From assembly GCF_023555375.1 (NCBI RefSeq), contig NZ_JAJSEE010000006.1, forward strand, positions 62,001 to 126,000: a stretch of 64,000 nt of DNA. Reading direction: 5' to 3'. Made by a program: the position numbers and the translations under genes. The notes under the pieces were generated by a model. It was not told where the DNA came from. It was given only the letters and a program-made list of their open reading frames with translations, and ran no database searches. This stretch comes from Guyparkeria hydrothermalis (GTDB lineage: Bacteria; Pseudomonadota; Gammaproteobacteria; Halothiobacillales; Halothiobacillaceae). Below are positions 1-64,000 of this stretch, one piece after another; positions within the stretch are counted from its first letter, which is position 1, and each line of letters begins with the position of its first letter.

Positions 1-543
1 CTGGTCAGCATCGAGGAAATCGACCCGATCCAGGTCACCCTCTCCTACCCCGTGGACGACCCGTTTGCCGATTCGACGGCGCTCAACCCCACCCCGGAGC
101 GGACCACCCCGGCCGAGGTCGTGGGCGTCACCGGTCCCGAGGGCGAGGCGATCACCGGCGAGCTCGATTACCGCGCCTCGAGCATCGAGCGCGGCACCAA
201 CTCGATCGAGCTGCGTGGCGTGTTCGACAACCCGGGTGACGTCCTGCGCCCCAACCGTTACGTCCGCGTTCGCCTCAAGGTCGACGAGGTCAGCGACGCG
301 GTCATCATCCCCGAGACCGCCATCGGCACGGGCGCGGAGCCCAACAGCACGGTCGTTTACGTTATCGACGACGAGAACCGGGCCGACCAGCGTCGCGTGG
401 AGCTTGGCCCGATGAGCGATCAGGGCCGCATCATCCTCTCCGGCCTGGAGCCGGGTGACCGGCTGGTCATCGACGGGCTGCTCAAGGTGCGCCCGGGTGC
501 ACCGGTCGACCCGCAGGACCCGCAGCAAGGCAACGGCAACTAA
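1..543 (+). CDS. RND efflux periplasmic adaptor (membrane fusion protein), 3' part only
   Basis: The frame is open from the first base, so the gene begins upstream; 180 C-terminal residues and the TAA stop are visible. They match the beta-barrel and membrane-proximal parts of AcrA/MexA-type adaptors: a strand-rich stretch with RYVRVRLKV, then VIIPETAIG in the place of the family's conserved V-P-x-x-A segment, then GLEPGDRLVIDGLLKVRPG near the end. Such proteins join an inner-membrane RND pump to an outer-membrane channel across the periplasm. The AcrB-type pump gene follows after 74 nt, so the two are very likely one operon. No outer-membrane factor gene is visible. Signal peptide, hairpin and lipoyl parts are outside the window. 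Confidence 0.9.
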   Translation: MVSIEEIDPIQVTLSYPVDDPFADSTALNPTPERTTPAEVVGVTGPEGEAITGELDYRASSIERGTNSIELRGVFDNPGDVLRPNRYVRVRLKVDEVSDAVIIPETAIGTGAEPNSTVVYVIDDENRADQRRVELGPMSDQGRIILSGLEPGDRLVIDGLLKVRPGAPVDPQDPQQGNGN

Positions 544-617
544 AACGGCGCCTACCCGCCGCCCGTCGTAACTACCCGACCGTGACGCCCTCGTGACGAG
601 GGCACCGGAGACCATCG

Positions 618-3600
618 ATGTTTTCCAAGTTCTTCATTGACCGACCGATCTTCTCCACCGTGCTGGCGATCGTGATCATGATCGCCGGCGGGGCCGCCTT
701 CACGGGCCTGCCGGTCGAGCAGTACCCCGAGATCGTGCCGCCCGAGGTCGAGGTGCGGGCGACCTACGCCGGTGCCGACGCCAGCACACTGGCCGAATCC
801 GTGGCCGCGCCGCTCGAGCAGGCGATCAACGGCGTCGACGACATGCTCTACATGACGTCGGGCAGCTCGGATGCCGGCACGATGAACCTCTCGGTGACCT
901 TCGCCACCGGCACCGACCCCGACCAGGCGACCATCGACGTCAACAACCGCGTGCAGCGCGCCCTGCCCCAGTTGCCGCAGGAGGTGCGTGACCAGGGCGT
1001 GGTGGTGAACAAGAAGAGCAGTTCGCTGCTGATGGTCATCACCCTGATCTCGGAGAACGAGGAATTCGACACCAAGTTCCTCTCCAACTACGGCCTGATC
1101 AACATCCTCGACTCGCTCAAGCGGGTGCCCGGCATCGGCGACGCGCGCCTGTTCGGTGCGCAGGATTACTCGATTCGTGTCTGGTTCGATCCGGCGAAAC
1201 TGGCGCACTTCGATCTCACCCAGGACGACATTGCCGAGGCGATCCGTGAGCAGAACGCCCAGTTCGCTGCCGGCAAGTTCAACGACTCGCCCAACAAGGA
1301 AGGCGAGGCGTTCACCTACACCATCACCTCGCAGGGACGCTTCTCCGACGTCGAGGAATTCCAGAACATCATCCTCGCCTCCTCGGAGGACGGCGGCACA
1401 CTGCGCTTGAGCGACGTGGCCGAGGTCGAGCTCGGCTCGCAGCGTTATGGCTTCAACGCCACCTACAACGGCGCCCCCACCGTCCCGATGGGGATCTACC
1501 TCGCGCCGGGCGCCAACGCGCTTGAGACGGTCGCCCAGGTGCGCGAACGAATGGAAGAGCTGCGTGACCGCTTCCCCGGCGACATGACCTACAAGATTCC
1601 GCTCGACACCACCGACTTCGTGCGCATCTCGATCGAGGAAGTGCTCAAGGTGTTCGTCGAGGCGTTGGTGCTCGTCTCCCTGGTCATCTTCGTCTTCCTG
1701 CAGAAACCCCGTGCGACCATCGTGCCCCTGATCGCCATTCCGGTCGCCCTGATCGGCGCACTCGCCGGTTTGTACTTGAGCGGCATGTCGATCAACCTGC
1801 TGACCCTGTTCGGCTTCGTGCTGGCGATCGGCATCGTCGTGGATGACGCGATCATTGTGATCGAGAACGTCGAGCGCCTGATGCGCGAGGAGGGCTTGAA
1901 GGCCCGCGAGGCCTCGATCAAGGCGATGGAACAGGTGACGGGACCGATCGTGGCCACCACCCTGGTCCTGCTGGCCGTGTTCGTGCCGGTCGCGTTCATC
2001 CCGGGGCTGGCCGGCGAGATGTATCGCCAGTTCGCCGTCGCGCTGTCGATCTCCGTGGTGCTCTCGGGGGTGGTGGCGCTTACGCTGACCCCCTCGATGA
2101 CCGCCCTTCTCCTCAAGAATCACCAGGACAAGGAGCCGGTGCTGCCGTTCCGGATCTTCAACCGGGGTTTCGATGCCTTCCGTGACGGCTACATGAAGGT
2201 GGTGCACTTCTTCCTGGTCGCCTGGCCGATCGGGCTGTTGCTGTTCGCCGGCGTGGTGATCGCCGCGGTGGTGATGTTCCGCAGCACGCCGACGGGCCTG
2301 GTGCCGGAGGAGGACCCGGGCTACTTCATCTCGACGCTGAACCTCGACCCGGCGGCGAGCCTCGAGCGCACCGGCGAGGTGCGTGACGAGTACTCGGCTA
2401 TGATCCGCGAGAATCCGGACGTGCAGATGCAGGTCGCCTTCGCCGGCTTCGATCTGCTCGCCGGCACCCAGCGCCCCTACAAGGGCGTGGCCTTCACCCG
2501 CCTGAACGACTGGTCGGAACGTCCGGCCGAGGACCAGAGCGTCCAGGCAACGGTCAAAAAGGCGATGGGCGCGGGCACTCAGATCGAGGAAGGCATGATC
2601 ATGGCCTTCGTGCCGCCACCGATCCGGGGCATGTCGACCACCGGCGGGTTCGAGGCTTACCTGCAGCAACGCGGCTCGGCGGACGTCAAGGCGCTCGCCG
2701 AGGCGGCCAACGCCCTGGTCGCCGCCGCCAACGAACGCCCCGAACTGGCCGGCGTGCGCACTACCTTCGTCGACAACACGCCCCAGTTCCGCATGGACGT
2801 CGACCGGGAGCAGGCCTACGCGCTCGACGTCCCGGTGGCGGCGGTGTTCCGCACCATGCAGGGCACCTTCGGGACGCGTTACATCAACGACTTCACCCTG
2901 TTCGGGCGCAATTTCCAGGTCAACATGGCCGCCGATGCGGATTTCCGCGCCGACCCGCAGGACCTGGAGAACGTGTTCGTGCGCAGCGGCGACCAGCAGC
3001 TGGTACCGATCAGCTCGGTGGTGAGCCTGACTCGCACCACCGGCGCGGACGTAATCGACCGTTTCAACATCTTCCCCGCGGCCAAGATCATGGGTAACCC
3101 GGCCGAGGGCTATTCCTCCGGACAGGCCCTGACCGCGATGCAGGAGGTGGTCGACCAAACGCTTGGCGGCGGCGACTACACCCTGGGCTGGGTGGGCTCA
3201 GCCTTCCAGGAGCTTTCCAGTGGCTCGGCCGGGGCGATCGCCTTCCTCCTGGGCGTGATCATGGTCTTCCTGATCCTGGCCGCCCAGTACGAGCGCTGGT
3301 CGCTGCCCTTCGCCGTGATCACCGCCGTGCCATTCGCCGTCCTCGGCGCGCTGATCGCGATCTGGATGCGCGGACTCAACATCGACATTTACTTCCAGGT
3401 GGGCATGCTGGTACTGATCGCCATGTCGGCCAAGAACGCCATCCTGGTGGTCGAGTTTGCCTCGAAGATGCACACCGAGGATGGCCTGTCGATCAAGGAC
3501 GCCGCGCTGAAGGCGGCGCGCATTCGCTTCCGTCCGGTCATCATGACCTCGATGGCGTTCATCCTGGGCGTGCTGCCACTGGCCCTGGCCACCGGTGCGG

Positions 3601-3749
3601 GCGAGGCCGCACGAAACTCGCTCGGCACCCCCATCGTCGGCGGCATGATCCTGGCCACCTACGTCGCGATCCTGTTCATCCCGATGTTCTTCGAGCTCCT
3701 GCAGACCGGCAGCGAGAAGCTGTTCCGGCGCAAACACGCACCGACCTGA
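618..3749 (+). CDS. AcrB-type (HAE1) RND multidrug efflux permease
   Basis: This 1043-residue protein has the full length of AcrB/MexB. It uses proton influx to expel hydrophobic or amphiphilic compounds through a tripartite pump. It begins with the typical MFSKFFIDRPIFSTVLAI. Transmembrane segment 4 carries the paired aspartates of the proton relay (VVDDAI, D409-D410), and segment 10 carries the partner lysine (SAKNAILVVEF, K939). The start is the ATG at 618, with GGAG at 607-610. It follows the adaptor gene by 74 nt. The methyltransferase gene begins 16 nt after its stop. Substrates cannot be read from sequence. A long antisense reading frame over this gene is a codon-bias shadow. Confidence 0.96.
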   Translation: MFSKFFIDRPIFSTVLAIVIMIAGGAAFTGLPVEQYPEIVPPEVEVRATYAGADASTLAESVAAPLEQAINGVDDMLYMTSGSSDAGTMNLSVTFATGTDPDQATIDVNNRVQRALPQLPQEVRDQGVVVNKKSSSLLMVITLISENEEFDTKFLSNYGLINILDSLKRVPGIGDARLFGAQDYSIRVWFDPAKLAHFDLTQDDIAEAIREQNAQFAAGKFNDSPNKEGEAFTYTITSQGRFSDVEEFQNIILASSEDGGTLRLSDVAEVELGSQRYGFNATYNGAPTVPMGIYLAPGANALETVAQVRERMEELRDRFPGDMTYKIPLDTTDFVRISIEEVLKVFVEALVLVSLVIFVFLQKPRATIVPLIAIPVALIGALAGLYLSGMSINLLTLFGFVLAIGIVVDDAIIVIENVERLMREEGLKAREASIKAMEQVTGPIVATTLVLLAVFVPVAFIPGLAGEMYRQFAVALSISVVLSGVVALTLTPSMTALLLKNHQDKEPVLPFRIFNRGFDAFRDGYMKVVHFFLVAWPIGLLLFAGVVIAAVVMFRSTPTGLVPEEDPGYFISTLNLDPAASLERTGEVRDEYSAMIRENPDVQMQVAFAGFDLLAGTQRPYKGVAFTRLNDWSERPAEDQSVQATVKKAMGAGTQIEEGMIMAFVPPPIRGMSTTGGFEAYLQQRGSADVKALAEAANALVAAANERPELAGVRTTFVDNTPQFRMDVDREQAYALDVPVAAVFRTMQGTFGTRYINDFTLFGRNFQVNMAADADFRADPQDLENVFVRSGDQQLVPISSVVSLTRTTGADVIDRFNIFPAAKIMGNPAEGYSSGQALTAMQEVVDQTLGGGDYTLGWVGSAFQELSSGSAGAIAFLLGVIMVFLILAAQYERWSLPFAVITAVPFAVLGALIAIWMRGLNIDIYFQVGMLVLIAMSAKNAILVVEFASKMHTEDGLSIKDAALKAARIRFRPVIMTSMAFILGVLPLALATGAGEAARNSLGTPIVGGMILATYVAILFIPMFFELLQTGSEKLFRRKHAPT

Positions 3750-3765
3750 TCGGAGGTAGACGGTC

Positions 3766-4284
3766 ATGAACGCCACGGAATCGAGATGGGTCCCGCTCGC
3801 TCATTCGGGTCGACGCGGCGCACCGGCGCGCGGTCGACTTTGGGTGCGGCTCACCATCACCGATGGCGTACTCACCGGCATGCGGGTCGGGGATGACGAC
3901 AACGTCGAACCGCACGACACCCTGCCCTCCGCGTATGCCGACGTCGTGGAGGCATTGAAGGGTTGGGGCACATCAGGCGGCAAGCCCACCGACTGGACCG
4001 CTCATCCGGGCTTTCCCCCATCGGGCACGGCCTTTCAGCGCGCGGTATGGGCCGCGCTGTGTCAGGTGCCGTGGGGCGAGTCGGTGGGTTACGGTGAACT
4101 GGCGCGTCGGGTTGGCCGTCCGGGCGCGGCGCGGGCAGTCGGTCAGGCGGTGGGCGCCAACCCCTGGGCTCCGCTTGTCCCCTGCCATCGGGTCCTGGCC
4201 GCCGGGCAACGCCTCGGCGGTTACGCGCAGGGCACACGCATCAAGTCGCGTTTGCTCTCGCTCGAGGACATCGACTACCGCTGA
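3766..4284 (+). CDS. ogt: Methylated-DNA-[protein]-cysteine S-methyltransferase
   Basis: The protein has 172 residues, normal for Ogt/AGT. It repairs O6-alkylguanine by moving the alkyl group to its own cysteine, once per molecule. The active-site motif PCHRVL is present with the acceptor at C140, preceded by GTAFQRAVWAALCQVPWGE, the DNA-binding domain core of the family. The N-terminal 80 residues are weakly conserved, as is usual. The start is the ATG at 3766 with a strong GGAGGT ribosome site at 3752-3757. It lies 16 nt after the RND pump gene and may be co-transcribed with it, and it converges on rarA. The choice of ogt over ada-type naming rests on the absence of an Ada N-terminal domain. 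Confidence 0.93.
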   Translation: MNATESRWVPLAHSGRRGAPARGRLWVRLTITDGVLTGMRVGDDDNVEPHDTLPSAYADVVEALKGWGTSGGKPTDWTAHPGFPPSGTAFQRAVWAALCQVPWGESVGYGELARRVGRPGAARAVGQAVGANPWAPLVPCHRVLAAGQRLGGYAQGTRIKSRLLSLEDIDYR

Positions 4285-4300
4285 GGCCCGTCGGCGAACC

Positions 4301-5746
4301 CTAGTCGTCCGATGCGGTGTCGGCCTTGCCCGGCCGGCGACGGTCGGGGGCCTGCTCGTCGAGCTCCGCCCAGTAGCGCATCCGCTCGGCGATGCTGCGT
4401 TCGAGGCCACGCTCAACTGGCTGGTAGAAGCGTTGTCCGACCAGCCCGTCCGGCAAGTAGGTCTCGCCGGCGGCGTAGGCATCGGGCTCGTCGTGGGCAT
4501 AACGGTAGCCCTTGCCCCATCCCTCGCGCTCCATCAGGGCCGTCGGGGCGTTGCGCAGGTGCATCGGCACCGGGTCGGTGCCGCGTTGCCTGACGGTCGC
4601 CAACAGCGCGTTGTGCGCGGTGTAGACCGCGTTGCTCTTGGGCGCCACGGCCAGGTACATGGCCGCCTGGGTCAGCATCAGCTCCCCCTCGGGCACGCCG
4701 AGACGGTCGAAGGCCGTCCAGGCATCCAGCGCCATGGTCAGGGCGCGGGGGTCGGCATTGCCGATGTCCTCGGAGGCGATCCGCACCAGGCGACGCGCCA
4801 GGTAGGACGGGTCCGCTCCGCCGTCGAGCATGCGCAGCAACCAGTAGGCGCCGGCGTCCGGGTTCGAGCCACGAATCGCCTTGTGCATGGCGGAAATCTG
4901 GTCGTAGAATTCGTCACCGCCCTGGTCGAAACGCCTCGGTGACTGGGTCAGCAACGCCTCGAGCGTCTCCTCGCCCACCTCCCGGGCCTCGCCGCCCTCG
5001 GTGTCGGCGGCCAGCTGCGCGGCAAGTTCCAGCAAGGTGAGCAGGCGGCGCGCATCGCCGTCGGCCGCGGCCACCAACCGGTTGGCGATCGCCGGCTGCA
5101 TCAGCAGCGGCAGGCCACCGGTGGTCTCCTTGACGCCCTCGGGATGGGTCAATGCCCGCTCGAGCAAGGCATGCATGGCCGCATCGTCAAGCGACTGCAG
5201 CCGGTACACGCGCAAGCGCGAGAGCAACGCGTTATTCAGCGAGAAGGACGGATTCTCGGTGGTCGCGCCGACCAGAACCAGGACGCCCCGTTCGACCGAT
5301 GGCAGCAACTGATCCTGCTGGGTCTTGTTGAAGCGATGGATCTCGTCGAGGAACAGGACCGTCAGCCGCCCCGCCGATTGGCGGCGGTCGCGGGCCGACT
5401 GGATCACCGCACGAAGCTCCTTCACCCCCGCCTCGACCGCCGACATGTAGACGATCTCGGCTTTCAGGCGTTCGGCATACAGCCCGGCCAACGTGGTCTT
5501 GCCCACGCCGGGCGGCCCCCAGAGCAGGCAGGAATGCGCCTGGCCCTTTTCCATGGCCACCCGCAACGGCGCGGAGTCACCGACCACGCGCACCTGACCG
5601 GCGAACTCCTCGATCCGGCGTGGCCGCAACCGGTCGGCCAGCGGGCGGTAGACCGATGACGCGTGACGATCCGCGCCACCCGAGCCGTCCACCGACGGCG
5701 ACTCGCCGCTCGAGAACAGGTCGTCCTGCGGGGTCACTTCGCTCAC
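4301..5746 (-). CDS. rarA: Replication-associated recombination protein A (AAA+ ATPase)
   Basis: This is a 481-residue clamp-loader-like AAA+ ATPase of the RarA/MgsA/Mgs1/WRNIP1 family. It acts at stalled replication forks. Visible motifs are Walker [10 protein letters not shown], Walker [12 protein letters not shown], and sensor 1 [18 protein letters not shown]. The MgsA C-terminal tetramerisation part is present ([20 protein letters not shown]). The N-terminal 30 residues are poorly conserved. The start is GTG at 5746; a second GTG three codons on is possible. It is the last gene of the ftsK-lolA-rarA run, which is common in gammaproteobacteria, and begins 28 nt after lolA. Confidence 0.95.
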
Positions 5747-5774
5747 CGCTTGTCCGTGCCGTGAAGGGACGGCA

Positions 5775-6443
5775 TCACTGGATCGCGGGCGGCTCGCGCG
5801 CCTCGACCACGTCGACCCCCTCCGGGGCCTCGAAGCGAAAGCGTGACTCGTCGACCGGCTGGTTGAAACGTCGCGACTCGAAGGTCACGCGAGTGGTCTG
5901 ATCGAGCTGATCGATGAAACGCATCTCGCGGATGCCGCGGTCGTCCACCCCAAGCAGCACTTCCCGAAAATCCCCCTCCTCGGCGCGCGGACGCAGCGCA
6001 AACCAGCTCAAACCGCCCTCGCTTTCCAGGTGGCGAATCCGAAACACCTCATCGACGGGCCGTTCGCCGGTCAGGATCGCGATGGGGGCGCCTTCCGTGG
6101 CGGCGAGTGGCGAGCGGCTGGCCTGACGCAGATCCGGCTCGTAGACCCAGAGCGTGCCGTCGTTCGCGATCAGTTCCTGCACGTAGGGGGTTTCGTAACG
6201 CCAGAAGAATTGCCCCGGACGCCGCAGCACGAAACGGCCGGCGGATTCACGGCGCACCTGCCCCTGGGCGTCACGACGTTCCTGTCGGAAGTCGGCGGCC
6301 AGTGTCTCGATACCACTGAGCTGCTCGACCAGTGCGTCAACCGACTCGGCCGGCGCGGCGGGAGCCAATGTGGTCACGAGCAAGCTGCCGACAAACGCCA
6401 TCGTGGCAAGGACGCCGCTTTGGCGGGGAATGACTCTGTTCAT
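5775..6443 (-). CDS. lolA: Outer-membrane lipoprotein carrier LolA
   Basis: The 222-residue product is the periplasmic chaperone that takes lipoproteins from the LolCDE exporter and hands them to LolB. A signal peptide covers roughly residues 1-33, ending near APAAPA. The mature part shows the family pattern: ETLAADFRQERRDAQG, then RRPGQFFWRYETPY, then NDGTLWVYEPDLRQ. The gene lies between ftsK and rarA on the same strand, the usual gammaproteobacterial order. The start is ATG at 6443 with GGTGAT upstream. LolB and LolCDE are not in the window. Confidence 0.94.
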   Translation of the reverse strand: MNRVIPRQSGVLATMAFVGSLLVTTLAPAAPAESVDALVEQLSGIETLAADFRQERRDAQGQVRRESAGRFVLRRPGQFFWRYETPYVQELIANDGTLWVYEPDLRQASRSPLAATEGAPIAILTGERPVDEVFRIRHLESEGGLSWFALRPRAEEGDFREVLLGVDDRGIREMRFIDQLDQTTRVTFESRRFNQPVDESRFRFEAPEGVDVVEAREPPAIQ

Positions 6444-6530
6444 GGATCACCAGTTCGTGGATGGGACCGGTTCGACGAATCCCGTGGGCGTCGGTTCCGG
6501 CCCGGTTGGCAACACGGAGGTGTGCCGTGG

Positions 6531-8867
6531 CTATTTGGGTGGTGGCGGGGCCAGGACTTCCCGACTGCCGTTGGCGCCCAGTTCGCCGACCACGCCATCG
6601 GCCTCCATCTGCTCGACCAGGCGCGCCGACCGGTTGTAACCGATCTTCAGGCGACGCTGGACGTAGGAGATCGACGCCTTGCGCGATTCGGTGACGATGG
6701 CGACGGCCTGATCGTAGAGCTCGTCGATCTCCTCGCCATCCGCCCGGACTGGCTTTTCGCCCGGCAGGGTAACGTTCGCCGCGGTGGTCTCGGACAGCAC
6801 CTCGTCGACGTACTCCGGTTCGCCAAGTGTCTTGAGTGCCTCGACCACCCGGTGGACCTCGTCGTCGCCGACGAACGCCCCATGCACGCGCATGGGCATG
6901 CCGCTACCCGGCGGCAGGTAGAGCATGTCGCCGTGCCCGAGCAGGTGCTCGGCCCCCATCTGGTCGAGGATGGTGCGCGAATCGACCTTGGACGAGACCT
7001 GGAAGGCGATGCGAGTGGGGATGTTTGCCTTGATCAACCCCGTGATCACGTCCACCGACGGACGCTGGGTGGCAAGGATCAGGTGGATGCCGGCGGCGCG
7101 CGCCTTCTGGGCCAGGCGAGCGATCAGCTCCTCCACCTTCTTGCCGACCACCATCATCATGTCGGCAAACTCGTCGACCACGATGACCAGGTACGGCATC
7201 GGCTCGAGGGTCGGCGGCGGCAGGTCCGGGTCGAAGGCCTGGGCGTGGTCGTAGAACGGGTCCTTGATGGGTTCACCGCGGGCGATCGCCTCGCGGATCT
7301 TCTCGTTCGCCCCGGCGATATTGCGCACACCGAGCTTGGCCATCAGCCGGTAGCGACGCTCCATCTCGCCCACCGCCCACCGCAGTGCGTTGGACGCCTC
7401 CTTCATGTCGGTGACCACCGGTGCGAGCAAGTGACCGATGCCCTCGTAGACCGACAGCTCGAGCATCTTCGGGTCGATCAGGATCAACCGCACTTCCTCG
7501 GCCGTCGCCTTGTAGAGCAGGCTCAGGATCATGGCGTTGACCCCGACCGATTTGCCCGAGCCGGTGGTGCCCGCCACCAAGAGGTGCGGCATGCGGGCGA
7601 GATCGGCCATGATCGGCTCGCCACCGATGTCCTTGCCGAGCGCCACGGTCAACGGCGAGCGGGCCTCGCGGTACCGGCGGGATTCCAGCAGCTCGCGCAA
7701 GGCGATGATCTCGCGCGAGGTATTGGGAATCTCGAGACCCACGGTCGATTTGCCGGGGATCACCTCGACCACGCGCACCGAGACGATCGACAGCGCGCGC
7801 GCCAGGTCCTTGGCGAGGTTCGAGATCTGGCTGACCTTGACCCCGGGCGCGGGCTGGAGCTCGAAGCGGGTAATGACCGGGCCGGGGTGTGCCGCGACCA
7901 CCTCCACCGACACGCCGAATTCGGACAGGCGCGCCTCGATCACCTCGGACATGCGCTGCAGGTCGTCCTTGTCGAAGCCACTGCTCTGCTGCACCGGCCG
8001 ATCGAGCAGCTCCAGTATCGGCTTGCCATCGGCGGTGCCAAGTTCCGGCTGGGGTGGCGTCGACGACTTCTTCTTGGTCGAGGTGACCGACGGGGTTGGC
8101 GCCGGCTTGGGGGCAGGAGGCGTCTTCGCCTTGGGTTTCGGCCGGTTTTCCGGCGGGGCGGCCTTCTTGCGCCGCTGCTCGACCTCTTCGTAGCTGGCCC
8201 CGACCTCCGGGATCGGCGCCGGACCCGGACGGCGTGACAGCGGCAGGCGCGCCACGATCCACGCGCCGATCGCGCGCAGGCCATTGGCAAGGCGCAACAG
8301 CGTTCCCCCGATCAGGTCGAACAGGGCAAACCACGACAGGCCCGTCGTGGCCGATACCCCGAGCATGGTGAGACCGAGTAGCACCAGCGTGCTGCCAAGT
8401 GCCCCAAGCATGCGCACCATGCCCTCGGCGAGCACCAGCCCGAGCACCCCCCCCGCGGACAGGCCGCTGGGCGCGGCGAGTGGCTCGTGATTGATCGAGG
8501 CCAGCACGCTCACGCACAGCACCAGGAGCAAGACCCCCAGCCACTGGATGGCAAACGGCAGGTCGGCCCAAGGCTGAGCCTGGCGGGCGCGTCGAAAGGT
8601 ACGCCACAACAGCGGCAACAGCGCCGGCACCAGCATGTAGGCGCCGAATCCCACCAGGTAACGCGCGCCGTCGGCCACCCAGGCCCCAACGAGCCCGGCG
8701 GCGTTGTGTATCTCGCCGCTTCCGGTGACGCTGAATCCGGGATCGCCCGGGTGGTAGCTGAGCAAGGCCAGCAGATAGACGCCCAGCAAGAGCGCCACGA
8801 CCAGCAGGGCCAGCTCGAGCAGGGCGAGCTGGGGGCGGAAGATCGCGGGCTTGGTCATTCCGGGCAT
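6531..8867 (-). CDS. ftsK: DNA translocase FtsK
   Basis: The 778-residue protein has four N-terminal membrane helices (about residues 15-175), a short Pro/Lys-rich linker (about 220-280), and a RecA-like motor. Walker A is [12 protein letters not shown] and Walker B is [15 protein letters not shown] winged-helix gamma domain that reads chromosomal KOPS sites closes the protein ([21 protein letters not shown]). It pumps DNA through the closing septum and supports dimer resolution at dif. The linker is much shorter than in E. coli FtsK, as in many bacteria. The start is ATG at 8867; an alternative ATG lies at 8858, and neither has a clear ribosome site. The lolA gene follows after 87 nt. Confidence 0.96.
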
Positions 8868-9105
8868 CTGAATGGGCCTATCTTTAATTCAGTCAATGGC
8901 TTACTTGCGGTTCTTATAGTATTGGATCGAGTCGCGATCATACCAAGCCGACATTCCCCCTGCCAACCGCCCGATTGGAGCCAGCGAGCAGCACACCCTA
9001 AGGGGGGCGATGGCCCGTGAATCCGCCCTGAGACAACGAAACACGTCCGCTAAGATGGGAGAGGCCTGAACCGCATCGCACCACCCAAACCGAATGGACC
9101 GCAGC

Positions 9106-9507
9106 ATGAATAACGAACCCGATCTCTGGCGCGACAAGCTCAGCGAGGAACAATACCGCGTCTGCCGGCTCGGCGGCACCGAAGCGCCCTGGTCCGGGGC
9201 CCTGAACGACGAAAAGCGCCCGGGGCGCTTCGACTGCGTCTGCTGTGGGTCAACGCTGTTCGTCAGTGATGCCAAGTTCGATTCCGGCTCCGGTTGGCCA
9301 AGCTTTTTCCAGCCGGCCGGCATGGAGGCAATCGTAGAGCGTCGTGATACCAGCCACGGCATGATCCGCACCGAAGTGCTCTGTGCCAACTGCAACGCCC
9401 ACCTGGGGCACGTGTTCGAGGATGGACCGCGCCCGACCGGCCTGCGTTACTGCATCAACAGCGTCTGCCTGGATTTCGTACCGAGCGAGGGCGAATCCGC
9501 TACTTGA
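9106..9507 (+). CDS. msrB: Peptide-methionine (R)-S-oxide reductase MsrB
   Basis: The enzyme of 133 residues reduces methionine-R-sulfoxide in proteins. Two CxxC pairs bind structural zinc (CVCC and CANC). The catalytic cysteine lies in [11 protein letters not shown], and the signature [14 protein letters not shown] precedes it. The N-terminal [13 protein letters not shown] is typical. I chose the ATG at 9106; an in-frame ATG four codons earlier at 9094 has no better ribosome site. The last 8 nt overlap the 3' end of sspB on the other strand. Upstream, TAAGAT at 9051-9056 could be a -10 box, without a convincing -35. Confidence 0.94.
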
Positions 9508-10045
9508 CCACCCGCAGGCTGGGACCGCCCTTGCCTCCCCCGGAGGGCGAGGTGGGAGGCGGATCGTCATCTGGCCCCTCATCGCTCGAGCCGCGCGTCG
9601 AGGAGCCCGAGGTCGACTTGTCGGACTCGCCGTCCTCGCCACCGGGCACGGCGCGCAATTGCGGCCGCCCCTTCCCCTCGGTCTTGGGTGCCGGCGCCCC
9701 TTCGCGGTCGTCGGCCGACTGCGGGAAGGTTTCCTCCGGCTCGTCCGGGAACGTCGCCCCCTGCCCCGAATCGCGATCGACGATCGCCCGGACCGCGTGC
9801 ATCGGCACGAATACCCGCTCCGGCTGACCGCCAAAGCGCGCCTCGAACGAGATGCCCACGCGGTCCATGTGGAAGTCGCGCACGGCCGACGGGCTGATGT
9901 TGAGCTGGATGTGACCGTCCTCGACGAACTGGGTCGGCACCATCACCTCGGGCGCGTCGGCGTTCACGACCAGGTGCGGCACGTGCCCCTGGTCGAGGAT
10001 CCAGTCATAGAAGGCGGGAACAAGATAGGGACGCTTGGAGAGCAT
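9500..10045 (-). CDS. sspB: ClpXP specificity-enhancing factor SspB
   Basis: This adaptor delivers ssrA-tagged proteins to ClpXP. Residues 1-110 form the substrate-binding domain ([33 protein letters not shown]). After that comes a flexible Gly/Ser/Asp/Pro-rich tail ending in GGPSLRVVK, which matches the ClpX-tethering XB motif of E. coli SspB. A second XB-like stretch, [10 protein letters not shown], sits inside the tail near residue 130, which is unusual. The total of 181 residues is slightly longer than E. coli SspB because of the longer tail. It begins 2 nt after the sspA stop codon, so the two are translationally linked, and its 3' end overlaps msrB. Confidence 0.95.
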
Positions 10046-10047
10046 GA

Positions 10048-10674
10048 TCAGCCTTCGCGCATCTCGCGTTCGACTTCGGTGAGGCTCGCCTGGAACGTCG
10101 GGCGACTGAACACCCGATCCATGTAATCGAGGATCGGCTTGGCGCCCGGACCGGAGAGCTCGATGCCGTACTTCGGCAGGTACCAGAGCAGTGCCGCCAG
10201 GGTTACGTCGGCCAGGGAGAACTCTTCGCTCATGAAGAACGGCATGGCCGAGAAGATCGGCGCAGCCGACAGCAGTTCCTCCTTCAGCTGCTTGCGGGCG
10301 CGCGCCACCGTCTTCTCGCCGCGTTCGAACTCGGGGAGCAGGCCGTACCAGTCCTTCTCGATCCGGTAGAGCGCGGTGCGCACCTTCGCGCGGCTGACCG
10401 GGTCGACCGGCATCAGCGGCGGGTGCGGGAAGCGCTCGTCGAGGTACTCCATGATCACCCGCGCGTTGGTCAGGACCAGGTCACGATCGGCGAGCACCGG
10501 CACCGTGCCTTCCGGCGACAGGTCGTGAAAGTCCTCCGGCGGCTCCTGTTCGGACAGGTCGATGATCTCGGCGGTCAGTTCCTTTTCCGCGAGAACGATG
10601 CGCGTGCGGTGGCAGTCCGGCGAATCCGGGCTGGTGAACAAGGTCATGACCGAACGACGATTGACGGTCGCCAT
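10048..10674 (-). CDS. sspA: Stringent starvation protein A
   Basis: The 208-residue protein has the glutathione-S-transferase fold: a thioredoxin-like half (SVMTLFTSPDSPDCHRTRIVLAEK; EGTVPVLADRDLVL) and an all-helical half. SspA does not act as a transferase; it binds RNA polymerase and alters transcription under starvation and acid stress. The start is the ATG at 10674, read as MATVNRRS, with a strong GGGAGG before it; an upstream extension to 10743 would run through the petC terminator and is not used. It precedes sspB by 2 nt and lies downstream of the bc1 operon, a common gammaproteobacterial arrangement. Confidence 0.95.
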   Translation of the reverse strand: MATVNRRSVMTLFTSPDSPDCHRTRIVLAEKELTAEIIDLSEQEPPEDFHDLSPEGTVPVLADRDLVLTNARVIMEYLDERFPHPPLMPVDPVSRAKVRTALYRIEKDWYGLLPEFERGEKTVARARKQLKEELLSAAPIFSAMPFFMSEEFSLADVTLAALLWYLPKYGIELSGPGAKPILDYMDRVFSRPTFQASLTEVEREMREG

Positions 10675-10713
10675 TGGCGCCTCCCGTGGTGCAATGGTTA
10701 AAACGTCATCATA

Positions 10714-10741
10714 ACAAAAACCCGGCCTCGAGGCCGGGTTC
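10714..10741 (-). terminator. Rho-independent terminator of the petABC operon
   Basis: The perfect palindrome AACCCGGCC-TCGA-GGCCGGGTT at 10719-10740 is followed on the minus strand by five Ts (complement of 10716-10720). It begins 44 nt after the petC stop, separating bc1 from sspA. Confidence 0.88.
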
Positions 10742-10784
10742 ATCGGGGTTTCGGGCGACCGGACGGCCGCTCGGACGGCTCCGA

Positions 10785-11534
10785 TCAGTGCTTGATGTCG
10801 CGCCAGTATTCCTTCTTCAGCAGGTACATCACCAGCGTGAAGATGAACAGGAAGGCGAGCACGTACGGACCGTAGTGCGCGCGCAGCAGCGCCGCCGGCT
10901 CGGCCATGTAGACCATGAAGGCGGTCAGGTCGCGCATCTTCTGCTCGAACTCCTCCTCGCTGAGCGTACCGGGACGCTCGGGTGACTCCAGACCCACCAG
11001 GCGCCGCTTGGCGTTCTCGCCCTCGCCTTCGGTCTCGTAGACCGGCTGCAGGAGCCCCTGCTCGGCGGCCAGCACGTGCGGCATGCCCACGCCCGGGAAG
11101 ACCGCGTTGTTCACGCCCCAGGCCGTGTCCGGATCGGCGTAGAAGGTGGTCAGGTAGGTGTAGAGCCAGTCACCCCCATTTACCCGCGCGGTGAGCGTGA
11201 GATCCGGCGGCACGATGCCGAAGGTCTCCTGGGCGTACTCGGCCGGCATGTTGGTCTCGATCACGTCGCCCGGCTTGGTGGACTCGTCCGGCATCAGCAC
11301 GGCCAGTTGCTCGTCGGTGAGCCCCAGGTCGTCACCGATGCGGCCGAAGCGCATCATCTTGGCGCCGTGGCAGCTCGCGCAGCTGTCCATGAACGTCTGC
11401 GCGCCGCGGTACAGGGAGGCCTTGTCGCTAAGGTCGACCTCGGCGTCCTCGAGGGGATAGTTGCTGCTGGCCGCCTTGGCGTTGGGCGCGACCAGCAAGC
11501 CGATCAGACAAAGAAAAAACGTAATACGGATCAT
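10785..11534 (-). CDS. petC: Cytochrome c1 of the cytochrome bc1 complex
   Basis: The 249-residue protein begins with a cleavable signal (about residues 1-21, ending NAKA). The covalent haem site CASCH follows near residue 52, and the axial methionine lies in NAVFPGVGMPHV. One C-terminal membrane anchor (YVLAFLFIFTLVMYLL) ends in KKEYWRDIKH. It carries electrons from the Rieske protein to soluble or bound cytochrome c in the periplasm. The ATG overlaps the petB stop as ATGA, so the two are translationally coupled. It is last in petA-petB-petC and is followed by a strong terminator. Confidence 0.96.
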   Translation of the reverse strand: MIRITFFLCLIGLLVAPNAKAASSNYPLEDAEVDLSDKASLYRGAQTFMDSCASCHGAKMMRFGRIGDDLGLTDEQLAVLMPDESTKPGDVIETNMPAEYAQETFGIVPPDLTLTARVNGGDWLYTYLTTFYADPDTAWGVNNAVFPGVGMPHVLAAEQGLLQPVYETEGEGENAKRRLVGLESPERPGTLSEEEFEQKMRDLTAFMVYMAEPAALLRAHYGPYVLAFLFIFTLVMYLLKKEYWRDIKH

Positions 11535-12742
11535 TGCAGGCGCTCCGGCACGGGCTGGGTACGTTCACGACGGCTGATGAAATACAGCGCGATGAAGAAG
11601 CCGAAGTACACGGCCGACAGCAGCTGGGAGGCCAGCGTGCCGAGCGTGGTCGGCGGCTGGGTGCCGAGGTAGCCCAGGCCGATGAACGCCGCGGCGAACG
11701 CGAACAGGTTCACCTTGAACGCCGTCGAGCGGTAGCGGATCGAGCGGGTACGGTTGCGATCGATCCACGGCAGCACGAACAGGATCAGGATCGCGACCGT
11801 CATCGCGACCACGCCCAGGAACTTGTCCGGCACGGCGCGGAGGATCGCGTAGTGCGGCGCGAAGTACCAGACCGGGGCGATGTGCTCCGGCGTCTTGAGC
11901 GGATCGGCCGGCGTGAAGTTCGGGTGCTCCAGGAACAGGCCACCACCGTCGGGCCAGTAGAACAGCACCGCGGCGAAGATGAACATGAACACGCCCAGGC
12001 CGAACAGGTCCTTGACGGTGTAGTACGGATGGAACGGGATGCCGTCGACCGGCTTGCCCGAATCGTCCTTGTTTTCCTTGATGTCCACGCCGTCGGGGTT
12101 GTTCGAACCGACCTCGTGCAGGGCCATGATGTGGCCGCCGATCAGGAACAGCAGCACCAGCGGCAGCGCGATCACGTGCAGGGCGAAGAAACGGTTCAGG
12201 GTGGCGTCGGAGACGACGTAGTCACCCCGGATCCACAGCGCCAGGTCCGGGCCGATCACCGGCACCGAGGAGAACAGCGAGATGATCACCTGCGCGCCCC
12301 AGTAGGACATCTGCCCCCACGGCAGCAGGTAACCCATGAAGGCCTCGGCCATCAGCACCAGCAGGATCAGGACCCCGAAGATCCAGATCAACTCGCGCGG
12401 CTTCTTGTAACTGCCGTACATCATCCCGCGGAAGATGTGCAGGTAGACGGCAATGAAGAAGAACGAGGCGCCGGTCGAGTGCAGGTAGCGGATCAGCCAG
12501 CCCCACTCGACGTCGCGCATGATGTACTCGACCGAGGCGAAGGCGTTCTCGGCCGACGGCTTGTAGCTCATCGTCAGCCAGATGCCGGTGACGATCTGCA
12601 GGACGAACACGACCAGCAGCAGCGAGCCAAAGTAGTACCAGAAGTTGAAGTTGTGGGGGACGTAGTACTTCGCCAGGTGGGCATTCCAGAAATGCGACAC
12701 CGGCAGGCGGTCATCCACCCATTTTCCCAGGCCCTTGATCAT
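11531..12742 (-). CDS. petB: Cytochrome b of the cytochrome bc1 complex
   Basis: The 403-residue integral membrane subunit holds the two b haems and the quinol oxidation and quinone reduction sites. It is the full-length fused type (about eight helices) rather than the split b6/subunit IV type. Recognisable parts are the haem-ligand helix SVEYIMRDVEWGWLIRYLHS, GASFFFIAVYLHIFRGMMYG, YLLPWGQMSYWGAQVI, and the PDW-like region around TPEHIAPVWYFAPHYAILRA. The Qo-site PEWY motif appears here as PVWY. The gene overlaps petA upstream and petC downstream by 4 nt each (ATGA). Confidence 0.96.
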   Translation of the reverse strand: MIKGLGKWVDDRLPVSHFWNAHLAKYYVPHNFNFWYYFGSLLLVVFVLQIVTGIWLTMSYKPSAENAFASVEYIMRDVEWGWLIRYLHSTGASFFFIAVYLHIFRGMMYGSYKKPRELIWIFGVLILLVLMAEAFMGYLLPWGQMSYWGAQVIISLFSSVPVIGPDLALWIRGDYVVSDATLNRFFALHVIALPLVLLFLIGGHIMALHEVGSNNPDGVDIKENKDDSGKPVDGIPFHPYYTVKDLFGLGVFMFIFAAVLFYWPDGGGLFLEHPNFTPADPLKTPEHIAPVWYFAPHYAILRAVPDKFLGVVAMTVAILILFVLPWIDRNRTRSIRYRSTAFKVNLFAFAAAFIGLGYLGTQPPTTLGTLASQLLSAVYFGFFIALYFISRRERTQPVPERLQ

Positions 12743-13344
12743 GCGACGTCCTCCTCGGTCCCGCCGACGCGGATGATTTCTTCGGTGACGTACACGTACT
12801 GCGGGACCTCCAGGTTGGTCGGTGCCGGTACGCCCTTGTAGACACGACCCGAGATATCGAACTTCGAGCCGTGGCAGGGGCAGAAGAAGCCGCCCTGCCA
12901 GTCGTCGCCCAAGTCATCCGGGGCGACTTCGGGGCGGTAGGTCGGCGCGCAGCCCAGGTGCGTGCACAGGCCGACGATGACCAGGAAACGTTCGTTTTCC
13001 TCGCGGGCCCGATACGGGTTGGCCGCGAACTCGGGCTGCTGGGTGGCCACCTCGGAGTTCGGATCGCGCAGGCGATCGTCCATCTCGGGCAGGGATTCGA
13101 GCATGCGGTCGGTGCGATGCACCACGTAGACCGGCTTGCCGCGCCAGGCGACGGTCGTCATCTGGCCGGGGGAAAGCTTGCCGATGTTCACGTCGACCGG
13201 GGCGCCGGCGGCCTGGGCCTTGGCGCTGGGCTGGAAGGAACTCAAGAACGGCACGGCGGCAAAGCCGACGCCCACCGCGCCAACCGCCGTCGCCGCGCCG
13301 GTCAGAAACCGGCGCCTTGCCGGGTTGGAGGGAGAATCAGCCAT
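12739..13344 (-). CDS. petA: Rieske iron-sulfur subunit of the cytochrome bc1 complex
   Basis: The 201-residue protein carries the 2Fe-2S cluster that takes the first electron from quinol. Cluster ligands sit in CTHLGC and CPCHGSKFDISGRV. The N-terminus has a twin-arginine signal-anchor (NPARRRFLTGAATAVGAVG), which stays uncleaved as the membrane anchor in this family. It is first in the petA-petB-petC operon and overlaps petB by 4 nt. AGGAGT lies upstream of the ATG at 13344. The upstream gap also holds a terminator hairpin that should insulate it from the Nif3-family gene. Confidence 0.96.
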   Translation of the reverse strand: MADSPSNPARRRFLTGAATAVGAVGVGFAAVPFLSSFQPSAKAQAAGAPVDVNIGKLSPGQMTTVAWRGKPVYVVHRTDRMLESLPEMDDRLRDPNSEVATQQPEFAANPYRAREENERFLVIVGLCTHLGCAPTYRPEVAPDDLGDDWQGGFFCPCHGSKFDISGRVYKGVPAPTNLEVPQYVYVTEEIIRVGGTEEDVA

Positions 13345-13452
13345 TGTTACGTCGTACTCCTGGATGGTTGTCCGTCAATCGATCACGGCCGGAAAAGCGA
13401 TTCCGTGCCGCTCGTGTTGCTGGCGAGCCTCGTCGGCCTCCCTGCACCCGGC

Positions 13453-13478
13453 GAAAAAACACCCGGACGGAGCCGGGT
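13453..13478 (-). terminator. Rho-independent terminator between the Nif3-family gene and petA
   Basis: On the minus strand ACCCGGCTCCGTCCGGGT forms a 6-7 bp stem with a short loop, and GTTTTTT follows. It can end transcripts from the Nif3-family gene, or a short transcript from the promoter-like sites at 13529-13556. Confidence 0.75.
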
Positions 13479-13528
13479 CGCCTCGGGCATCACCGATGCA
13501 CAGCATCTGCCATTTTCAGGGCCCGGGT

Positions 13529-13556
13529 AGTTTAAGCATCTCGACCCGACCGTCAA
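13529..13556 (-). promoter_or_regulatory. Possible sigma70 promoter facing the petA side
   Basis: On the minus strand TTGACG (13551-13556) and TAAACT (13529-13534) are 16 bp apart, matching the consensus at 5/6 and 4/6 positions. A start near 13522 would give a transcript of about 70 nt ending at the hairpin at 13453-13478, or a bc1 leader if it reads through. Both fates are inferred. Confidence 0.35.
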
Positions 13557-13627
13557 ACAAGCGAGGCTAATACCTCGGCATAGACTTTTATTAGCTTGGG
13601 AAACCGCTTTCGCGCCGTTTGGCGAGG

Positions 13628-14386
13628 TCAGACCGGGTTGGGGATATCGATAAAGCGATGCTCGATATCGAATTCGTCGGCGATACGCTCGCCCAGCAGG
13701 CGCACCCCGCCCGTCTCGGTGGCGTGGTGCCCGGCGGCGAAATAGGTCACCCCGGCCTCGCGAGCGAGATGGGTGGTACGTTCCGAGATCTCCCCGGAAA
13801 TGAAGGCATCCAGGCCGAGATCAATCGCCTCGCCCAGCATGTCCTGCGCCCCGCCGGTGCACAGGCCGATGCGGTGAATGGGTCGATCGGTCGGTCCGAC
13901 GACCAGGGGGGCGCGCCCCAGGCACTCGGCAATCCGGGCGGCCAGTTCGCTGCCGGTCGCGGGCTGCTCGAGCCGACCGGAGACGGCCAGTTGCTGGTGG
14001 CCGAAGCGGCCGGTGACGTTCATACCCAGGGTCCGGGCGAGCCAGGCGTTGTTGCCGATCTCGTCGTGACCGTCCAGTGGCAGGTGGTAACCGATCAGGT
14101 TGATGTCATGGGTCAACAGGGTCGCGATCCGGCGACGCTTCATGCCGGTGATCGTTGCCGGTTCGTTTTTCCAGAAATAGCCGTGATGGACCAGCACGGC
14201 GTCCGCCTGCGCCTCGACGGCGGCATCGAGCAGCGCCTGGCAGGCGGTTACCCCGGTCACCAGCCGACGGATCTCGGCTCGCCCTTCGACCTGCAGGCCA
14301 TTCGGCGCATAGTCGCGATAGGTTTCGGGCTCCAGCAGCCCCTCGCAGTAGCTGAGCAACTCGCGGATATCGACCGACTCGGGCAT
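13628..14386 (-). CDS. Nif3-like dinuclear metal-centre protein (YbgI family)
   Basis: The 252-residue protein matches the Nif3/YbgI family of hexameric ring proteins with a dinuclear metal site. Ligand motifs are visible: VLVHHGYFW near residue 70 and YFAAGHHATE near the C-terminus, plus an acidic site in LCTGGAQDM. Family members have been linked to GTP cyclohydrolase I type 2, but the cellular role is not settled. The start is ATG at 14386 with GGGGAG before it. It is transcribed toward the bc1 operon, which it commonly neighbours, but a terminator hairpin lies between them. Confidence 0.93.
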   Translation of the reverse strand: MPESVDIRELLSYCEGLLEPETYRDYAPNGLQVEGRAEIRRLVTGVTACQALLDAAVEAQADAVLVHHGYFWKNEPATITGMKRRRIATLLTHDINLIGYHLPLDGHDEIGNNAWLARTLGMNVTGRFGHQQLAVSGRLEQPATGSELAARIAECLGRAPLVVGPTDRPIHRIGLCTGGAQDMLGEAIDLGLDAFISGEISERTTHLAREAGVTYFAAGHHATETGGVRLLGERIADEFDIEHRFIDIPNPV

Positions 14387-14538
14387 GGGCGCTCCCCTTC
14401 AACGGTGTGCATCGAAACGGACGAAACCCTAGCACGATTGCCCCGGGCACAGCTGCCCTTCGCCCCATCGTCGGCGACTTGGTCACCCCTCGGGCACGTG
14501 TTCCAATGCCCGGATACCCGCCAAGGAGCTTTTTGGCC

Positions 14539-15804
14539 ATGCCCAGCCGTCCGACGGCCTCCCTGCTTTCCCGACGGTTCCTGCCGTATTTCTTTACCCA
14601 GGCACTCGGGGCGTTCAACGACAACGCGTTCCGCTTCTCGGTGATGTTCCTGATCACCTACGAGATCGGTACCGCGCAGGACGGCAACATCGACGTGCTG
14701 ATGAACCTGGCCGCCGGGTTGTTCATCCTGCCCGGTCTGCTGTTCTCGCCCATGGCCGGTCACTGGGCCGATCGTCTCGACCAGGCCGCATTGGCACGCG
14801 TACTCAAGTGGACCGAACTGGGACTGATGCTCATCGCCGCGCTGGCCTTCTGGTGGCAGAGCGTCTGGCTGTTGATGCTGCTGGTGTTCCTGATGGGCAC
14901 GCAATCGGCCTGGTTCGGTCCGCTCAAGTACGCCATCGTCCCCCGACACCTCCCGGCGAGCATGCTGATGCGGGCGAACGGCTGGGTCACCGCCAGCACC
15001 TTCACCGCGATCCTGCTGGGCACCCTCACCGGCGGGCTGCTCGCGGCCACCGGCGACCGCGCCACCCTGATCGCGAGTCTGCTTGTCATCGGGGTGGCGC
15101 TCGCCGGCGTCGCCGCCGCGCGTTTCATCCCGGCCGCGCCAGCTCCGGGGCGGTTGCCGGATCACGCCGGGCCACTGGAAAGCTGGGCCTCCACCTGGCG
15201 TCTGTTGCTCCAACAGCCGGCCAGCCTGCGTCTGTCGATGGGGCTGATCAGCTGGTTCTGGTTCGTCGGCGCCGGATATCTCACCCAGTTTCCCCGCTTT
15301 GCCGAGGAGGTGCTCGGACTGCCGGCCGACGGGGCGACGGGGTTGCTGGCCCTGTTCGCGCTGAGCATCGGTGCGGGGGGCTTGCTGGTGGGTTACCTGG
15401 GTGGTCGACGACCGCCGCGGGCCGTGGCGCCGTTCGCCGCGCTCGGCGTGGCTCTGGTGGCGATCGACTGGTATGTCGTCGCCTCGGCACCAAGCCCGTC
15501 CCTGTGGCGCATCGGGGTGGATATCGCGTTGACCGGCCTGTTGGCGGGCACGCTGGTCGTCCCGCTCTACAGCCATTTGCAGCGGGCCTCGCGGCCATCG
15601 CAACGCGCCCGGCTCATCGCCGCGCTCAACGTGCAGAACGCCCTGGCCATGGTAGTCAGCAGTCTGTTGGCCATCGCCCTGTTCGCGGTGGTCGGGATCG
15701 GGCTGCCGACCTTCTTCCTCCTCTTCGGTGGCACGGGGCTGCTGGTGGCCATCGCGGTCTGGCGACACTGGCGCGGACTGATGCCGGCCGCACCCCGTCG
15801 CTGA
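14539..15804 (+). CDS. MFS transporter of the lysophospholipid (LplT) type
   Basis: This 421-residue major facilitator protein has about 12 membrane helices. The opening FTQALGAFNDNAFRFSVMFLITYEIG and SAWFGPLKYAIVPRHLP are shared with LplT and with the MFS half of fused Aas/LplT proteins, which flip lysophospholipids inward for re-acylation. No acyltransferase domain is fused and no aas gene is in the window, so the substrate is inferred from similarity only. The start is the ATG at 14539 with AAGGAG at 14523-14528; a longer N-terminal extension upstream is not credible. It converges on imuB with 8 nt between the stops. Confidence 0.85.
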   Translation: MPSRPTASLLSRRFLPYFFTQALGAFNDNAFRFSVMFLITYEIGTAQDGNIDVLMNLAAGLFILPGLLFSPMAGHWADRLDQAALARVLKWTELGLMLIAALAFWWQSVWLLMLLVFLMGTQSAWFGPLKYAIVPRHLPASMLMRANGWVTASTFTAILLGTLTGGLLAATGDRATLIASLLVIGVALAGVAAARFIPAAPAPGRLPDHAGPLESWASTWRLLLQQPASLRLSMGLISWFWFVGAGYLTQFPRFAEEVLGLPADGATGLLALFALSIGAGGLLVGYLGGRRPPRAVAPFAALGVALVAIDWYVVASAPSPSLWRIGVDIALTGLLAGTLVVPLYSHLQRASRPSQRARLIAALNVQNALAMVVSSLLAIALFAVVGIGLPTFFLLFGGTGLLVAIAVWRHWRGLMPAAPRR

Positions 15805-15812
15805 GCGGAAAT

Positions 15813-17363
15813 TCAGTCCTCAAGGCCGATAATCTGCCACTCGCCGCCCTCACGCTCCCGGCGCAGGCAGACCGCCCGCCCGCCGGCCAACTCGCCGGCA
15901 CAGTAGTCGGCCGCCTCCTCGGCGGCCAGCCACCACCCGGTCTCGACCCGCTCGGTTTCCCCGCGGTAGCGCACCGGGGCATCGGGGCGGCGAGGCATCT
16001 CGAGCCACCACAGCGGCCGAAATGCCCCCGGCGGCGCGGCATCGCCGAGTTGCGCCGACGAGGTTTCGGTCGGCCCGCTGCGCCGTGACCTGCCCCGATA
16101 CGCCGACACGGGCTGCAGGCGGGAACGCCGCATCGGCACCAGGCCCGGCGCATCCTGCAGTCGATTGACGGCCTCGCTCCCCAACCGGGCCTGCAAGCGC
16201 TGCAAGAGGGCCTGTCGGTCGCGCACGCGCTCGTCGGCATCGGCGAACAGGCTGCCCTGCCCCGGGCGGGGCGTGACAAAGCGCTCGGCCTCCACCCGCA
16301 GGCAGGTCACCGGCGCCCGTTCCCCGACCGATTCCAGGCGCAGGCGCAATTGCTCCTGCCAGAGACCCACATCCCGCCCGGGCTCGGCGGTGGCCAGCTC
16401 CAGCCTCGTTGACGGGCGCGCCTCGTGATCCAGCCACACCACGAAATCGGCCACCGCGAGCTGCCGGCGACGCAGGAAATCCCCCAGCCCCACCAACGGC
16501 CCACGAGCAAGCAACAGCAGGCGGTCGATCTGATTGGCCGGATCCCAGAGGCTGACCTCGCGGGCGTAGCGGGCAGGCGGCACCAGGTCGGCCAACGGCC
16601 AGTCCCGTTCGGCGAACAGGCGGTCCAGGTCGACTAGCAAGGCCGGGTCGCTGCGCATGCCCACTCCCTCGCGCGGCAAGCGGCGCACCTCGCCCAGTCG
16701 ACGCAGGCCCAGCTCGGCGAATCGATCGATCCAGGTCACCGGCCAATCGAGCAAGGCCAGGGGCAACCGGCTGACCGCCGCCAGTTGTTCCCGTGCCGGG
16801 CAGAGCCAGGATGCCTCGTCATCCAGCACCGCGGCCAGTGCCCACGCGATCCGCGGATGCCCCGCCCCCGCGGCCCGCACCACCAGGCCCCACGGCTGCA
16901 ATGCCTCGAGCAGGCGTGAAACCAGTGCCTCGAGCCCGCCGAACAGGGCCGCGCTGCCGCCGATTTCCAGCAACAGTCCGGGGCCGTTCTCCACGTCGCG
17001 ACCGACCGGCGGTGGCCGACTGACCCGCGAGGTGTAGGTCAGCGCCCACTCGCCCCACTCGGCCAGCCACGTCTCCACGGCTCGCTGGTCGATGGTCAGA
17101 CAGCGCAGCGGCACCGGGTCCGCCGGGTCGTGCGCCCGATGGCGGGAACGGGCGCCCGCCAGGCTCTGGCCGGCCTCGATCCCCCGTTCCCTTGCCGCGC
17201 GATTGACCGCCACGACCCGGCCGGCACGGCCCCCACCGTCCAGCAGCACCGCGGGAGGCGGTTGCCGACGTTCCGCCTCGGGGCAACGGCACTCGAACCA
17301 GGCCTCCGGGAAGCGCAGCGCCAGCCAATAGCTCTCGTGTCGCTCGGTCGAGTGGGTGGTCAT
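15813..17363 (-). CDS. imuB: ImuB, inactive Y-family polymerase of the SOS mutasome
   Basis: The 516-residue product aligns with the DinB/Y-family polymerase fold. It starts YWLALRFPEAWFECR, where active polymerases have an Asp-rich D-x-D-x-F motif; loss of these acids is typical of ImuB, which acts as a hub tying DnaE2 and ImuA to the sliding clamp. A little-finger-like region follows (GRDVGLWQEQLRLRLESV), and the C-terminus is basic and poorly conserved. The start is ATG at 17363 with GGAG before it. A near-perfect LexA box lies 20 nt upstream of the start. It diverges from lexA-imuA, whereas these genes are usually co-directional. No dnaE2 is visible. Confidence 0.88.
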   Translation of the reverse strand: MTTHSTERHESYWLALRFPEAWFECRCPEAERRQPPPAVLLDGGGRAGRVVAVNRAARERGIEAGQSLAGARSRHRAHDPADPVPLRCLTIDQRAVETWLAEWGEWALTYTSRVSRPPPVGRDVENGPGLLLEIGGSAALFGGLEALVSRLLEALQPWGLVVRAAGAGHPRIAWALAAVLDDEASWLCPAREQLAAVSRLPLALLDWPVTWIDRFAELGLRRLGEVRRLPREGVGMRSDPALLVDLDRLFAERDWPLADLVPPARYAREVSLWDPANQIDRLLLLARGPLVGLGDFLRRRQLAVADFVVWLDHEARPSTRLELATAEPGRDVGLWQEQLRLRLESVGERAPVTCLRVEAERFVTPRPGQGSLFADADERVRDRQALLQRLQARLGSEAVNRLQDAPGLVPMRRSRLQPVSAYRGRSRRSGPTETSSAQLGDAAPPGAFRPLWWLEMPRRPDAPVRYRGETERVETGWWLAAEEAADYCAGELAGGRAVCLRREREGGEWQIIGLED

Positions 17364-17382
17364 GGCGAACTCCGGGCATGGA

Positions 17383-17402
17383 TACTGTTCTTTTTTACAG
17401 TA
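17383..17402. promoter_or_regulatory. LexA (SOS) box between imuB and lexA
   Basis: TACTGTTCTTTTTTACAGTA fits CTGT-N8-ACAG exactly, and the flanking TA on both sides also matches the E. coli consensus. Its near edge is 20 nt upstream of the imuB ATG and 260 nt upstream of the lexA start. It should repress imuB directly. It could also autoregulate lexA-imuA if their promoter lies here; in that case the whole 237-bp palindrome at 17409-17645 becomes the lexA leader. Confidence 0.9.
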
Positions 17403-17408
17403 TACTTA

Positions 17409-17645
17409 AAGGAAACGCTGCACGAATCCGATATCGCTCTGCGCGTCTTGAGTCGGGCAGGTGCAAGGCGCTCGTCCGCCGCGGAAGGGTGATTCCCTTT
17501 CCAAGGACGAAACCGGATCGGCAGGACGCCGATCCGGCCGGCGTGAGCCGGCCCGAAGGGCGAGGTCCAAGGACGGACCTCGCGACGCAGCAGATGCCCG
17601 ACTCAAGGCGCGCAGAGCGATATCGGATTCGTGCAGCGTTTCCTT
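17409..17645 (+). repeat. Palindromic structured repeat, copy A (lexA leader)
   Basis: Two 51-bp arms (17409-17459 and 17595-17645) are inverted repeats with a single G-T mismatch at 17446. Between them lie further hairpins: 17473-17509 (CGTCC/GGACG enclosing GGAAGGGTGATTCCCTTTCC), 17513-17537 (a perfect 10-bp stem with a 5-nt loop), 17536-17553 (GGCCGGC-GTGA-GCCGGCC, with a GNRA tetraloop) and 17561-17582 (CGAGGTCC/GGACCTCG with a 6-nt loop). The direct repeat TACTT flanks it at 17403-17407 and 17645-17649. It shares arms and left module with the other three copies and lacks their right module. It ends 16 nt before the lexA start. Confidence 0.92.
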
Positions 17646-17661
17646 ACTTCCGCCAAGACCG

Positions 17662-18291
17662 ATGACCATGACCGAAACGAACACAGGCCGCCCCCTCACG
17701 CCCCGCCAGGCCGAGATCCTGGCGTTCATCCGCGACACCATCCGCGAGACCGGCATGCCGCCGACCCGAGCGGAGATCAACACCGCGCTCGGCTTTCGCT
17801 CGCCCAATGCCGCCGAAAGCCATCTCAAGGCACTGGCGAAAAAGGGCGCCATCGAGCTGGTGGGTGGCCGCTCCCGGGGCATTCGCCTGCCCGACGACAG
17901 CCACCGCGAGGAGCTGGCCGTGATCGGCCGGATTGCCGCCGGCAGCCCGGTGCTGGCGGCCGAGCACGTCGAGGCCCAGGTGCCGGTCAACCCGGCCCTG
18001 TTCCGTCCCCGCGCTGACTACCTGCTGCGGGTACGCGGCATGAGCATGCGCGATGCCGGGATCATGGACGGCGACCTGCTCGCCGTGCATCGCACCGAAG
18101 AGGTCCGTAACGGCCAGATCGTGGTCGCCCGGCTGGCCGACGAGGTGACGGTCAAGCGTTACCGGCGACGCGGGGCGAAGGTCTGGCTGATTCCCGAGAA
18201 CAGCGAGATGACCGCAATCGAGGTCGACCTGCGTCGCGACGAGCTGATCGTCGAGGGTCGCGTGGTCGGCGTGTTGCGCACCTTCGACTGA
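17662..18291 (+). CDS. lexA: SOS repressor LexA
   Basis: The 209-residue product has an N-terminal winged helix ([20 protein letters not shown]; the recognition region includes [18 protein letters not shown]) and a C-terminal self-cleaving domain. The cleavage site is A93-G94 in IAAGSP, with the catalytic pair S128 (RGMSMRDAG) and K165 (TVKRYRR). Their spacings equal those of E. coli LexA (A84, S119, K156). It represses DNA-damage genes until RecA filaments trigger cleavage. I use the ATG at 17662; another ATG two codons later is possible, and neither has a good ribosome site. The leader is occupied by palindromic repeat copy A, which may affect its expression. imuA follows after 50 nt. Confidence 0.95.
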
Positions 18292-18341
18292 CGGCCCTCC
18301 CCGGGGACCGGCAAGAGCGCCACATCATGGGAGAACGAGCC

Positions 18342-19142
18342 ATGGCGGGAAACGACGTCGCCGAGCTGCTGACCCGGCACGATATCTGGCGTGGCCGGCA
18401 GACGCGCCCGCCCGAGTCGGTTGCCGCCCCCTGCCCCAGCGGCTGGTCGACACTCGACGAGCTGCTCGGCGGCGGCTGGCCCGGCGAAGGGCTGGTGGAG
18501 CTCTATGCCGGTCGCGCGCCCAACGGACCCTGGCGCCGACCCTTCGATCGACTCGACACGACACCGCTCTCGTCGCAGCGGGACTGGTTCCAGGCATCCC
18601 TGGGCCATGGCCTCACCGCCCTGCTGATGCCCTGGTTGCGCCAACGAACCCGGGCGGGCAGCGTTGCGCTGATCAACCCCCCGGCCGTTCCCTGCGCCGA
18701 GCGCTGGCAACGGGAGGGGGTGACGCTCGACGAGCTGCTGGTCATCCAGCCACGCAACCTGCGCGAGCTGGGTTGGGCGACCGAGGAGGTGCTCCAGTCC
18801 GGCGCCTGCGCGCTGGTGATTGCCTGGCTGCCCCCGTTGGGGTTCGCCTTGCGCCGGCGGCTCAAGCTGGCCGCCGAAACCGGGCGCAGCTGCCTGGCCA
18901 CGCCCTACCCGTTTGGTCGGGACATGGCGGTTGGAGGCGGCACGCATGCCCCCTCCAGCCCGGCCTGGGTCCAGTTGAGCGTGCAACGCCAGACCGAGGG
19001 GGCGGACCGAGCCCTGAGCGTGCAACGACTCAAGCCCTTCCACCCGCGCCAGGTCCGACTCGAACTGGATGGCGATCCCGCCGACACGACGCCGGTCCGC
19101 GACACAGCGGGGCCGCCATTGGCGCTCGTCGACACGCGCTGA
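18342..19142 (+). CDS. imuA: ImuA, RecA-like SOS mutagenesis protein
   Basis: The 266-residue protein resembles ImuA, the RecA-fold partner of ImuB and DnaE2 in damage-induced translesion synthesis. Typical segments are CPSGWSTLDELLGGGWPGEGLVELY at the start and LLVIQPRNLRELGWATEEVLQSGACALVIAWLPP in the middle. The P-loop seen in true RecA is not conserved here (GRAPNGPWRRPF). The start is the ATG at 18342 with GGGAG at 18329-18333; ATG 18327 is an alternative. It lies 50 nt after lexA, probably one SOS-controlled operon, and ends 8 nt from the M48 protease stop on the other strand. Confidence 0.85.
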   Translation: MAGNDVAELLTRHDIWRGRQTRPPESVAAPCPSGWSTLDELLGGGWPGEGLVELYAGRAPNGPWRRPFDRLDTTPLSSQRDWFQASLGHGLTALLMPWLRQRTRAGSVALINPPAVPCAERWQREGVTLDELLVIQPRNLRELGWATEEVLQSGACALVIAWLPPLGFALRRRLKLAAETGRSCLATPYPFGRDMAVGGGTHAPSSPAWVQLSVQRQTEGADRALSVQRLKPFHPRQVRLELDGDPADTTPVRDTAGPPLALVDTR

Positions 19143-19150
19143 GGTAGAGG

Positions 19151-19942
19151 CTATCGCCCCGTGGCGCGGCGATACTCGGGCATCACGGAGGGGATGGCGC
19201 GCTCCAGCGCCTGGATGCGATTGCTGCTGTTCGGGTGGGTGCTGAGCCATTCCGGCCCGCCGCCACCGCCTCGTGCCTGCATCTTCTGCCACAGGCTGAC
19301 GGCCGCATGCGGGTCGTAACCCGCCCGCGCGGCCAGCAGCAGCCCCACCTCGTCGGCCTCGAGCTCCATGCGCCGACTAAACGGCAGGTCGACTGCCACG
19401 GTGGCCACCTGCTGCGCCATCGCCGCGGTGCGGCCATCCAGTCCACCGAGCGCCGAGGCCACCGACAGGCCCATCTGCTGGGTCATCGCCATCGACATCT
19501 TCTCGCGCGTGTGCCCCGACAGGGCGTGGGCCACCTCGTGGGCGATCACCTGCGCCAGCTCGTCGTCGCTGGGCTGGATCTTGTCGAGCATGCCGGTGTT
19601 GATGCCCACCTTGCCGCCGGCCATCGCGAAGGCGTTGACGCTGTCATCGCGGAACACGCGACTTTCCCACTGCCATCCGCCCGCCTGCGGGTAGACCCGG
19701 ATCGCCTGCGGCACGATGCGCTGCGTGATGCGCTGCACCCGTTGGCTGGCGGGATGGGAGGCCGGCAGGGTCGGCTTCTGCTCCGTCATCTGGGAATAGG
19801 CCTGGTAGGCCATCTGGTTGGCCTGGCCCTCCGGCATGATCATCAACTGGCTGCGCCCCGTGACCGGGTGGGTCGCGCAACCGGCCGTCACCAGCAGGGC
19901 CCCCGCCAGGGTGACGGCCATCGGCAAACGTGGCACACGCAT
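19151..19942 (-). CDS. M48-family metalloprotease, outer-membrane or periplasmic lipoprotein
   Basis: The 263-residue protein begins with a lipoprotein signal ending LLVTAGC, so C22 should be lipidated. The zinc site HEVAH (in VIAHEVAHALSGH) and the distal glutamate in LEADEVGLLLAARAGYDP are both present. This fits the LoiP/YcaL/BepA-like M48 peptidases that monitor outer-membrane protein assembly. No TPR region is present, which favours the LoiP type over BepA. An upstream terminator (19974-20003) separates it from the HDOD gene, so it probably has its own promoter. Confidence 0.92.
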   Translation of the reverse strand: MRVPRLPMAVTLAGALLVTAGCATHPVTGRSQLMIMPEGQANQMAYQAYSQMTEQKPTLPASHPASQRVQRITQRIVPQAIRVYPQAGGWQWESRVFRDDSVNAFAMAGGKVGINTGMLDKIQPSDDELAQVIAHEVAHALSGHTREKMSMAMTQQMGLSVASALGGLDGRTAAMAQQVATVAVDLPFSRRMELEADEVGLLLAARAGYDPHAAVSLWQKMQARGGGGGPEWLSTHPNSSNRIQALERAIPSVMPEYRRATGR

Positions 19943-19973
19943 CAGACTGTCCTCTTCAAACCGGCAAACGCAT

Positions 19974-20003
19974 AAAAAAACCCCGATCTCACGAAGACCG
20001 GGG
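19974..20003 (-). terminator. Rho-independent terminator downstream of the HDOD gene and repeat copy B
   Basis: On the minus strand CCCCGGTCT-TCGTG-AGATCGGGG forms a 9-bp stem with one G-T pair, followed by TTTTTTT (complement of 19974-19980). It lies beyond palindromic repeat copy B, so the HDOD mRNA should carry that repeat in its 3' untranslated region. Confidence 0.85.
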
Positions 20004-20041
20004 TTGTTGGTATCGGTTCCTCACCCGTCGGCGATTCTTGC

Positions 20042-20307
20042 GGAAGGTCTGCACGAATCCGATACCACTCTGCGCACCTTGAGCCGGGCAGATGCAAGGC
20101 GCTCGTCCGCCGTGGAAGGGTGATTCCCTTTCCAAGGACGACAACGCAGCAGATGCCCGGCTCAAGGCGCGCCCGGCGGGGATTGGCGAGTCGCCCGTGC
20201 TCGGCGTTGCGATGCCTTGACGTGGCCACCGGCACGCCCGCGACATCGCGCCTTGATCACGAACGACTCGCCAAGCCAGAGTGGCATCGGATTCGTGCAG
20301 ACCTTCC
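20042..20307 (+). repeat. Palindromic structured repeat, copy B (3' of the HDOD gene)
   Basis: The terminal arms GGAAGGTCTGCACGAATCCG and its complement at 20288-20307 extend to about 30 bp with one mismatch. Inside are a left module (20077-20090 pairing with 20154-20167, enclosing GGAAGGGTGATTCCCTTTCC) and a right module (TTGGCGAGTCG at 20183-20193 pairing with 20264-20274). The extra three-hairpin insert of copies A and D is absent. The element starts directly at the HDOD stop codon (20308) and ends about 40 nt before its terminator. Orientation is given by the left module coming first on the plus strand, as in all four copies. Confidence 0.9.
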
Positions 20308-21117
20308 TTAGCCACCCAGGGCGCGAATCGCCTCGTCGAGCTCGTCGTCGATCATGCTCGACTCGAGATCCACCCCGAGCTTTTCCGCGGCCATGATCGG
20401 GCGATCGTCCGGCGTGCGGCTGATACCTCGCGCCTGGGCAATCGCGCAGATCACCACGTCACTGTAGTTGGGATCGCCGTCATGCTGGTAGCCGAGATCG
20501 CCACAGTGCTCGATCACCTCGGCGAACATGTCGGGGAAGTCCCAGGCCTTGACGATATTACCGCCCAGGCGCGATTGCAGGCTTTCGACCAGCTCGTTGA
20601 GCACCGCCGGCGCGTCCTGCAGCTTGGGGATGTCCTCGGCGACCACGATTACCGGGATGCCGCCCACGCTGTGCAGCAGACCCGCGAGCAGGGCCTGGTC
20701 GGGATCGAGCTTGGTGTGCCGGCGGGCGATGTGGTTCGCCAATGCCGCCACCTGGGTGGAAAACGCCCAGTGGTCGCGCATGATGCGCTTGATGGTGGGC
20801 GTGTCGGCATGGAACAGCTGCTTGGCCGACAGCGAGACGATCAGCTGGCTGACCGTTCGCATCCCCAACCGCGAGACGATCTGGTTGAGGTTGTCGATGT
20901 GCTGAGCGCCGCGATACAGCGGGCTGTTCGCTACCTGGATCAGGCGGGCGGCGATCGCCGGATCCTGCGAGATCACCTCGACCAGATCGCTCGCCGAGCT
21001 GTTGGGGTCATCGATGATCCGCCGGGCGCGCATCGCTACATCGGGCAGCACGGGCAAGGAGATGCCCTTGTCGCGGATCTTGTTGATGATCGCCTGTTCA
21101 AGTGCCGGATTGGCCAC
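20308..21117 (-). CDS. HDOD-domain protein (putative signalling regulator)
   Basis: The protein of 269 residues is almost entirely one HDOD domain, a helical relative of HD phosphohydrolases that lacks full metal ligands. Visible landmarks are LPVLPDVAMRARRIIDDPN, ISQDPAIAARLIQVANSPLY, IVSRLGMRTVSQLIVSLS and LLAGLLHSVGGIPVIVVAED. Such proteins usually act in signalling and have no proven catalytic activity. I choose the GTG at 21117 because AGGGAG sits 8 nt before it; an upstream GTG at 21147 gives 10 more residues without a good site. The stop codon is immediately followed by repeat copy B. Its target process is unknown. Confidence 0.88.
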   Translation of the reverse strand: MANPALEQAIINKIRDKGISLPVLPDVAMRARRIIDDPNSSASDLVEVISQDPAIAARLIQVANSPLYRGAQHIDNLNQIVSRLGMRTVSQLIVSLSAKQLFHADTPTIKRIMRDHWAFSTQVAALANHIARRHTKLDPDQALLAGLLHSVGGIPVIVVAEDIPKLQDAPAVLNELVESLQSRLGGNIVKAWDFPDMFAEVIEHCGDLGYQHDGDPNYSDVVICAIAQARGISRTPDDRPIMAAEKLGVDLESSMIDDELDEAIRALGG

Positions 21118-21172
21118 GTTTTCTTCTCCCTGAATAGCGCCGGTCACCCCCTCGGGGACCGGCCTTTCACGC

Positions 21173-22840
<1,668 letters not shown>

Positions 22841-22973
22841 AGGGTCCGAGACTTTGTGTTGTTGCAAACGAAATGAAGCGGCACTATCTCGCTGGGCAAA
22901 TCCTGCCAGCAGATTTCCCTCTAGCAGATTGCCCAGGATAGCGACCGCGTTTGATCACAAGGATACCAGCACT

Positions 22974-24848
22974 GTGCCGCGACTTGATGCCCCTCGCCCG
23001 ACACCGCCTCACATTCCGATTCGCTCGCGGCCGACGTGGTTCACAGAGGTATCTTGCGCAAGCGGGCGTCTGGCGGCCCGGCTCCTCTCACTCGTTGGCG
23101 CGGTTTTCCTGCTGAGCACCGTGCCACTGTCGGCCCATGCCGCCGGCGAACCCGAGCTGCACGTGCTGATCGATGTTTCCGGCAGCATGAAGAAAACCGA
23201 CCCGGAGAACCTGAGGGAACCGGCCCTGCGCCTGCTCGGCGACCTGGTCCCCGAGGAGAGCCGGGTACGCCTCGACCTGTTCGGCAACCGGATCACCTCG
23301 GTGCTACCGGCCTCCGAGGCCACGCCCGAGACCAAGCGGGCGATGCGACAGGCCGCCGCCCGCGTCCGTTCCGACGAGCCGTTCACCGACATCCCGGCCG
23401 CCCTGGACGCCGCGAACGGTGACTGGGGCGAGAAGACGACGCGCAACGTCATCCTGCTCTCCGACGGTAAGGTCGACATCTCGCCCGACGAGGCGGTCAA
23501 CGACCGGGCCACGACGCGCCTGCAGGAAGAAGTGATCCCGGCGCTGATCGATGCCGACGTCCAGGTGCATACCGTGGCCCTCTCCGAGGCCGCCGACCAG
23601 GCGATCCTCACCGAGATTGCCGAACGCACCGGCGGATTGGCGCTCAGCGCACGCAGCAACGAGGATCTGCAGCGCGTATTCCTCGCCCTGTTCGAGGCAA
23701 CCGCCCCCCGCACCGGCGTCCCGCTGGTGGAAAACCGCTTCCGGGTCGATGACAGCATCAGCGAACTCACCCTGGTCGTGTTTCGGGCCGACGACGCCGA
23801 TCCCACCCGCATCCAGATCCCCGACGGCGGAGAGATCGATTTCGAGACCGCCGGCGCCCTGGCCGACTGGCGTTGGGACGACAGCGCCGGGCGCGACCTG
23901 ATTACCGTGCGCAACCCGCCGGCGGGCAGCTGGCGCATCCTCGCGGCCGAGGACCCCGACAACCGCGCACTGGTCATCACCGATCTCAAGCTCGCCATGC
24001 CGGGGCTGCCCAGCCGCGTGTTCCCGGGCGAGGCAGTCGATGGCAGCCTCGTTCTGACCAACCGCGGCGAGCCGATCGTCGAACCGCGCCTGACCAACGA
24101 CATCGAGGCGCAAGTGACCGCGCACGACCCGCAAGATGCGGTGATCGAGACACTCGAGCTCAACGACATCGGCGCCGACCCGGACGTGATGGGCGGCGAC
24201 AGCCGCTACGATTTCCGCCTGCGCCTGGACGGCGACACGGGTATCTACACCCTCGAGGGCCGGGCAAGCGGCCCCACCTTCGAACGCGTGATCCGAAAGA
24301 AGATCGCCCTGGCCCGCCTGTTGCCGTTCGAAGCGCGCGTGGTGCGCCCGCACCTCGCCGCGCGGGACGGCGATGCCGCCGAGGCCTCGCGCGAGCCGGC
24401 CGCCCAACTGATCATCGAACAGGACGTCGCCCTGCTCGACCCCCGTGCCTCTCGGCTCGTCGCACGAATCGAATGCGCCACCGGCGAGCCGACCGGCATC
24501 GAGGCCCCGCTGGACGGCGCCAGCAACCGCGTCGAACTGCCGTCAACGGAAGCGAGCGATTGCCGGGTCGTGGGGGAAATCACGGGCACCACCGAGGACG
24601 GACGCGAGGTGAGCCTGCCGCTCGACGAGTCGATCCCCGCGCCCGTGTCACCGGCGTCGGAGCCGGCCAATGCCCCGGCCGAGGAAGCGTCCGACAACGA
24701 GGCGCCCCGGAACGACTCAGACGGCAACCCGCTGATGGCCGCACTGCTCGGCCTGGGCGGGCTGGCCCTCCTGGCACTGCTCGGCTTTACCTGGCGTGCG
24801 CTTGCCCGACGCCGCCGTCGGCAACTGATCGAGGCCGCGCGGAACTGA
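22974..24848 (+). CDS. von Willebrand A domain membrane protein (resembles TIGR03503)
   Basis: About 624 residues from a GTG at 22974; AAGGA lies upstream, but this start is uncertain and implies a long n-region before the signal segment (about residues 37-57, ending AHAA). A VWA domain follows directly with an intact metal site: DVSGSM, the threonine in EPFTDIPAALDAA, and LLSDGKVDI. The middle of the protein (about 260-480) looks like beta-sandwich repeats. A C-terminal helix (LMAALLGLGGLALLALLGFTW) is followed by an Arg-rich cytoplasmic tail. The topology is therefore a large periplasmic protein tethered by its C-terminus. The next gene, 46 nt on, encodes another membrane protein. Function unknown. 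Confidence 0.82.
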   Translation: MPRLDAPRPTPPHIPIRSRPTWFTEVSCASGRLAARLLSLVGAVFLLSTVPLSAHAAGEPELHVLIDVSGSMKKTDPENLREPALRLLGDLVPEESRVRLDLFGNRITSVLPASEATPETKRAMRQAAARVRSDEPFTDIPAALDAANGDWGEKTTRNVILLSDGKVDISPDEAVNDRATTRLQEEVIPALIDADVQVHTVALSEAADQAILTEIAERTGGLALSARSNEDLQRVFLALFEATAPRTGVPLVENRFRVDDSISELTLVVFRADDADPTRIQIPDGGEIDFETAGALADWRWDDSAGRDLITVRNPPAGSWRILAAEDPDNRALVITDLKLAMPGLPSRVFPGEAVDGSLVLTNRGEPIVEPRLTNDIEAQVTAHDPQDAVIETLELNDIGADPDVMGGDSRYDFRLRLDGDTGIYTLEGRASGPTFERVIRKKIALARLLPFEARVVRPHLAARDGDAAEASREPAAQLIIEQDVALLDPRASRLVARIECATGEPTGIEAPLDGASNRVELPSTEASDCRVVGEITGTTEDGREVSLPLDESIPAPVSPASEPANAPAEEASDNEAPRNDSDGNPLMAALLGLGGLALLALLGFTWRALARRRRRQLIEAARN

Positions 24849-24894
24849 CCCGACGACCGACACGCACTCTCGCACCATCACGGAACACGACCCC

Positions 24895-26370
24895 ATGCTC
24901 GATTATTTCCTGAGTTCAGACTGGGCCATCATCGCCACCGAGTTGCTGGCCGGCTTCATCGTGATCTCCCTGATCCTCGCCATCCTCGTCTGGCGCGGAC
25001 AACGTCGCCACACGGGGGCAGCCGAGCGCCTGCTCGACGATCGCGACCCGATCATGCGGGCCTCCGAGGAGATGGTCGACCGGCAGATCCAACGCGTCTG
25101 GCCGGAACTCAAACTCGACGACGAGCAACGCGAGACCTACGCCGAACGCAGCCTCGATGCCATCGAGGCCATGGTCGTGCCGTGGCTCGAGCCCAAGCGC
25201 TACGAGCTGGCCGCGGTGGCCCGCCGCTTCCTCCAGGTCCGACAGGCCGACCTCGAACAGCTGCTCACCCTCGCGCGCGCTCAGGCCGAGCAAAGCGACG
25301 CGGACGACGCGCGGATTGCCGAACTCGAGGGCGATATCAAGGAGTTGCGCGAACAACGGGACCGCCAGGCCAAACAGCTCAACGAGTCGCTGGAAACGGT
25401 CAACGTGATGGTGCGGGAGTACGGCCGCAAGTTCGACTACAACGAGGAGCCGCACGTCGCCACGGTGCTCAAGGCCATCGTCATGGTCCAGGAAATGGAG
25501 GCCGGCGCCGATTGCGAGACCGCCAAGCGCCGTGCCGACGACGTCTTCAGCGAGGACCTCGTCGCCACGAGTAGCGCCCCCGCCGAGGCCGAGAACGACC
25601 CGGCACCGGCACCCGCGTCGGATGCCGACGCCTCGACACCCGAAGACGAGGCGCAATCCCCGGCCCTGTCGCCGGAAGAGGAAATGGCCGCCGCGATGGA
25701 GGCCGAGGCCGCCGGCCAGCAACCGGACGACGCCACGGACGCCACCGCGCAAGAGCCAGCGCCGCAGGCAGCAGGGGAACCGACGTCCGCCGACGAGGCG
25801 CAAACCGAAGCGACACCCGCGGCCGAGGCGGCAGTCGGCGAGGCGACCGACGAAACGACGTCGCAAGCACCGACAAGTGACAGCGAGGCGGAGAACGCGA
25901 CGACCGCTGCCGACGACACCGATGACATCGACCAACTGATTGAATCGGCGGCGCAGGCCAAGTCCGAGAACGACGCCATCGAGGCCGGCGGGCAGCAACC
26001 GACACCATCCGAGGACGCCGCCGAGCCGAAATCCGCCGGCACGGCCCCAACGGCGGATGACGCACAACCCGAATCGACAGGCGCGCCGGACGAGGCGAGC
26101 AACGACCAGGACACGAGTGCCGTCGCCGACGACTCGCAGGAGCAGTCGGAATCGGCCGAGCAAGCCGACGAACGCGATCTCGACGAGGTCGAGACACCCG
26201 CCGCGGAGCCGGAAGAGAACGAGAACGGCGTGATCGATCTCGACGACGTCGAGATCCCCAAGGAAGAGGAAAAAGGCAAGGACGACGACAAGGAGCAGGA
26301 GTTCGATCTGGACGACATCGATGCCCTGCTCGACGCCGAGATCGCGCGCAAGCACGGCAAGGACAGCTAG
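24895..26370 (+). CDS. Membrane-anchored coiled-coil protein with a long acidic tail, function unknown
   Basis: The 491-residue protein opens with one membrane helix (about residues 9-32, IIATELLAGFIVISLILAIL). A helical charged region follows (about 40-210) with a clear coiled coil at about 115-165 (DDARIAELEGDIKELREQRD). From about 225 onward it is low-complexity, dominated by Ala, Glu, Asp, Thr and Ser. Three short Asp-rich motifs stand out: DDIDQLIESAAQ, DLDDVEIPKEEE and, near the end, DLDDIDALLDAEIARK. The final motif looks like a docking peptide. It follows the VWA gene by 46 nt, so the pair is probably an operon. I do not recognise the family. A palindromic terminator lies downstream. 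Confidence 0.8.
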   Translation: MLDYFLSSDWAIIATELLAGFIVISLILAILVWRGQRRHTGAAERLLDDRDPIMRASEEMVDRQIQRVWPELKLDDEQRETYAERSLDAIEAMVVPWLEPKRYELAAVARRFLQVRQADLEQLLTLARAQAEQSDADDARIAELEGDIKELREQRDRQAKQLNESLETVNVMVREYGRKFDYNEEPHVATVLKAIVMVQEMEAGADCETAKRRADDVFSEDLVATSSAPAEAENDPAPAPASDADASTPEDEAQSPALSPEEEMAAAMEAEAAGQQPDDATDATAQEPAPQAAGEPTSADEAQTEATPAAEAAVGEATDETTSQAPTSDSEAENATTAADDTDDIDQLIESAAQAKSENDAIEAGGQQPTPSEDAAEPKSAGTAPTADDAQPESTGAPDEASNDQDTSAVADDSQEQSESAEQADERDLDEVETPAAEPEENENGVIDLDDVEIPKEEEKGKDDDKEQEFDLDDIDALLDAEIARKHGKDS

Positions 26371-26410
26371 CCCCCGGCAACCCGACCGTGACATTGCGTC
26401 TGAAACGATA

Positions 26411-26437
26411 AAACCCCGAGGTCATACCTCGGGGTTT
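26411..26437. terminator. Bidirectional rho-independent terminator
   Basis: AAACCCCGAGGT-CAT-ACCTCGGGGTTT is a perfect 12-bp stem with a 3-nt loop and T/A-rich flanks on both sides. It lies between the convergent acidic-protein and peroxiredoxin genes and can serve both. Confidence 0.88.
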
Positions 26438-26475
26438 CGTTCATTCACGGTGCCCTCGCGGGCTGGAAAACCGAC

Positions 26476-27138
26476 TTACAGCGACTTCTCGCAGAAGTAC
26501 CAGTCGGTGCACTCGTACCCTTCGCTCAAGCGCTTTTCCGCTTCCTCAACGGTGCTCGGCGGCGGCACAATCACCTTGTCACCGGGCTTCCAGCCTTCGG
26601 GTGTGGCTACCCCGTGCTCGCTGGAGGTCTGGAGCGAATCGACCAGGCGCAGGATCTCGTCGATCGAACGGCCGTTGGTCTTGGGGTAATACAGCATCGC
26701 TCGCAGGTTGCCCTTCGGGTCGATGATGAAGGTCGCCCGCACCGCGGAGGTGTCGGACACGCCCGGGTGGACCATGCCGTAGGCGTTGGACACCTTCATC
26801 GAGATGTCCTCGATGATCGGGAACGGGATCGTCTGCCCGAACTTCTCCTTGATGTTCTGCACCCAGGCGAGGTGCGAGTGGATGCTGTCGATCGACAGGC
26901 CCAACAGGTCGCAATCGCGCTGCTGGAAGGCATCGAAGGCGCGGGCGAACGCGGTGAACTCGGTGGTGCAGACCGGCGTGAAATCGGCCGGGTGCGAGAA
27001 CAGCACCAGCCAGCGACCCTCGTAGTCGGACAGCTGCTTGACGCCGTGGGTGGTGTTCGCCTTGAACTCCGGCGCACGCTCGTTGAGACGCGGCATGGCG
27101 AGTACGGGGTGTTGCTCGACGTGTTGTGCATCAGTCAT
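26476..27138 (-). CDS. Peroxiredoxin, Prx6-like with C-terminal cysteine pair
   Basis: The 220-residue thiol peroxidase has its peroxidatic cysteine C57 in SHPADFTPVCTTE. The dimer-interface and arm regions follow (IPFPIIEDISMKVSNAYGM; RATFIIDPKGNLRAML). The C-terminus ends CTDWYFCEKSL, giving C210 and C216; a cysteine pair with this spacing occurs in archaeal-type Prx6 enzymes, so it may work by an atypical 2-Cys route rather than a 1-Cys route. The start is the ATG at 27138 with GGAGGA upstream. An AT-rich stretch at about 27205-27260 separates it from murB and probably holds its promoter. Confidence 0.92.
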   Translation of the reverse strand: MTDAQHVEQHPVLAMPRLNERAPEFKANTTHGVKQLSDYEGRWLVLFSHPADFTPVCTTEFTAFARAFDAFQQRDCDLLGLSIDSIHSHLAWVQNIKEKFGQTIPFPIIEDISMKVSNAYGMVHPGVSDTSAVRATFIIDPKGNLRAMLYYPKTNGRSIDEILRLVDSLQTSSEHGVATPEGWKPGDKVIVPPPSTVEEAEKRLSEGYECTDWYFCEKSL

Positions 27139-27268
27139 GGGGAATTTCCTCCATCGTTGAAGACTGTGGGGATGCACCGGCCGGGACGTCCCGACCGACA
27201 CGAGCAACGTTACTTATGCGCTATTTATTTTTCTAATGATTAATTCGTTTTGTTTCCATTGATGTTCT

Positions 27269-28360
27269 CTATCGCCGGGTCACGCACTCGGGCTCGATCG
27301 CCAACTCGATACCCGTGACCTCGGCCACCCGGTGACGCACCGATTCGGCAAACTGGAGAAATTCGGGCCCCGTCGCCCCGCCGTGGTGCTCGAGTACCAG
27401 GGCATGACGGGCCGATACCGCCATCGGGCCGTCTCGATATCCCTTCATCCCAACCGTCTCGATCAACCACCCCGCCGGGATCTTCACCCCGCCGACGACC
27501 GGAAAACGTGGCATCCCGGGCCAGCGGAGGGCAAGCCGCTCGGCGACGTGTTCGCTCACGATGGGATTGTGAAAGAAACTGCCGGCACTGCCCGGCCAGC
27601 CTTCACGCCAGTCCGGCAGCTTGGCGCGGCGGATCGCGGTAATGACCTCGGCATACTCGGCCGGTGAGATCGCCTCGCGCTCGCGCCCGGTCCTCCGGGA
27701 CCACCGATCGACCGCCTCCTCGACACCCGGGTAGTCCACCGGCGGCCAGTCGGCGGGCGCCTGGGTCGAGAGGCGCAGACCCACGCGCAGGATCAACCAA
27801 CGCCCGGCTTCACGCTTGAATCGGCTGCTGCGATAGGAAAAGTCGCAGGCGTCGGGATCGAACCGCCGTATTCGGCGTTCGCGTCGATCCCAGGCCTCCA
27901 CCCAACGCGTGACGTCACTGATTTCGGTGCCGTACGCCCCGACGTTCTGCATCGGGGCGGCACCCACGGTGCCCGGGATCTCGGCCAGCGCCTCGATGCC
28001 GAACCAGCCGCGCGCGGTGGTCTCGCGCACCAACGCGTCCACCCCCTTCCCGGCCTCGACCGACAGATCAATCCGGCCATCGCCTGCGGCACTCGCCGTC
28101 CAGTCGTCGGCGGCAACACTCACGGCCTGGGCAATAATGGGGGTGGCGAAGACCACATTCGATCCGCCGGCGACGACCCGCGTGGCCGCATCGGCCAACC
28201 AGTCGGCCACGACCGGCGTTGCCAGCGTGGCCTCGGAGAGATCGTTAAGCCGCAGCAGGCGCTCGGCCGACGCCGGCAGCCGGAGGGTATTGGTCAAGGG
28301 ATAGGACTCGACCCACTCAAAGGCAGGCCGGCCGTTTCCCGAAGGAGCCGGACTCGTCAC
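27269..28360 (-). CDS. murB: UDP-N-acetylenolpyruvoylglucosamine reductase
   Basis: MurB makes UDP-MurNAc, the second committed step of peptidoglycan precursor synthesis, using FAD and NADPH. The 363-residue protein shows the FAD-binding [44 protein letters not shown], and the catalytic serine in [28 protein letters not shown] is also typical. I take the GTG at 28360 as the start: it overlaps the stop of the upstream glycosyltransferase gene as GTGA, implying coupling. Much longer upstream extensions run antisense-like through that gene and are not credible. It is slightly longer than E. coli MurB (342 residues). Confidence 0.94.
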
Positions 28361-29370
28361 TTCTCGGACGCGGCCTCGATGCCCTGACGACCATCGCGCG
28401 CCTCGCCATCGGAGTCGGGCGGCGCGGCGCCCGGAGGTTCGGCCGAGGGATCGTCGGGCAGCTCGATCGGCGCCTCGCCGTGGGTGATCACCTGGATGAT
28501 CGATTCCACCACGATCTCGGCCTGGTTCATCGGGGCGCGGTCGACGTTGATCAATTTCTGCCGCGACCGTCGCGTGGTGATAACCCCATCGTGCTTGGCC
28601 TCGCCGTCCCGGCAGACGCACACCCCCGGGATACCGAACGCGGCGGCGAGCCAACCGCAACGGTTATTGCCGACCAGCACGTAACGGCTTTGCGTCAGGC
28701 GACGCTGCCACTCATCCAGATCCGCCGGCGGGTTGGCGGACACGTCATCGAGACTCACACCGGTTTCCGCCAGTCGGCGACGGATCGTGGTGAGGCCATG
28801 CTCGTCGAACGGCAGGCCACTCGGGTCGATCAGCAAGTCGGTGACCACGGGTTCGGCCTCGATCGAGAGGCCGTAGTCGGGGTTCAGGTCGTGCAGGGAG
28901 TATTCGAGCACCGCCGCGAGCAGCACCCGCACGGCCTGGACCCGGTGCAGGTCGTCGGGAACCGGGTATTGCGAATCGTAGGGCTGGCGGCGCGGCAACC
29001 GCCCTTTGGTCGGCCGGGCAATACCCACGGCGGTGCCCGGGAGGCGTTTGGCCATGGCGAGTGTCTCGGGGCGACCGAAGGGGTCGATCACGTACTCGAG
29101 CGCGTCGAGTTGCGGATGGTCCTTCAGCGCGTCCTTCCAGGCCCGGCCGGCGCGCCAACCTGCCGGCGTCCAGCGCGAGGCCAACAGGGAGGGGCCATCG
29201 AAGACCATCACCTCGTCGACATCCGGGTGACGCCGGTACCAGGGCGCGGCGGCGGGGCCGGTGATCACGCTGAATTTCAGCCCCGGCCGGGCGCGGGCCG
29301 CGTCGGTCAGGGCGGGAAAGGTGGGGATGACCTCGTCCGGGAGGTCGGGGGCGACTATCGCGATACGCAT
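28357..29370 (-). CDS. GT9-like glycosyltransferase (heptosyltransferase-related)
   Basis: The 337-residue protein resembles ADP-heptose:LPS heptosyltransferases (GT family 9). It starts [21 protein letters not shown], has [12 protein letters not shown], and later [28 protein letters not shown], which corresponds to the region with the nucleotide-sugar loop. The match is weaker than for true RfaC/RfaF, and the last 40 residues are a hydrophilic Pro/Asp/Glu-rich tail. It may act in LPS core or another surface glycan. It overlaps murB by 4 nt and diverges from metG, so both products fit an envelope operon. Confidence 0.72.
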
Positions 29371-29506
29371 GCGGTCGGACGTCCTGAGAAAATCAATGCC
29401 GTTGCCTGCCGCTCTGGCTCGACCGGGGCGACCCGGGTCTTGCCCGACCCACCCGCGGCGGTGGCAGGCGATTGCCGGAGAGAGCGGAATCCAGGGCGAG
29501 CCTGCA

Positions 29507-29515
29507 TGCTAAACT
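29507..29515 (+). promoter_or_regulatory. Possible extended -10 element upstream of metG
   Basis: TGC-TAAACT (29507-29515) resembles an extended -10 box, about 108 nt before the metG ATG. No matching -35 is evident, so this is a weak call. Confidence 0.3.
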
Positions 29516-29622
29516 GCCGCGCCCTGAATAACCAATCATCAGCAAAGTCGCCCCCGGGACGTGGCGCCGTTCGCGGCGCCGACCGCCCGGCCAGTCACCA
29601 CGTTCACGACACTCGGACCCGC

Positions 29623-31674
29623 ATGGACAACCAACGCCGGATTCTCGTTACCTCCGCCCTGCCTTACGCCAACGGCCCGCTGCACCTCGGCCACGTGATC
29701 GAGACGATCCAGACCGATATTTGGGTGCGCGCCCAGAAGCTCGTCGGCAACGACTGCCGGTACGTCTGCGCCGACGATACCCACGGCACCCCCATCATGC
29801 TGCGCGCCAAGCAGGAAGGCATCACCCCGGAGGAACTGATCGCGAAGATGCATCGGCTCCACGAGGCGGACTTCCAGGGGTTCGGCATCGGGTTCGACAA
29901 CTTCGGCAGCACGCACACCGACGACAACCGCAAGATGGCCGAGGAGATCTTCGGCAAGCTGGATGCCGCCGGGCTGATCAGTCGCAAGACGATCAAGCAG
30001 GCCTTCGACGAGACCGAGCAGATGTTCCTGCCGGATCGCTTCATCAAGGGCACTTGCCCGAAGTGCGGCGCGGACGACCAGTACGGCGACAACTGCGAGG
30101 CCTGCGGGGCGACCTACTCGCCGACCGAGCTCAAGGACCCCAAGTCGGTGATTTCCGGCACCACGCCGGTCGAGCGCGACTCCGAGCACTACTTCTTCGA
30201 CCTGCCCAAGATCGGCGATCGGCTCAAGGACTGGCTCGACAACGCCCAGGTGCAGCCCTCGATCAAGGCCAAGCTCAACGAATGGTTCGAGTCGGGGCTG
30301 CAGTCGTGGGACATCTCCCGGGACGCGCCCTACTTCGGCTTCGAGATCCCGGGCGCCCCGGGCAAGTTCTTCTACGTCTGGCTGGACGCGCCGATCGGCT
30401 ACATCGGGTCGTTCATCGAGCTGGCACGTCGCGAGGGGCTCGACTTCGACGCGTTCTGGGGCAAGGATGCCGACACCGAGCTGGTGCACTTCATCGGCAA
30501 GGACATCGCCTACTTCCACACCCTGTTCTGGCCGGCGACCCTGATGGGCGCGGGCATGCGCACCCCGGACGCGATCCACGCCCACGGCTTTCTCACCCTG
30601 AACGGCGAGAAGATGAGCAAGTCGCGCGGCACCTTCATCAAGGCCAAGACCTACCTCGAGCACCTCGACCCCGAGGCCCTGCGTTACTACTTCGCCGCCA
30701 AGCTCGGCTCGGGTATCGACGACATCGACCTCAACCTCGAGGACTTCCGCTACCGCGTCAACGCGGACCTGGTCGGCAAGGTGGTCAACATCGCCAGCCG
30801 TTGCGCGGGGTTCATCAAGAAGCATTTCGACGGCAAACTCGCCGCCGAGCTCGAGCGCCCGGAACTGCATCGCGAAATGACCGATGCGGCCGCCGGCATC
30901 GCCCAGCGCTACGAACGCCGCGAGTACTCGGCCGCCATGCGCGAGATCATGGCGCTGGCCGACCGCGCCAACCAGTACATCGACGAGCGCAAGCCCTGGG
31001 TGCTGGCCAAGGACGAGGCCACCCGCGCCGAGGTGCAGGCCATCTGCACGGACGGGATCAACGCCTTCGCCGTGCTGATGACCTACCTCTCGCCAGTGCT
31101 GCCCAAGCTGGCCGCCAAGGCCGCCGAGTTCCTCAATGTGGAGGCACTGACCTGGCAGGGGCTCAACCAGCCGTTGCTCGACCACCCGGTCAACAAGTTC
31201 AAGCCGATGATGCAGCGGATCGAGGAATCCTCGCTCGAGGCCCTGCTCGAGGCGGCCAAGCAGGACGCCGCCGACGAGGCCAAGACCAAGGCCGGCGACA
31301 ACGCGCCGAAGACGACCGAGAAACGCGAGATCGAGCCGATCGCGGCGACCATCGACATCCAGCAGTTCGGCGCGGTCGACCTGCGCATCGCGAAGATCCT
31401 CGAGGCCGACCACGTCGAGGGGGCGGACAAGCTGCTGCGCCTGTCGCTCGATATCGGCGAGGAAAAGCCTCGGCAGGTATTCGCCGGCATCAAGGCCGCC
31501 TACGACCCGGCCACCCTGGTCGGCCGTCACACCGTGATGGTCGCCAACCTCGCCCCGCGCAAGATGAAGTTCGGTCTCTCGGAGGGCATGGTGCTGGCCG
31601 CTGGCTCGGGCGGCTCGGACCTGCACATCCTGTCGCCCGACGAGGGGGCCACGCCGGGCACGCGGGTGAAGTGA
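29623..31674 (+). CDS. metG: Methionyl-tRNA synthetase
   Basis: The 683-residue class I synthetase charges both initiator and elongator tRNA-Met. Signature motifs are the HIGH-type HLGH near residue 22 ([10 protein letters not shown]) and KMSKS at residues 330-334. The connective peptide binds zinc through [20 protein letters not shown]-terminal Trbp111/EMAP-like tRNA-binding domain begins near residue 580 ([20 protein letters not shown]), as in E. coli MetG. The start is the ATG at 29623 ([18 protein letters not shown]); upstream extension of the frame is antisense to the glycosyltransferase. Two initiator tRNA genes follow at once. Confidence 0.96.
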
Positions 31675-31720
31675 TGGGCGTGTCGGGGTAACGGACTGGT
31701 GACGTCGGCCCCGACTTGTG

Positions 31721-31726
31721 TATAAT
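31721..31726 (+). promoter_or_regulatory. -10 box of the first initiator tRNA gene
   Basis: TATAAT is a perfect -10 hexamer, 6 nt before the mature tRNA 5' end. The -35 region near 31698-31704 (GGTGACG) is weak. Confidence 0.6.
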
Positions 31727-31732
31727 GCGTCT

Positions 31733-31809
<77 letters not shown>

Positions 31810-31816
31810 GTTTCAA

Positions 31817-31848
31817 GAAAGCCCCGGGGCCTCCCCTCGGGGCTTTTT
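31817..31848 (+). terminator. Rho-independent terminator of initiator tRNA copy 1
   Basis: GCCCCGGGGCCTCCCCTCGG continues to GGGC and TTTTTT, giving a stable GC hairpin with a T tract. The same unit follows the second tRNA gene. Confidence 0.88.
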
Positions 31849-31870
31849 TCATGCTCGGTGTATTACCTCA

Positions 31871-31889
31871 GATTCGTGCGGGGTTTCCC
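31871..31889 (+). repeat. Relict right terminus of a palindromic element
   Basis: GATTCGTGCGGGGTTTCCC matches the right terminus of copy A (GATTCGTGCAGCGTTTCC) at 16 of 18 positions. It has no left arm upstream and abuts copy C at 31892. It looks like the remnant of an earlier insertion. Confidence 0.55.
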
Positions 31890-31891
31890 TT

Positions 31892-32160
31892 GGGAAGGTC
31901 TGCATGAATGGCATACCGCTCTGCACGCCTTGAGTCGGGCAGATGCAAGGCGCTCGTCCGCCGCGGAAGGGTGATTCCCGCATCCAAGGACGACAACGCA
32001 GCAGATATCCGGCGCAAGGTGCCCCCAGCGGGGCTTGGCGAGTCGCCCGTGCTCCGCGTTGCGCTGTCTTGACGTGGCCACCGGCACGCCGGTGACACCG
32101 CGCCTGGATCACGAACGACTCGCCAAGCCAGAGTGGTATGACATTCGTGCAGACCTTCCC
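31892..32160 (+). repeat. Palindromic structured repeat, copy C (between initiator tRNA genes)
   Basis: The terminal arms GGGAAGGTCTGCATGAATG and their complement (ATTCGTGCAGACCTTCCC) are paired with a few mismatches. The right module stem CTTGGCGAGTCG (32034-32045) pairs perfectly with 32116-32127. The left module is the short form without the three-hairpin insert, like copy B. The direct repeat CTTG flanks it (31889-31892 and 32160-32163). Its right end touches the -35 box of the second tRNA gene. A one-base length difference from copies A and B inside the left module shifts every reading frame, which argues against coding. Confidence 0.9.
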
Positions 32161-32188
32161 TTGACAGCATCGCGGGTCCGCGTACAAT
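32161..32188 (+). promoter_or_regulatory. Sigma70 promoter of the second initiator tRNA gene
   Basis: TTGACA (32161-32166) and TACAAT (32183-32188) are 16 bp apart, a strong promoter, 15 nt before the mature tRNA. The -35 box starts at the base after repeat copy C. Confidence 0.75.
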
Positions 32189-32203
32189 GCGCGCCATACC
32201 AGA

Positions 32204-32280
<77 letters not shown>

Positions 32281-32286
32281 GATCAG

Positions 32287-32318
32287 AAAAGCCCCGGGGC
32301 CTCGCCTCGGGGCTTTTT
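32287..32318 (+). terminator. Rho-independent terminator of initiator tRNA copy 2
   Basis: GCCCCGGGGCCTCGCCTCGG continues to GGGC and TTTTT. It differs from the copy 1 terminator at one loop base and lies 14 nt before the stop of the convergent RND gene. Confidence 0.88.
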
Positions 32319-32332
32319 GTTTGTGCCGTCGT

Positions 32333-35300
32333 TCACGCCATCCGTGCACGCCGCCGCTGGGCGATCCCGAGCACGCTGGCCGTCAGGGCGGGCAGGAAGG
32401 TCAGGGTCACGATGGTCGCGCCCAGCAGGCCGAACATCACGATCGCGCCGACCCCGCGATAGAGCTCGGTGCCCTCGCCCGGGATCAGCACCAGCGGGGA
32501 GAGGCCGCTGATGGTGGTGAGCGTGGTCATCACGATCGGGCGCAGGCGCACCGCCACCGCCTCCATGACCGCCTCGACCGCGTCACGTCCCTCGGCGAAG
32601 CTCCGCCGCGCCTGCTCGACCAGGAGGATGGGGTTGTTGACCACCGTCCCCATCAGGATCAGGAAGCCGAGCATGGTGATCATGTCGAACGGCTGACTGA
32701 TGGCCTTCAAGCCGACCAGCGGCAGCAGACCGCCCACCAGGTTCATCAGCGCGAGCCCCGCGATGCCCCCGGCGATGCCCAATGGGATGGCGGTCATGAT
32801 CAGCAGCGGGTAGCGCCAGTGGGTGAAGATCGCCACCAGCAGCAGGTAGATAATCGCCAGGGCAATGACGAAGTTGCCGGAGAGCGCCTCGCGGGTGGCG
32901 TTTAGCTGGTCCGACGCGCCGGAAATCGACAGGCTCACCCCGGCCGGGATCTCGCCCGAGGCACGCATCTCGCCGACCAGTTGCTCGCGCACCCGCTCGA
33001 CACCGGCCTCGAGTGCGACGGATTCCGGCGGGATGATGTCGAGCGTCACCATCCGCTTGCCATCGACGCGACGAACGATGCTGGTGTCGACGCGCGTATC
33101 GATGCGCGCGACCGAGGAGAGCGGCAGGCTCGCGCCCTGCGAGCTTTTCAGCAGGATCTCGTCCAGTCGTGCCAGGCGCGGGTCGCTGCCCCCCGAGCCG
33201 TAGAGATAGATGTCAATCTTGTCGTCGTCGAGGAAGAAATCGTCGACGTAGGCCCCTTCGGTGAGTGCCGAGACGGAAAAGCCGATCGCCTCCATGCTCA
33301 ATCCCAGTTCGGCGGCCCGGTCCCAGTCCGGGCGGATCTCGACCAACGGCTGGGCAAGCTCCAGTGTCGAGGGGCGAGTCTGGATGCGCGGATCGTCGAA
33401 GATGATCTCGGCACGCTCGTAGGCGCGATTGGCCACCGCGTAGATATCGGCGAGATCCGAGCCGGCGATATCCAGCGAGATACTGCGCGTGCCGCCATCG
33501 TTGCTCGAGATGATCGACCCCTTGGCGGCAAATGCCCGCATGCCCGGGTACTGCTCGTAGAATCGGGTGATCTCGTCCATCAACGGCTCGATATGATCGG
33601 GATCGATCGTCTCCGAGATCACCCGGATCTGGGTCGGTTGCACTTGCATCACGAGGTTGCGAATCGGCGGCACCGGCGTGTCGCCGCGCTCGAACGCGCC
33701 CGGGTCGGCGTCCACCGCCGGGAGCAGGTGCGCCTCGACCTCCCCGGCGATGCGGGCCATCTCCTCGAGGTTGTAGCCCGGCGGCGCGTTCATCACCGCG
33801 AAGGTCTTGGGTTCTTCCCCTTCCGGCAGGTATTCCGCCGGGGGCGTCAGAAACACCACGATCGACGCGCTACCCGCCAACACCACGGCCATGGTCAAGC
33901 CGCGACGTGCCCTTGAGCCGATCATTGCCTTCACGCCGGCCTCGACCGCGCGCGCCCAACCAGGCGTCCGGGCGCCCTCCCGCCCCGAGCGCCCGAAATC
34001 GAGGTGCGCGCTCAGGGTGGGAATCACCATCACCGCCACCAGCATGGAGGCGACGATGGCCGAGGCGATCGCGATGGCGACATCCGAATACAACTGGCCC
34101 GCCTCTTCCTGGATAAACAGGATCGGCAGGAACACCAGCACCGTGGTGGCCGTCGAGGCCAGCACCGCCGGCCAGACCTCGCGCACACCCTCGACCGCCG
34201 ATTCCAGCCGCGCCATGCCACGCCGCCGCAGACGTTCGATGTTCTCCAGCACCACGATGCTGTTGTCGACGGTCATGCCGATGGCAAATGCGACACCGGC
34301 AAGCGAGATGACATTGATGGTTCGTCCCGTGACCAGGAGCCCCAGGAACGCCGCGATCGCGCACAGCGGAATCCCGATCACGCCGACCAGGGTGGCGCGA
34401 GGCGAACGCAGGAACAGGAACATCACCAGGGTGGCGAAGGCCGCGCCCAGGCCGAGGTTGGTCCAGACGTTCCTGATCGAGGCCTGCACGTAGCGCGCAT
34501 CGTCGGTGTTGAGCTCGAGCACCATGCCGGCCGGCTCGAGCACCTCGTCGTTGATGCGCTCGACTTCATCGATCATCGCGTACTTGATGTCGATGACGTT
34601 CGAGCCGCTCTCGCGCCGCACCTGCAGCCCGATTACCTTCTGGCCGTTGGTGAACGCCAGTGCCCGCTGGCGCGAACCGCCCTGCTCGACCTCGGCCACA
34701 TCACCCAGGCGGATCACGGCATCGCCACGCCGGGCGATCACCAGGCGCTCGAGTTCCTCGGCGCTGGCGAAACGCCCGACCGTACGCAACAGGTAGCGTC
34801 GCTTACCGGCATCCACCTCCCCGCCGGAGATGTCCTGGTTGCGGGCCCGGATGGCATCGCGCAAATCGAGCAGGGTCAGTCCCCGCCGGGCGAGCTGACG
34901 CTCGTCGACGTGGATCTGCATCTGCCGTTCCGCCCCGCCGCGCATGGTGACCTCCGAGACCCCGGGCACGCTCTCCATGCGCGGGCGCACCTCGTCATCG
35001 ATGAAATCGCGCATCAGGTCGATGTCGAGCCCGTGCGGGTTGTCGGGCGAGGTCGCCACCCGGAAATACATGAAGGCGTTCGACGAGAACGACGTGGCCG
35101 CGATCCTCGGCTCGTCGACGTTGCGCGGGTAGTCCGGCACCTGGCTCAGTGCGTTGTTGACCTCGATCAGCGCCTCGGTGATGTCGGTGCCGAACGGGAA
35201 CTCCAGCTCGATCTCGGCCGAGTCGCTGGTGGCCGTGGCGTTGAGTTCGGCCAGGCCGGGGATATTGCGCAGGTACCGTTCCTGCTCGATCAGGATGTCT

Positions 35301-35476
35301 TTCTCGATGTCCTGCGGCGTCGCTCCCGGCCAGCGCGTCTCGACCGTGATGGTGCGCACATCCAGATCCGGGATCATCTGCACCGGGATACGCAGTGCCG
35401 CCACGGCACCCAGTATCGCGATGATCAGGGTGATGACCGTAACCAGCGTGCCGTGCCGGACCACCGCGGCAAACAT
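32333..35476 (-). CDS. RND efflux permease, second system (non-canonical proton-relay residues)
   Basis: The 1047-residue RND pump begins VVRHGTLVTVITLIIAILGAV and has the usual two periplasmic loops and about 12 helices. The segment 4 motif reads GMTVDNSIVVLEN, so the AcrB Asp pair is D404-N405. In segment 10, where AcrB has its lysine, the sequence is VVNNPILLVE with N947. These changes occur in a subfamily apart from AcrB, so coupling may differ in detail. The start is ATG at 35476, which overlaps the adaptor stop as TGATG. No outer-membrane factor is nearby; it may use a TolC encoded elsewhere. Substrates unknown. Confidence 0.93.
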   Translation of the reverse strand: MFAAVVRHGTLVTVITLIIAILGAVAALRIPVQMIPDLDVRTITVETRWPGATPQDIEKDILIEQERYLRNIPGLAELNATATSDSAEIELEFPFGTDITEALIEVNNALSQVPDYPRNVDEPRIAATSFSSNAFMYFRVATSPDNPHGLDIDLMRDFIDDEVRPRMESVPGVSEVTMRGGAERQMQIHVDERQLARRGLTLLDLRDAIRARNQDISGGEVDAGKRRYLLRTVGRFASAEELERLVIARRGDAVIRLGDVAEVEQGGSRQRALAFTNGQKVIGLQVRRESGSNVIDIKYAMIDEVERINDEVLEPAGMVLELNTDDARYVQASIRNVWTNLGLGAAFATLVMFLFLRSPRATLVGVIGIPLCAIAAFLGLLVTGRTINVISLAGVAFAIGMTVDNSIVVLENIERLRRRGMARLESAVEGVREVWPAVLASTATTVLVFLPILFIQEEAGQLYSDVAIAIASAIVASMLVAVMVIPTLSAHLDFGRSGREGARTPGWARAVEAGVKAMIGSRARRGLTMAVVLAGSASIVVFLTPPAEYLPEGEEPKTFAVMNAPPGYNLEEMARIAGEVEAHLLPAVDADPGAFERGDTPVPPIRNLVMQVQPTQIRVISETIDPDHIEPLMDEITRFYEQYPGMRAFAAKGSIISSNDGGTRSISLDIAGSDLADIYAVANRAYERAEIIFDDPRIQTRPSTLELAQPLVEIRPDWDRAAELGLSMEAIGFSVSALTEGAYVDDFFLDDDKIDIYLYGSGGSDPRLARLDEILLKSSQGASLPLSSVARIDTRVDTSIVRRVDGKRMVTLDIIPPESVALEAGVERVREQLVGEMRASGEIPAGVSLSISGASDQLNATREALSGNFVIALAIIYLLLVAIFTHWRYPLLIMTAIPLGIAGGIAGLALMNLVGGLLPLVGLKAISQPFDMITMLGFLILMGTVVNNPILLVEQARRSFAEGRDAVEAVMEAVAVRLRPIVMTTLTTISGLSPLVLIPGEGTELYRGVGAIVMFGLLGATIVTLTFLPALTASVLGIAQRRRARMA

Positions 35477-36597
35477 CAACGCGACTCCTCGTTCTCAAGC
35501 GGGCCGACTCGGACTTCCATCCCGCGTTCCAGCGCCTCGTTGCCACGCACAATCACCCGGTCGCCCGCCTCGATCCCGGCGGTGATTACCACGCGATCAT
35601 CGAACCCGTCGGCAAGCTCGATCTGGCGCTCGGTCACGGTCTGGCCCTCGCCCTCGTCGAGCACCCACACCGTGGTCCGGCCATCCGGATAGCGCTGCAC
35701 GGCATCGCGCGCAACGGTCAGGCCGTCGCGACCGGTGGCCAGGCGCAACCGTCCCTCGACCGCCATGCCGGGTAATACCGAGACATCGCCACTGGGCTCG
35801 CCACGAACCAGGAAGGTGCGGGACGTGGCATCGGCCACCGGCACCACCGTGGCGATGCCGGCGGCCTGCCAGTCCATCCCGGTACCGTCGAGGCGGAAGC
35901 GAAGCTCCGCCTGCTCGCCCACCAGCGGGAAGTAGCGTTGCGGCACCGGGAAATCCAGGCGCAGGGTGTCGCGGTCGACCAGGTGGATCAGCGCCTCGCC
36001 GGGCACCACCCACTCGCCGCGTTCGGCAAGCCGTTCGGTGACCACGCCATCGAACGGCGCGACTAGCCGATGTCGATCGAGACGGGCCTGGCCTCGTTCG
36101 AGGGTTGCCGAGACGGCCGCCAGACGTGCCTCGGCTTGCTCGACGGCACTCGCGCGTGCCTGCACCTCGGTCTCGGCGATATTGCGCCCGGCGCCCACCG
36201 AACGGGCCTCGTCCAGCCGACGCACCGCCTCGCGGCGCGCGGCGAGTGCCTGGCGTCGCTCGGCCTCCAGGCTTGCCACGGCCAGTCGCTCAAGCTCGCT
36301 GTCCAGTTCGAACAACGGCGTACCGGCGGTCACGCGATCACCGGTCTCCACCAGCACGGCCGCGACGAGGCCGGCGATCTCCACCGACAGCGCCGCGGTA
36401 CGCAGGCTGCGCACCGTCCCGTCGAGCTCGACCACCTCGATGATTTCGGTGGGCGCGGCCGACTCGGTCACCACGCGCGGCGGTTCGGCGGCGTCGACCG
36501 CGGTGACCACCAGTGGCAGCGACAGGAAGACGGCCGCGAGGAGGGTTCGGGGGACGAGCGAAACGCGTTGGCTGGGATTCATTGGGATACCGGTCAT
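35476..36597 (-). CDS. RND efflux periplasmic adaptor (second system)
   Basis: The protein is 373 residues from the ATG at 36597; an ATG at 36582 is equally possible and neither has a good ribosome site. It begins with a signal segment (LLAAVFLSLPLVVTAVDA). The lipoyl-like halves are visible (SVEIAGLVAAVLVETGDRV and LVAPFDGVVTERLAERGE) on either side of a helical hairpin of about 70 residues rich in Ala, Glu and Arg. The beta-barrel and membrane-proximal parts complete it. It bridges the pump to an outer-membrane channel. Its stop overlaps the pump start by one nucleotide (TGATG). Confidence 0.93.
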   Translation of the reverse strand: MTGIPMNPSQRVSLVPRTLLAAVFLSLPLVVTAVDAAEPPRVVTESAAPTEIIEVVELDGTVRSLRTAALSVEIAGLVAAVLVETGDRVTAGTPLFELDSELERLAVASLEAERRQALAARREAVRRLDEARSVGAGRNIAETEVQARASAVEQAEARLAAVSATLERGQARLDRHRLVAPFDGVVTERLAERGEWVVPGEALIHLVDRDTLRLDFPVPQRYFPLVGEQAELRFRLDGTGMDWQAAGIATVVPVADATSRTFLVRGEPSGDVSVLPGMAVEGRLRLATGRDGLTVARDAVQRYPDGRTTVWVLDEGEGQTVTERQIELADGFDDRVVITAGIEAGDRVIVRGNEALERGMEVRVGPLENEESR

Positions 36598-36760
36598 GGG
36601 CCTGATCGTTGGCGCCGCCACGCCATCGGGGCGTGGGGATTCACGCAAACGTATTCAGCGTAGTTCCACGACCGCCCCGCTGCCACACGCTAATCGGGGA
36701 TCGAGGCAAAAATGCTAATCTGCGCGGTCATCCGTTGCCTTATCACGTCGAGAGATACAC

Positions 36761-38821
36761 ATGTCCAACCCCTTGCTGGATACCCCCGACCTGCCGGCCT
36801 TCGACCGTATTGCCCCGGACCATGTCGAGCCGGCCATCGAGCAGATCCTCAGCGAAAACCGGGCCGCCATCGACGCGCGCCTCGCCGAGGGTGCGCCGTT
36901 CACCTGGGATAACTTCGTCGCCCCCATGGAGGCGCTGGAGGACCGGCTGGACCGCGCCTGGTCGCCGGTGAGCCACCTGAACGCCGTGGTCAACACGCCG
37001 GAACTGCGGTCCGCCTACGAGGCCTGCCTGCCCAAACTCTCCGACTACTCGACCGATCTTGGCCAGAACGAGGCCCTGTTCGCGGCCTACCGCGCCGTCA
37101 GCGAGCGTGACGACTTCGAAGCCCTTTCGGTGGAACAGCGCCGCGTGGTGGAAAACGCCATCCGTGACTTTCGCCTGGCCGGGGTCCACCTGGAGGCCGG
37201 TGACAAGGCGCGGTTCAAGGCATTGAAGAGCGAGTTGTCGCAATTGACGACACGGTTCGCCAACAACCTGCTGGATGCCACCAATGCCTGGTCGCTGGAC
37301 ATCGAGGACGAATCCCGCCTGGCCGGCCTGCCGGATTCGGCACGCGCCCTGTTCCGTCAGGCGGCCGAAAACGCCGACCGTCCGGGCTGGCGCATCACTC
37401 TGAAAATGCCCAGCTTCAACGCCGTGATGACCCACGCCGAGGATCGCGCCTTACGCGAGACGCTCTACGAGGCGTTCGTCACGCGCGCCTCCGAGGTGGG
37501 CCCACATGCCGGGGAGTGGGATAACGGGCCGATCATGGACCGCATCCTCGAGATCCGTCACGAACTGGCGCAACTGCTCGGATTCGATAACTACGCCCAG
37601 CGCTCGCTGGCCACCAAGATGGCGAGCGACCCGGCCGAGGTGCTCGCCTTCCTGCGCGAGCTTGCCGACCAGGCCGTGCCCAAGGCCCGGCGCGAGTTGG
37701 CCGACTTGCAGGCCTTCGCCCGCGATTCCGGCGGCCCGCAGACCCTGCAGCCCTGGGATATCGCCTTCTACGGCGAGAAGCTCCGCGAGGCGCGGTTCGC
37801 GATTTCCCAGAAGCAGCTCAAGCCCTACTTCCCGGCCGACCGGGTAGTCGAGGGCCTGTTCACGGTGGTGGGTCGCCTGTTCGGCATCCGCGTGCGCGAA
37901 CGCGAGGACGTCCCCACCTGGCATGAGGACGTGCGGTTTTTCGAGGTCGAGGACCGCGACGGCAACCCGCGTGGCCGCTTCTACCTGGATCTGTACGCGC
38001 GGGCCAACAAGCGTGGCGGGGCGTGGATGGCCGGTGCCATCCAGCGCCGACGACTGCCCGACGGCAGCATCCAGCAACCGGCCGCCTTTCTCACCTGCAA
38101 TTTCACCCCGCCGGTGGGCGGCAAGCCTTCCCTGCTCACCCACGACGAGGTCACCACGCTGTTTCACGAGTTCGGGCACGGCCTGCATCACCTGCTCACC
38201 CAGGTGGATGCCGCCGGGGTGGCCGGGATCAGCGGGGTCGCCTGGGATGCCGTGGAACTGCCCAGCCAGTTCCTGGAGAACTGGTGCTGGGAGCGCGAGG
38301 CGCTCGACCTGTTCGCTCGTCACGTCGACACGAACGAGCCGCTGCCGGCCGATCTGTTCGAGCGGATGCGCGCCGCGCGCCAGTTCCAGGCCGGCATGCA
38401 GATGGTCCGGCAACTCGAGTTCTCGCTGTTCGACCTGCTCCTGCATCAGGACTTCGACCCGGCCACCGGCGCGCGCATCCAGGAAACGCTGGACGAGGTA
38501 CGCGACTCGGTCGCGGTGATCCAGCCACCGGCCTACAACCGTTTCCAGCATGGCTTCGCGCACATTTTTGCCGGTGGCTATGCCGCGGGCTACTACAGCT
38601 ACAAGTGGGCCGAGGTCCTCTCGGCGGATGCCTGGTCGCGTTTCGAGGAGGACGGCGTGTTCAACGAGCGTGCCGGTTCCGACTTCCTGGTCCACATACT
38701 CGAGCGCGGTGGCAGCGAGGACCCGCTGGCCCTGTTCAAGGCATTCCGCGGGCGTGAGCCCAGCATCGAGCCGCTGTTGCGACAGCACGGCATCGCGACG
38801 GGCGAGGAGACCTCGGCATGA
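36761..38821 (+). CDS. prlC: Oligopeptidase A (M3 metallopeptidase)
   Basis: The 686-residue cytoplasmic zinc peptidase degrades short peptides, including cleaved signal peptides. The zinc site HEFGHGLHH starts at H469, the same place as in E. coli PrlC. Family segments NLPxF-like (DLPAFDRIAPDHVEPAIEQI), YARANKRGGAWMAG and FQHGFAHIFAGGYAAGYYSYKWAEVLSADAW are present. The length equals that of the E. coli enzyme. Its TGA overlaps the ATG of the AI-2E family gene, giving a coupled run prlC, AI-2E protein, TrmB-like protein. Confidence 0.96.
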   Translation: MSNPLLDTPDLPAFDRIAPDHVEPAIEQILSENRAAIDARLAEGAPFTWDNFVAPMEALEDRLDRAWSPVSHLNAVVNTPELRSAYEACLPKLSDYSTDLGQNEALFAAYRAVSERDDFEALSVEQRRVVENAIRDFRLAGVHLEAGDKARFKALKSELSQLTTRFANNLLDATNAWSLDIEDESRLAGLPDSARALFRQAAENADRPGWRITLKMPSFNAVMTHAEDRALRETLYEAFVTRASEVGPHAGEWDNGPIMDRILEIRHELAQLLGFDNYAQRSLATKMASDPAEVLAFLRELADQAVPKARRELADLQAFARDSGGPQTLQPWDIAFYGEKLREARFAISQKQLKPYFPADRVVEGLFTVVGRLFGIRVREREDVPTWHEDVRFFEVEDRDGNPRGRFYLDLYARANKRGGAWMAGAIQRRRLPDGSIQQPAAFLTCNFTPPVGGKPSLLTHDEVTTLFHEFGHGLHHLLTQVDAAGVAGISGVAWDAVELPSQFLENWCWEREALDLFARHVDTNEPLPADLFERMRAARQFQAGMQMVRQLEFSLFDLLLHQDFDPATGARIQETLDEVRDSVAVIQPPAYNRFQHGFAHIFAGGYAAGYYSYKWAEVLSADAWSRFEEDGVFNERAGSDFLVHILERGGSEDPLALFKAFRGREPSIEPLLRQHGIATGEETSA

Positions 38822-39894
38822 TCGTCGACACCCCGCCCTCGCATCGACCGGGCGCGCTCACCTGGCTGTTGGGCGCCGCGGCGGTGTTCATCCTGCTCGC
38901 GGGATTGAAGACGGTCAGCCATATCGTCACGCCGTTCCTGCTGGCCGCCTTTCTCGCCATCATCAGCGCCCCGCCGATGGCCTGGATGCAGCGTCGCGGC
39001 GTGCCCGGCCTAATCTCGATCCTGTTCCTGTTCTCGCTCGTGGGCCTGGCCTTCTTCCTGCTCTTTCTCGCCCTGCAGGGCGCCGCCGAAAGCCTGGCGA
39101 CGCAGGCCCCGGCCTACCAGGCGAAGCTTGCCGGGTGGCTGGAGCAGATCCGCACCATGCTTGCCGAACGTGGCGCGCCCCCGGAACTGCTGCCGGCACA
39201 GATCCCGTTGCCGGCCACGAGCACGATCACGGGCACGGCCACCGGCATCGCGACCGGATTGGGCCAGTTCACCGCGAGCACCCTGCTCGTGCTGCTGGCG
39301 TTCATGTTCCTGTTGCTCGAGGAGCGCACGCTTGCCGACAAGCTCGCCGCCGCCTTCCCCGGTCGTCGCCGGGCGCGGGTACGGACCCGGCGCTTTCTGC
39401 GTTCCGTCTACCGTTATCTGCTGATCAAGACCGGGGCGAGCGTGGTCACCGGCGTGCTGGTGGGCGTGGGTCTCTCCTGGCTGGGGATCGATTTCGCCAT
39501 CCTCTGGGGCATCCTCGCGGGCCTGCTCAACTTCATCCCCACCATCGGCTCGTTCATCGCCGCGGTACCGGCCTTGCTGGTCACCGTGGTCAGCGGCTCC
39601 CCGCTGGACCTGCTGCTGGTCGGTGCGCTGTACCTGGTGGTCAACATCAGCATCGGCAGCATCCTGGAACCGCGCCTGCTGGGCCGGACACTGGGCCTCT
39701 CGCCGGTGATCGTGCTGATCTCGCTGCTGGTCTGGGGCTGGGTGTTCGGACCGATCGGCATGCTGCTCGCCGTGCCGCTGACCATGATCGCGAAGCTCGC
39801 CCTGGATTCGAGCCCGCAAACGCGCTGGGCCGGCATCCTGCTAAGCGATCGGGTACGCCGCCAACCGGTCACGACGTCGACGGCCGATGAGTGA
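38818..39894 (+). CDS. AI-2E family (PerM-like) membrane transporter
   Basis: The 358-residue protein has about eight membrane helices in the AI-2E_transport/PerM pattern: HIVTPFLLAAFLAIISAPP near the start, a periplasmic helical segment in the middle, and the conserved region WGILAGLLNFIPTIGSFIAAVPA, then GSILEPRLLGRTLGLSPVIV near the end. The family includes TqsA (autoinducer-2 release) and sodium/proton antiporters of halophiles, so the substrate is open. The ATG overlaps the prlC stop (ATGA), and its own end overlaps the next gene by 8 nt. Confidence 0.9.
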   Translation: MIVDTPPSHRPGALTWLLGAAAVFILLAGLKTVSHIVTPFLLAAFLAIISAPPMAWMQRRGVPGLISILFLFSLVGLAFFLLFLALQGAAESLATQAPAYQAKLAGWLEQIRTMLAERGAPPELLPAQIPLPATSTITGTATGIATGLGQFTASTLLVLLAFMFLLLEERTLADKLAAAFPGRRRARVRTRRFLRSVYRYLLIKTGASVVTGVLVGVGLSWLGIDFAILWGILAGLLNFIPTIGSFIAAVPALLVTVVSGSPLDLLLVGALYLVVNISIGSILEPRLLGRTLGLSPVIVLISLLVWGWVFGPIGMLLAVPLTMIAKLALDSSPQTRWAGILLSDRVRRQPVTTSTADE

Positions 39895-40603
39895 CGCCGA
39901 TCGTCCCCGGCGTCCAGAGGTGACGGGTGGCGGGACGGATGACACCCCGACCGGTGGGGTGTCTCGCTCGGTCACCTCGAGCCAGACCGGTCCGCACGAC
40001 GACCTCGAACGCCAGCTGCGGCGCCACGCGCAGCGCCTCTTCGCCAAGCCGATCGCCGACTACAACCGCAACGCCTTCGACCAGGTGACCGCGCGGATGG
40101 CCGCCGTCGATCGTCCGCTGATCCTCGACTCGGGCTGCGGCACCGGCGACAGCAGCCGCCTGCTCGCCCGCCGCTACCCCGACCACTGGGTGATCGGCGT
40201 CGACCGCTCGGCCGATCGCCTGTCGCGCCAGCGACCCGACACACCGCCCAACTGCCTGCTGGTGCGTGCCGACCTGGTCGACTTCTGGCGACTGGCCCGG
40301 CAAGCCGGCTGGACACCGGCACGCCACTACCTGCTCTATCCCAACCCGGAACCCAAACCGCGCCATTTGAAGCGGCGTTTCCATGCCCATCCGGTGTTTC
40401 CCAGCGTGGTGGCCCTGGGCGGCCGACTCGAGTCACGCAGCAACTGGCGGGTGTACCTCGAGGAGCTCGCGCTGGCCCTGGAATTTCATGGCCGCACCGC
40501 CCGAGTCGAACCGGTCAAGGATAACGAGCCGCCCATGACGCCGTTCGAGCGCAAATACCAAGCGAGTGGACAGCCACTGTGGCGATTGATCAGCGACGGG
40601 TAA
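39887..40603 (+). CDS. TrmB-like tRNA (guanine-N7)-methyltransferase family protein
   Basis: The 238-residue protein has a class I methyltransferase fold: the SAM site LILDSGCGTGDSSRLLARRYP, then VIGVDRSADRLSRQ. The segment LLYPNPEPKPRHLKRRFHAHPVFP parallels the NPWPKxRHxKRR motif of TrmB, which makes m7G46 in tRNA. It is more divergent than a standard TrmB and has a 45-residue polar N-terminal extension, so an alternative substrate is possible. It overlaps the AI-2E gene by 8 nt. A promoter-rich 363-nt gap follows. Confidence 0.75.
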   Translation: MSDADRPRRPEVTGGGTDDTPTGGVSRSVTSSQTGPHDDLERQLRRHAQRLFAKPIADYNRNAFDQVTARMAAVDRPLILDSGCGTGDSSRLLARRYPDHWVIGVDRSADRLSRQRPDTPPNCLLVRADLVDFWRLARQAGWTPARHYLLYPNPEPKPRHLKRRFHAHPVFPSVVALGGRLESRSNWRVYLEELALALEFHGRTARVEPVKDNEPPMTPFERKYQASGQPLWRLISDG

Positions 40604-40966
40604 TCGCCTCGGTTTTGACAGCGGCACGTTGGATAAATGGGCCATCCAATCCCGATTAATCCGCGGTGTTTTTCCCGAGCCCTACCATTTATTAGCCGAT
40701 TAATAATAAAGGCACGACAACCGAGTTCGCCATTGGAGTTGACAAGGCAGCTACCCTGTCCTGAGACCGCGGATTCACAAGCCGAGCCAATCCCCGCGTC
40801 AATCGCCGGGATTCGCACAGCAAATCGGCTGTGCCTATACTCGGGCGAGTCTTTCGGGCGTCGGGGCGAAAATCCAACGCATTAACCGGCATCCGGCGCC
40901 CAAACCGTGTCGTTCATGAATCGGGAGACAAACCGCTTTCATGCCATTCCAGGAGGAGCCGAACGC
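40604..40966. other. Gene-free region upstream of usp-BCCT
   Basis: This 363-nt stretch is more AT-rich than its surroundings, particularly at about 40640-40710. I see no gene or hairpin terminator. It contains TTGACA at 40615 and 40739 without matching -10 boxes, and a CTATACT element at 40835-40841 listed separately. Confidence 0.6.
40835..40841 (+). promoter_or_regulatory. Possible sigmaS-type -10 element for usp-BCCT
   Basis: CTATACT matches the extended -10 preferred by RpoS, without a recognisable -35, about 125 nt upstream of the universal stress protein start. Stationary-phase or osmotic control would suit both genes, but this is inferred. Confidence 0.4.
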
Positions 40967-41383
40967 ATGTATCAAACGATAATGGTCCCGGTGGATCTCG
41001 CGCACCTCGATGCGCTGGAGAAACCGTTGACGGTGGCAGCCGACATGGCACGTCACTACAACGCCCAACTCTGCTACGTGGGTGTCACCACCTCCCAGCC
41101 CAGCTCGGTAGCCAGAACCCCCGAGGAATACGAGCAGAAGCTCAAGGCCTTCGCCCGGGAGCACGCGCCGGACAACGGCCATGCCCCGACGGCTCGGGTC
41201 TACAACAGTCACGACCCGGTGACCGACCTGGACGACATCCTGCTCAAGGCTATCGACGACGTCGGCGCCGATCTGGTGGTGATGGGCACGCACCTCCCCC
41301 ACCACATCGACGCGATCATGCCGGCCAACGGCAGCAAGGTCGCCGCGCACTCGAACGTCTCGGTCTTCCTCGTTCGACCCTGA
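40967..41383 (+). CDS. Universal stress protein (UspA family)
   Basis: The 138-residue single-domain Usp protein starts MYQTIMVPVDLAHLDALEKP, a typical opening strand with the acidic pocket residue. The C-terminal nucleotide loop reads VVMGTHLPHHIDAIMPANGSKVAAHSNVSVFLV, a G-x9-11-NGS variant, so ATP binding is likely but not certain. The start is ATG at 40967 with a strong AGGAGG at 40951-40956. It lies 57 nt before a BCCT osmolyte carrier gene. In halophiles, Usp proteins such as TeaD regulate compatible-solute transporters, so this one may gate the BCCT carrier. Confidence 0.92.
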   Translation: MYQTIMVPVDLAHLDALEKPLTVAADMARHYNAQLCYVGVTTSQPSSVARTPEEYEQKLKAFAREHAPDNGHAPTARVYNSHDPVTDLDDILLKAIDDVGADLVVMGTHLPHHIDAIMPANGSKVAAHSNVSVFLVRP

Positions 41384-41440
41384 ATGCCCAACGATCAAAC
41401 GAACTGACCTGGTCAACCAGAAACCGACGGAGAGACACAC

Positions 41441-43105
41441 GTGGACAACAAACCCGATAACGCACCGGACACGCATAGCGAATCGGTCGGCGTCCCGGCC
41501 CCCGAAGGGGCGGCCAACCTGATCGATACCGATTACAAGATCGGGCAGGACAACTACCAGGCCGCGCCGATTGGCGTGAATATCGACATCCATGGCGCGG
41601 TGTTCACCTTTTCCTCCCTGGTGATCCTGGCGTTCGTCGTGCTGACGCTCGCCCTGCCCGACCAGTCGACCGCTTGGTTCGATGGCGCCAAGAACTGGAT
41701 CAACACCAACATGAGCTGGTTCCTGATCGGCGCGGCAAACATCTTCGTGATCCTGTGCCTGGTGCTGATCTTCTCGCCCCTGGGCCGGGTGCGGATCGGC
41801 GGGGCCAAGGCCGCGCCCGACTTCAGCTACCTGTCATGGTTTGCGATGCTCTTCGCCGCGGGCATGGGCGTCGGCCTGATGTTCTATGGCGTGTCCGAGC
41901 CGCTGTCCCACTACGGCACCTCACTGGGTGGCGTCAGCATGGGCGAAGACGGCGCACGCACCGACTGGGCCCCGCTGGGTGGCGCCGAAGGCGACCCGGC
42001 CGGCGCGATGAGCCTGGGCATGGCCGCGACCATCTTCCACTGGGGTCTGCACCCCTGGGCGATCTACGCGATCGTGGCACTGTCGCTGGCGATCTTCTCC
42101 TACAACAAGGGCCTGCCGCTGACCGTCCGCTCCATGTTCTACCCCCTGCTGGGTGAGCGCATCTGGGGCTGGCCGGGCCACCTGATCGACATCCTGGCCG
42201 TCTTCGCCACGCTGTTTGGCCTCGCCACCTCGCTCGGGATCGGCGCGCAGCAGGCCTCCGCCGGCCTGTCGCACCTGTTCGGCGTGCCCGAAGGCAACAC
42301 CACGCTGGTGCTCCTGATTTCGGCCATCACGGCCGTTGCGGTGATCTCGATCGTCGCCGGCGTCGACAAGGGCGTGAAGCGCCTGTCCGAGATCAACCTG
42401 GTGCTGGCCTTCATCCTGCTGATGTTCGTCGTGTTCGTCGGCCCGACCCTGATGATCGCGACCGGGTTCGTGAAGAACCTCGGCTCGTACATCACCGAGC
42501 TGCCGTTCCTCTCCAACCCGTTCGGCCGCGAGGACGCCAACTTCAGCCAGGGCTGGACCACGTTCTACTGGGCCTGGTGGATCAGCTGGTCGCCGTTCGT
42601 CGGTATGTTCATCGCCCGGGTCTCGCGTGGCCGTTCCGTGCGCGAGTTCCTGGTCGCGGTCCTGCTGGTGCCGTCCACCGTCTCGGTGTTCTGGATGACC
42701 GCCTTCGGCACCACCGCCATCAACCAGCTGCAGAACGGCTTTGAAGGCGCGAAGAACTCCGACCTGCCCGTCCAGCTGTTCGAGACGCTGGGCCAGATGC
42801 CGATGGCCGAGATCACCTCGTTCATCGCCATCTTCCTGGTGATCGTCTTCTTCGTGACCTCGTCGGACTCCGGCTCGCTGGTCATCGACACCATCACCGC
42901 CGGCGGCAAGATCGACGCACCCAAGCCCCAGCGTGTCTTCTGGGGCGTAATCGAGGGCGCGATCGCGATCGCCCTGTTGGTGGGTGGCGGCCTCGCGGCA
43001 CTGCAGTCCGCGGCCGTCGCCGCGGGCCTGCCGTTCACGGTGGTCCTGCTGGTGGGCTGTTATGCCATCGTCAAGGGACTGATGAGCGAACCGCGCGGCA
43101 AGTGA
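41441..43105 (+). CDS. BCCT-family betaine/choline-type osmolyte transporter
   Basis: The 554-residue protein has about 12 membrane helices and the BCCT signatures: MLFAAGMGVGLMFYGVSEPLSHY and WAWWISWSPFVGMFIARVSRGRSVREF. It imports compatible solutes such as glycine betaine, driven by sodium or protons. The aromatic box is consistent with a trimethylammonium ligand, but the exact solute is not readable. The C-terminal cytoplasmic tail is very short, unlike osmosensing BetP, so osmotic control may come from the adjacent Usp protein. The start is GTG at 41441 with CGGAGAG upstream. A strong terminator follows. Confidence 0.93.
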   Translation: MDNKPDNAPDTHSESVGVPAPEGAANLIDTDYKIGQDNYQAAPIGVNIDIHGAVFTFSSLVILAFVVLTLALPDQSTAWFDGAKNWINTNMSWFLIGAANIFVILCLVLIFSPLGRVRIGGAKAAPDFSYLSWFAMLFAAGMGVGLMFYGVSEPLSHYGTSLGGVSMGEDGARTDWAPLGGAEGDPAGAMSLGMAATIFHWGLHPWAIYAIVALSLAIFSYNKGLPLTVRSMFYPLLGERIWGWPGHLIDILAVFATLFGLATSLGIGAQQASAGLSHLFGVPEGNTTLVLLISAITAVAVISIVAGVDKGVKRLSEINLVLAFILLMFVVFVGPTLMIATGFVKNLGSYITELPFLSNPFGREDANFSQGWTTFYWAWWISWSPFVGMFIARVSRGRSVREFLVAVLLVPSTVSVFWMTAFGTTAINQLQNGFEGAKNSDLPVQLFETLGQMPMAEITSFIAIFLVIVFFVTSSDSGSLVIDTITAGGKIDAPKPQRVFWGVIEGAIAIALLVGGGLAALQSAAVAAGLPFTVVLLVGCYAIVKGLMSEPRGK

Positions 43106-43166
43106 CGCGCCCCGTGCCGGTCACGGCGGACTCCCGCCGCGATCGGTCCGGGTTCGACCAACGCGA

Positions 43167-43192
43167 AAGGCGGCCGTTCGGCCGCCTTTTTT
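43167..43192 (+). terminator. Rho-independent terminator of usp-BCCT
   Basis: AAGGCGGC-CGTTCG-GCCGCCTT is followed by TTTT, 62 nt after the BCCT stop, between convergent genes. Confidence 0.88.
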
Positions 43193-43225
43193 CGTGTCTA
43201 TCCAATCGACAATCCTTTGCCGGGG

Positions 43226-43951
43226 TCATTCCCAGAGTTCGCCCACGGGCGTCTCCGGGCGGTAATGGCGCGCGATCTGCGCCTGCAACAGTTCGGCCGT
43301 CGCCAATGCATCGAGCTTGGCGTGGTGCGCTGAGTAGCCCGGCAGGCCATAGCGGGTGCGGCTGTCGGCCAGTCGGATCGACGTGCGTCGCGCCGAGAAC
43401 AGGCCCTTGAGGCGATTCCACCAGCCGGCACGTACCTGGCGTGCCTCGATTCTCATGGTGTCGATCACCGGGAACAGGCAACGCTCACCACGCCGGGCCA
43501 GCACGGCGGCGTCCAGGAACGGCCTCTCGATGCCGCGGTAATGAACCACCACCACGTGCCCGGCCAAGGCCGCCAATACCTCGTCGAGCACCTCGTCCAG
43601 GTCCGGCGCCCGGGCGACCTCCGCGTGGGTGATGCGGTGAAACCGAATCGAGGCTTCGTCCAGGGGCCGCGGTGGTCGGACGACCCAGTACCGGCCCGCC
43701 GACGGGCGGATACGTTTCAAATCGAACGGCACCACCCCGATCGAGACGATGGCATGACGGTGGACGTCCAGGCCGGTCGTCTCGAAATCGAGCGCCATCA
43801 GCGGCACGTCCTGCAAGGGCGTATCCGGGGCCGGCAATCCGGCGGCGTAGAACGCACGCAAGGCGGGGTCCCGGCAGCGATCGGCCTGGTCGGCAAAGAA
43901 CGCCGCCCAGGTCGATTCGCTCCGTTGTTGATGCGCGGCGGCCGGGCTCAT
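43226..43951 (-). CDS. DEDD-type 3'-5' exonuclease (DnaQ-like)
   Basis: The 241-residue protein carries an RNase T/DnaQ exonuclease domain from about residue 48: the Exo I motif MALDFETTGLD has two catalytic acids, FHRITHAEVARAP follows, Exo II sits in VVVVHYRGIERPFLD, and the Exo III tyrosine/histidine region is YSAHHAKLDALATAEL, indicating the DEDDh type. The N-terminal 45 residues are helical and unassigned. It is not a polymerase epsilon subunit by context. The ATG overlaps the cNMP/CBS/DUF294 gene stop as ATGA, a pairing often seen next to acetate or osmolyte transporters, suggesting a shared but unknown role. Confidence 0.88.
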   Translation of the reverse strand: MSPAAAHQQRSESTWAAFFADQADRCRDPALRAFYAAGLPAPDTPLQDVPLMALDFETTGLDVHRHAIVSIGVVPFDLKRIRPSAGRYWVVRPPRPLDEASIRFHRITHAEVARAPDLDEVLDEVLAALAGHVVVVHYRGIERPFLDAAVLARRGERCLFPVIDTMRIEARQVRAGWWNRLKGLFSARRTSIRLADSRTRYGLPGYSAHHAKLDALATAELLQAQIARHYRPETPVGELWE

Positions 43952-45846
43952 CGAGTCGGCATTGGGTAACGAAACCGCAGGAATTTCTGGGCGTTGCTCA
44001 GCACCTGGAACGCGTCCTTGAGGTTGTGGCGTTCGCCATCCGAGACGTTCTCCGGCTCGATGTTGTTGTCCGGGGCATGGTGATGCTTGAGGTCATACGC
44101 TTGGTGGCGGATACGCACCATGGAAATGAACTCGAGCGCGTAGCGCAGCTTGTCCGCCTGCCCTGCCGGCAGGGTGTTGGCCTTGACGATGTCGTCCAGC
44201 CGCTCGAACGAGTTCTGGGAACGTGACCCCACGGCCAGGGCATGCACGCGTATCACGTCCACGAGCGGGGCCGTACCGCGCCGCTTCAGGTTGATGGAGT
44301 TGTTGTGCTGCCCGTCCTTTTCCATGACGAAGGTCCGGAAAAAGCCAAGCGGCGGGGTTCGATTGAGCGCGTTACGAGCCAGCGCGGCGAGAAACAGCGG
44401 GCTGTGGCTCGCCCGCTCGGCGACCAGGTCCTGCAGTTGCTCGACGAATCGTTCTTCGCCGTGCACGGCCTCGAGATCGAAGAAGATCGAGCTGTGAAGA
44501 AGCTTTTCCGGGTCCGGTTCATCGATCCATTCGGTGAAATACCGCCGCCAGACCGACAGTGGCTGGCGCCACTTGTCGTTCGTGGCCATGATCCCGCCGC
44601 TGCAGTACGGATAACCGCAGGCATGCAGACCATCGCTCACGCGCTGGGCGAGTGCGGCGAACCAGGCATCGTGTTCGGCGGGATCGAACGAATCGTCGAG
44701 GATCAGGGCATTGTCCTGGTCCGTGGTGATGGTCTGATCGTTTCTCGCCATCGACCCGTTGACCATGAAGCAATACGGCACCGGCGGCGGACCCAGTTCT
44801 TCCTCGGCAAGCTCGATCAGGCGACGGATCAGGCTGCGTCCGATGCTGGACATGGCCTGACCGATCATCTGCGAGGTCGCACCGTCGTCGACCAGACGCA
44901 CGAACGCCGCGCGCACGTCCGGCATCAAGCGGGACAGCCCCTTGACCGACCCCTGGTTGAAGATGTTGCTGACCAGGTACAGGCTGCTGTGCGTCTCGTA
45001 GCGCACGATATCGGAGAGATGCACCACGCCCACCGGCCGGCGCCGATGCAGGACCGGCAGGTGGTGCACGTTGTTGCGCAGCATGGCCAGCATCGCCTCG
45101 TACACCGATTCGTCCGACTGGATGGTGATGAGCCGGTCATGCTTGATTTCGGCGAGTGGCGTGTCACCCGGCCGGCCCGCGGCCAGCACGCGAGCGCGCA
45201 GGTCCTGGTCGGTCAGGATGCCCGTCAGGCGCCAATGGCCATGTTCCTCGCCGGCAAACGCCCGTTCGTCATCCGGGTCGGATTTCGAGAACAACAGGAT
45301 CGACGAGACATGGTGCTCAGTCATCAGGCGCGCGGCCTCGTGCACCGGGGCGTTTTCCTCGATGTTGACCGGGCTGCGCGTCAACAACCGCCGCACCCGG
45401 CTGACCATCAGGTCATTCTCGCGCTCGTTCTGTTCGACGGTGGCCTTTAGGCGTGGCCCCGACAGTTCGACGAAATCCGCAAACTGGTCATCTTCTTCGC
45501 AGAGCTGATCGAAGACGTCGGCCGGGATCAGGTAGAGCAACGTGTCCTCGATGGCGCGCACCGGGAACCGGACGCGGCGATTGTGCAGCAGTCCCGTGTG
45601 GCCGAAAATATCGCCCTCCCCGATCCGGTTGTAGAGCTCGCCGTTGTGCCGGTAGACCTCGACCGCGCCGCTGCGAACGTAACGCAGGTTGTCGATCGGC
45701 TCACCGTATTCCTGGATGGTCGAACCCTCGCGGTAGTAGGCGACATCCGTGCGCGCGGCGATCTGATCCAGCCACTGGGGATCAAGCCGATCGAACGGCG
45801 GGTAATGCCGCAAGTGCTCGCGTATTTCCTGGACTTCCGCTTCCAT
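43948..45846 (-). CDS. cNMP-binding, CBS-pair and DUF294 nucleotidyltransferase-like protein
   Basis: The 632-residue multidomain protein has a cyclic-nucleotide-binding domain (about 17-130, GEGDIFGHTGLL), a CBS pair (about 155-285, with TDQDLRARVLA and GVVHLSDIVRYE), then a DUF294 nucleotidyltransferase-like domain with GSMARNDQTITTDQDNALI, which retains the G-S-x-D-x-D pattern, and a DUF294 C-terminal helical domain. CBS and cNMP domains should sense nucleotides and control the transferase-like part. Its product or target is not known. It overlaps the exonuclease gene by 4 nt and is followed by it. Confidence 0.92.
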   Translation of the reverse strand: MEAEVQEIREHLRHYPPFDRLDPQWLDQIAARTDVAYYREGSTIQEYGEPIDNLRYVRSGAVEVYRHNGELYNRIGEGDIFGHTGLLHNRRVRFPVRAIEDTLLYLIPADVFDQLCEEDDQFADFVELSGPRLKATVEQNERENDLMVSRVRRLLTRSPVNIEENAPVHEAARLMTEHHVSSILLFSKSDPDDERAFAGEEHGHWRLTGILTDQDLRARVLAAGRPGDTPLAEIKHDRLITIQSDESVYEAMLAMLRNNVHHLPVLHRRRPVGVVHLSDIVRYETHSSLYLVSNIFNQGSVKGLSRLMPDVRAAFVRLVDDGATSQMIGQAMSSIGRSLIRRLIELAEEELGPPPVPYCFMVNGSMARNDQTITTDQDNALILDDSFDPAEHDAWFAALAQRVSDGLHACGYPYCSGGIMATNDKWRQPLSVWRRYFTEWIDEPDPEKLLHSSIFFDLEAVHGEERFVEQLQDLVAERASHSPLFLAALARNALNRTPPLGFFRTFVMEKDGQHNNSINLKRRGTAPLVDVIRVHALAVGSRSQNSFERLDDIVKANTLPAGQADKLRYALEFISMVRIRHQAYDLKHHHAPDNNIEPENVSDGERHNLKDAFQVLSNAQKFLRFRYPMPTR

Positions 45847-45923
45847 CTACTGCCCCTGCCGATGGTGGTTGGCCGTGCTCAGGCGGCCACGCCTACGTGG
45901 TGCCGCCCAGAGAGAGGTTGGCA

Positions 45924-45950
45924 TAAAAAAGGCGGGCTTTCGCCCGCCTT
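45924..45950 (-). terminator. Rho-independent terminator of the porin gene
   Basis: On the minus strand AAGGCGGGC-GAAA-GCCCGCCTT is followed by a run of Ts. It lies 26 nt past the porin stop codon. Confidence 0.88.
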
Positions 45951-45975
45951 GTCCATCATCTTCACCGCTGGATCG

Positions 45976-47280
45976 TCAGAAGTAGTAACCGACGTTGATG
46001 TTGAAGATGGTGTTGTCTTCGCCGCTTTGACCCGGACCCGCCATGGCGCCGGTCACGAACGGCTGATTTTCACCATTGATGATGTCGAAGTAGGCATAGA
46101 CACCACCTGCCGATACTGCCATGCCGGTGACGTTCATGTACGTGTCATCATAATCGTTGTTTTTATCGTAGATCAGGCTGTAATCGTTGTAGAACGTCAA
46201 TGAGGAAACCGGGCCCCACTCGACCGGCAGCGTATAGGCCAGGTTCGCCGTAATCGCCTTGGCAGACAGCGGCCCCGTGTACAGACCCGCGTAATAGCCG
46301 TAATTCATGAATTGGGCGTCGGCATCGTCAAGATCGTATTCCCAATCCGTGTACTGCAGCTGCAGATTCCAGCGATCGTAATCGGCGACCAGGTGGGCGG
46401 CTGCCGCGCGGAAATCACCATCGCCACCCGGATTCGTTCCACCATCCATCTGTCCATACTTGATGGATGCACCCGGCTTGAGCGTCAACTTGTCGGTGAC
46501 TTTGTAATCATACTCGGCGCGAGCCACGAGTGTGTTGACCGATTCGGTCGCACCCTGATTGCCGTTGTAACCCACGGCATTTGCCGAATAGCTGTCCGTA
46601 TCACCGGAACCATCGAACTCAGGACCAAAATTTCGCTCGTCATTCTTCATGAATGCGAGGTCAAATCGCCAATCACCCGGTTCGTAGGTAGTGCCGACAC
46701 CGAAGTCGTAGTTATCCTCGAGACCAACGTAGTACAGCGAGGAGAAGTAGAAGTTATGTGAGTTATACGGCAAGACGCCAAACGGCACCTGAAAGACACC
46801 GGCCTTCGCCATCAGCGCATCGGTGAACTCGTAACCGACCCACGCATGATGAATGGCCGTGAAGTATTCGTACCAGCGCCACTCTGCTGACAGGATGACG
46901 TCACCGATCTCGCCGTCGAAATTCAGACGGAACGTGTCGAAGTTCAGGTCACCACCACGGTCATTGCCATCATTGGCGTCGTTGTAGGTGTAGTTGAAGC
47001 GAACCGCCCCACCGACATTGATATCCGGCTCGGATGCCTCCGCCTTTTCTTCGGCCTTGGCCACCTTCTCGGCCTGTTCGGCTTGCTTCTGTTCGATCTG
47101 ATCGTTGCGCGCGCGCTCCTTTTCGAGCTCGCCCTGCAGGGTTTCGACGCGTTGCTTGAGCGCTTCGAGTTCCTGCATGATCTTCTCGGCACTGGCGTCG
47201 CCCGTCGCCGCGATGCCCGCAAGCGGCGAGGTGCCGAGCGCCACACCGATGGAGATTGCCAACAACTGCTTCTTCATCAT
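45976..47280 (-). CDS. Outer-membrane porin-like beta-barrel with N-terminal coiled coil
   Basis: The 434-residue protein has a signal peptide (residues 1-25, ending GIAA), a coiled coil (about 30-85, EALKQRVETLQGELEKERAR), and a barrel of alternating aromatic-edged strands ending in NINVGYYF, whose final Phe is the usual BAM signal. The coiled coil probably contacts peptidoglycan or trimerises. Asp- and Asn-rich loops suggest cation preference, but no substrate is evident. The start is ATG at 47280 with GAGGG upstream. Its DNA is visibly less GC-rich than the neighbours, as is common for abundant porins or transferred genes. It has its own terminator. Confidence 0.85.
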   Translation of the reverse strand: MMKKQLLAISIGVALGTSPLAGIAATGDASAEKIMQELEALKQRVETLQGELEKERARNDQIEQKQAEQAEKVAKAEEKAEASEPDINVGGAVRFNYTYNDANDGNDRGGDLNFDTFRLNFDGEIGDVILSAEWRWYEYFTAIHHAWVGYEFTDALMAKAGVFQVPFGVLPYNSHNFYFSSLYYVGLEDNYDFGVGTTYEPGDWRFDLAFMKNDERNFGPEFDGSGDTDSYSANAVGYNGNQGATESVNTLVARAEYDYKVTDKLTLKPGASIKYGQMDGGTNPGGDGDFRAAAAHLVADYDRWNLQLQYTDWEYDLDDADAQFMNYGYYAGLYTGPLSAKAITANLAYTLPVEWGPVSSLTFYNDYSLIYDKNNDYDDTYMNVTGMAVSAGGVYAYFDIINGENQPFVTGAMAGPGQSGEDNTIFNINVGYYF

Positions 47281-47423
47281 CGATCCCTCTTTATTCGTTG
47301 TTTATCAACGGCTCTGCTTGATTGGGTTTGTGATTATTTTGTGGCCCGAGGCCACGGTAACACGGGGTTCAACCCCCTAAGCGCGTAATCGGGCGGCCGC
47401 TCACCGCGCCGACCCCATCGATG

Positions 47424-48407
47424 TCACTCCTCGTCTCCATCCTCACCCACCGCGGCACACGGGTCGTCGCGCATCACTTCGGGGGCGACCCACATCAGAT
47501 CGAAGGCATCCTCTGCCTCCGGGGCTCCGTCAAGATGATTTGTCGGCACCATGCCCACCGACATGATGCTGGGACGCTCATCTTCGGCCAGGCGTGAAAG
47601 CCAATACCCGACGCCGCGATCGAGACGCGCGTGCTGATTGCCCATCACCGCCACCACCCGATGGTCGGGATGAGCGTCCCGGGCGGCCATGATCGCCTCG
47701 GCCATCACCAGGTCGCGCGCGACCTGCGCTCGGAGCATGCGACTCGACATGGAGGACGGAATCTCCTGGCAGTGGGAGCGTTCCAGCACATCGATCAACT
47801 CGTCTTGCTGCTCATCCGGCAAGGACAGCGACGGGGCCAGATCATCGATCCAAGCGAGCGTCCCACCATCCATTTGGTCGCGCCATTCATCGCCGTCGGC
47901 CATCGCGACCGCCATGGCCATTTCGCGCGACAGGTTCAGTGGCCATAACGGCGCCCGATGCTGTGCCGCCCAGTCGAACAGGCGGCCATACTGATCCCAT
48001 CCCCATCCATCGAAATCGAACCCGCCGGCCTCGGCGCGCTCTCGTCCGCCGGCAAGGGAATCGACGTTCATCCGGTCAACGTCATCGTCGTCGCGGCGAT
48101 CGAGCTGTTCCATGGCAAGCACGACCGGACGGCCGGCGCTCCTCAGGGTGTCAAGCAGTTCGACCTGTCGGCGGTGGATCGCAGCCGAGTCGTGCACCTC
48201 ACCCAGCAGGATCACATCCGCCCGTTCCAGTCCGGCCATGACCTGATCGTCGACGACACGTTCTCCCTGCCCGTTCCACCATCCGCCCACCTCGATCACC
48301 GGGGTCTCCGCCCGTGCGCCGGACAGCGCCACCAACAGGGTCACGACGGGCGCCACTCCCCCGCTTAACCACCACTTGCTCGGATGACGTGTCACGGCTG
48401 CATTCAT
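47424..48407 (-). CDS. ChaN/EreA-like exported protein
   Basis: The 327-residue protein has a signal peptide (about 1-33, ending GARA). The core matches the ChaN/haem-binding uptake family: DVILLGEVHDSAAIHRRQVELLDTLRSAGRPVVLAMEQ, then RVVAVMGNQHARLDRGVGYWL. Members include ChaN, a haem-binding lipoprotein of Campylobacter, and erythromycin-esterase-like enzymes; no lipobox cysteine is seen here. Conserved Glu-His pairs suggest a metal or haem site. It is upstream of the porin on the same strand, but a 143-nt gap leaves co-transcription open. Function is inferred from family only. Confidence 0.78.
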   Translation of the reverse strand: MNAAVTRHPSKWWLSGGVAPVVTLLVALSGARAETPVIEVGGWWNGQGERVVDDQVMAGLERADVILLGEVHDSAAIHRRQVELLDTLRSAGRPVVLAMEQLDRRDDDDVDRMNVDSLAGGRERAEAGGFDFDGWGWDQYGRLFDWAAQHRAPLWPLNLSREMAMAVAMADGDEWRDQMDGGTLAWIDDLAPSLSLPDEQQDELIDVLERSHCQEIPSSMSSRMLRAQVARDLVMAEAIMAARDAHPDHRVVAVMGNQHARLDRGVGYWLSRLAEDERPSIMSVGMVPTNHLDGAPEAEDAFDLMWVAPEVMRDDPCAAVGEDGDEE

Positions 48408-48875
48408 TCGTCGAACATCGCTTGTAAATAGGCGCTGGCTTTAGGGCGGCCAATCTCACGTTTGGGTCGGCCAAAACGGAATGAACCGAAGCTTAGTAAA
48501 ACGACAGCGATTTGCCCGCCATTGGCGATGTCGGCCTCATCCCCAACACGACCGGCGGAGACCAAACGCGACCATGCCATCGCGCACCGATGCTCACGGG
48601 ACGGCACGAGATCGCTCGACTGAGGGGAAGGGACGGTCGTGACCCGAACCCTGGTCAAGCGTGTTGATGCACGAAAACCACAGGTGGTAAATCAGCGCAA
48701 AAACACCGCTTGCGTTCGCGGCCGAATGCTTTAATGTCAGCCGAATGGAGCGTCCGAACGCTGCACAGGGTTCCTGTCGCCGGCGGCTCGTGGCCTTCAT
48801 CCGACCGGGATGGATGCGTGCTGAACACCCCGGCCGGTCGCCAGATCAGCACGGCTTTTAGAGTTTGTTTTCGAG
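48408..48875. other. Gene-free region between the ChaN-like and RRM genes
   Basis: This 468-nt stretch separates divergent genes and should hold both promoters plus a long leader of the RRM gene. A short minus-strand reading frame at 48404-48658 has no ribosome site or recognisable motif and is not called. I see no convincing -35/-10 pair or terminator. Confidence 0.6.
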
Positions 48876-49160
48876 ATGATCAATATTTACGTGGGCAACC
48901 TGCCCTACTCCCAGGATGACCAGGGCCTCCAGGCCGCCTTCGAGGCCTTCGGCGAAGTCAAATCCGCCAAGGTGATCAAGGACATGGCTACCGGTCGCTC
49001 CAAGGGCTTCGGTTTTGTCGAGATGTCCGACAAGGACGCCGGCATGCAGGCCATCGAAGCGTTGAACGACTCGGACATGGATGGCCGCAACATCCGCGTC
49101 AACGAGGCCCGTCCGCGTGAGCGCAACAACGATCGTGGCGGTTTCCGCTCGCGTTTCTAA
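48876..49160 (+). CDS. Small RNA-recognition-motif (RRM) protein
   Basis: The 94-residue protein is a single RRM with a short Arg/Gly tail. RNP2 is IYVGNL and RNP1 is KGFGFVEM, with intact aromatic RNA contacts. The tail GGFRSRF is shorter than the Gly-rich tail of cyanobacterial cold-induced Rbp proteins. It probably binds single-stranded RNA as a chaperone. The ribosome site is weak, and the 5' region is long, which is consistent with post-transcriptional control. A strong terminator follows. Confidence 0.93.
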   Translation: MINIYVGNLPYSQDDQGLQAAFEAFGEVKSAKVIKDMATGRSKGFGFVEMSDKDAGMQAIEALNDSDMDGRNIRVNEARPRERNNDRGGFRSRF

Positions 49161-49181
49161 GCGCCCCTGAGAGTGACGTCG

Positions 49182-49208
49182 AAAAGCCGGCCTTGCGCCG
49201 GCTTTTCT
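49182..49208 (+). terminator. Rho-independent terminator of the RRM gene
   Basis: AAAAGCCGGC-CTTGC-GCCGGCTTTT is a perfect 10-bp stem with a T tract, 21 nt after the stop codon. It can also serve the convergent methyltransferase gene. Confidence 0.9.
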
Positions 49209-49244
49209 GTTTCTGGGCCCCGGGCCGGCAGCCAACCCACCGGG

Positions 49245-50030
49245 TCACGGCGTGACCGATTCAGCGGAGGCCGCAAGCGGTGCCTGGCGGGGCAAGCGGG
49301 GATAGCGGTGCAGATCGAAGCGGCCGGCGCCGAGCAAGGCCTCGGCCTCGACACCCGGCACTTCGAAGGCAAGGGAGTACAACGCGCCACCCTCGGCCAA
49401 CTCGCGCTGGCACTTGCGCCAGATGCGCAACATCGGTTCCGGCGAGAGAAAGGTGAACACGGCGTCGAAATCGCTCCAGGCATCCCGCCAGAAGTCGCGG
49501 AACTCCACCCGACAATTCGCCTGCCCCCGACAGCGCCAACGAGCGGCCAGGTACAGCACGGGCGCCGTCTCGTACCCGGTGAAACGCACCTCGGGCAAGC
49601 GCCTCGCCAACGCGGCGATCAGATGCCCGTCGCCGCAGCCCATGTCGGCCAGGTGATGGATGTCACGCTCTCGGATCTCCCGTTCCAGCGCATCGATCAC
49701 CGCCGTGCCGGATCGATACAGCGGCACCCGATGGCGAATGGCATTGAACTGGACCAGCAGCAGCACCACGGCCGCGGCCAGAAACCAGCCGGGATGAATC
49801 TGAAGCCCGCCCCACATGACCAGCGGGGCGAGGAGCAGCACACCACGCCACCAGGACGGCAACAGCCGCCACCCCATCGTCATGGCGAGCACACCGGCCA
49901 CTCCGGCGATCAGCCAGGGCGCAGGTCTTGCCCCCTGCCAGTCGGCCCAGGCACGGGCCAGCAGCAGGCTCGCCAGGATGGCGAGTGCCAGCACCGCAAA
50001 GCCGATCAGCAGGGATAAATGACGCCGCAC
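49245..50030 (-). CDS. Membrane-anchored class I SAM-dependent methyltransferase
   Basis: The 261-residue protein has three to four N-terminal membrane helices (about residues 5-95), then a cytoplasmic class I methyltransferase domain with SAM motif I LADMGCGDGHLIAAL, and FDAVFTFLSPEPMLRIWRKCQ, typical of small uncharacterised membrane methyltransferases. The substrate is unknown; location suggests a lipid, quinone or membrane protein. It lies 18 nt after motB and may share its transcript, though no functional link to motility is evident. Confidence 0.82.
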   Translation of the reverse strand: MRRHLSLLIGFAVLALAILASLLLARAWADWQGARPAPWLIAGVAGVLAMTMGWRLLPSWWRGVLLLAPLVMWGGLQIHPGWFLAAAVVLLLVQFNAIRHRVPLYRSGTAVIDALEREIRERDIHHLADMGCGDGHLIAALARRLPEVRFTGYETAPVLYLAARWRCRGQANCRVEFRDFWRDAWSDFDAVFTFLSPEPMLRIWRKCQRELAEGGALYSLAFEVPGVEAEALLGAGRFDLHRYPRLPRQAPLAASAESVTP

Positions 50031-50048
50031 TGGTGATTAGGGCGTCGC

Positions 50049-51071
50049 CTAAGGCGTCGCTTGGGTTTCCGTGGGCGGGCTCGGGGTGGCGCCCTCCGTG
50101 TCGGGGGCCGGCGACTCCGATTCGCCCTGAACCCCCAGCAGGTCGTCCACGCTCATCGCCCCGTCGCGTGACGGTTCGAGGATTCGGCGCGTGGCCGACT
50201 CCTTCATCACCGTCATGGATATGCGGCGGTTCTGCGGGTCGAGCGGATCGTCATCGATGAAAGGCAAGGCATCCGCCATCCCGATGACCTGGAGGAACTT
50301 GTCCTCCTGGTAGCCGTATTCGGCCAGCGAGCGGCGGGCCGAATTCGCCCGGTCGGCCGACAACTCCCAGTTGCTGCGCCCCTCGCGACCGAACGGCCGG
50401 GCGTCGGTGTGGCCCTCGATCGACAGGCGGTTGGGCATCTCGTTGAGCACCGGCGCGAGCGAATGCAGGATTTCGTCGGCATATCCCTGCAGGTCATCCG
50501 ACCCCAGCTCGAACATGGGCCGGTTCTCCTTGTCGATGATCTGGATGCGCAGTCCGTCCCGGGTGATATCGAGCTTGATCTGGTCCTTGTAGGCCTTGAG
50601 CGCGGGGTCGACCTCGATCAGCGACTCGAGGCGCTCCTTGAGCTCCTCGATCTGCTCACGCTCCATGGCCTCGATGCGTTCCTGGATCTGTTCTTCGGTC
50701 ATGTCCGCCGGATCGGCGGTCTTCTCCTCGGACTGCGTATCACGCTTTTCCGGCGTGGGCTTCTCGCCGGCATTCACCTGTCCTTCCTGGCGGGTCAGGT
50801 CGTCCCCGCCGCCGTCGATCAGGCTCTCGCTCATGCCGGCGTTGCTGCCCCCTTCCAGGGTCACCTTCGTGGGGTTGGCGAAATACTCCGAGATGCCCTT
50901 GAGCTCCTCCTCGCCCATCGAGCCCAGCAGCCACATGAGCAGGAAGAAGGCCATCATCGCGGTCACGAAATCGGCGTAGGCGATCTTCCAGGCACCACCA
51001 TGGTGACCGCCATGGCCCTTCTTGACCTTCTTGATGACGATCTGCTGATTTTGATCCGGTTGTTCGGCCAC
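50049..51071 (-). CDS. motB: Flagellar motor stator protein MotB
   Basis: The 340-residue stator subunit has a basic N-terminus with GHGGHHGGAWKIAYADFVTAMMAFFLLMWLL, which includes the essential proton-accepting Asp at the membrane helix start. A linker of about 110 residues rich in Glu and Lys follows. The OmpA-like peptidoglycan-binding domain contains IEGHTDARPFGREGRSNWELSADRANSARR. It anchors the proton channel formed with MotA. The C-terminal 40 residues are Pro/Ser/Thr/Glu-rich and unconserved. It begins 27 nt after motA. No other flagellar gene is in the window, so the motor genes elsewhere must supply the rotor. Confidence 0.95.
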   Translation of the reverse strand: MAEQPDQNQQIVIKKVKKGHGGHHGGAWKIAYADFVTAMMAFFLLMWLLGSMGEEELKGISEYFANPTKVTLEGGSNAGMSESLIDGGGDDLTRQEGQVNAGEKPTPEKRDTQSEEKTADPADMTEEQIQERIEAMEREQIEELKERLESLIEVDPALKAYKDQIKLDITRDGLRIQIIDKENRPMFELGSDDLQGYADEILHSLAPVLNEMPNRLSIEGHTDARPFGREGRSNWELSADRANSARRSLAEYGYQEDKFLQVIGMADALPFIDDDPLDPQNRRISMTVMKESATRRILEPSRDGAMSVDDLLGVQGESESPAPDTEGATPSPPTETQATP

Positions 51072-51098
51072 CGTGTCTCTACCCCGTGCTCAACCGGT

Positions 51099-51953
51099 TC
51101 ACTTGTTTTCCTTGAGGAAGGTCTCGAGCTCGGTGAAGCTCGGTCGATCCGACGAGTAAAGCACCTTGCGGCCAAACTCCACGGCCACCTGCGGGGGATA
51201 GCCGTTCATGAAGGCGATCAGCGCCGCCTTGATGCTTTGCTGATACTTGGTCGAATCGTTGATCTTGTGCTCGAGGTTGTTCGCGACCGGATTGACGAAG
51301 GCATAGGCGGCGAGGATACCCAGGAAGGTCCCCACCAGCGCCGCGGCAATCAGCTTGCCCAGTTCGGATGGCGGCAGGTGGACCGATTCGAGGGTGTGCA
51401 CGACGCCGAGCACCGCCGCGACGATACCGAACGCGGGCAAGGCCTCGCCCATCTTCGCGATGGCCGAGCGCGGGAGATCCGCCTCCTCGTGATGCGTGTC
51501 GATATCGAGATCCATCAAGTTGTCGATCTGGTGCACGTCGAGTGTGCTCGAGACCATCAGACGCAGGTAGTCGGTGATGAACTCGACCGTGTGGTGGTCC
51601 TTCATCACGGTGGGCGCACTATTGAACAACTCGCTGTTTTCCGGGTCGTCGATGTCCTCCTCGATGGCCATCAACCCCTCCTTGCGCGCCCGGGTGAAGA
51701 TCGCGTAGAGCAGCGCGAGGGTCTCCATGTTGAGCTTCTTGCCATGACGAGACCCCTTGAAGGCCGTGCCAAAACCGCCCATCGTCGCCTTGAGTGTCTT
51801 GGGCGAGTTGCCCGCCACCAGGGCAGCACCGGCCGCCCCGAAAATGATCAGGTACTCGATCGGCTGGAACAGAATGATCAGGTGCCCGCCGGCGAGCATG
51901 AACCCGCCGATCACGCTTGCCAGCACCACCAGCCAGCCAACTGCAACCATCAT
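51099..51953 (-). CDS. motA: Flagellar motor stator protein MotA
   Basis: The 284-residue protein has four membrane helices, two at each end, with a cytoplasmic loop between that carries the charged residues that contact FliG (KLNMETLALLYAIFTRARKEG). The C-terminal signature AFPAFGIVAAVLGVVHTLESV-like segment is present as ALPAFGIVAAVLGVVHTLE. With MotB it forms the proton-driven torque unit. The start is ATG at 51953; a second ATG follows directly. It is first in motA-motB and lies 41 nt after pepN on the same strand. Confidence 0.95.
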   Translation of the reverse strand: MMVAVGWLVVLASVIGGFMLAGGHLIILFQPIEYLIIFGAAGAALVAGNSPKTLKATMGGFGTAFKGSRHGKKLNMETLALLYAIFTRARKEGLMAIEEDIDDPENSELFNSAPTVMKDHHTVEFITDYLRLMVSSTLDVHQIDNLMDLDIDTHHEEADLPRSAIAKMGEALPAFGIVAAVLGVVHTLESVHLPPSELGKLIAAALVGTFLGILAAYAFVNPVANNLEHKINDSTKYQQSIKAALIAFMNGYPPQVAVEFGRKVLYSSDRPSFTELETFLKENK

Positions 51954-51994
51954 GGTGTAATCGTCCCCAGGTTATCTATTTGATCGTTGTTGTT

Positions 51995-54652
51995 TTATTT
52001 CAGCGCCTTGCCGGCGATTTCCGCCAAGTCGGTAGAACAGTCGCGACGATCCAGCATGCGCTCGAGCTCACCACGCATCCGGTCGGCCCGACCGCCATCA
52101 TAGCGACGCCACCGGCTGAACACCGTCGCCATCCGTGCCGCGATCTGCGGGTTGAAACCGTCGATCTCGATGATCTTGTCGGCAACCCAGCGATATCCTG
52201 AACCCGTCGATGCATGAAAGGCGACCGGGTTGCCACGCGAAAACGTGCCCACCAGCGCGCGAACGCGGTTCGGGTTGCGAATCGAGAACGCCGGATGGGC
52301 CTCGAGCGCCGCGAGTGTCTCGGCGTCGTCCGGCTCGACCATCCGCGCCCGCAGGGCAAGCCACTTGTCCATGACCAGCGGATCGTCCTTCCATTCCTCG
52401 GCGAAGGCCTCCAGGGCCTGGTCTCGCTCGTCACTGGCCCGCAGCGACAACGCCGTCAGCGCGTTGAAGCGCTCGGTCATGTTGTCGGCCTCCTCGAGCT
52501 GCTCGACGGCAAGACGTCGCCAGGCCGGGTGGTCCAGCGCGTTGAGGTAACCCAGCACCTGGGCGCGCAATGCCCGGCGCCCCACATCGACCCCATCGAA
52601 TCGATACTCGCCGTCAACCGCCAGTTTCTCGAAGGCGAGCACCAGGGTCTGCGACCACTCGTTGGCCAGTTGCTCGCGCAGTTCCACGCGCGCCCGGTGA
52701 ATGGCATCCACCGGCACGTCCTGGTGGAATTGCTCGGCGATGTAGTTTTCGCTGGGCAGGGTCAGGCATTCGGCGACAAAGCGCGGATCGGCCCCGCCCT
52801 GCGTGCTCACCGCCGAGTGCAGCAACCGGCCGAAGGCGGCACTCAGGCCCTCGGGCAACCCGGTTTCGGCCCAGTCGCCCTGCTCCTCGGCCTGGCGGAT
52901 GCGTTCGACCAACGTCAGCAACACCAGTCGCTGATAGGCATCCCAGCGATTGAATTCGTCGGTGTCGCTGCCGGCCAGCAAGGCGAGATCCGTGGCATCG
53001 TAGTCGTGTTCGACCTTCACCGGGGCGGTAAAGCCGCGGTTGAGCGAGAGCACCGGCAGACCGGCCCCGGCCGGCAGCGTGAACCGGCGGCTCTCCTCGG
53101 TCTTGGAAAGCACCAGGGTCGTTTGCGGCTCGCCATTTCCGTCCGGGCCACTCAGCGAGACCGGTTTCCCGTCCCGGTCGAAGGCCGCGATCCCAAGCGG
53201 GATCAGGAAGGGGGCGTCGTCCTCCTGACCGGCAACCGCCGGGATCTCCTGCCGGAAGTCCACCACCAGGTCGTTACCCTCGATCCGCTTTTTCACGTGC
53301 ACGATCGGCGTGCCCGCCCGGTCGTACCAGCGACGGAACTGGGCGGTGTCGAAATCGGCCTGCTCGGCCATGGTGTCGATAAAGTCCTCGATGGTCACGG
53401 CCTGGCCGTCAAAACGCTCGAAGTAGCGGTCGGTGCCGCGACGGAATGTCTCCCAACCGAGCAGGTTGTGCCACATCCGCACCACTTCCGCGCCCTTGTT
53501 GTAGACGGTGGCGGTGTAGAAATTGTTGATCTGCTCGTATTCCTTGGGCTGCACCGGGTGGGCCTGCGGGCCGGCATCCTCCGGGAACTGCACCTGGCGC
53601 AGGAGGTTCACCTCCTCGATGCGCTTGACGGCCCGCGAGCCCATGTCCGCCGAGAACTCCTGGTCGCGGAAGACCGTGAAGCCCTCCTTGAGCGACAGCT
53701 GGAACCAGTCCCGACAGGTCACGCGGTTACCCGACCAGTTGTGGAAGTACTCGTGGGCCACGACCGACTCGATGCCCTCGTAGTCGTGGTCAGTGGCCGT
53801 CTCCGAGCGCGCCAGGATGAACTTGGAGTTGAAGATGTTCAGCCCCTTGTTTTCCATCGCGCCCATGTTGAAGTCGTCGACCGCGACGATATTGAACACG
53901 TCGAGGTCGTACTCGCGACCGTAGGTTTCCTCGTCCCAGGCCATCGACTTGATCAGCGAGCGCATGGCGTGATCGCAACGGTCGATGTTGTGCGGCTCGA
54001 CGTAGATGCCGAGATCGATCGTCCGACCCGACGCGGTGGTGAACTGGTCGTGGATCGACTTGAGATCGCCGGCCACCAGCGCGAACAGGTAGGACGGCTT
54101 GGGATGCGGGTCGTCCCAGACCGCCAGGTGCCGGCCGTCTTCCAGGTCACGCGACTCGACCGGATTGCCGTTGGAAAGCAGCACCGGGCAACTCGCCTTG
54201 TCGGCGATCAAGGTCACCCGGTAGCGACTGAGGACGTCGGGGCGATCCGGGAAGAAGGTGATGCGACGAAAGCCTTCCGGCTCGCACTGGGTGCAGAAGT
54301 TGCCCGACGACTGGTAGAGCCCGTCGAGCTTGGTGTTGTCGACCGGGTCGACGCGGCAGACCATCGTCAGCGTGCAGCGATCGGGCAATCCGCTGATCGA
54401 CAGACCGTTGTCGCGTTCCTCGACCTGTTCGGCGGCCAGCGGCTTGCCGTCCAGCTCGATCGACTCGAGCGTCAGCTCGTCGCCATCCAGCCACAGCGAC
54501 TCGTCATGAGACCCGTTGCGCCGCACGGTCAACGACGACTCGACCCGGGTACCGCGAGCGGCGAGCTCGAAGGTCAGGTCGACGTGGTCAATCAGGTAGT
54601 TCGGCGGGCGGTAGTCGGCGAGGCGGACGGTCTGCGCTTGGCGATCGGTCAT
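51995..54652 (-). CDS. pepN: Aminopeptidase N (M1 metallopeptidase)
   Basis: The 885-residue cytoplasmic enzyme removes N-terminal residues from peptides. The zinc site is HEYFH (H300-H304) with the distal Glu in LKEGFTVFRDQEFS, and the substrate-anchoring GAMEN motif is MGAMENKGLN. Length and motif positions match E. coli PepN. The start is the ATG at 54652 (MTDRQAQTVRLADYRPP) with AAGG upstream; a longer N-terminus would overlap the rdgC promoter area. It is upstream of motA on the same strand and diverges from rdgC. Confidence 0.96.
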   Translation of the reverse strand: MTDRQAQTVRLADYRPPNYLIDHVDLTFELAARGTRVESSLTVRRNGSHDESLWLDGDELTLESIELDGKPLAAEQVEERDNGLSISGLPDRCTLTMVCRVDPVDNTKLDGLYQSSGNFCTQCEPEGFRRITFFPDRPDVLSRYRVTLIADKASCPVLLSNGNPVESRDLEDGRHLAVWDDPHPKPSYLFALVAGDLKSIHDQFTTASGRTIDLGIYVEPHNIDRCDHAMRSLIKSMAWDEETYGREYDLDVFNIVAVDDFNMGAMENKGLNIFNSKFILARSETATDHDYEGIESVVAHEYFHNWSGNRVTCRDWFQLSLKEGFTVFRDQEFSADMGSRAVKRIEEVNLLRQVQFPEDAGPQAHPVQPKEYEQINNFYTATVYNKGAEVVRMWHNLLGWETFRRGTDRYFERFDGQAVTIEDFIDTMAEQADFDTAQFRRWYDRAGTPIVHVKKRIEGNDLVVDFRQEIPAVAGQEDDAPFLIPLGIAAFDRDGKPVSLSGPDGNGEPQTTLVLSKTEESRRFTLPAGAGLPVLSLNRGFTAPVKVEHDYDATDLALLAGSDTDEFNRWDAYQRLVLLTLVERIRQAEEQGDWAETGLPEGLSAAFGRLLHSAVSTQGGADPRFVAECLTLPSENYIAEQFHQDVPVDAIHRARVELREQLANEWSQTLVLAFEKLAVDGEYRFDGVDVGRRALRAQVLGYLNALDHPAWRRLAVEQLEEADNMTERFNALTALSLRASDERDQALEAFAEEWKDDPLVMDKWLALRARMVEPDDAETLAALEAHPAFSIRNPNRVRALVGTFSRGNPVAFHASTGSGYRWVADKIIEIDGFNPQIAARMATVFSRWRRYDGGRADRMRGELERMLDRRDCSTDLAEIAGKALK

Positions 54653-54854
54653 GGTGGCCTTGGAGATGACAGCGTTAATTGAGTAGTCGAGTCCCATGAG
54701 CATATCAGCAACCGTATCGATTCCGTGCCCGCGGCCGGTGACCAACACGCCAAGCAATGACCTAGGGCATCAGGCATAATGCGCCCCCATCTCACCCCGG
54801 TGGACCTGCCGCGGGTTGTCATTCGCCAACCGATTTCCCGGAGTCGCCGACGCC

Positions 54855-55745
54855 ATGCTCTTTTCCCAGATTGCCGCCTTCGACCTGGCCGACTGGTCGG
54901 AACCGTCACTGGAAACCCTCTCCGAACAGCTGGCCGAGAAGCGCTTTGCCCCGACCCTCTCCCAGCAGGTCGAGTCGATGGGCTGGGCACCGGTGGTCGA
55001 CCAGATGCTGGCCCTGGAGACCGACGGCGCGTTCGGCCTGCTGTTCCGCCGCGAGGAACGGGCCGTGCCACCGCGGGTGGTCCAGGATCACGCCGCCAAG
55101 AAACTGGCCGAAGAGGCCGGCGAGCGCGAACCCTCCCGCAACGAGTTGCGCCAGGCCCGCGAGAACGCCCTGCTGGAACTGCTGCCGCAGGCGTTTCCCC
55201 GGCAGGCCGAGACCCGGGTGATCATCGATGCACGCAACAAGCAGGCGTGGCTGGCCAACGCCGGCGAAAAGCGCAACAGCCAGATCAATTCCCTGCTGCG
55301 CGAAACGCTCGGCCAGTGGCGCGTGACCCCGGCCTTCGGCTCCGAGGAGCACGGCAGCCGACTGTCGCGCTGGCTGCTCGAGGGCCCGCCGGCGGGCTTC
55401 GAGCTGGGCGACTCGGCCAAGCTGCTCGAACCGCGTGACGGCGGCAGCATCACGGTCACGCGCCTGGGCCTGCCCGACGAAAACGTCCTGGCGCACCTGC
55501 GCGACGGCATGACCGTCGAGCAGCTGGAACTCGTCTGGCGCGACCGCCTGCGATTTACCATTCGGGCGGACGGGGCGCTGACCAAGGTCAAGGCGCTCGA
55601 CACGCTCGACGACGAGTTCGACGACGACGGCCTGGACGATCCGGCCACCCGCCTGGAGGCCGAGCAACGCCTGACCCTCGACGTATTGCGCGAACTGACC
55701 CGCGTGCTGCACGAGGCATTGGCCCGCCCCGACGCCGCCGGCTGA
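54855..55745 (+). CDS. rdgC: Recombination-associated protein RdgC
   Basis: The 296-residue protein forms a ring dimer around DNA and restrains RecA. The family pattern is clear: the N-terminal ETLSEQLAEKRFAPTLSQQVESMGWAPV, then LPQAFPRQAETRVIIDARNKQAWLANAG, and the C-terminal DEFDDDGLDDPATRLEAEQRLTLDVLRELTRVLHEAL. The start is the ATG at 54855 (MLFSQIAAF) with CGGAG upstream. Repeat copy D begins 15 nt after the stop, so transcription of rdgC must pass through it unless it terminates there. Confidence 0.95.
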   Translation: MLFSQIAAFDLADWSEPSLETLSEQLAEKRFAPTLSQQVESMGWAPVVDQMLALETDGAFGLLFRREERAVPPRVVQDHAAKKLAEEAGEREPSRNELRQARENALLELLPQAFPRQAETRVIIDARNKQAWLANAGEKRNSQINSLLRETLGQWRVTPAFGSEEHGSRLSRWLLEGPPAGFELGDSAKLLEPRDGGSITVTRLGLPDENVLAHLRDGMTVEQLELVWRDRLRFTIRADGALTKVKALDTLDDEFDDDGLDDPATRLEAEQRLTLDVLRELTRVLHEALARPDAAG

Positions 55746-55760
55746 ATCCGGGCCGGCTAG

Positions 55761-56111
55761 GGGAAACTCTGCACGATTCGATGACGTCTCTGCGGGACCT
55801 CCAAGGGTCCAGATGCAAGGCGCAGTCCGCCGTGAAGGGCCGTCGCCCTTTACAAGGGCTGGACCGGATCGGCTCGACGCCGATCCGGCCGGCGCGAGCC
55901 GGCCCGAAGGGCGGGGTTCACGGACGAACCCCGCGACGCCGCAGATGGGCCCTTGGAGGCCCGCCCGGACGGGGCTCGCGGGTTTGCCCGCACTCGTCGT
56001 TGCCGTCCCTCGACGGGCCCGAGTGATCGCCCTGGGCCCGCCTTCGGACCGGCGCCTTGATTGCGGGCAAACCCGCGAGCCAGAGATGCCATCGCATCAT
56101 GCAGAGTTTCC
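55761..56111 (+). repeat. Palindromic structured repeat, copy D (rdgC-purB), longest form
   Basis: This 351-bp copy has every module. The arms GGGAAACTCTGCACGATTCG and the opposite ATGCAGAGTTTCC are inverted repeats with some mismatches. The left module carries a CCTCCAAGGGTCCA stem. The A-type insert follows: a 10-bp stem identical in sequence to that of copy A with a different loop, GGCCGGC-GCGA-GCCGGCC with a GNRA loop, and CGGGGTTC/GAACCCCG. The right-module stem (55974-55992 with 56062-56080) is a perfect 19 bp, unlike the 11-12 bp stem of copies B and C. CTAG flanks it at 55757-55760 and 56112-56115. Confidence 0.92.
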
Positions 56112-56167
56112 CTAGCGCAAGGCGCCCATTTGGCGCCACCGGCCGCCAATCGCATAATCACTGTTGA

Positions 56168-57601
<1,434 letters not shown>

Positions 57602-57763
57602 GCCGGACGGCACGACCTGGCGAATCGGACGGATAACGGCCCGCCCCGGAACCTGGCCGACGCTCGTCGTTGCACCGGAAGCGAAAAGCCCGCAATCTGA
57701 CGTTGACGGCCACGGCATGACGTCCAATCGCCGACGCCGAGGGAACCATTGGGGGATGCCGGC

Positions 57764-59173
57764 ATGACCCTGCCCGAGAACTGGAGCGAGTACCTGCTCG
57801 AACACCCGCTGCCCGTGCGGCGGGCGATTCATCAGGGCATGTGCCGCGAGCTCTTGAGCGAGTCGCCGGATTTCCCGCGTCTGGTCGGCTGGCTGCGCCG
57901 CGATCCGGCCGCTGCCAGCTTCGTCCTCGGTGCGGCGGCCAGCGGCCAGCGCCAGCGCGAACGCAGTGCCCCGCACAATCTCGAGCACGCCCTGTCCCTG
58001 TTGGGCAGCAACTGGGCACGAAACCAGCTGCCCACACTGCCGATCCTCGAAAACACCATCGACGACGAGGACCAGCGGGCCGGCTATCTCGCGGCCTCGT
58101 CACGCGCCATGCGCGCCGCTCGGCTGACCGAGGCCTGGTTGATCGAACGCCGCGAGACCAACTACGAGATGGTCTCGGTCGCCGCCCTGCTCCACAACCT
58201 GGTCGAACTGGCCCTGTGGCGCGACGCCCCCGAACTGGCCCGCCAGGCACTCGCGATCGCGCGGAAGAGCCTGATCGATTTCACCCGGAACGACGCCGAG
58301 GACGCCAGTCTCGACCGCTGTTTTTCCGTCGGGCATGCCTTCGCGACGGTCCTCGGCGAGGCCGGCATCGACCTGCTCGAACTCGAGACCGCGCTCACCG
58401 AGCGCTATTACCTGCCGGTCATGCTGCTCGCCGAGGAGGCAACCATCCCCACGCTCGGCGCCCATCACGAGGCCATCCTGGTGCTGGCACGGCGACTCGC
58501 CTTCGCCAGCGAGTTCGGGTGGCACCACGCCGTCATTCTCCGATTGACGATCGCCATCGCCGACCAACTGCATCTATCGCCAACGGCCGCCTGGCGCGTG
58601 ACGGTGAAGAAGTCACTCGTCGATGCCCGCGAATTCGCCAACATCCCGCTCTACCATCCCGGTCGCCTCCTGGTGCAACACGATGACGGCCGCGACCTGC
58701 TGTGGCCGTTGCCGGCGGATTACGGACTCGACGCGGACGAGAACGGTTGCCACGCGAGCGGCAATCCCACGCGCTCGACCACCCCCGGGCGGCAGCTGGG
58801 CGACACGATCCGCCAGCTCACCCGGTTCGATCAGGTCGAGGAGATCGCCTTGTACGAAAACGTCGATGCGTCGGTTTCGCAACGGCGCTTCCACTGGAGC
58901 CGCTCCGGGCAGGCCGACCTTCCCGAGACGATTGGACTGGGCAAATCGCCACTGCTTTCCCGGCTGCAATCCCGCCTGGAAACGCTCGGCATCGACGAGC
59001 AGAACCGCGAACGCCTGGCACCGCACCTGGATACCGCGCTGAAGGCGGCCACGCGCGCTGGCCTGGTGATCGCACCGTTGGCGGTGAACGGGACATTGAT
59101 CTCGACGCTGTTCGTTCGCGGTCCGCAGGGCGAGCAGCAGCGAGACATCATCTCCTCCCTCGATCGGGCCTGA
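57764..59173 (+). CDS. HDOD-like signalling protein with C-terminal unassigned domain
   Basis: The 469-residue protein has an N-terminal HDOD-like half (about 1-270): FPRLVGWLRRDPAAASFVLGAA, LEHALSLLGSNWARNQLPTLP, and MVSVAALLHNLVELALWRDAP, in which the HD metal pair is reduced to HN. The second half (about 290-465) ends with IAPLAVNGTLISTLFVRG, which is suggestive of a GAF-like sheet but not convincing. It should be regulatory. The start is ATG at 57764 with GGGGG upstream. It is the second HDOD protein in the window and follows purB by 162 nt. Confidence 0.72.
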   Translation: MTLPENWSEYLLEHPLPVRRAIHQGMCRELLSESPDFPRLVGWLRRDPAAASFVLGAAASGQRQRERSAPHNLEHALSLLGSNWARNQLPTLPILENTIDDEDQRAGYLAASSRAMRAARLTEAWLIERRETNYEMVSVAALLHNLVELALWRDAPELARQALAIARKSLIDFTRNDAEDASLDRCFSVGHAFATVLGEAGIDLLELETALTERYYLPVMLLAEEATIPTLGAHHEAILVLARRLAFASEFGWHHAVILRLTIAIADQLHLSPTAAWRVTVKKSLVDAREFANIPLYHPGRLLVQHDDGRDLLWPLPADYGLDADENGCHASGNPTRSTTPGRQLGDTIRQLTRFDQVEEIALYENVDASVSQRRFHWSRSGQADLPETIGLGKSPLLSRLQSRLETLGIDEQNRERLAPHLDTALKAATRAGLVIAPLAVNGTLISTLFVRGPQGEQQRDIISSLDRA

Positions 59174-59191
59174 ACCGGTTTTTGGCGTCGG

Positions 59192-60256
59192 TCAGCCTGA
59201 GGCACCCAGACGTGCCAACGCCCATTGAATGTGACGATCGACCTGCTCCCCCGCCTCGCCCTTGCCGGCGCGCAGGGCCGCAATCGCCGCCGGGATGCGG
59301 TCATGCTCGGTCGGCAGGTTGCCCAGTGCCACGGCGAGGTTGCGACGCCAGCGGCGCCAGCCAATGCGTCGGATGGCCGACCCCTCGGTGCGTGACAGGA
59401 ACGTGGCTTCGTCCCAGCTGAACAGGTCGACCAGATCGGGGGCGTCCAACCCCTGGCGGGCGTGGAAGTCGACGTCGTTGGTCTGCCGTGCGAAGCGGTT
59501 CCAGGGACAGACCAGCTGGCAGTCGTCGCAGCCATAGATCCGGTTGCCCATCAGCGGACGCAGTTCCTCGGGGATGTCCTCGTCGGACTCGATGGTCAGG
59601 TAGGAAATGCAGCGACGCGCATCCACCACCCCGTCGGCGACGATCGCGCCGGTCGGACACACGTCCAGGCAGGCCGTGCAGGAGCCACAGTGGGGATCGA
59701 CCGGCTCGTCAACCGGCAGGTCGATGTCCAGAAACAGCGCGCCGAGAAAGAACCACGAGCCGCCGGATCGATTTAGCACCAGCGAATGCTTGCCCTTCCA
59801 GCCGATGCCGGCGCGTTCGGCCAGTCCGGTCTCGTAGACCGGTGCCGAATCGCAGAAGGCCCGGTAGGTGAACGGGCCCACCGTGTCGCTGATCCGCTTG
59901 GCCAGTTGCGCCAGGCGCTTTCTGACCAGCTTGTGGTAGTCGCGTCCCAGCGCGTAGCGACTGACGTAACCCAGCGACGGATCGCCCAGCACACGTGACG
60001 GCCCCAGGGACTCGGGCGGCAAGTAGTCGCGGGTGACCATCAGCACCCGGCGCGTTCCGGGCACCAGCTCCTCGGGGTGAAACCGCATCAATCCGTGGCG
60101 CTCGAAGAACCCCATCGTGCCGGCATGGCCCTCGGCCAGCCAGCGTTCGAATCCTGCCTCGTAGGCCGACAGGTCCGTGTCGGTGACCCGGGCATCGGTA
60201 AAGCCCAGCTCATCCGCCCATGCCTGGATGCGCCGCTTGAGCTCGGACGGCTCCAC
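59192..60256 (-). CDS. queG: Epoxyqueuosine reductase
   Basis: The 354-residue enzyme makes the last step of queuosine synthesis in tRNA, reducing epoxyqueuosine with cobalamin and two 4Fe-4S clusters. The cluster motifs are CGSCTACLDVCPTGA and CDDCQLVCPWNRF. The N-terminal half binds cobalamin (GERAGIGWKGKHSLVLN-type segment is present as AERAGIGWKGKHSLVL). A HEAT-like C-terminus follows. The start is GTG at 60256, 2 nt after the fluC stop, with GGGGAG 7 nt before it. An apparently longer frame upstream runs through fluC in another frame and is rejected. Confidence 0.95.
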   Translation of the reverse strand: MEPSELKRRIQAWADELGFTDARVTDTDLSAYEAGFERWLAEGHAGTMGFFERHGLMRFHPEELVPGTRRVLMVTRDYLPPESLGPSRVLGDPSLGYVSRYALGRDYHKLVRKRLAQLAKRISDTVGPFTYRAFCDSAPVYETGLAERAGIGWKGKHSLVLNRSGGSWFFLGALFLDIDLPVDEPVDPHCGSCTACLDVCPTGAIVADGVVDARRCISYLTIESDEDIPEELRPLMGNRIYGCDDCQLVCPWNRFARQTNDVDFHARQGLDAPDLVDLFSWDEATFLSRTEGSAIRRIGWRRWRRNLAVALGNLPTEHDRIPAAIAALRAGKGEAGEQVDRHIQWALARLGASG

Positions 60257-60258
60257 GA

Positions 60259-60639
60259 TCAGCTCCCCAGGCGCTCGGCGACCAACATGCCACCCCGTGC
60301 CGCCAGCAGGCACAGGACGACGGTGGACACCACGTACATTCCCGCCCACAACCAGGCCTGTCGTTGCATAAGGGCCAGGGTATCGATGGAGAAGGCGGAC
60401 ATGGTGGTAAACGCACCGAGAAAGCCGGTGAGGATGGCCAGACGGTATTCCATCGGCATCTGCCACCGGGTGAGCAGCCAGACGCCGAGAAATCCCATCA
60501 GCCCCGAACCGATCACGTTCACGCTCAGCGTGCCCCAGGGGAACGCGCGCCCGCCGAACTGCATGATCGCCGCGGTCATGCCGTACCGCGCCATGGCACC
60601 CAGGCCCCCGGCCAATCCAATCAACAGGTAGAGCTTCAT
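60259..60639 (-). CDS. crcB: Fluoride ion channel CrcB/Fluc
   Basis: The 126-residue protein has four membrane helices and works as a dual-topology dimer that lets fluoride leave the cell. Family motifs are GGLGAMARYGM in helix 1, FPWGTLSVNVIGSGLMGFL in helix 2, and ILTGFLGAFTTMSAFSIDT in helix 3, with the phenylalanines and Asn of the fluoride pores. The start is ATG at 60639 (MKLYLLIG) with GGGAG 11-12 nt upstream. It is followed at once by queG. I looked for a fluoride riboswitch upstream and saw none. Confidence 0.94.
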   Translation of the reverse strand: MKLYLLIGLAGGLGAMARYGMTAAIMQFGGRAFPWGTLSVNVIGSGLMGFLGVWLLTRWQMPMEYRLAILTGFLGAFTTMSAFSIDTLALMQRQAWLWAGMYVVSTVVLCLLAARGGMLVAERLGS

Positions 60640-60957
60640 TCGATCGACTGTCTCCCAATGCCTGACGTGAACGGCGCGGGCCACCCCGAGTCCGCCGCGA
60701 GGTTATCACGCCCCATGGGGCCCCGGCGGTGGCGGTAAGCGAGGATCTCCCCGGGTGTCTGCTCGGGATAGACCGGATGACCGATGGTCACAGGTTGGCC
60801 GCACGAGCCGTCGGCCACGCGTGACCGCTTCCTTGCAACGGCGAACAAGTGTCCTAAGCTCGGATCAGAGCACGGCCGCGGCGGGCTTCCCCGCGAGCAA
60901 TGGGGTCTTCCCGGTCGTCGTTGATCTTCTCAACCAAAGCACAGTGAAGGAGAACGC
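60640..60957. other. Gene-free region between crcB and the small secreted protein gene
   Basis: This 318-nt region holds the divergent promoters. For the plus strand TTGCAA (60833-60838) and TAAGCT (60855-60860) are 16 bp apart, a modest match that would give a leader of about 90 nt. On the minus strand nothing stands out, and no fluoride riboswitch is recognisable. Confidence 0.5.
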
Positions 60958-61383
60958 ATGAAGAAATTGCTACTCGCCAGTGCGATCGCTGGACTCTCGG
61001 CGGGCCTGACCGCGCCGGCCATGGCCGCCGAGAACGACTTCGAGCAATACCAGGCCGCGGTCTACGAGCGTGGTGGTTCGGGCGTCTCCGGCAATGCCGT
61101 GTTCATCCCGGAAAACGGCGAGATGATGGTCAAGCTGACCATCGAGAACGCCGACGGCATGTCCGCTGGCATTCACGCCGGCCTGTGCCGTTACGCGGAA
61201 GACAGCGACGGCGCGCCGGAAATGCTGGCCTTCGACGAAGACCCGCTGTTCGAGCTCAGTGCAATCGATGGCACCGAATCGTCTTCCACCATCGAGTTGA
61301 CCACCGAGGCACTCATGGGTGATGCGCATTCGGTTGCCATCCACGACGGCAGCACCATCGTGGCCTGCGGCAACATCCAGTAA
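60958..61383 (+). CDS. Small exported protein of unknown function
   Basis: The 141-residue precursor has a clear signal peptide (residues 1-23, ending AMAA). The mature part of about 118 residues is acidic and strand-rich; it shows MVKLTIENADGMSAGIHAGLCRYAEDSDG and ends VACGNIQ. The two cysteines of the mature protein (in GLCRY and VACGN) probably form a disulfide. The pattern of an early His-Cys segment, repeated small-residue strands and a final CGNI is reminiscent of Cu/Zn SOD-like or CHRD-like beta-sandwich proteins, but no metal-ligand set is complete. The start is ATG at 60958 with AAGGAG upstream. It has its own terminator. Confidence 0.75.
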   Translation: MKKLLLASAIAGLSAGLTAPAMAAENDFEQYQAAVYERGGSGVSGNAVFIPENGEMMVKLTIENADGMSAGIHAGLCRYAEDSDGAPEMLAFDEDPLFELSAIDGTESSSTIELTTEALMGDAHSVAIHDGSTIVACGNIQ

Positions 61384-61412
61384 GCCGTCCCCGTAACCGT
61401 TGCCAAACCACG

Positions 61413-61446
61413 ACGCCCCGGCCTGTCAGGTCGGGGCGTTTCTTTT
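61413..61446 (+). terminator. Rho-independent terminator of the small exported protein gene
   Basis: ACGCCCCG pairs with CGGGGCGT around GCCTGTCAGGT, followed by TTTCTTTTT. It lies 29 nt after the stop and faces tsaB. Confidence 0.85.
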
Positions 61447-61467
61447 TGTTGCCTGCGTTTTTCCGAT

Positions 61468-62148
61468 TTACCGCCCGGCGACGTTGTCTCTCAGGTATTG
61501 CGGCACGGCGCGGTCGGGGGACAGGTAATCCGCCTCGGACAAGCGCCGGATCAGTTCGATTGCGTCCTCGGCATGCGGTAGCGCCTCCGGTTCGACGCGC
61601 AGAACCTCGCGGCCCTCGCCGAGTGACGGATACCGACCGAATCCACTGCCGCTGGCGACAATGCGCCCGGCTGCGCCTTGCGGAAACACCGGCTCGGTCA
61701 CACCCTCCTCGAGCACGGTGATCAGACGCCCCTCGGCATCCAGCCGGTAGGCCGCTCGGTAGATCTCACCCATGCGGGCATCGATGGCGACCCGGGCTTC
61801 CACGTCGTCCACAGCCTCTCCCGCCGCCTTCAGGCGACGAAACGCCCCGGCGGCAAGGCAGGCGAGCGAGGAGACACCCGCCATGGGCAGGTCGCGGGAT
61901 ATCGCCACGCCCTGCGCCATCGCCGTGGCGATACGCACCCCCGTGAACGACCCCGGTCCGCGGCCGAAACCGATCAGCTCCAGGTCGTCGAAACCGATCC
62001 CGGCTTGCGCCAGCAGGGCCTCGGCCATCGGCAGCAGCTTTTCGGCGTGCCCCCTTGGGGCCACCTCGAAATCCGTGACCAGGCGGTCGCCGGCCAGCAC
62101 GCCGGCCGTGCATGCCTCGGTGGAGGAGTCGAAATACAGAATGTTCAC
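61468..62148 (-). CDS. tsaB: tRNA threonylcarbamoyladenosine biosynthesis protein TsaB
   Basis: The 226-residue ASKHA-fold protein is the scaffold partner of TsaD in making t6A37 in ANN-decoding tRNAs. It starts NILYFDSSTEACTAGVLAGD and has GFGRGPGSFTGVRIATAMAQG, the family signature. It lacks the metal-binding histidines of TsaD, as expected. I use the GTG at 62148 with GGGG upstream; an ATG-like start further upstream is not supported. It lies 149 nt after pgi on the same strand. Confidence 0.94.
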   Translation of the reverse strand: MNILYFDSSTEACTAGVLAGDRLVTDFEVAPRGHAEKLLPMAEALLAQAGIGFDDLELIGFGRGPGSFTGVRIATAMAQGVAISRDLPMAGVSSLACLAAGAFRRLKAAGEAVDDVEARVAIDARMGEIYRAAYRLDAEGRLITVLEEGVTEPVFPQGAAGRIVASGSGFGRYPSLGEGREVLRVEPEALPHAEDAIELIRRLSEADYLSPDRAVPQYLRDNVAGR

Positions 62149-62297
62149 GCTTACCCCAGCTCGATACAAACGATCGATCGACGCCGGACCGGACCGGTCG
62201 GATGGCGTCGAACTTGCGAGCGGATTCTACCGGAAGCGAGCGACACCGGACGGGCAAGCGCCCCGGTCGGTCCGGGACACGAGGTGCGGCACCTCGA

Positions 62298-63980
62298 TCA
62301 GGAGGCGTCCTCGCCGTTCTGGGCGGGCGTCCAGTGCTGGCGTATCTCGTCGAGCAGCCAACGCGTGGAGCCATCGAACGCCCCGTCTTCCTGGTGGCTG
62401 CCGATGAAGGGTTCGAGCTCGTTGGCCATCTGCTTGCCGAGCTCCACGCCCCACTGGTCGAAGGAGTCGATCTGCCAGACCGCGCCGGCGACGAATACCC
62501 GGTGTTCGTAGAGGGCAAGCAAGGCACCGACCGCCTCGGGGGTCATCTGCGGGAAGAGGATCGTGTTCGACGGCTGGCCACCCGGGCAGACGCGGTGCGG
62601 CGCGATCCGTTCGATGGTCGCCTCGTCGGCACCCTCGGCACGCATCTGCGCCTCGACTTCCTCCTGCGTGCGGCCGAGCATCAACGCCCGGCTCTGCGCG
62701 ACCAGGTTCGCGAGCAACTGGCGTTGTTGCGTGCCGATCGGCGAGTGGGTCCGGATGGCGCTGATGAAGTCCGACGGGATCAGGCGCGTGCCCTGATGCA
62801 GCAACTGGTAGAAGGCGTGCTGCCCGTTGGTGCCGAGCCCGCCCCAGAGCACCGCGCTGGTGTGCGAGTCGACCGGCTGGCCGTCGATGCGCACCCGCTT
62901 GCCGTTGGATTCCATCATCACCTGTTGCAGGTGCGCGGGCAGAAAGCCCAGCCGCGTGCCGTACGGGAAGACCGCCAGCGAATCCGAGCCCAGGAAATCG
63001 GCGTTCCAGACGTCGATCAGCCCCAGGATCAACGGCAGATTGTCCCGGCCGGTGTTGAGCCGGAAATGCTCATCCAGGGCATGGGCCCCGTCCAGCAGGC
63101 GCTTGAAGCGATCCATGCCGAGATACAGCGCAATCGGCAGGCCGATGGCCGACCATAGCGAGTAGCGCCCCCCGACCCAGTCCCAGATCGGGAACATGTT
63201 GTCCGGGTCGATGCCGAACTCGCGCACCCGCTCGGTGTGGGTGGAAACGGCGACGAAGTGCTTCTTGATGGATTCTTCGTCCGGCGCGCTCTCGAGGAAC
63301 CAGCGACGGGCCGAGCGGGCGTTGGCGAGCGTTTCCTGGGTGCCGAAGCTTTTGGAGGCCACCACGAACAGCGTGGTCTTGGGGTCGAGAATCGAGAGCT
63401 TGGAGGCCAGATCACTGGGCGCGATATTGGAGACGAAATGCACCCGGATGCCCCGGTCGGCATAGGAGCCCAGCGCGCGACAGACCATGCGCGTACCCAG
63501 GTCCGAGCCGCCCACGCCGATGTTCACCACGTCGGTGATCGGGTCGCCGGCATACCCCTTCCACTGGCCCGACTGGACCGACTCGACGAAGGTTTCCATG
63601 TGGTCGAGGACAGCGTTGACCTCGGGCATGACATCCTGACCGTCGAGCACGATCGGTCGATTGGACCGGTTGCGCAGGGCGACGTGCAGCACGGCGCGGT
63701 CCTCGCTGCCGTTGATGTGCACGCCGTTGAACATGTCGTCGCGCAGCTCAAGCACACCGCGCTCCTCGGCCAGCGCGAGCAGCCCGTCGATCACGTCGTC
63801 GGTGACGCGCTGCTTGGAGTAGTCGATCGACAGCCCCGCCGCGTGCCCCGACAGCCGGTTCGCCCGGTTGCCATCCGTCTGGAACCAGTCGTTCGGGTGG
63901 CGGCGCATGTGTTCGGTCGCCTTGACCTCGAGCAACTGCCAGATGGGGCTCATCCGGCCGACATACCGTTCCTTTCGCAT
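62298..63980 (-). CDS. pgi: Glucose-6-phosphate isomerase
   Basis: The 560-residue enzyme interconverts glucose-6-phosphate and fructose-6-phosphate. Signatures are NIGVGGSDLGTRM, VASKSFGTQETLANARS, WDWVGGRYSLWSAIGLPIA and the catalytic Glu/His/Lys regions; FFNQFEQWGVE-like segment reads DSFDQWGVELGKQ near the end. The length fits the bacterial large Pgi type. I use the ATG at 63980 because GGAGAGG lies 5 nt before it; an alternative ATG at 63953 is 9 codons later. The gene is complete in the window; only 20 nt lie upstream. Confidence 0.95.
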   Translation of the reverse strand: MRKERYVGRMSPIWQLLEVKATEHMRRHPNDWFQTDGNRANRLSGHAAGLSIDYSKQRVTDDVIDGLLALAEERGVLELRDDMFNGVHINGSEDRAVLHVALRNRSNRPIVLDGQDVMPEVNAVLDHMETFVESVQSGQWKGYAGDPITDVVNIGVGGSDLGTRMVCRALGSYADRGIRVHFVSNIAPSDLASKLSILDPKTTLFVVASKSFGTQETLANARSARRWFLESAPDEESIKKHFVAVSTHTERVREFGIDPDNMFPIWDWVGGRYSLWSAIGLPIALYLGMDRFKRLLDGAHALDEHFRLNTGRDNLPLILGLIDVWNADFLGSDSLAVFPYGTRLGFLPAHLQQVMMESNGKRVRIDGQPVDSHTSAVLWGGLGTNGQHAFYQLLHQGTRLIPSDFISAIRTHSPIGTQQRQLLANLVAQSRALMLGRTQEEVEAQMRAEGADEATIERIAPHRVCPGGQPSNTILFPQMTPEAVGALLALYEHRVFVAGAVWQIDSFDQWGVELGKQMANELEPFIGSHQEDGAFDGSTRWLLDEIRQHWTPAQNGEDAS

Positions 63981-64000
63981 CAATCCTCTCCAGGGATCTT

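Follow-up and report, generated by a model that had tools for sequence, protein, structure and literature searches.

A palindrome in the lexA leader of Guyparkeria hydrothermalis is very probably an inserted copy of a dispersed, MITE-like repeat

The lexA leader of Guyparkeria hydrothermalis contains a 237-bp palindrome, here called copy A, that lies between a LexA box and the lexA start codon. Its position raises the question of whether it serves the regulation of the SOS response or reached this site as a mobile sequence. A sequence-only reading of the 64,000-nt stretch of DNA analysed here (the window) had suggested that copy A lowers LexA translation or separates lexA from its operator. 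Our analysis indicates that copy A is very probably a non-autonomous, MITE-like transposable repeat that entered the short leader of lexA in this one species of Guyparkeria. Copy A belongs to a dispersed family with defined termini, several size classes, target duplications that are evident for the set as a whole, and empty sites in congeners. The features of the locus and the copies found in the window are listed in Table 1.

Table 1. Features of the lexA locus and copies of the repeat, in window coordinates
Feature	Position	Strand	Remarks
imuB-like gene, divergent from lexA	15813–17363	−	Weak IMS/Y-polymerase match, E = 0.016
Predicted lexA promoter, TGGATA-16-TATACT	17379–17406	+	−10 abuts the LexA box; position conserved in congeners
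LexA box, CTGTTCTTTTTTACAG	17385–17400	+	Intact; common to lexA and the divergent imuB-like gene; conserved in congeners
Copy A, palindromic MITE-like element, 237 bp	17409–17645	+	TIR-to-TIR core GG...CC at 17411–17643, 233 bp
Copy A, left 51-bp arm	17409–17459	+	Terminal inverted repeat and stem of left hairpin
Copy A, apical insert with extra hairpins	17512–17584 (approximate limits)	+	Resembles the insert of the 338–350-bp copies, e.g. 55762–56111
Copy A, right 51-bp arm	17595–17645	+	Differs from the left arm by one T-G mismatch
lexA	17662–18291	+	TIGR00498, 240.7 bits
imuA-like gene, downstream of lexA	18327–19142	+	NF033429, E = 1.5e-33, under its curated cut-off
Second window copy, 266-bp class	20042–20307	+	No element between the flanks in G001, G002, G006 and G009
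Third window copy, 267 bp	31893–32159	+	Exact CTTG/CTTG duplication; empty in G002 and G006; 338-bp relative in G001
Fourth window copy, 350-bp class (second subfamily)	55762–56111	+	No element in G002, G004, G005 and G009

The earlier description of copy A as a near-perfect 237-bp palindrome holds for its arms, which make up 102 of the 237 bp, and not for the 135-bp interior, which is composed of smaller hairpins. An inverted-repeat search and reading of the sequence both confirm the 51-bp arms, in which the single mismatch places a T against a G and forms a G-T pair; the longer inverted repeat at 17409–17464 and 17590–17645 (56 nt) is 95% complementary. The element ends 16 nt upstream of the ATG at 17662, as had been noted; in congeners, the conserved lexA start corresponds to the in-frame ATG at 17668, 22 nt from the end of copy A. 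The 266-bp form of the repeat consists of an outer helix and two hairpins. Copy A is a one-armed variant without the right hairpin: its outer inverted repeat continues directly into the left hairpin as a single 51-bp stem, the longest found in this analysis, and the hairpin insert of the second subfamily is located at the tip of copy A. An open frame that begins at a GTG inside copy A (17461–18291) runs in frame into lexA, and automatic annotation could use it to give LexA a false N-terminal extension. LexA is 92–94% identical to its nearest records, from Guyparkeria and other Halothiobacillaceae.

A search of the organism's own 2.43-Mb genome with the repeat returned 84 matching pieces at about 40 places, and a terminus pattern gave 128 matches, compared with one for the reversed control pattern. 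Pairing of inverted termini identifies at least 53 elements shorter than 600 bp, a minimum because paired copies were counted in fetched stretches of the genome only. Twenty-three of these are exactly 266 bp long, and the other size classes are approximately 68–93, 140–180, 199–233 and 338–350 bp; the main classes are those of 266 and 338–350 bp. The terminal inverted repeats are about 30 bp long, covary and begin GGRA...CTGCACGAA; 15–20 of the 20 end bases match across the 53 elements, as expected of a MITE family, and the small size, high copy number and empty sites in relatives fit the same class. Exact 4-bp target duplications flank 12 of the 53 elements, compared with 3.66 in permutations that preserve base composition, and none of 5000 shuffles reaches 12. 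The same permutation test finds no excess of 3-bp duplications. The consensus of the flanks is (C/T)TA(G/A), which is YTAR-like. Terminus matches also lie at or near the G000 contig ends C3:303832, C4:50, C5:50 and C9:135, so some assembly gaps are probably due to the repeat family.

Whether close relatives lack the repeat at this locus had been proposed as a check on the sequence-only reading, and all nine congeners in which lexA was found do lack it. In these genomes the leader that follows the LexA box is about 22 nt long (48 nt in G007), and the two flanks of copy A, namely the imuB side with its LexA box and lexA itself, adjoin each other. Copy A is therefore neither ancestral nor an assembly join, and it is private to one Guyparkeria species. 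Several contig ends do fall in or beside these repeats, as would be expected if the repeat had joined unrelated flanks during assembly, but the adjacency of both flanks in all nine congeners makes such an artefact extremely improbable. The lexA site is empty in G001, which holds a related element at the 31893 site. Copy A has no exact duplication (the flanks, TAAA on the left and TTAC on the right, match imperfectly), and the evidence for its insertion is therefore provided by the empty sites; the target duplication expected of a MITE is seen in the 4-bp set and at the third window copy with its empty site.

At the third copy, CTTG is present on both sides of the element, and G002 and G006 hold a single CTTG. 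The 338-bp element of G001 occupies the same place with the same duplication, so this insertion is probably older than the G000–G001 split. The difference in length implies either that the element was lengthened or shortened once in place or that two insertions occurred at the site. The third copy (31893–32159; L149) abuts the TTGACA −35 element of a tRNA promoter, and its left flank resembles an old element end (GATTCGTGCGGGGTTTCCC).

The LexA box is the only perfect CTGT-N8-ACAG in the window, in agreement with the earlier claim of a single box. Use of the conserved promoter that overlaps this box would place the transcript start at approximately 17412–17415, inside the first bases of copy A, and lexA mRNA would then begin with a very stable fold, as had been anticipated. 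The leader RNA with copy A has a folding energy of −180 kcal/mol (z = −13 relative to shuffles), far beyond chance. The suggestion that the repeat parts lexA from its operator is not supported with this promoter, since the box and the −10 remain together upstream of copy A and the operator is not moved away from the promoter. Copy A sits between the −10 and the start region, and thus interrupts neither the LexA box nor the promoter nor the coding sequence. No terminator-like site was found at copy A.

Nor does the computed structure bear out a lowering of LexA translation. Around the start codon (−20 to +20), the mean unpaired probability is 0.74 whether the element is present or the flanks are joined directly, and it spans 0.46–0.80 in congeners; the fold is thus unlikely to hinder initiation by masking the start. 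A clear ribosome site is indeed missing, as the sequence-only reading stated, but the repeat is not the cause: a Shine-Dalgarno-like motif is absent upstream of lexA in eight of the nine congeners and present in G007 alone. The insertion therefore destroyed no ribosome site; the lack of one is ancestral.

These observations bear on the idea that the palindrome was selected as a cis regulator of lexA, acting through an mRNA fold that reduces the synthesis of LexA and moves the SOS set point. In favour of this idea are the high stability of the fold where the mRNA is predicted to begin and the position of the promoter upstream of the palindrome, and MITEs can alter the expression of adjacent genes (PMC10969869, PMC2229807). 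Against this, the element is at lexA in one species only, so that the conservation in relatives expected of an SOS regulatory element is not seen; the same sequence family is present at more than 50 unrelated loci; and neither start-codon access nor the lack of a ribosome site can be attributed to it. We consider such a regulator rather improbable. The data do not show copy A to be a new SOS control device, and its effect on LexA is most likely small. Transcription would place the hairpin at the 5′ end of lexA mRNA, where RNase III, reported to cleave Correia-element transcripts (PMC10969869), might cut it; by analogy with Correia-type elements, an effect on lexA mRNA through RNase III or altered stability is possible.

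Pairing of the arms is maintained throughout the family. Across 29 elements drawn from both subfamilies and from two genera, pairing is seen in 97.1% of cells, and 46 of 94 pairs show two-sided changes, a value reached by none of 500 shuffles; cells with two-sided changes number 282, compared with 76 in shuffles. In the first subfamily alone, the outer helix shows a clear excess of pairing (97.8%; shuffled maximum, 92.9%), as does the right arm, and the left arm shows a slight one. Much of the inner covariation signal is a single old difference between the subfamilies. Both hairpins of the 266-bp element contain an asymmetric internal loop, CAAGGCG/CAACGC, which is nearly invariant across genera. 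We observed this loop in the window at 20042–20307 and 31893–32159 and in L239:1502–1767.

The extent of pairing, the two-sided changes across subfamilies and genera, and the conserved loop in both hairpins are features that a structured RNA, or an RNA-level regulatory element selected for its fold and spread to leaders and trailers, would also display. The departures from Watson–Crick pairing do not behave accordingly: G-U departures occur in 25 columns and A-C departures in 26, and their counts are also about equal when a few fixed G-U columns are excluded, so neither strand behaves as RNA. By a crude ORF rule, the gene contexts of the copies are variously tandem, convergent and divergent; no Rfam match was obtained at E ≤ 1 for window positions 16800–21000, and template switching, which homogenises arms, yields the same covariation (PMC8794818). 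An RNA-level function for the family is thus unlikely.

Two-sided changes that carry no bias of G-U over A-C point instead to maintenance of pairing at the DNA level, for which we favour template-switch correction, recognition of folded DNA, or both. Template-switch correction of quasipalindromes (PMC8794818, PMC7202029) accounts for the matching changes in the two arms. Such correction is a mutational process rather than an element, and by itself it does not explain the conserved CAAGGCG/CAACGC loop. A broader proposal combines these properties: an element of the Halothiobacillaceae would be kept at full length as a junction of two hairpins that share this loop, under selection because an as yet unrecognised enzyme mobilises it by acting on the folded DNA itself; at lexA, a single copy would have become the 5′ end of the mRNA and would tune LexA through RNase III processing. 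Taken as a whole, this proposal is doubtful, and we give it little credence.

The repeat was matched in 10 of 11 Guyparkeria genomes, the exception being a 64%-complete assembly. The full repeat query had no match in other genera of the Halothiobacillaceae. One other genus of the family has 265–266-bp elements with the same ends, second-subfamily motifs and CTAG or CAAG duplications. The same genus also carries, at L251, L255 and L246, separate families of approximately 152 and 173 bp. Their ends are GGAAGGTCTGCACAAATG, similar to those of the repeat, their flanks are CTAG-like, and they are probably related MITEs. Plasmid and phage records contained no match to the repeat.

Mobility of such a non-autonomous repeat would depend on a cut-and-paste transposase supplied in trans. 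The YTAR target suggests that this enzyme was probably IS5-like, and its source would now be absent or unrecognised. The repeat resembles the IS5 family in its 4-bp, YTAR-like duplication and in ends that begin GGRA; the similarity of the ends may extend beyond these first bases. YTAR is the reported IS5 target duplication (PMC10359306), and the flanks of the repeat agree with an IS5-derived element in this respect. Unlike in that family, no IS5-type transposase with the repeat's ends was found in the genus. The search covered four Pfam families (PF01609, PF13340, PF05598 and PF01797), none of which yielded a transposase bearing these ends: PF01609 occurs once in the genus, without the termini; PF13340 is absent from the genus; and PF05598 is represented only by a pseudogene in a genome that lacks the repeat. 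Most comparable repeats of bacteria likewise have no autonomous partner that has been found (PMC2229807).

The two inverted hairpins per element, located in intergenic DNA, recall REP/BIME repeats, which are mobilised by RAYT tyrosine transposases, and RAYT-type genes (PF01797) are present in six of the 11 genomes of the genus. The Guyparkeria repeat is much longer than REP/BIME and has defined termini. It is unlinked to RAYT genes: the repeat-rich genomes G004, G006 and G008 have no PF01797 match, and the termini are absent from every RAYT locus fetched. The family also has 4-bp target duplications, which are not expected from RAYT. Mobilisation by RAYT is accordingly very improbable.

The closest known counterparts of the repeat are RUP, Correia/NEMIS and ERIC, which are IS-derived MITEs (PMC10969869, PMC2229807). 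Like these, it lacks recognised coding capacity, is bounded by terminal inverted repeats, duplicates its target, reaches a high copy number, lies mostly in intergenic DNA and has strongly folding transcripts. The Guyparkeria repeat differs from these elements in being G+C-rich and about 266 bp long, in having no partner IS among those searched, in its 4-bp YTAR-like target in place of TA, and in pairs with two-sided changes over its whole length. Its G+C-richness and full-length covariation are untypical of reviewed MITEs (PMC10969869). Our literature searches found nothing on a MITE combined with lexA or an SOS box, or on palindromic MITEs of Halothiobacillus, and such repeats go unmentioned in the Guyparkeria pangenome paper.

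The analysis turns a puzzling regulatory claim at lexA into an ordinary insertion event, and it brings to light a repeat family of sulfur-oxidising bacteria for which the literature searched holds no description. Its combination of clear occupied and empty sites with many arm changes makes the family well suited to distinguishing selection from template-switch correction as the process that preserves long palindromes. Should copy A affect the amount of LexA, it would provide a naturally occurring case of SOS retuning by a mobile repeat.

Follow-up and report, generated by a model that had tools for sequence, protein, structure and literature searches.

Bacterial MITEs fold when they are transcribed, and their structures are usually seen as a by-product of the inverted ends. 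As described in the available parts of the reports on Correia/NEMIS, ERIC, RUP and CIR, these elements are small and intergenic, with inverted-repeat ends, target duplications and stable folded transcripts. CIR has two arms (PMC2229807, available passages), as does the element described here. Among insertion sequences, IS5 inserts at the target motif YTAR (PMC10359306, available passages), and the end sequence of E. coli IS5A is GGAAGGT. A second group of comparable systems consists of the CsrA/RsmE binding hairpins of RsmX/Y/Z, CsrB/C and the flaA leader. According to the passages available, CANGGANG is an Rsm-binding motif (PMC6849547) and forms a high-affinity site when located in an apical hexaloop (PMC4894983).

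In this study, we analysed a repeated element in the window, which is the whole stretch of 64,000 nucleotides taken from a contig of Guyparkeria hydrothermalis. The element itself is a MITE of a known kind. It differs from Correia/NEMIS, ERIC, RUP and CIR, as far as these are described in the passages available, by its IS5-like ends, 4-bp YWWR duplications, two homologous inverted arms and an optional module in which the loops are kept and the stems replaced. This module is the unusual part: its architecture and loops outlast the letters of its stems, and it can sit in either arm. We consider it probable that the locus is a mobile MITE-like element with a structured RNA module, possibly with a candidate CsrA/RsmA site.

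The element is a repeat of 237-350 bp with the ends GGAAGGT or GGAAACT. On the plus strand of the window, we identified copies A (17409-17645), B (20042-20310), C (31893-32159, between two tRNA genes) and D (55762-56111, between rdgC-like and purB genes). Copies were designated as T1 (B-like), T2 (D-like with the module) or T3 (D-like without the module); B and C are T1 copies without the module, and D is a T2 copy. Full-length copies (45 T1, 19 T2 and 50 T3, out of 160 unique elements) were aligned and folded, and each type folded into a long terminal helix (P1) that bears the arms P2 and P4. The module, where present, was inserted in the 3' strand of P2. Copies of the three types were found in 10 of the 11 genomes of the genus, and the only genome without copies (G003) is 64% complete. 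P2 was then compared with the reverse complement of P4. T1 P2 against T3 P4 beat 500 of 500 shuffles and T3 against T3 beat 499 of 500, while the T1 arms compared with each other were not significant (78 of 500 shuffles as high). The element thus probably consists of two related arms in inverted orientation.

Copy A, of 237 bp, begins with a B-type left half, followed by the module; its right end repeats its left end as the reverse complement. Its terminal inverted repeats form the left (17409-17440) and right (17614-17645) strands of P1, and arm P2 (17441-17613) carries the module in its 3' strand. The right arm is a near-perfect complement of the left arm, and P4 is missing exactly at the three-way junction. 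Copy C and its orthologue in another genome of the genus (L303 in G001) lie between the same two tandem tRNA genes with the same flanks, and only the G001 copy has the module; copy A resembles this G001 form minus arm P4, cut at the three-way junction. In copy D, a 48-nt imperfect inverted repeat at 55973-56081 corresponds to arm P4. Palindromes of about 57-200 bp in four genomes (L294-L302) consist of the family ends and little more, as a deletion series toward a bare end helix, and one of these loci (L300) is a near-full-length single copy.

The terminal inverted repeats of a MITE are present, and we investigated whether the element had moved. An identical 4-bp duplication was found directly outside GGAA...TTCC in 23 of 75 copies as compared with 5.2 with reshuffled flanks, the 75 being the copies whose ends passed the end motif, so that the rows were chosen by end motifs. 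Most duplications had the form YWWR (CTAG, CTTG, CAAG and similar). Element A was absent from the lexA locus in all 9 of the other genomes having this locus, which gives an empty site. Element B had no counterpart at the exact place in the other genomes examined, and in one of them (G010) this gap contains a different copy. The 142 elements were grouped into 136 separate insertion-site clusters, almost all of them lineage-specific. The GGAAGGT ends and the YTAR-type target agree with the IS5 subgroup, in which the agreement covers seven end bases and GGAAACT ends are equally common in our family. Based on the target duplications, the empty sites and the IS5-type ends and targets, we call the element an IS5-like, non-autonomous MITE. 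It differs from IS5 in that there is no internal transposase, the ends diverge after base 7 and no matching transposase occurs in the genus.

An autonomous partner with the family ends was not found in the genus genomes. DDE_Tnp_1 (PF01609) was present in one of the 11 genomes, and this gene was rejected because it belongs to an IS4-like element with unrelated ends. The exact end pattern also gave no partner among 369 genomes of the class. It matched in 8 of them and, outside the genus, marked elements in one genome alone (G172, 21 matches). The matches in G196 were sited among ordinary genes, those in G176 and G238 showed no similarity to the element types, and all of these were rejected. In 83 viral stretches, no paired family ends enclosed a transposase, and the sole candidate (L417) was rejected as it carries a virion-like ORF. 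The transposase partner may have been lost, or it may come from another Pfam family. No match was found in the plasmid collection for elements A, B and D or in the phage collection for A and D, and no family reached the gathering cut-off in an Rfam scan of the window and region. No account of the element was found in papers on Guyparkeria, where the available passages of the pangenome paper contain no mention of transposons or MITEs, and a literature search pairing CsrA with miniature inverted-repeat matched only the Rfam 12 update, in its available part.

The original prediction described two hairpins shared by copies A and D, and both were read exactly. The first has the stem GGCCGGC/GCCGGCC in both copies, with the loop GTGA in A (17536-17553) and GCGA in D (55887-55904). 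The second is GCGAGGTCC-AAGGAC-GGACCTCGC in A (17560-17583) and GCGGGGTTC-ACGGAC-GAACCCCGC in D (55911-55934), and the A-T to G-C and C-G to T-A swaps between A and D are each compensated on the opposite side. We found that these regions (17536-17583 and 55887-55934) belong to a 71-nt module of three hairpins, of which they form the second and third (hairpins 2 and 3); in A, the module is located at 17513-17583 on the plus strand. Hairpin 1, which had been missed, lies upstream at 17515-17535 in A, with the loop AGGAC (CAGGACG), and at 55866-55886 in D, with the loop CTCGACG and without GGA. The module is an optional insert common to A and D. A model of sequence and structure (R1), built on 20 module copies, scored 110 bits for copy A and 109 bits for copy D, and everything else in the 64-kb window scored at most 16.2 bits. 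The loop of hairpin 3, passed over earlier, turned out to be the best-conserved loop of the module.

Covariation in a larger alignment had been proposed as a check on structural selection. We aligned the 20 full-length module copies out of 32 matches; the other 12 were partial, rearranged or chance matches in genes, and one weak further match (L292) was omitted. The covariation score was 0.120 compared with 0.075 in shuffled alignments (0 of 500 as high), and slid structures scored far lower than the true structure. Standard pairs made up 94.5% of pair cells as compared with 92.2% in shuffles, and 17 cells had double-sided changes as compared with 5.6 (0 of 500 as high for both). Five pairs had a double change, with 2.6 expected from shuffles (18 of 500 as high). 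The number of further pair types did not exceed that in shuffles (9 compared with 10.6). Since the 20 copies are related by descent, they argue only moderately for structural selection when taken alone.

The stronger evidence comes from G172, a genome of another family in the same class, which was identified by means of the end pattern. The T3-like elements in this genome share 82% identity with the Guyparkeria-type ones, and one kind carries an 85-90 nt insert. This insert lies in arm P4 and on the element's other strand. R1 recognized this insert with 34.6 bits (E 5e-10 for 801 bases, filters off) and a cut-off copy with 26.8 bits (E 2.6e-6 for 22 kb). A sequence-only model (R2) scored 4.6 bits on the insert with filters off and had no match at E up to 1 in the 22 kb; these E-values are rough, coming from short calibrations, and the effective sequence numbers of the two models differ. 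When the two G172 rows were added to the 20 copies in a 22-row MAFFT alignment, 12 of 24 pairs had changed on both sides (4.2 in shuffles), with 36 double-changed cells (7.1 in shuffles; 0 of 500 as high for both). The majority letter was found at 13 of 34 stem positions of G172 hairpins 1 and 3, indicating that about half of the stem letters had been replaced, whereas the loops and the CCGMAG linker kept it at 13 of 17 (Fisher p 0.017). Hairpin 2 was the least kept in G172, and several of its pairs were lost. Judged from these alignments, the retention of loops while stems were replaced indicates that the module has been maintained in the form of a folded single strand. Because it occurred between genera, a sense strand is implied as well. 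The persistence of loops and architecture between families, despite the replacement of roughly half of the stem letters, suggests that the folded strand has a function.

The type of nucleic acid and the strand were then considered. GNRA loops had been taken as a sign of RNA, but they are not invariant and were found in 16 of the 20 Guyparkeria-type copies; the remaining four had ACAA, ACGA, ATAA and ATTC in hairpin 2, and both G172 rows had CUUU. On these loop counts, GNRA was rejected as the key feature. The claim that such loops are irrelevant to DNA was also too strong, given that some GNA and GNNA loops are stable in DNA hairpins. The argument from the plus strand was not supported either, since the two strands of copy A fold about equally (-187 and -180 kcal/mol) and no skew between G.U and A.C was found over the element. 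In the host genome (2.43 Mb, 9 contigs), 62 exact 16-base family ends and no reversed pattern were found. In G172, the module is carried on the other strand of the element. This placement indicates that the useful strand is a property of the module, rather than of the element's plus strand overall. Of the proposed selection on an RNA structure, the folded structure with kept loops and replaced stems was retained, while the arguments from GNRA and from the plus strand of the element were not.

Strand selection was examined by counting one-sided changes to G.U or to A.C, with the structure chosen without G.U pairs. Over the whole element the ratio of G.U to A.C was 217:200 (p 0.43), with no plus-strand skew. 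It was 45:43 in helix P1, 112:77 in arm P2 (p 0.013, leaning to the plus strand) and 54:72 in arm P4 (p 0.13, leaning to the minus strand); in the module, 6:8 is too small a count to tell. As a control, RNase P from related genomes gave 25:11 (p 0.029) with 21 of 24 sequences, 3 near contig ends being dropped. P4 being related to P2 in inverted orientation, both arms lean toward their respective sense strands. Pooled by sense strand, the arms gave 184:131 (p 0.003) and their internal branches 28:6 (p 0.0002), the pooling being post hoc. The opposite leanings of P2 and P4 were seen in all types, as if each arm were selected on its own sense strand.

The strongest alternative is that the family is a decaying MITE family shaped at the DNA level only, in which compensatory changes say nothing about RNA and arise from palindrome correction (template switching or conversion) or from transposition via a folded DNA strand. 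Helix P1 fits this account. It contained 106 double changes, 51 of them of the transversion kind and often clustered, with a G.U to A.C ratio near unity. End variants matched within a copy in 59 of 75 cases as compared with 15.9 in shuffles, with many different variants. The near-perfect complementarity of the two arms of copy A and the lack of a strand skew over the whole element agree with it. Covariation in P1 was thus rejected as proof of RNA for want of strand skew, and P1 is better explained by palindrome correction or folded-strand transposition than by RNA selection. However, this account does not fit the kept loops and replaced stems of the module, and it leaves unexplained the arm-specific skew, whose combined p is post hoc, and the sense-strand orientation bias. 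As an explanation of the whole element, we regard it as possible but on balance unlikely.

We next examined the hairpin-3 loop of the structured module. It has the form ANGGAN and is closed by C-G. Both G residues were invariant, and all four bases occurred at N alone (A 3, C 11, T 3, G 5). This loop contained CANGGANG in 17 of the 22 rows and ANGGA in 18, so that GGA lies in the apical loop within the motif of CsrA/RsmE sites in those 17 module rows. The hexaloop is AAGGAC in A, where CAAGGACG matches CANGGANG, and ACGGAC in D (TCACGGACGA). In G172, the loop was CACGGATG on an otherwise different stem; as the 20 copies share descent, the independent loop evidence rests on G172. In 154 elements, C-G-closed ANGGAN hexaloops with a stem of at least 4 pairs numbered 16 on the plus strands and none on the minus strands, compared with 0.8 in shuffles. 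With a stem of at least 6, they occurred in the 64-kb window in copies A and D only. For hairpin 1, a loop with GGA was present in only 9 of the 22 rows. From its letters, hairpin 3 is possibly a CsrA/RsmA site. It shares CANGGANG in a C-G-closed apical hexaloop with the RsmX/Y/Z, CsrB/C and flaA leader hairpins, as these are described in the passages available, and differs from them in having one or two putative sites per copy, not many, and in riding on a transposable element. No csrA gene was matched by text pattern in the fetched loci.

The module could instead be a target of RNase III or other processing, or a mere roadblock, as in Correia and ERIC, with its loop letters being incidental. 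Co-transcribed MITEs can be cleaved by RNase III or affect transcript stability (PMC10969869 and PMC2229807, available passages), and these precedents favor such a role, as does the very stable fold of copy A (z about -20 compared with shuffles). However, RNase III needs neither the conservation of the loop nor the exact position of the variable N, and we consider this explanation unlikely, though not negligible. That the element belongs to REP-like hairpins moved by a Y1 (RAYT) transposase is very improbable. It resembles them as a repeated intergenic palindrome of constant strand sense, and Y1_Tnp genes (L229-L237) occur in 6 of the 11 genus genomes, 3 of them in the host genome. Unlike REP/RAYT sequences, it is 237-350 bp long, has 4-bp target duplications at its ends and adjoins no Y1 gene in the 10 loci examined of 17 Y1 matches; copies were also present in genomes without a Y1 match (G004, G005, G006 and G008). 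A domesticated family of structured noncoding RNA, repeated by coincidence, would account for the elaborate, conserved fold, but it is barely credible in view of the lineage-specific sites, empty sites, target duplications and lack of an Rfam family at the gathering score.

Returning to the MITE with a structured module, the proposed mechanism is as follows. The element is a non-autonomous MITE-like repeat with IS5-like ends, in which hairpin P1 carries arms P2 and P4 and P2 can contain the 71-nt module. In copies situated within the leader of a transcript, such as A upstream of lexA, the module would fold as RNA and could be bound by a protein that reads its loops. The likeliest binder would be a CsrA/RsmA-type protein at the CANGGANG hexaloop of hairpin 3, with hairpin 1 sometimes acting as a second site. 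Copies would then either equip the gene downstream with a site for post-transcriptional control or titrate the protein. The CsrA/RsmA reading is our best guess at a function. The full proposal, that the element spreads candidate CsrA/RsmA-binding hairpins and thereby rewires or titrates a global regulator in Guyparkeria and an unrelated family, with the lexA leader as a recent target, is offered as a speculation that we think rather doubtful. Should the loop of hairpin 3 prove to be a CsrA/RsmA site, mobile DNA would provide a global regulator with new sites, and this can be tested directly on the lexA leader of the host genome.

Copy A begins three bases past a -10-like TATACT, which follows a LexA-box-like palindrome; this stretch (17383-17406, plus strand) lies directly upstream of the element and is kept in relatives lacking it. 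The downstream gene is lexA (NCBIfam). Because this conserved promoter-like site of lexA ends at 17406, the plus strand of copy A is probably transcribed, and the whole plus strand of A would be the lexA leader if the site is used. Element A may have replaced the lexA leader. Among ten genomes, an element between the LexA-box-like promoter and lexA (17383-17645) was seen in the host genome only.

Genes were predicted by a simple codon-usage caller, and 141 of 142 elements were intergenic. At sites with co-directional neighbours (72 of 136 sites), the sense strand was the plus strand in 49 cases and the minus strand in 23 (p 0.003). T1 contributed most of this excess (26:9, p 0.006); T2 and T3 together gave 23:14 (p 0.19), and module-carrying T2 copies had no clear bias (9 sense, 5 antisense). 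In the window, copies C (plus-strand tRNA genes) and D (rdgC-like and purB genes, both plus) were in the sense orientation and copy B was antisense. Apart from the module, two G172 loci (L335 and L341) carried a different hairpin-rich insert at the tip of a small hairpin in arm P2, which indicates that several hairpin tips of the element accept inserts.
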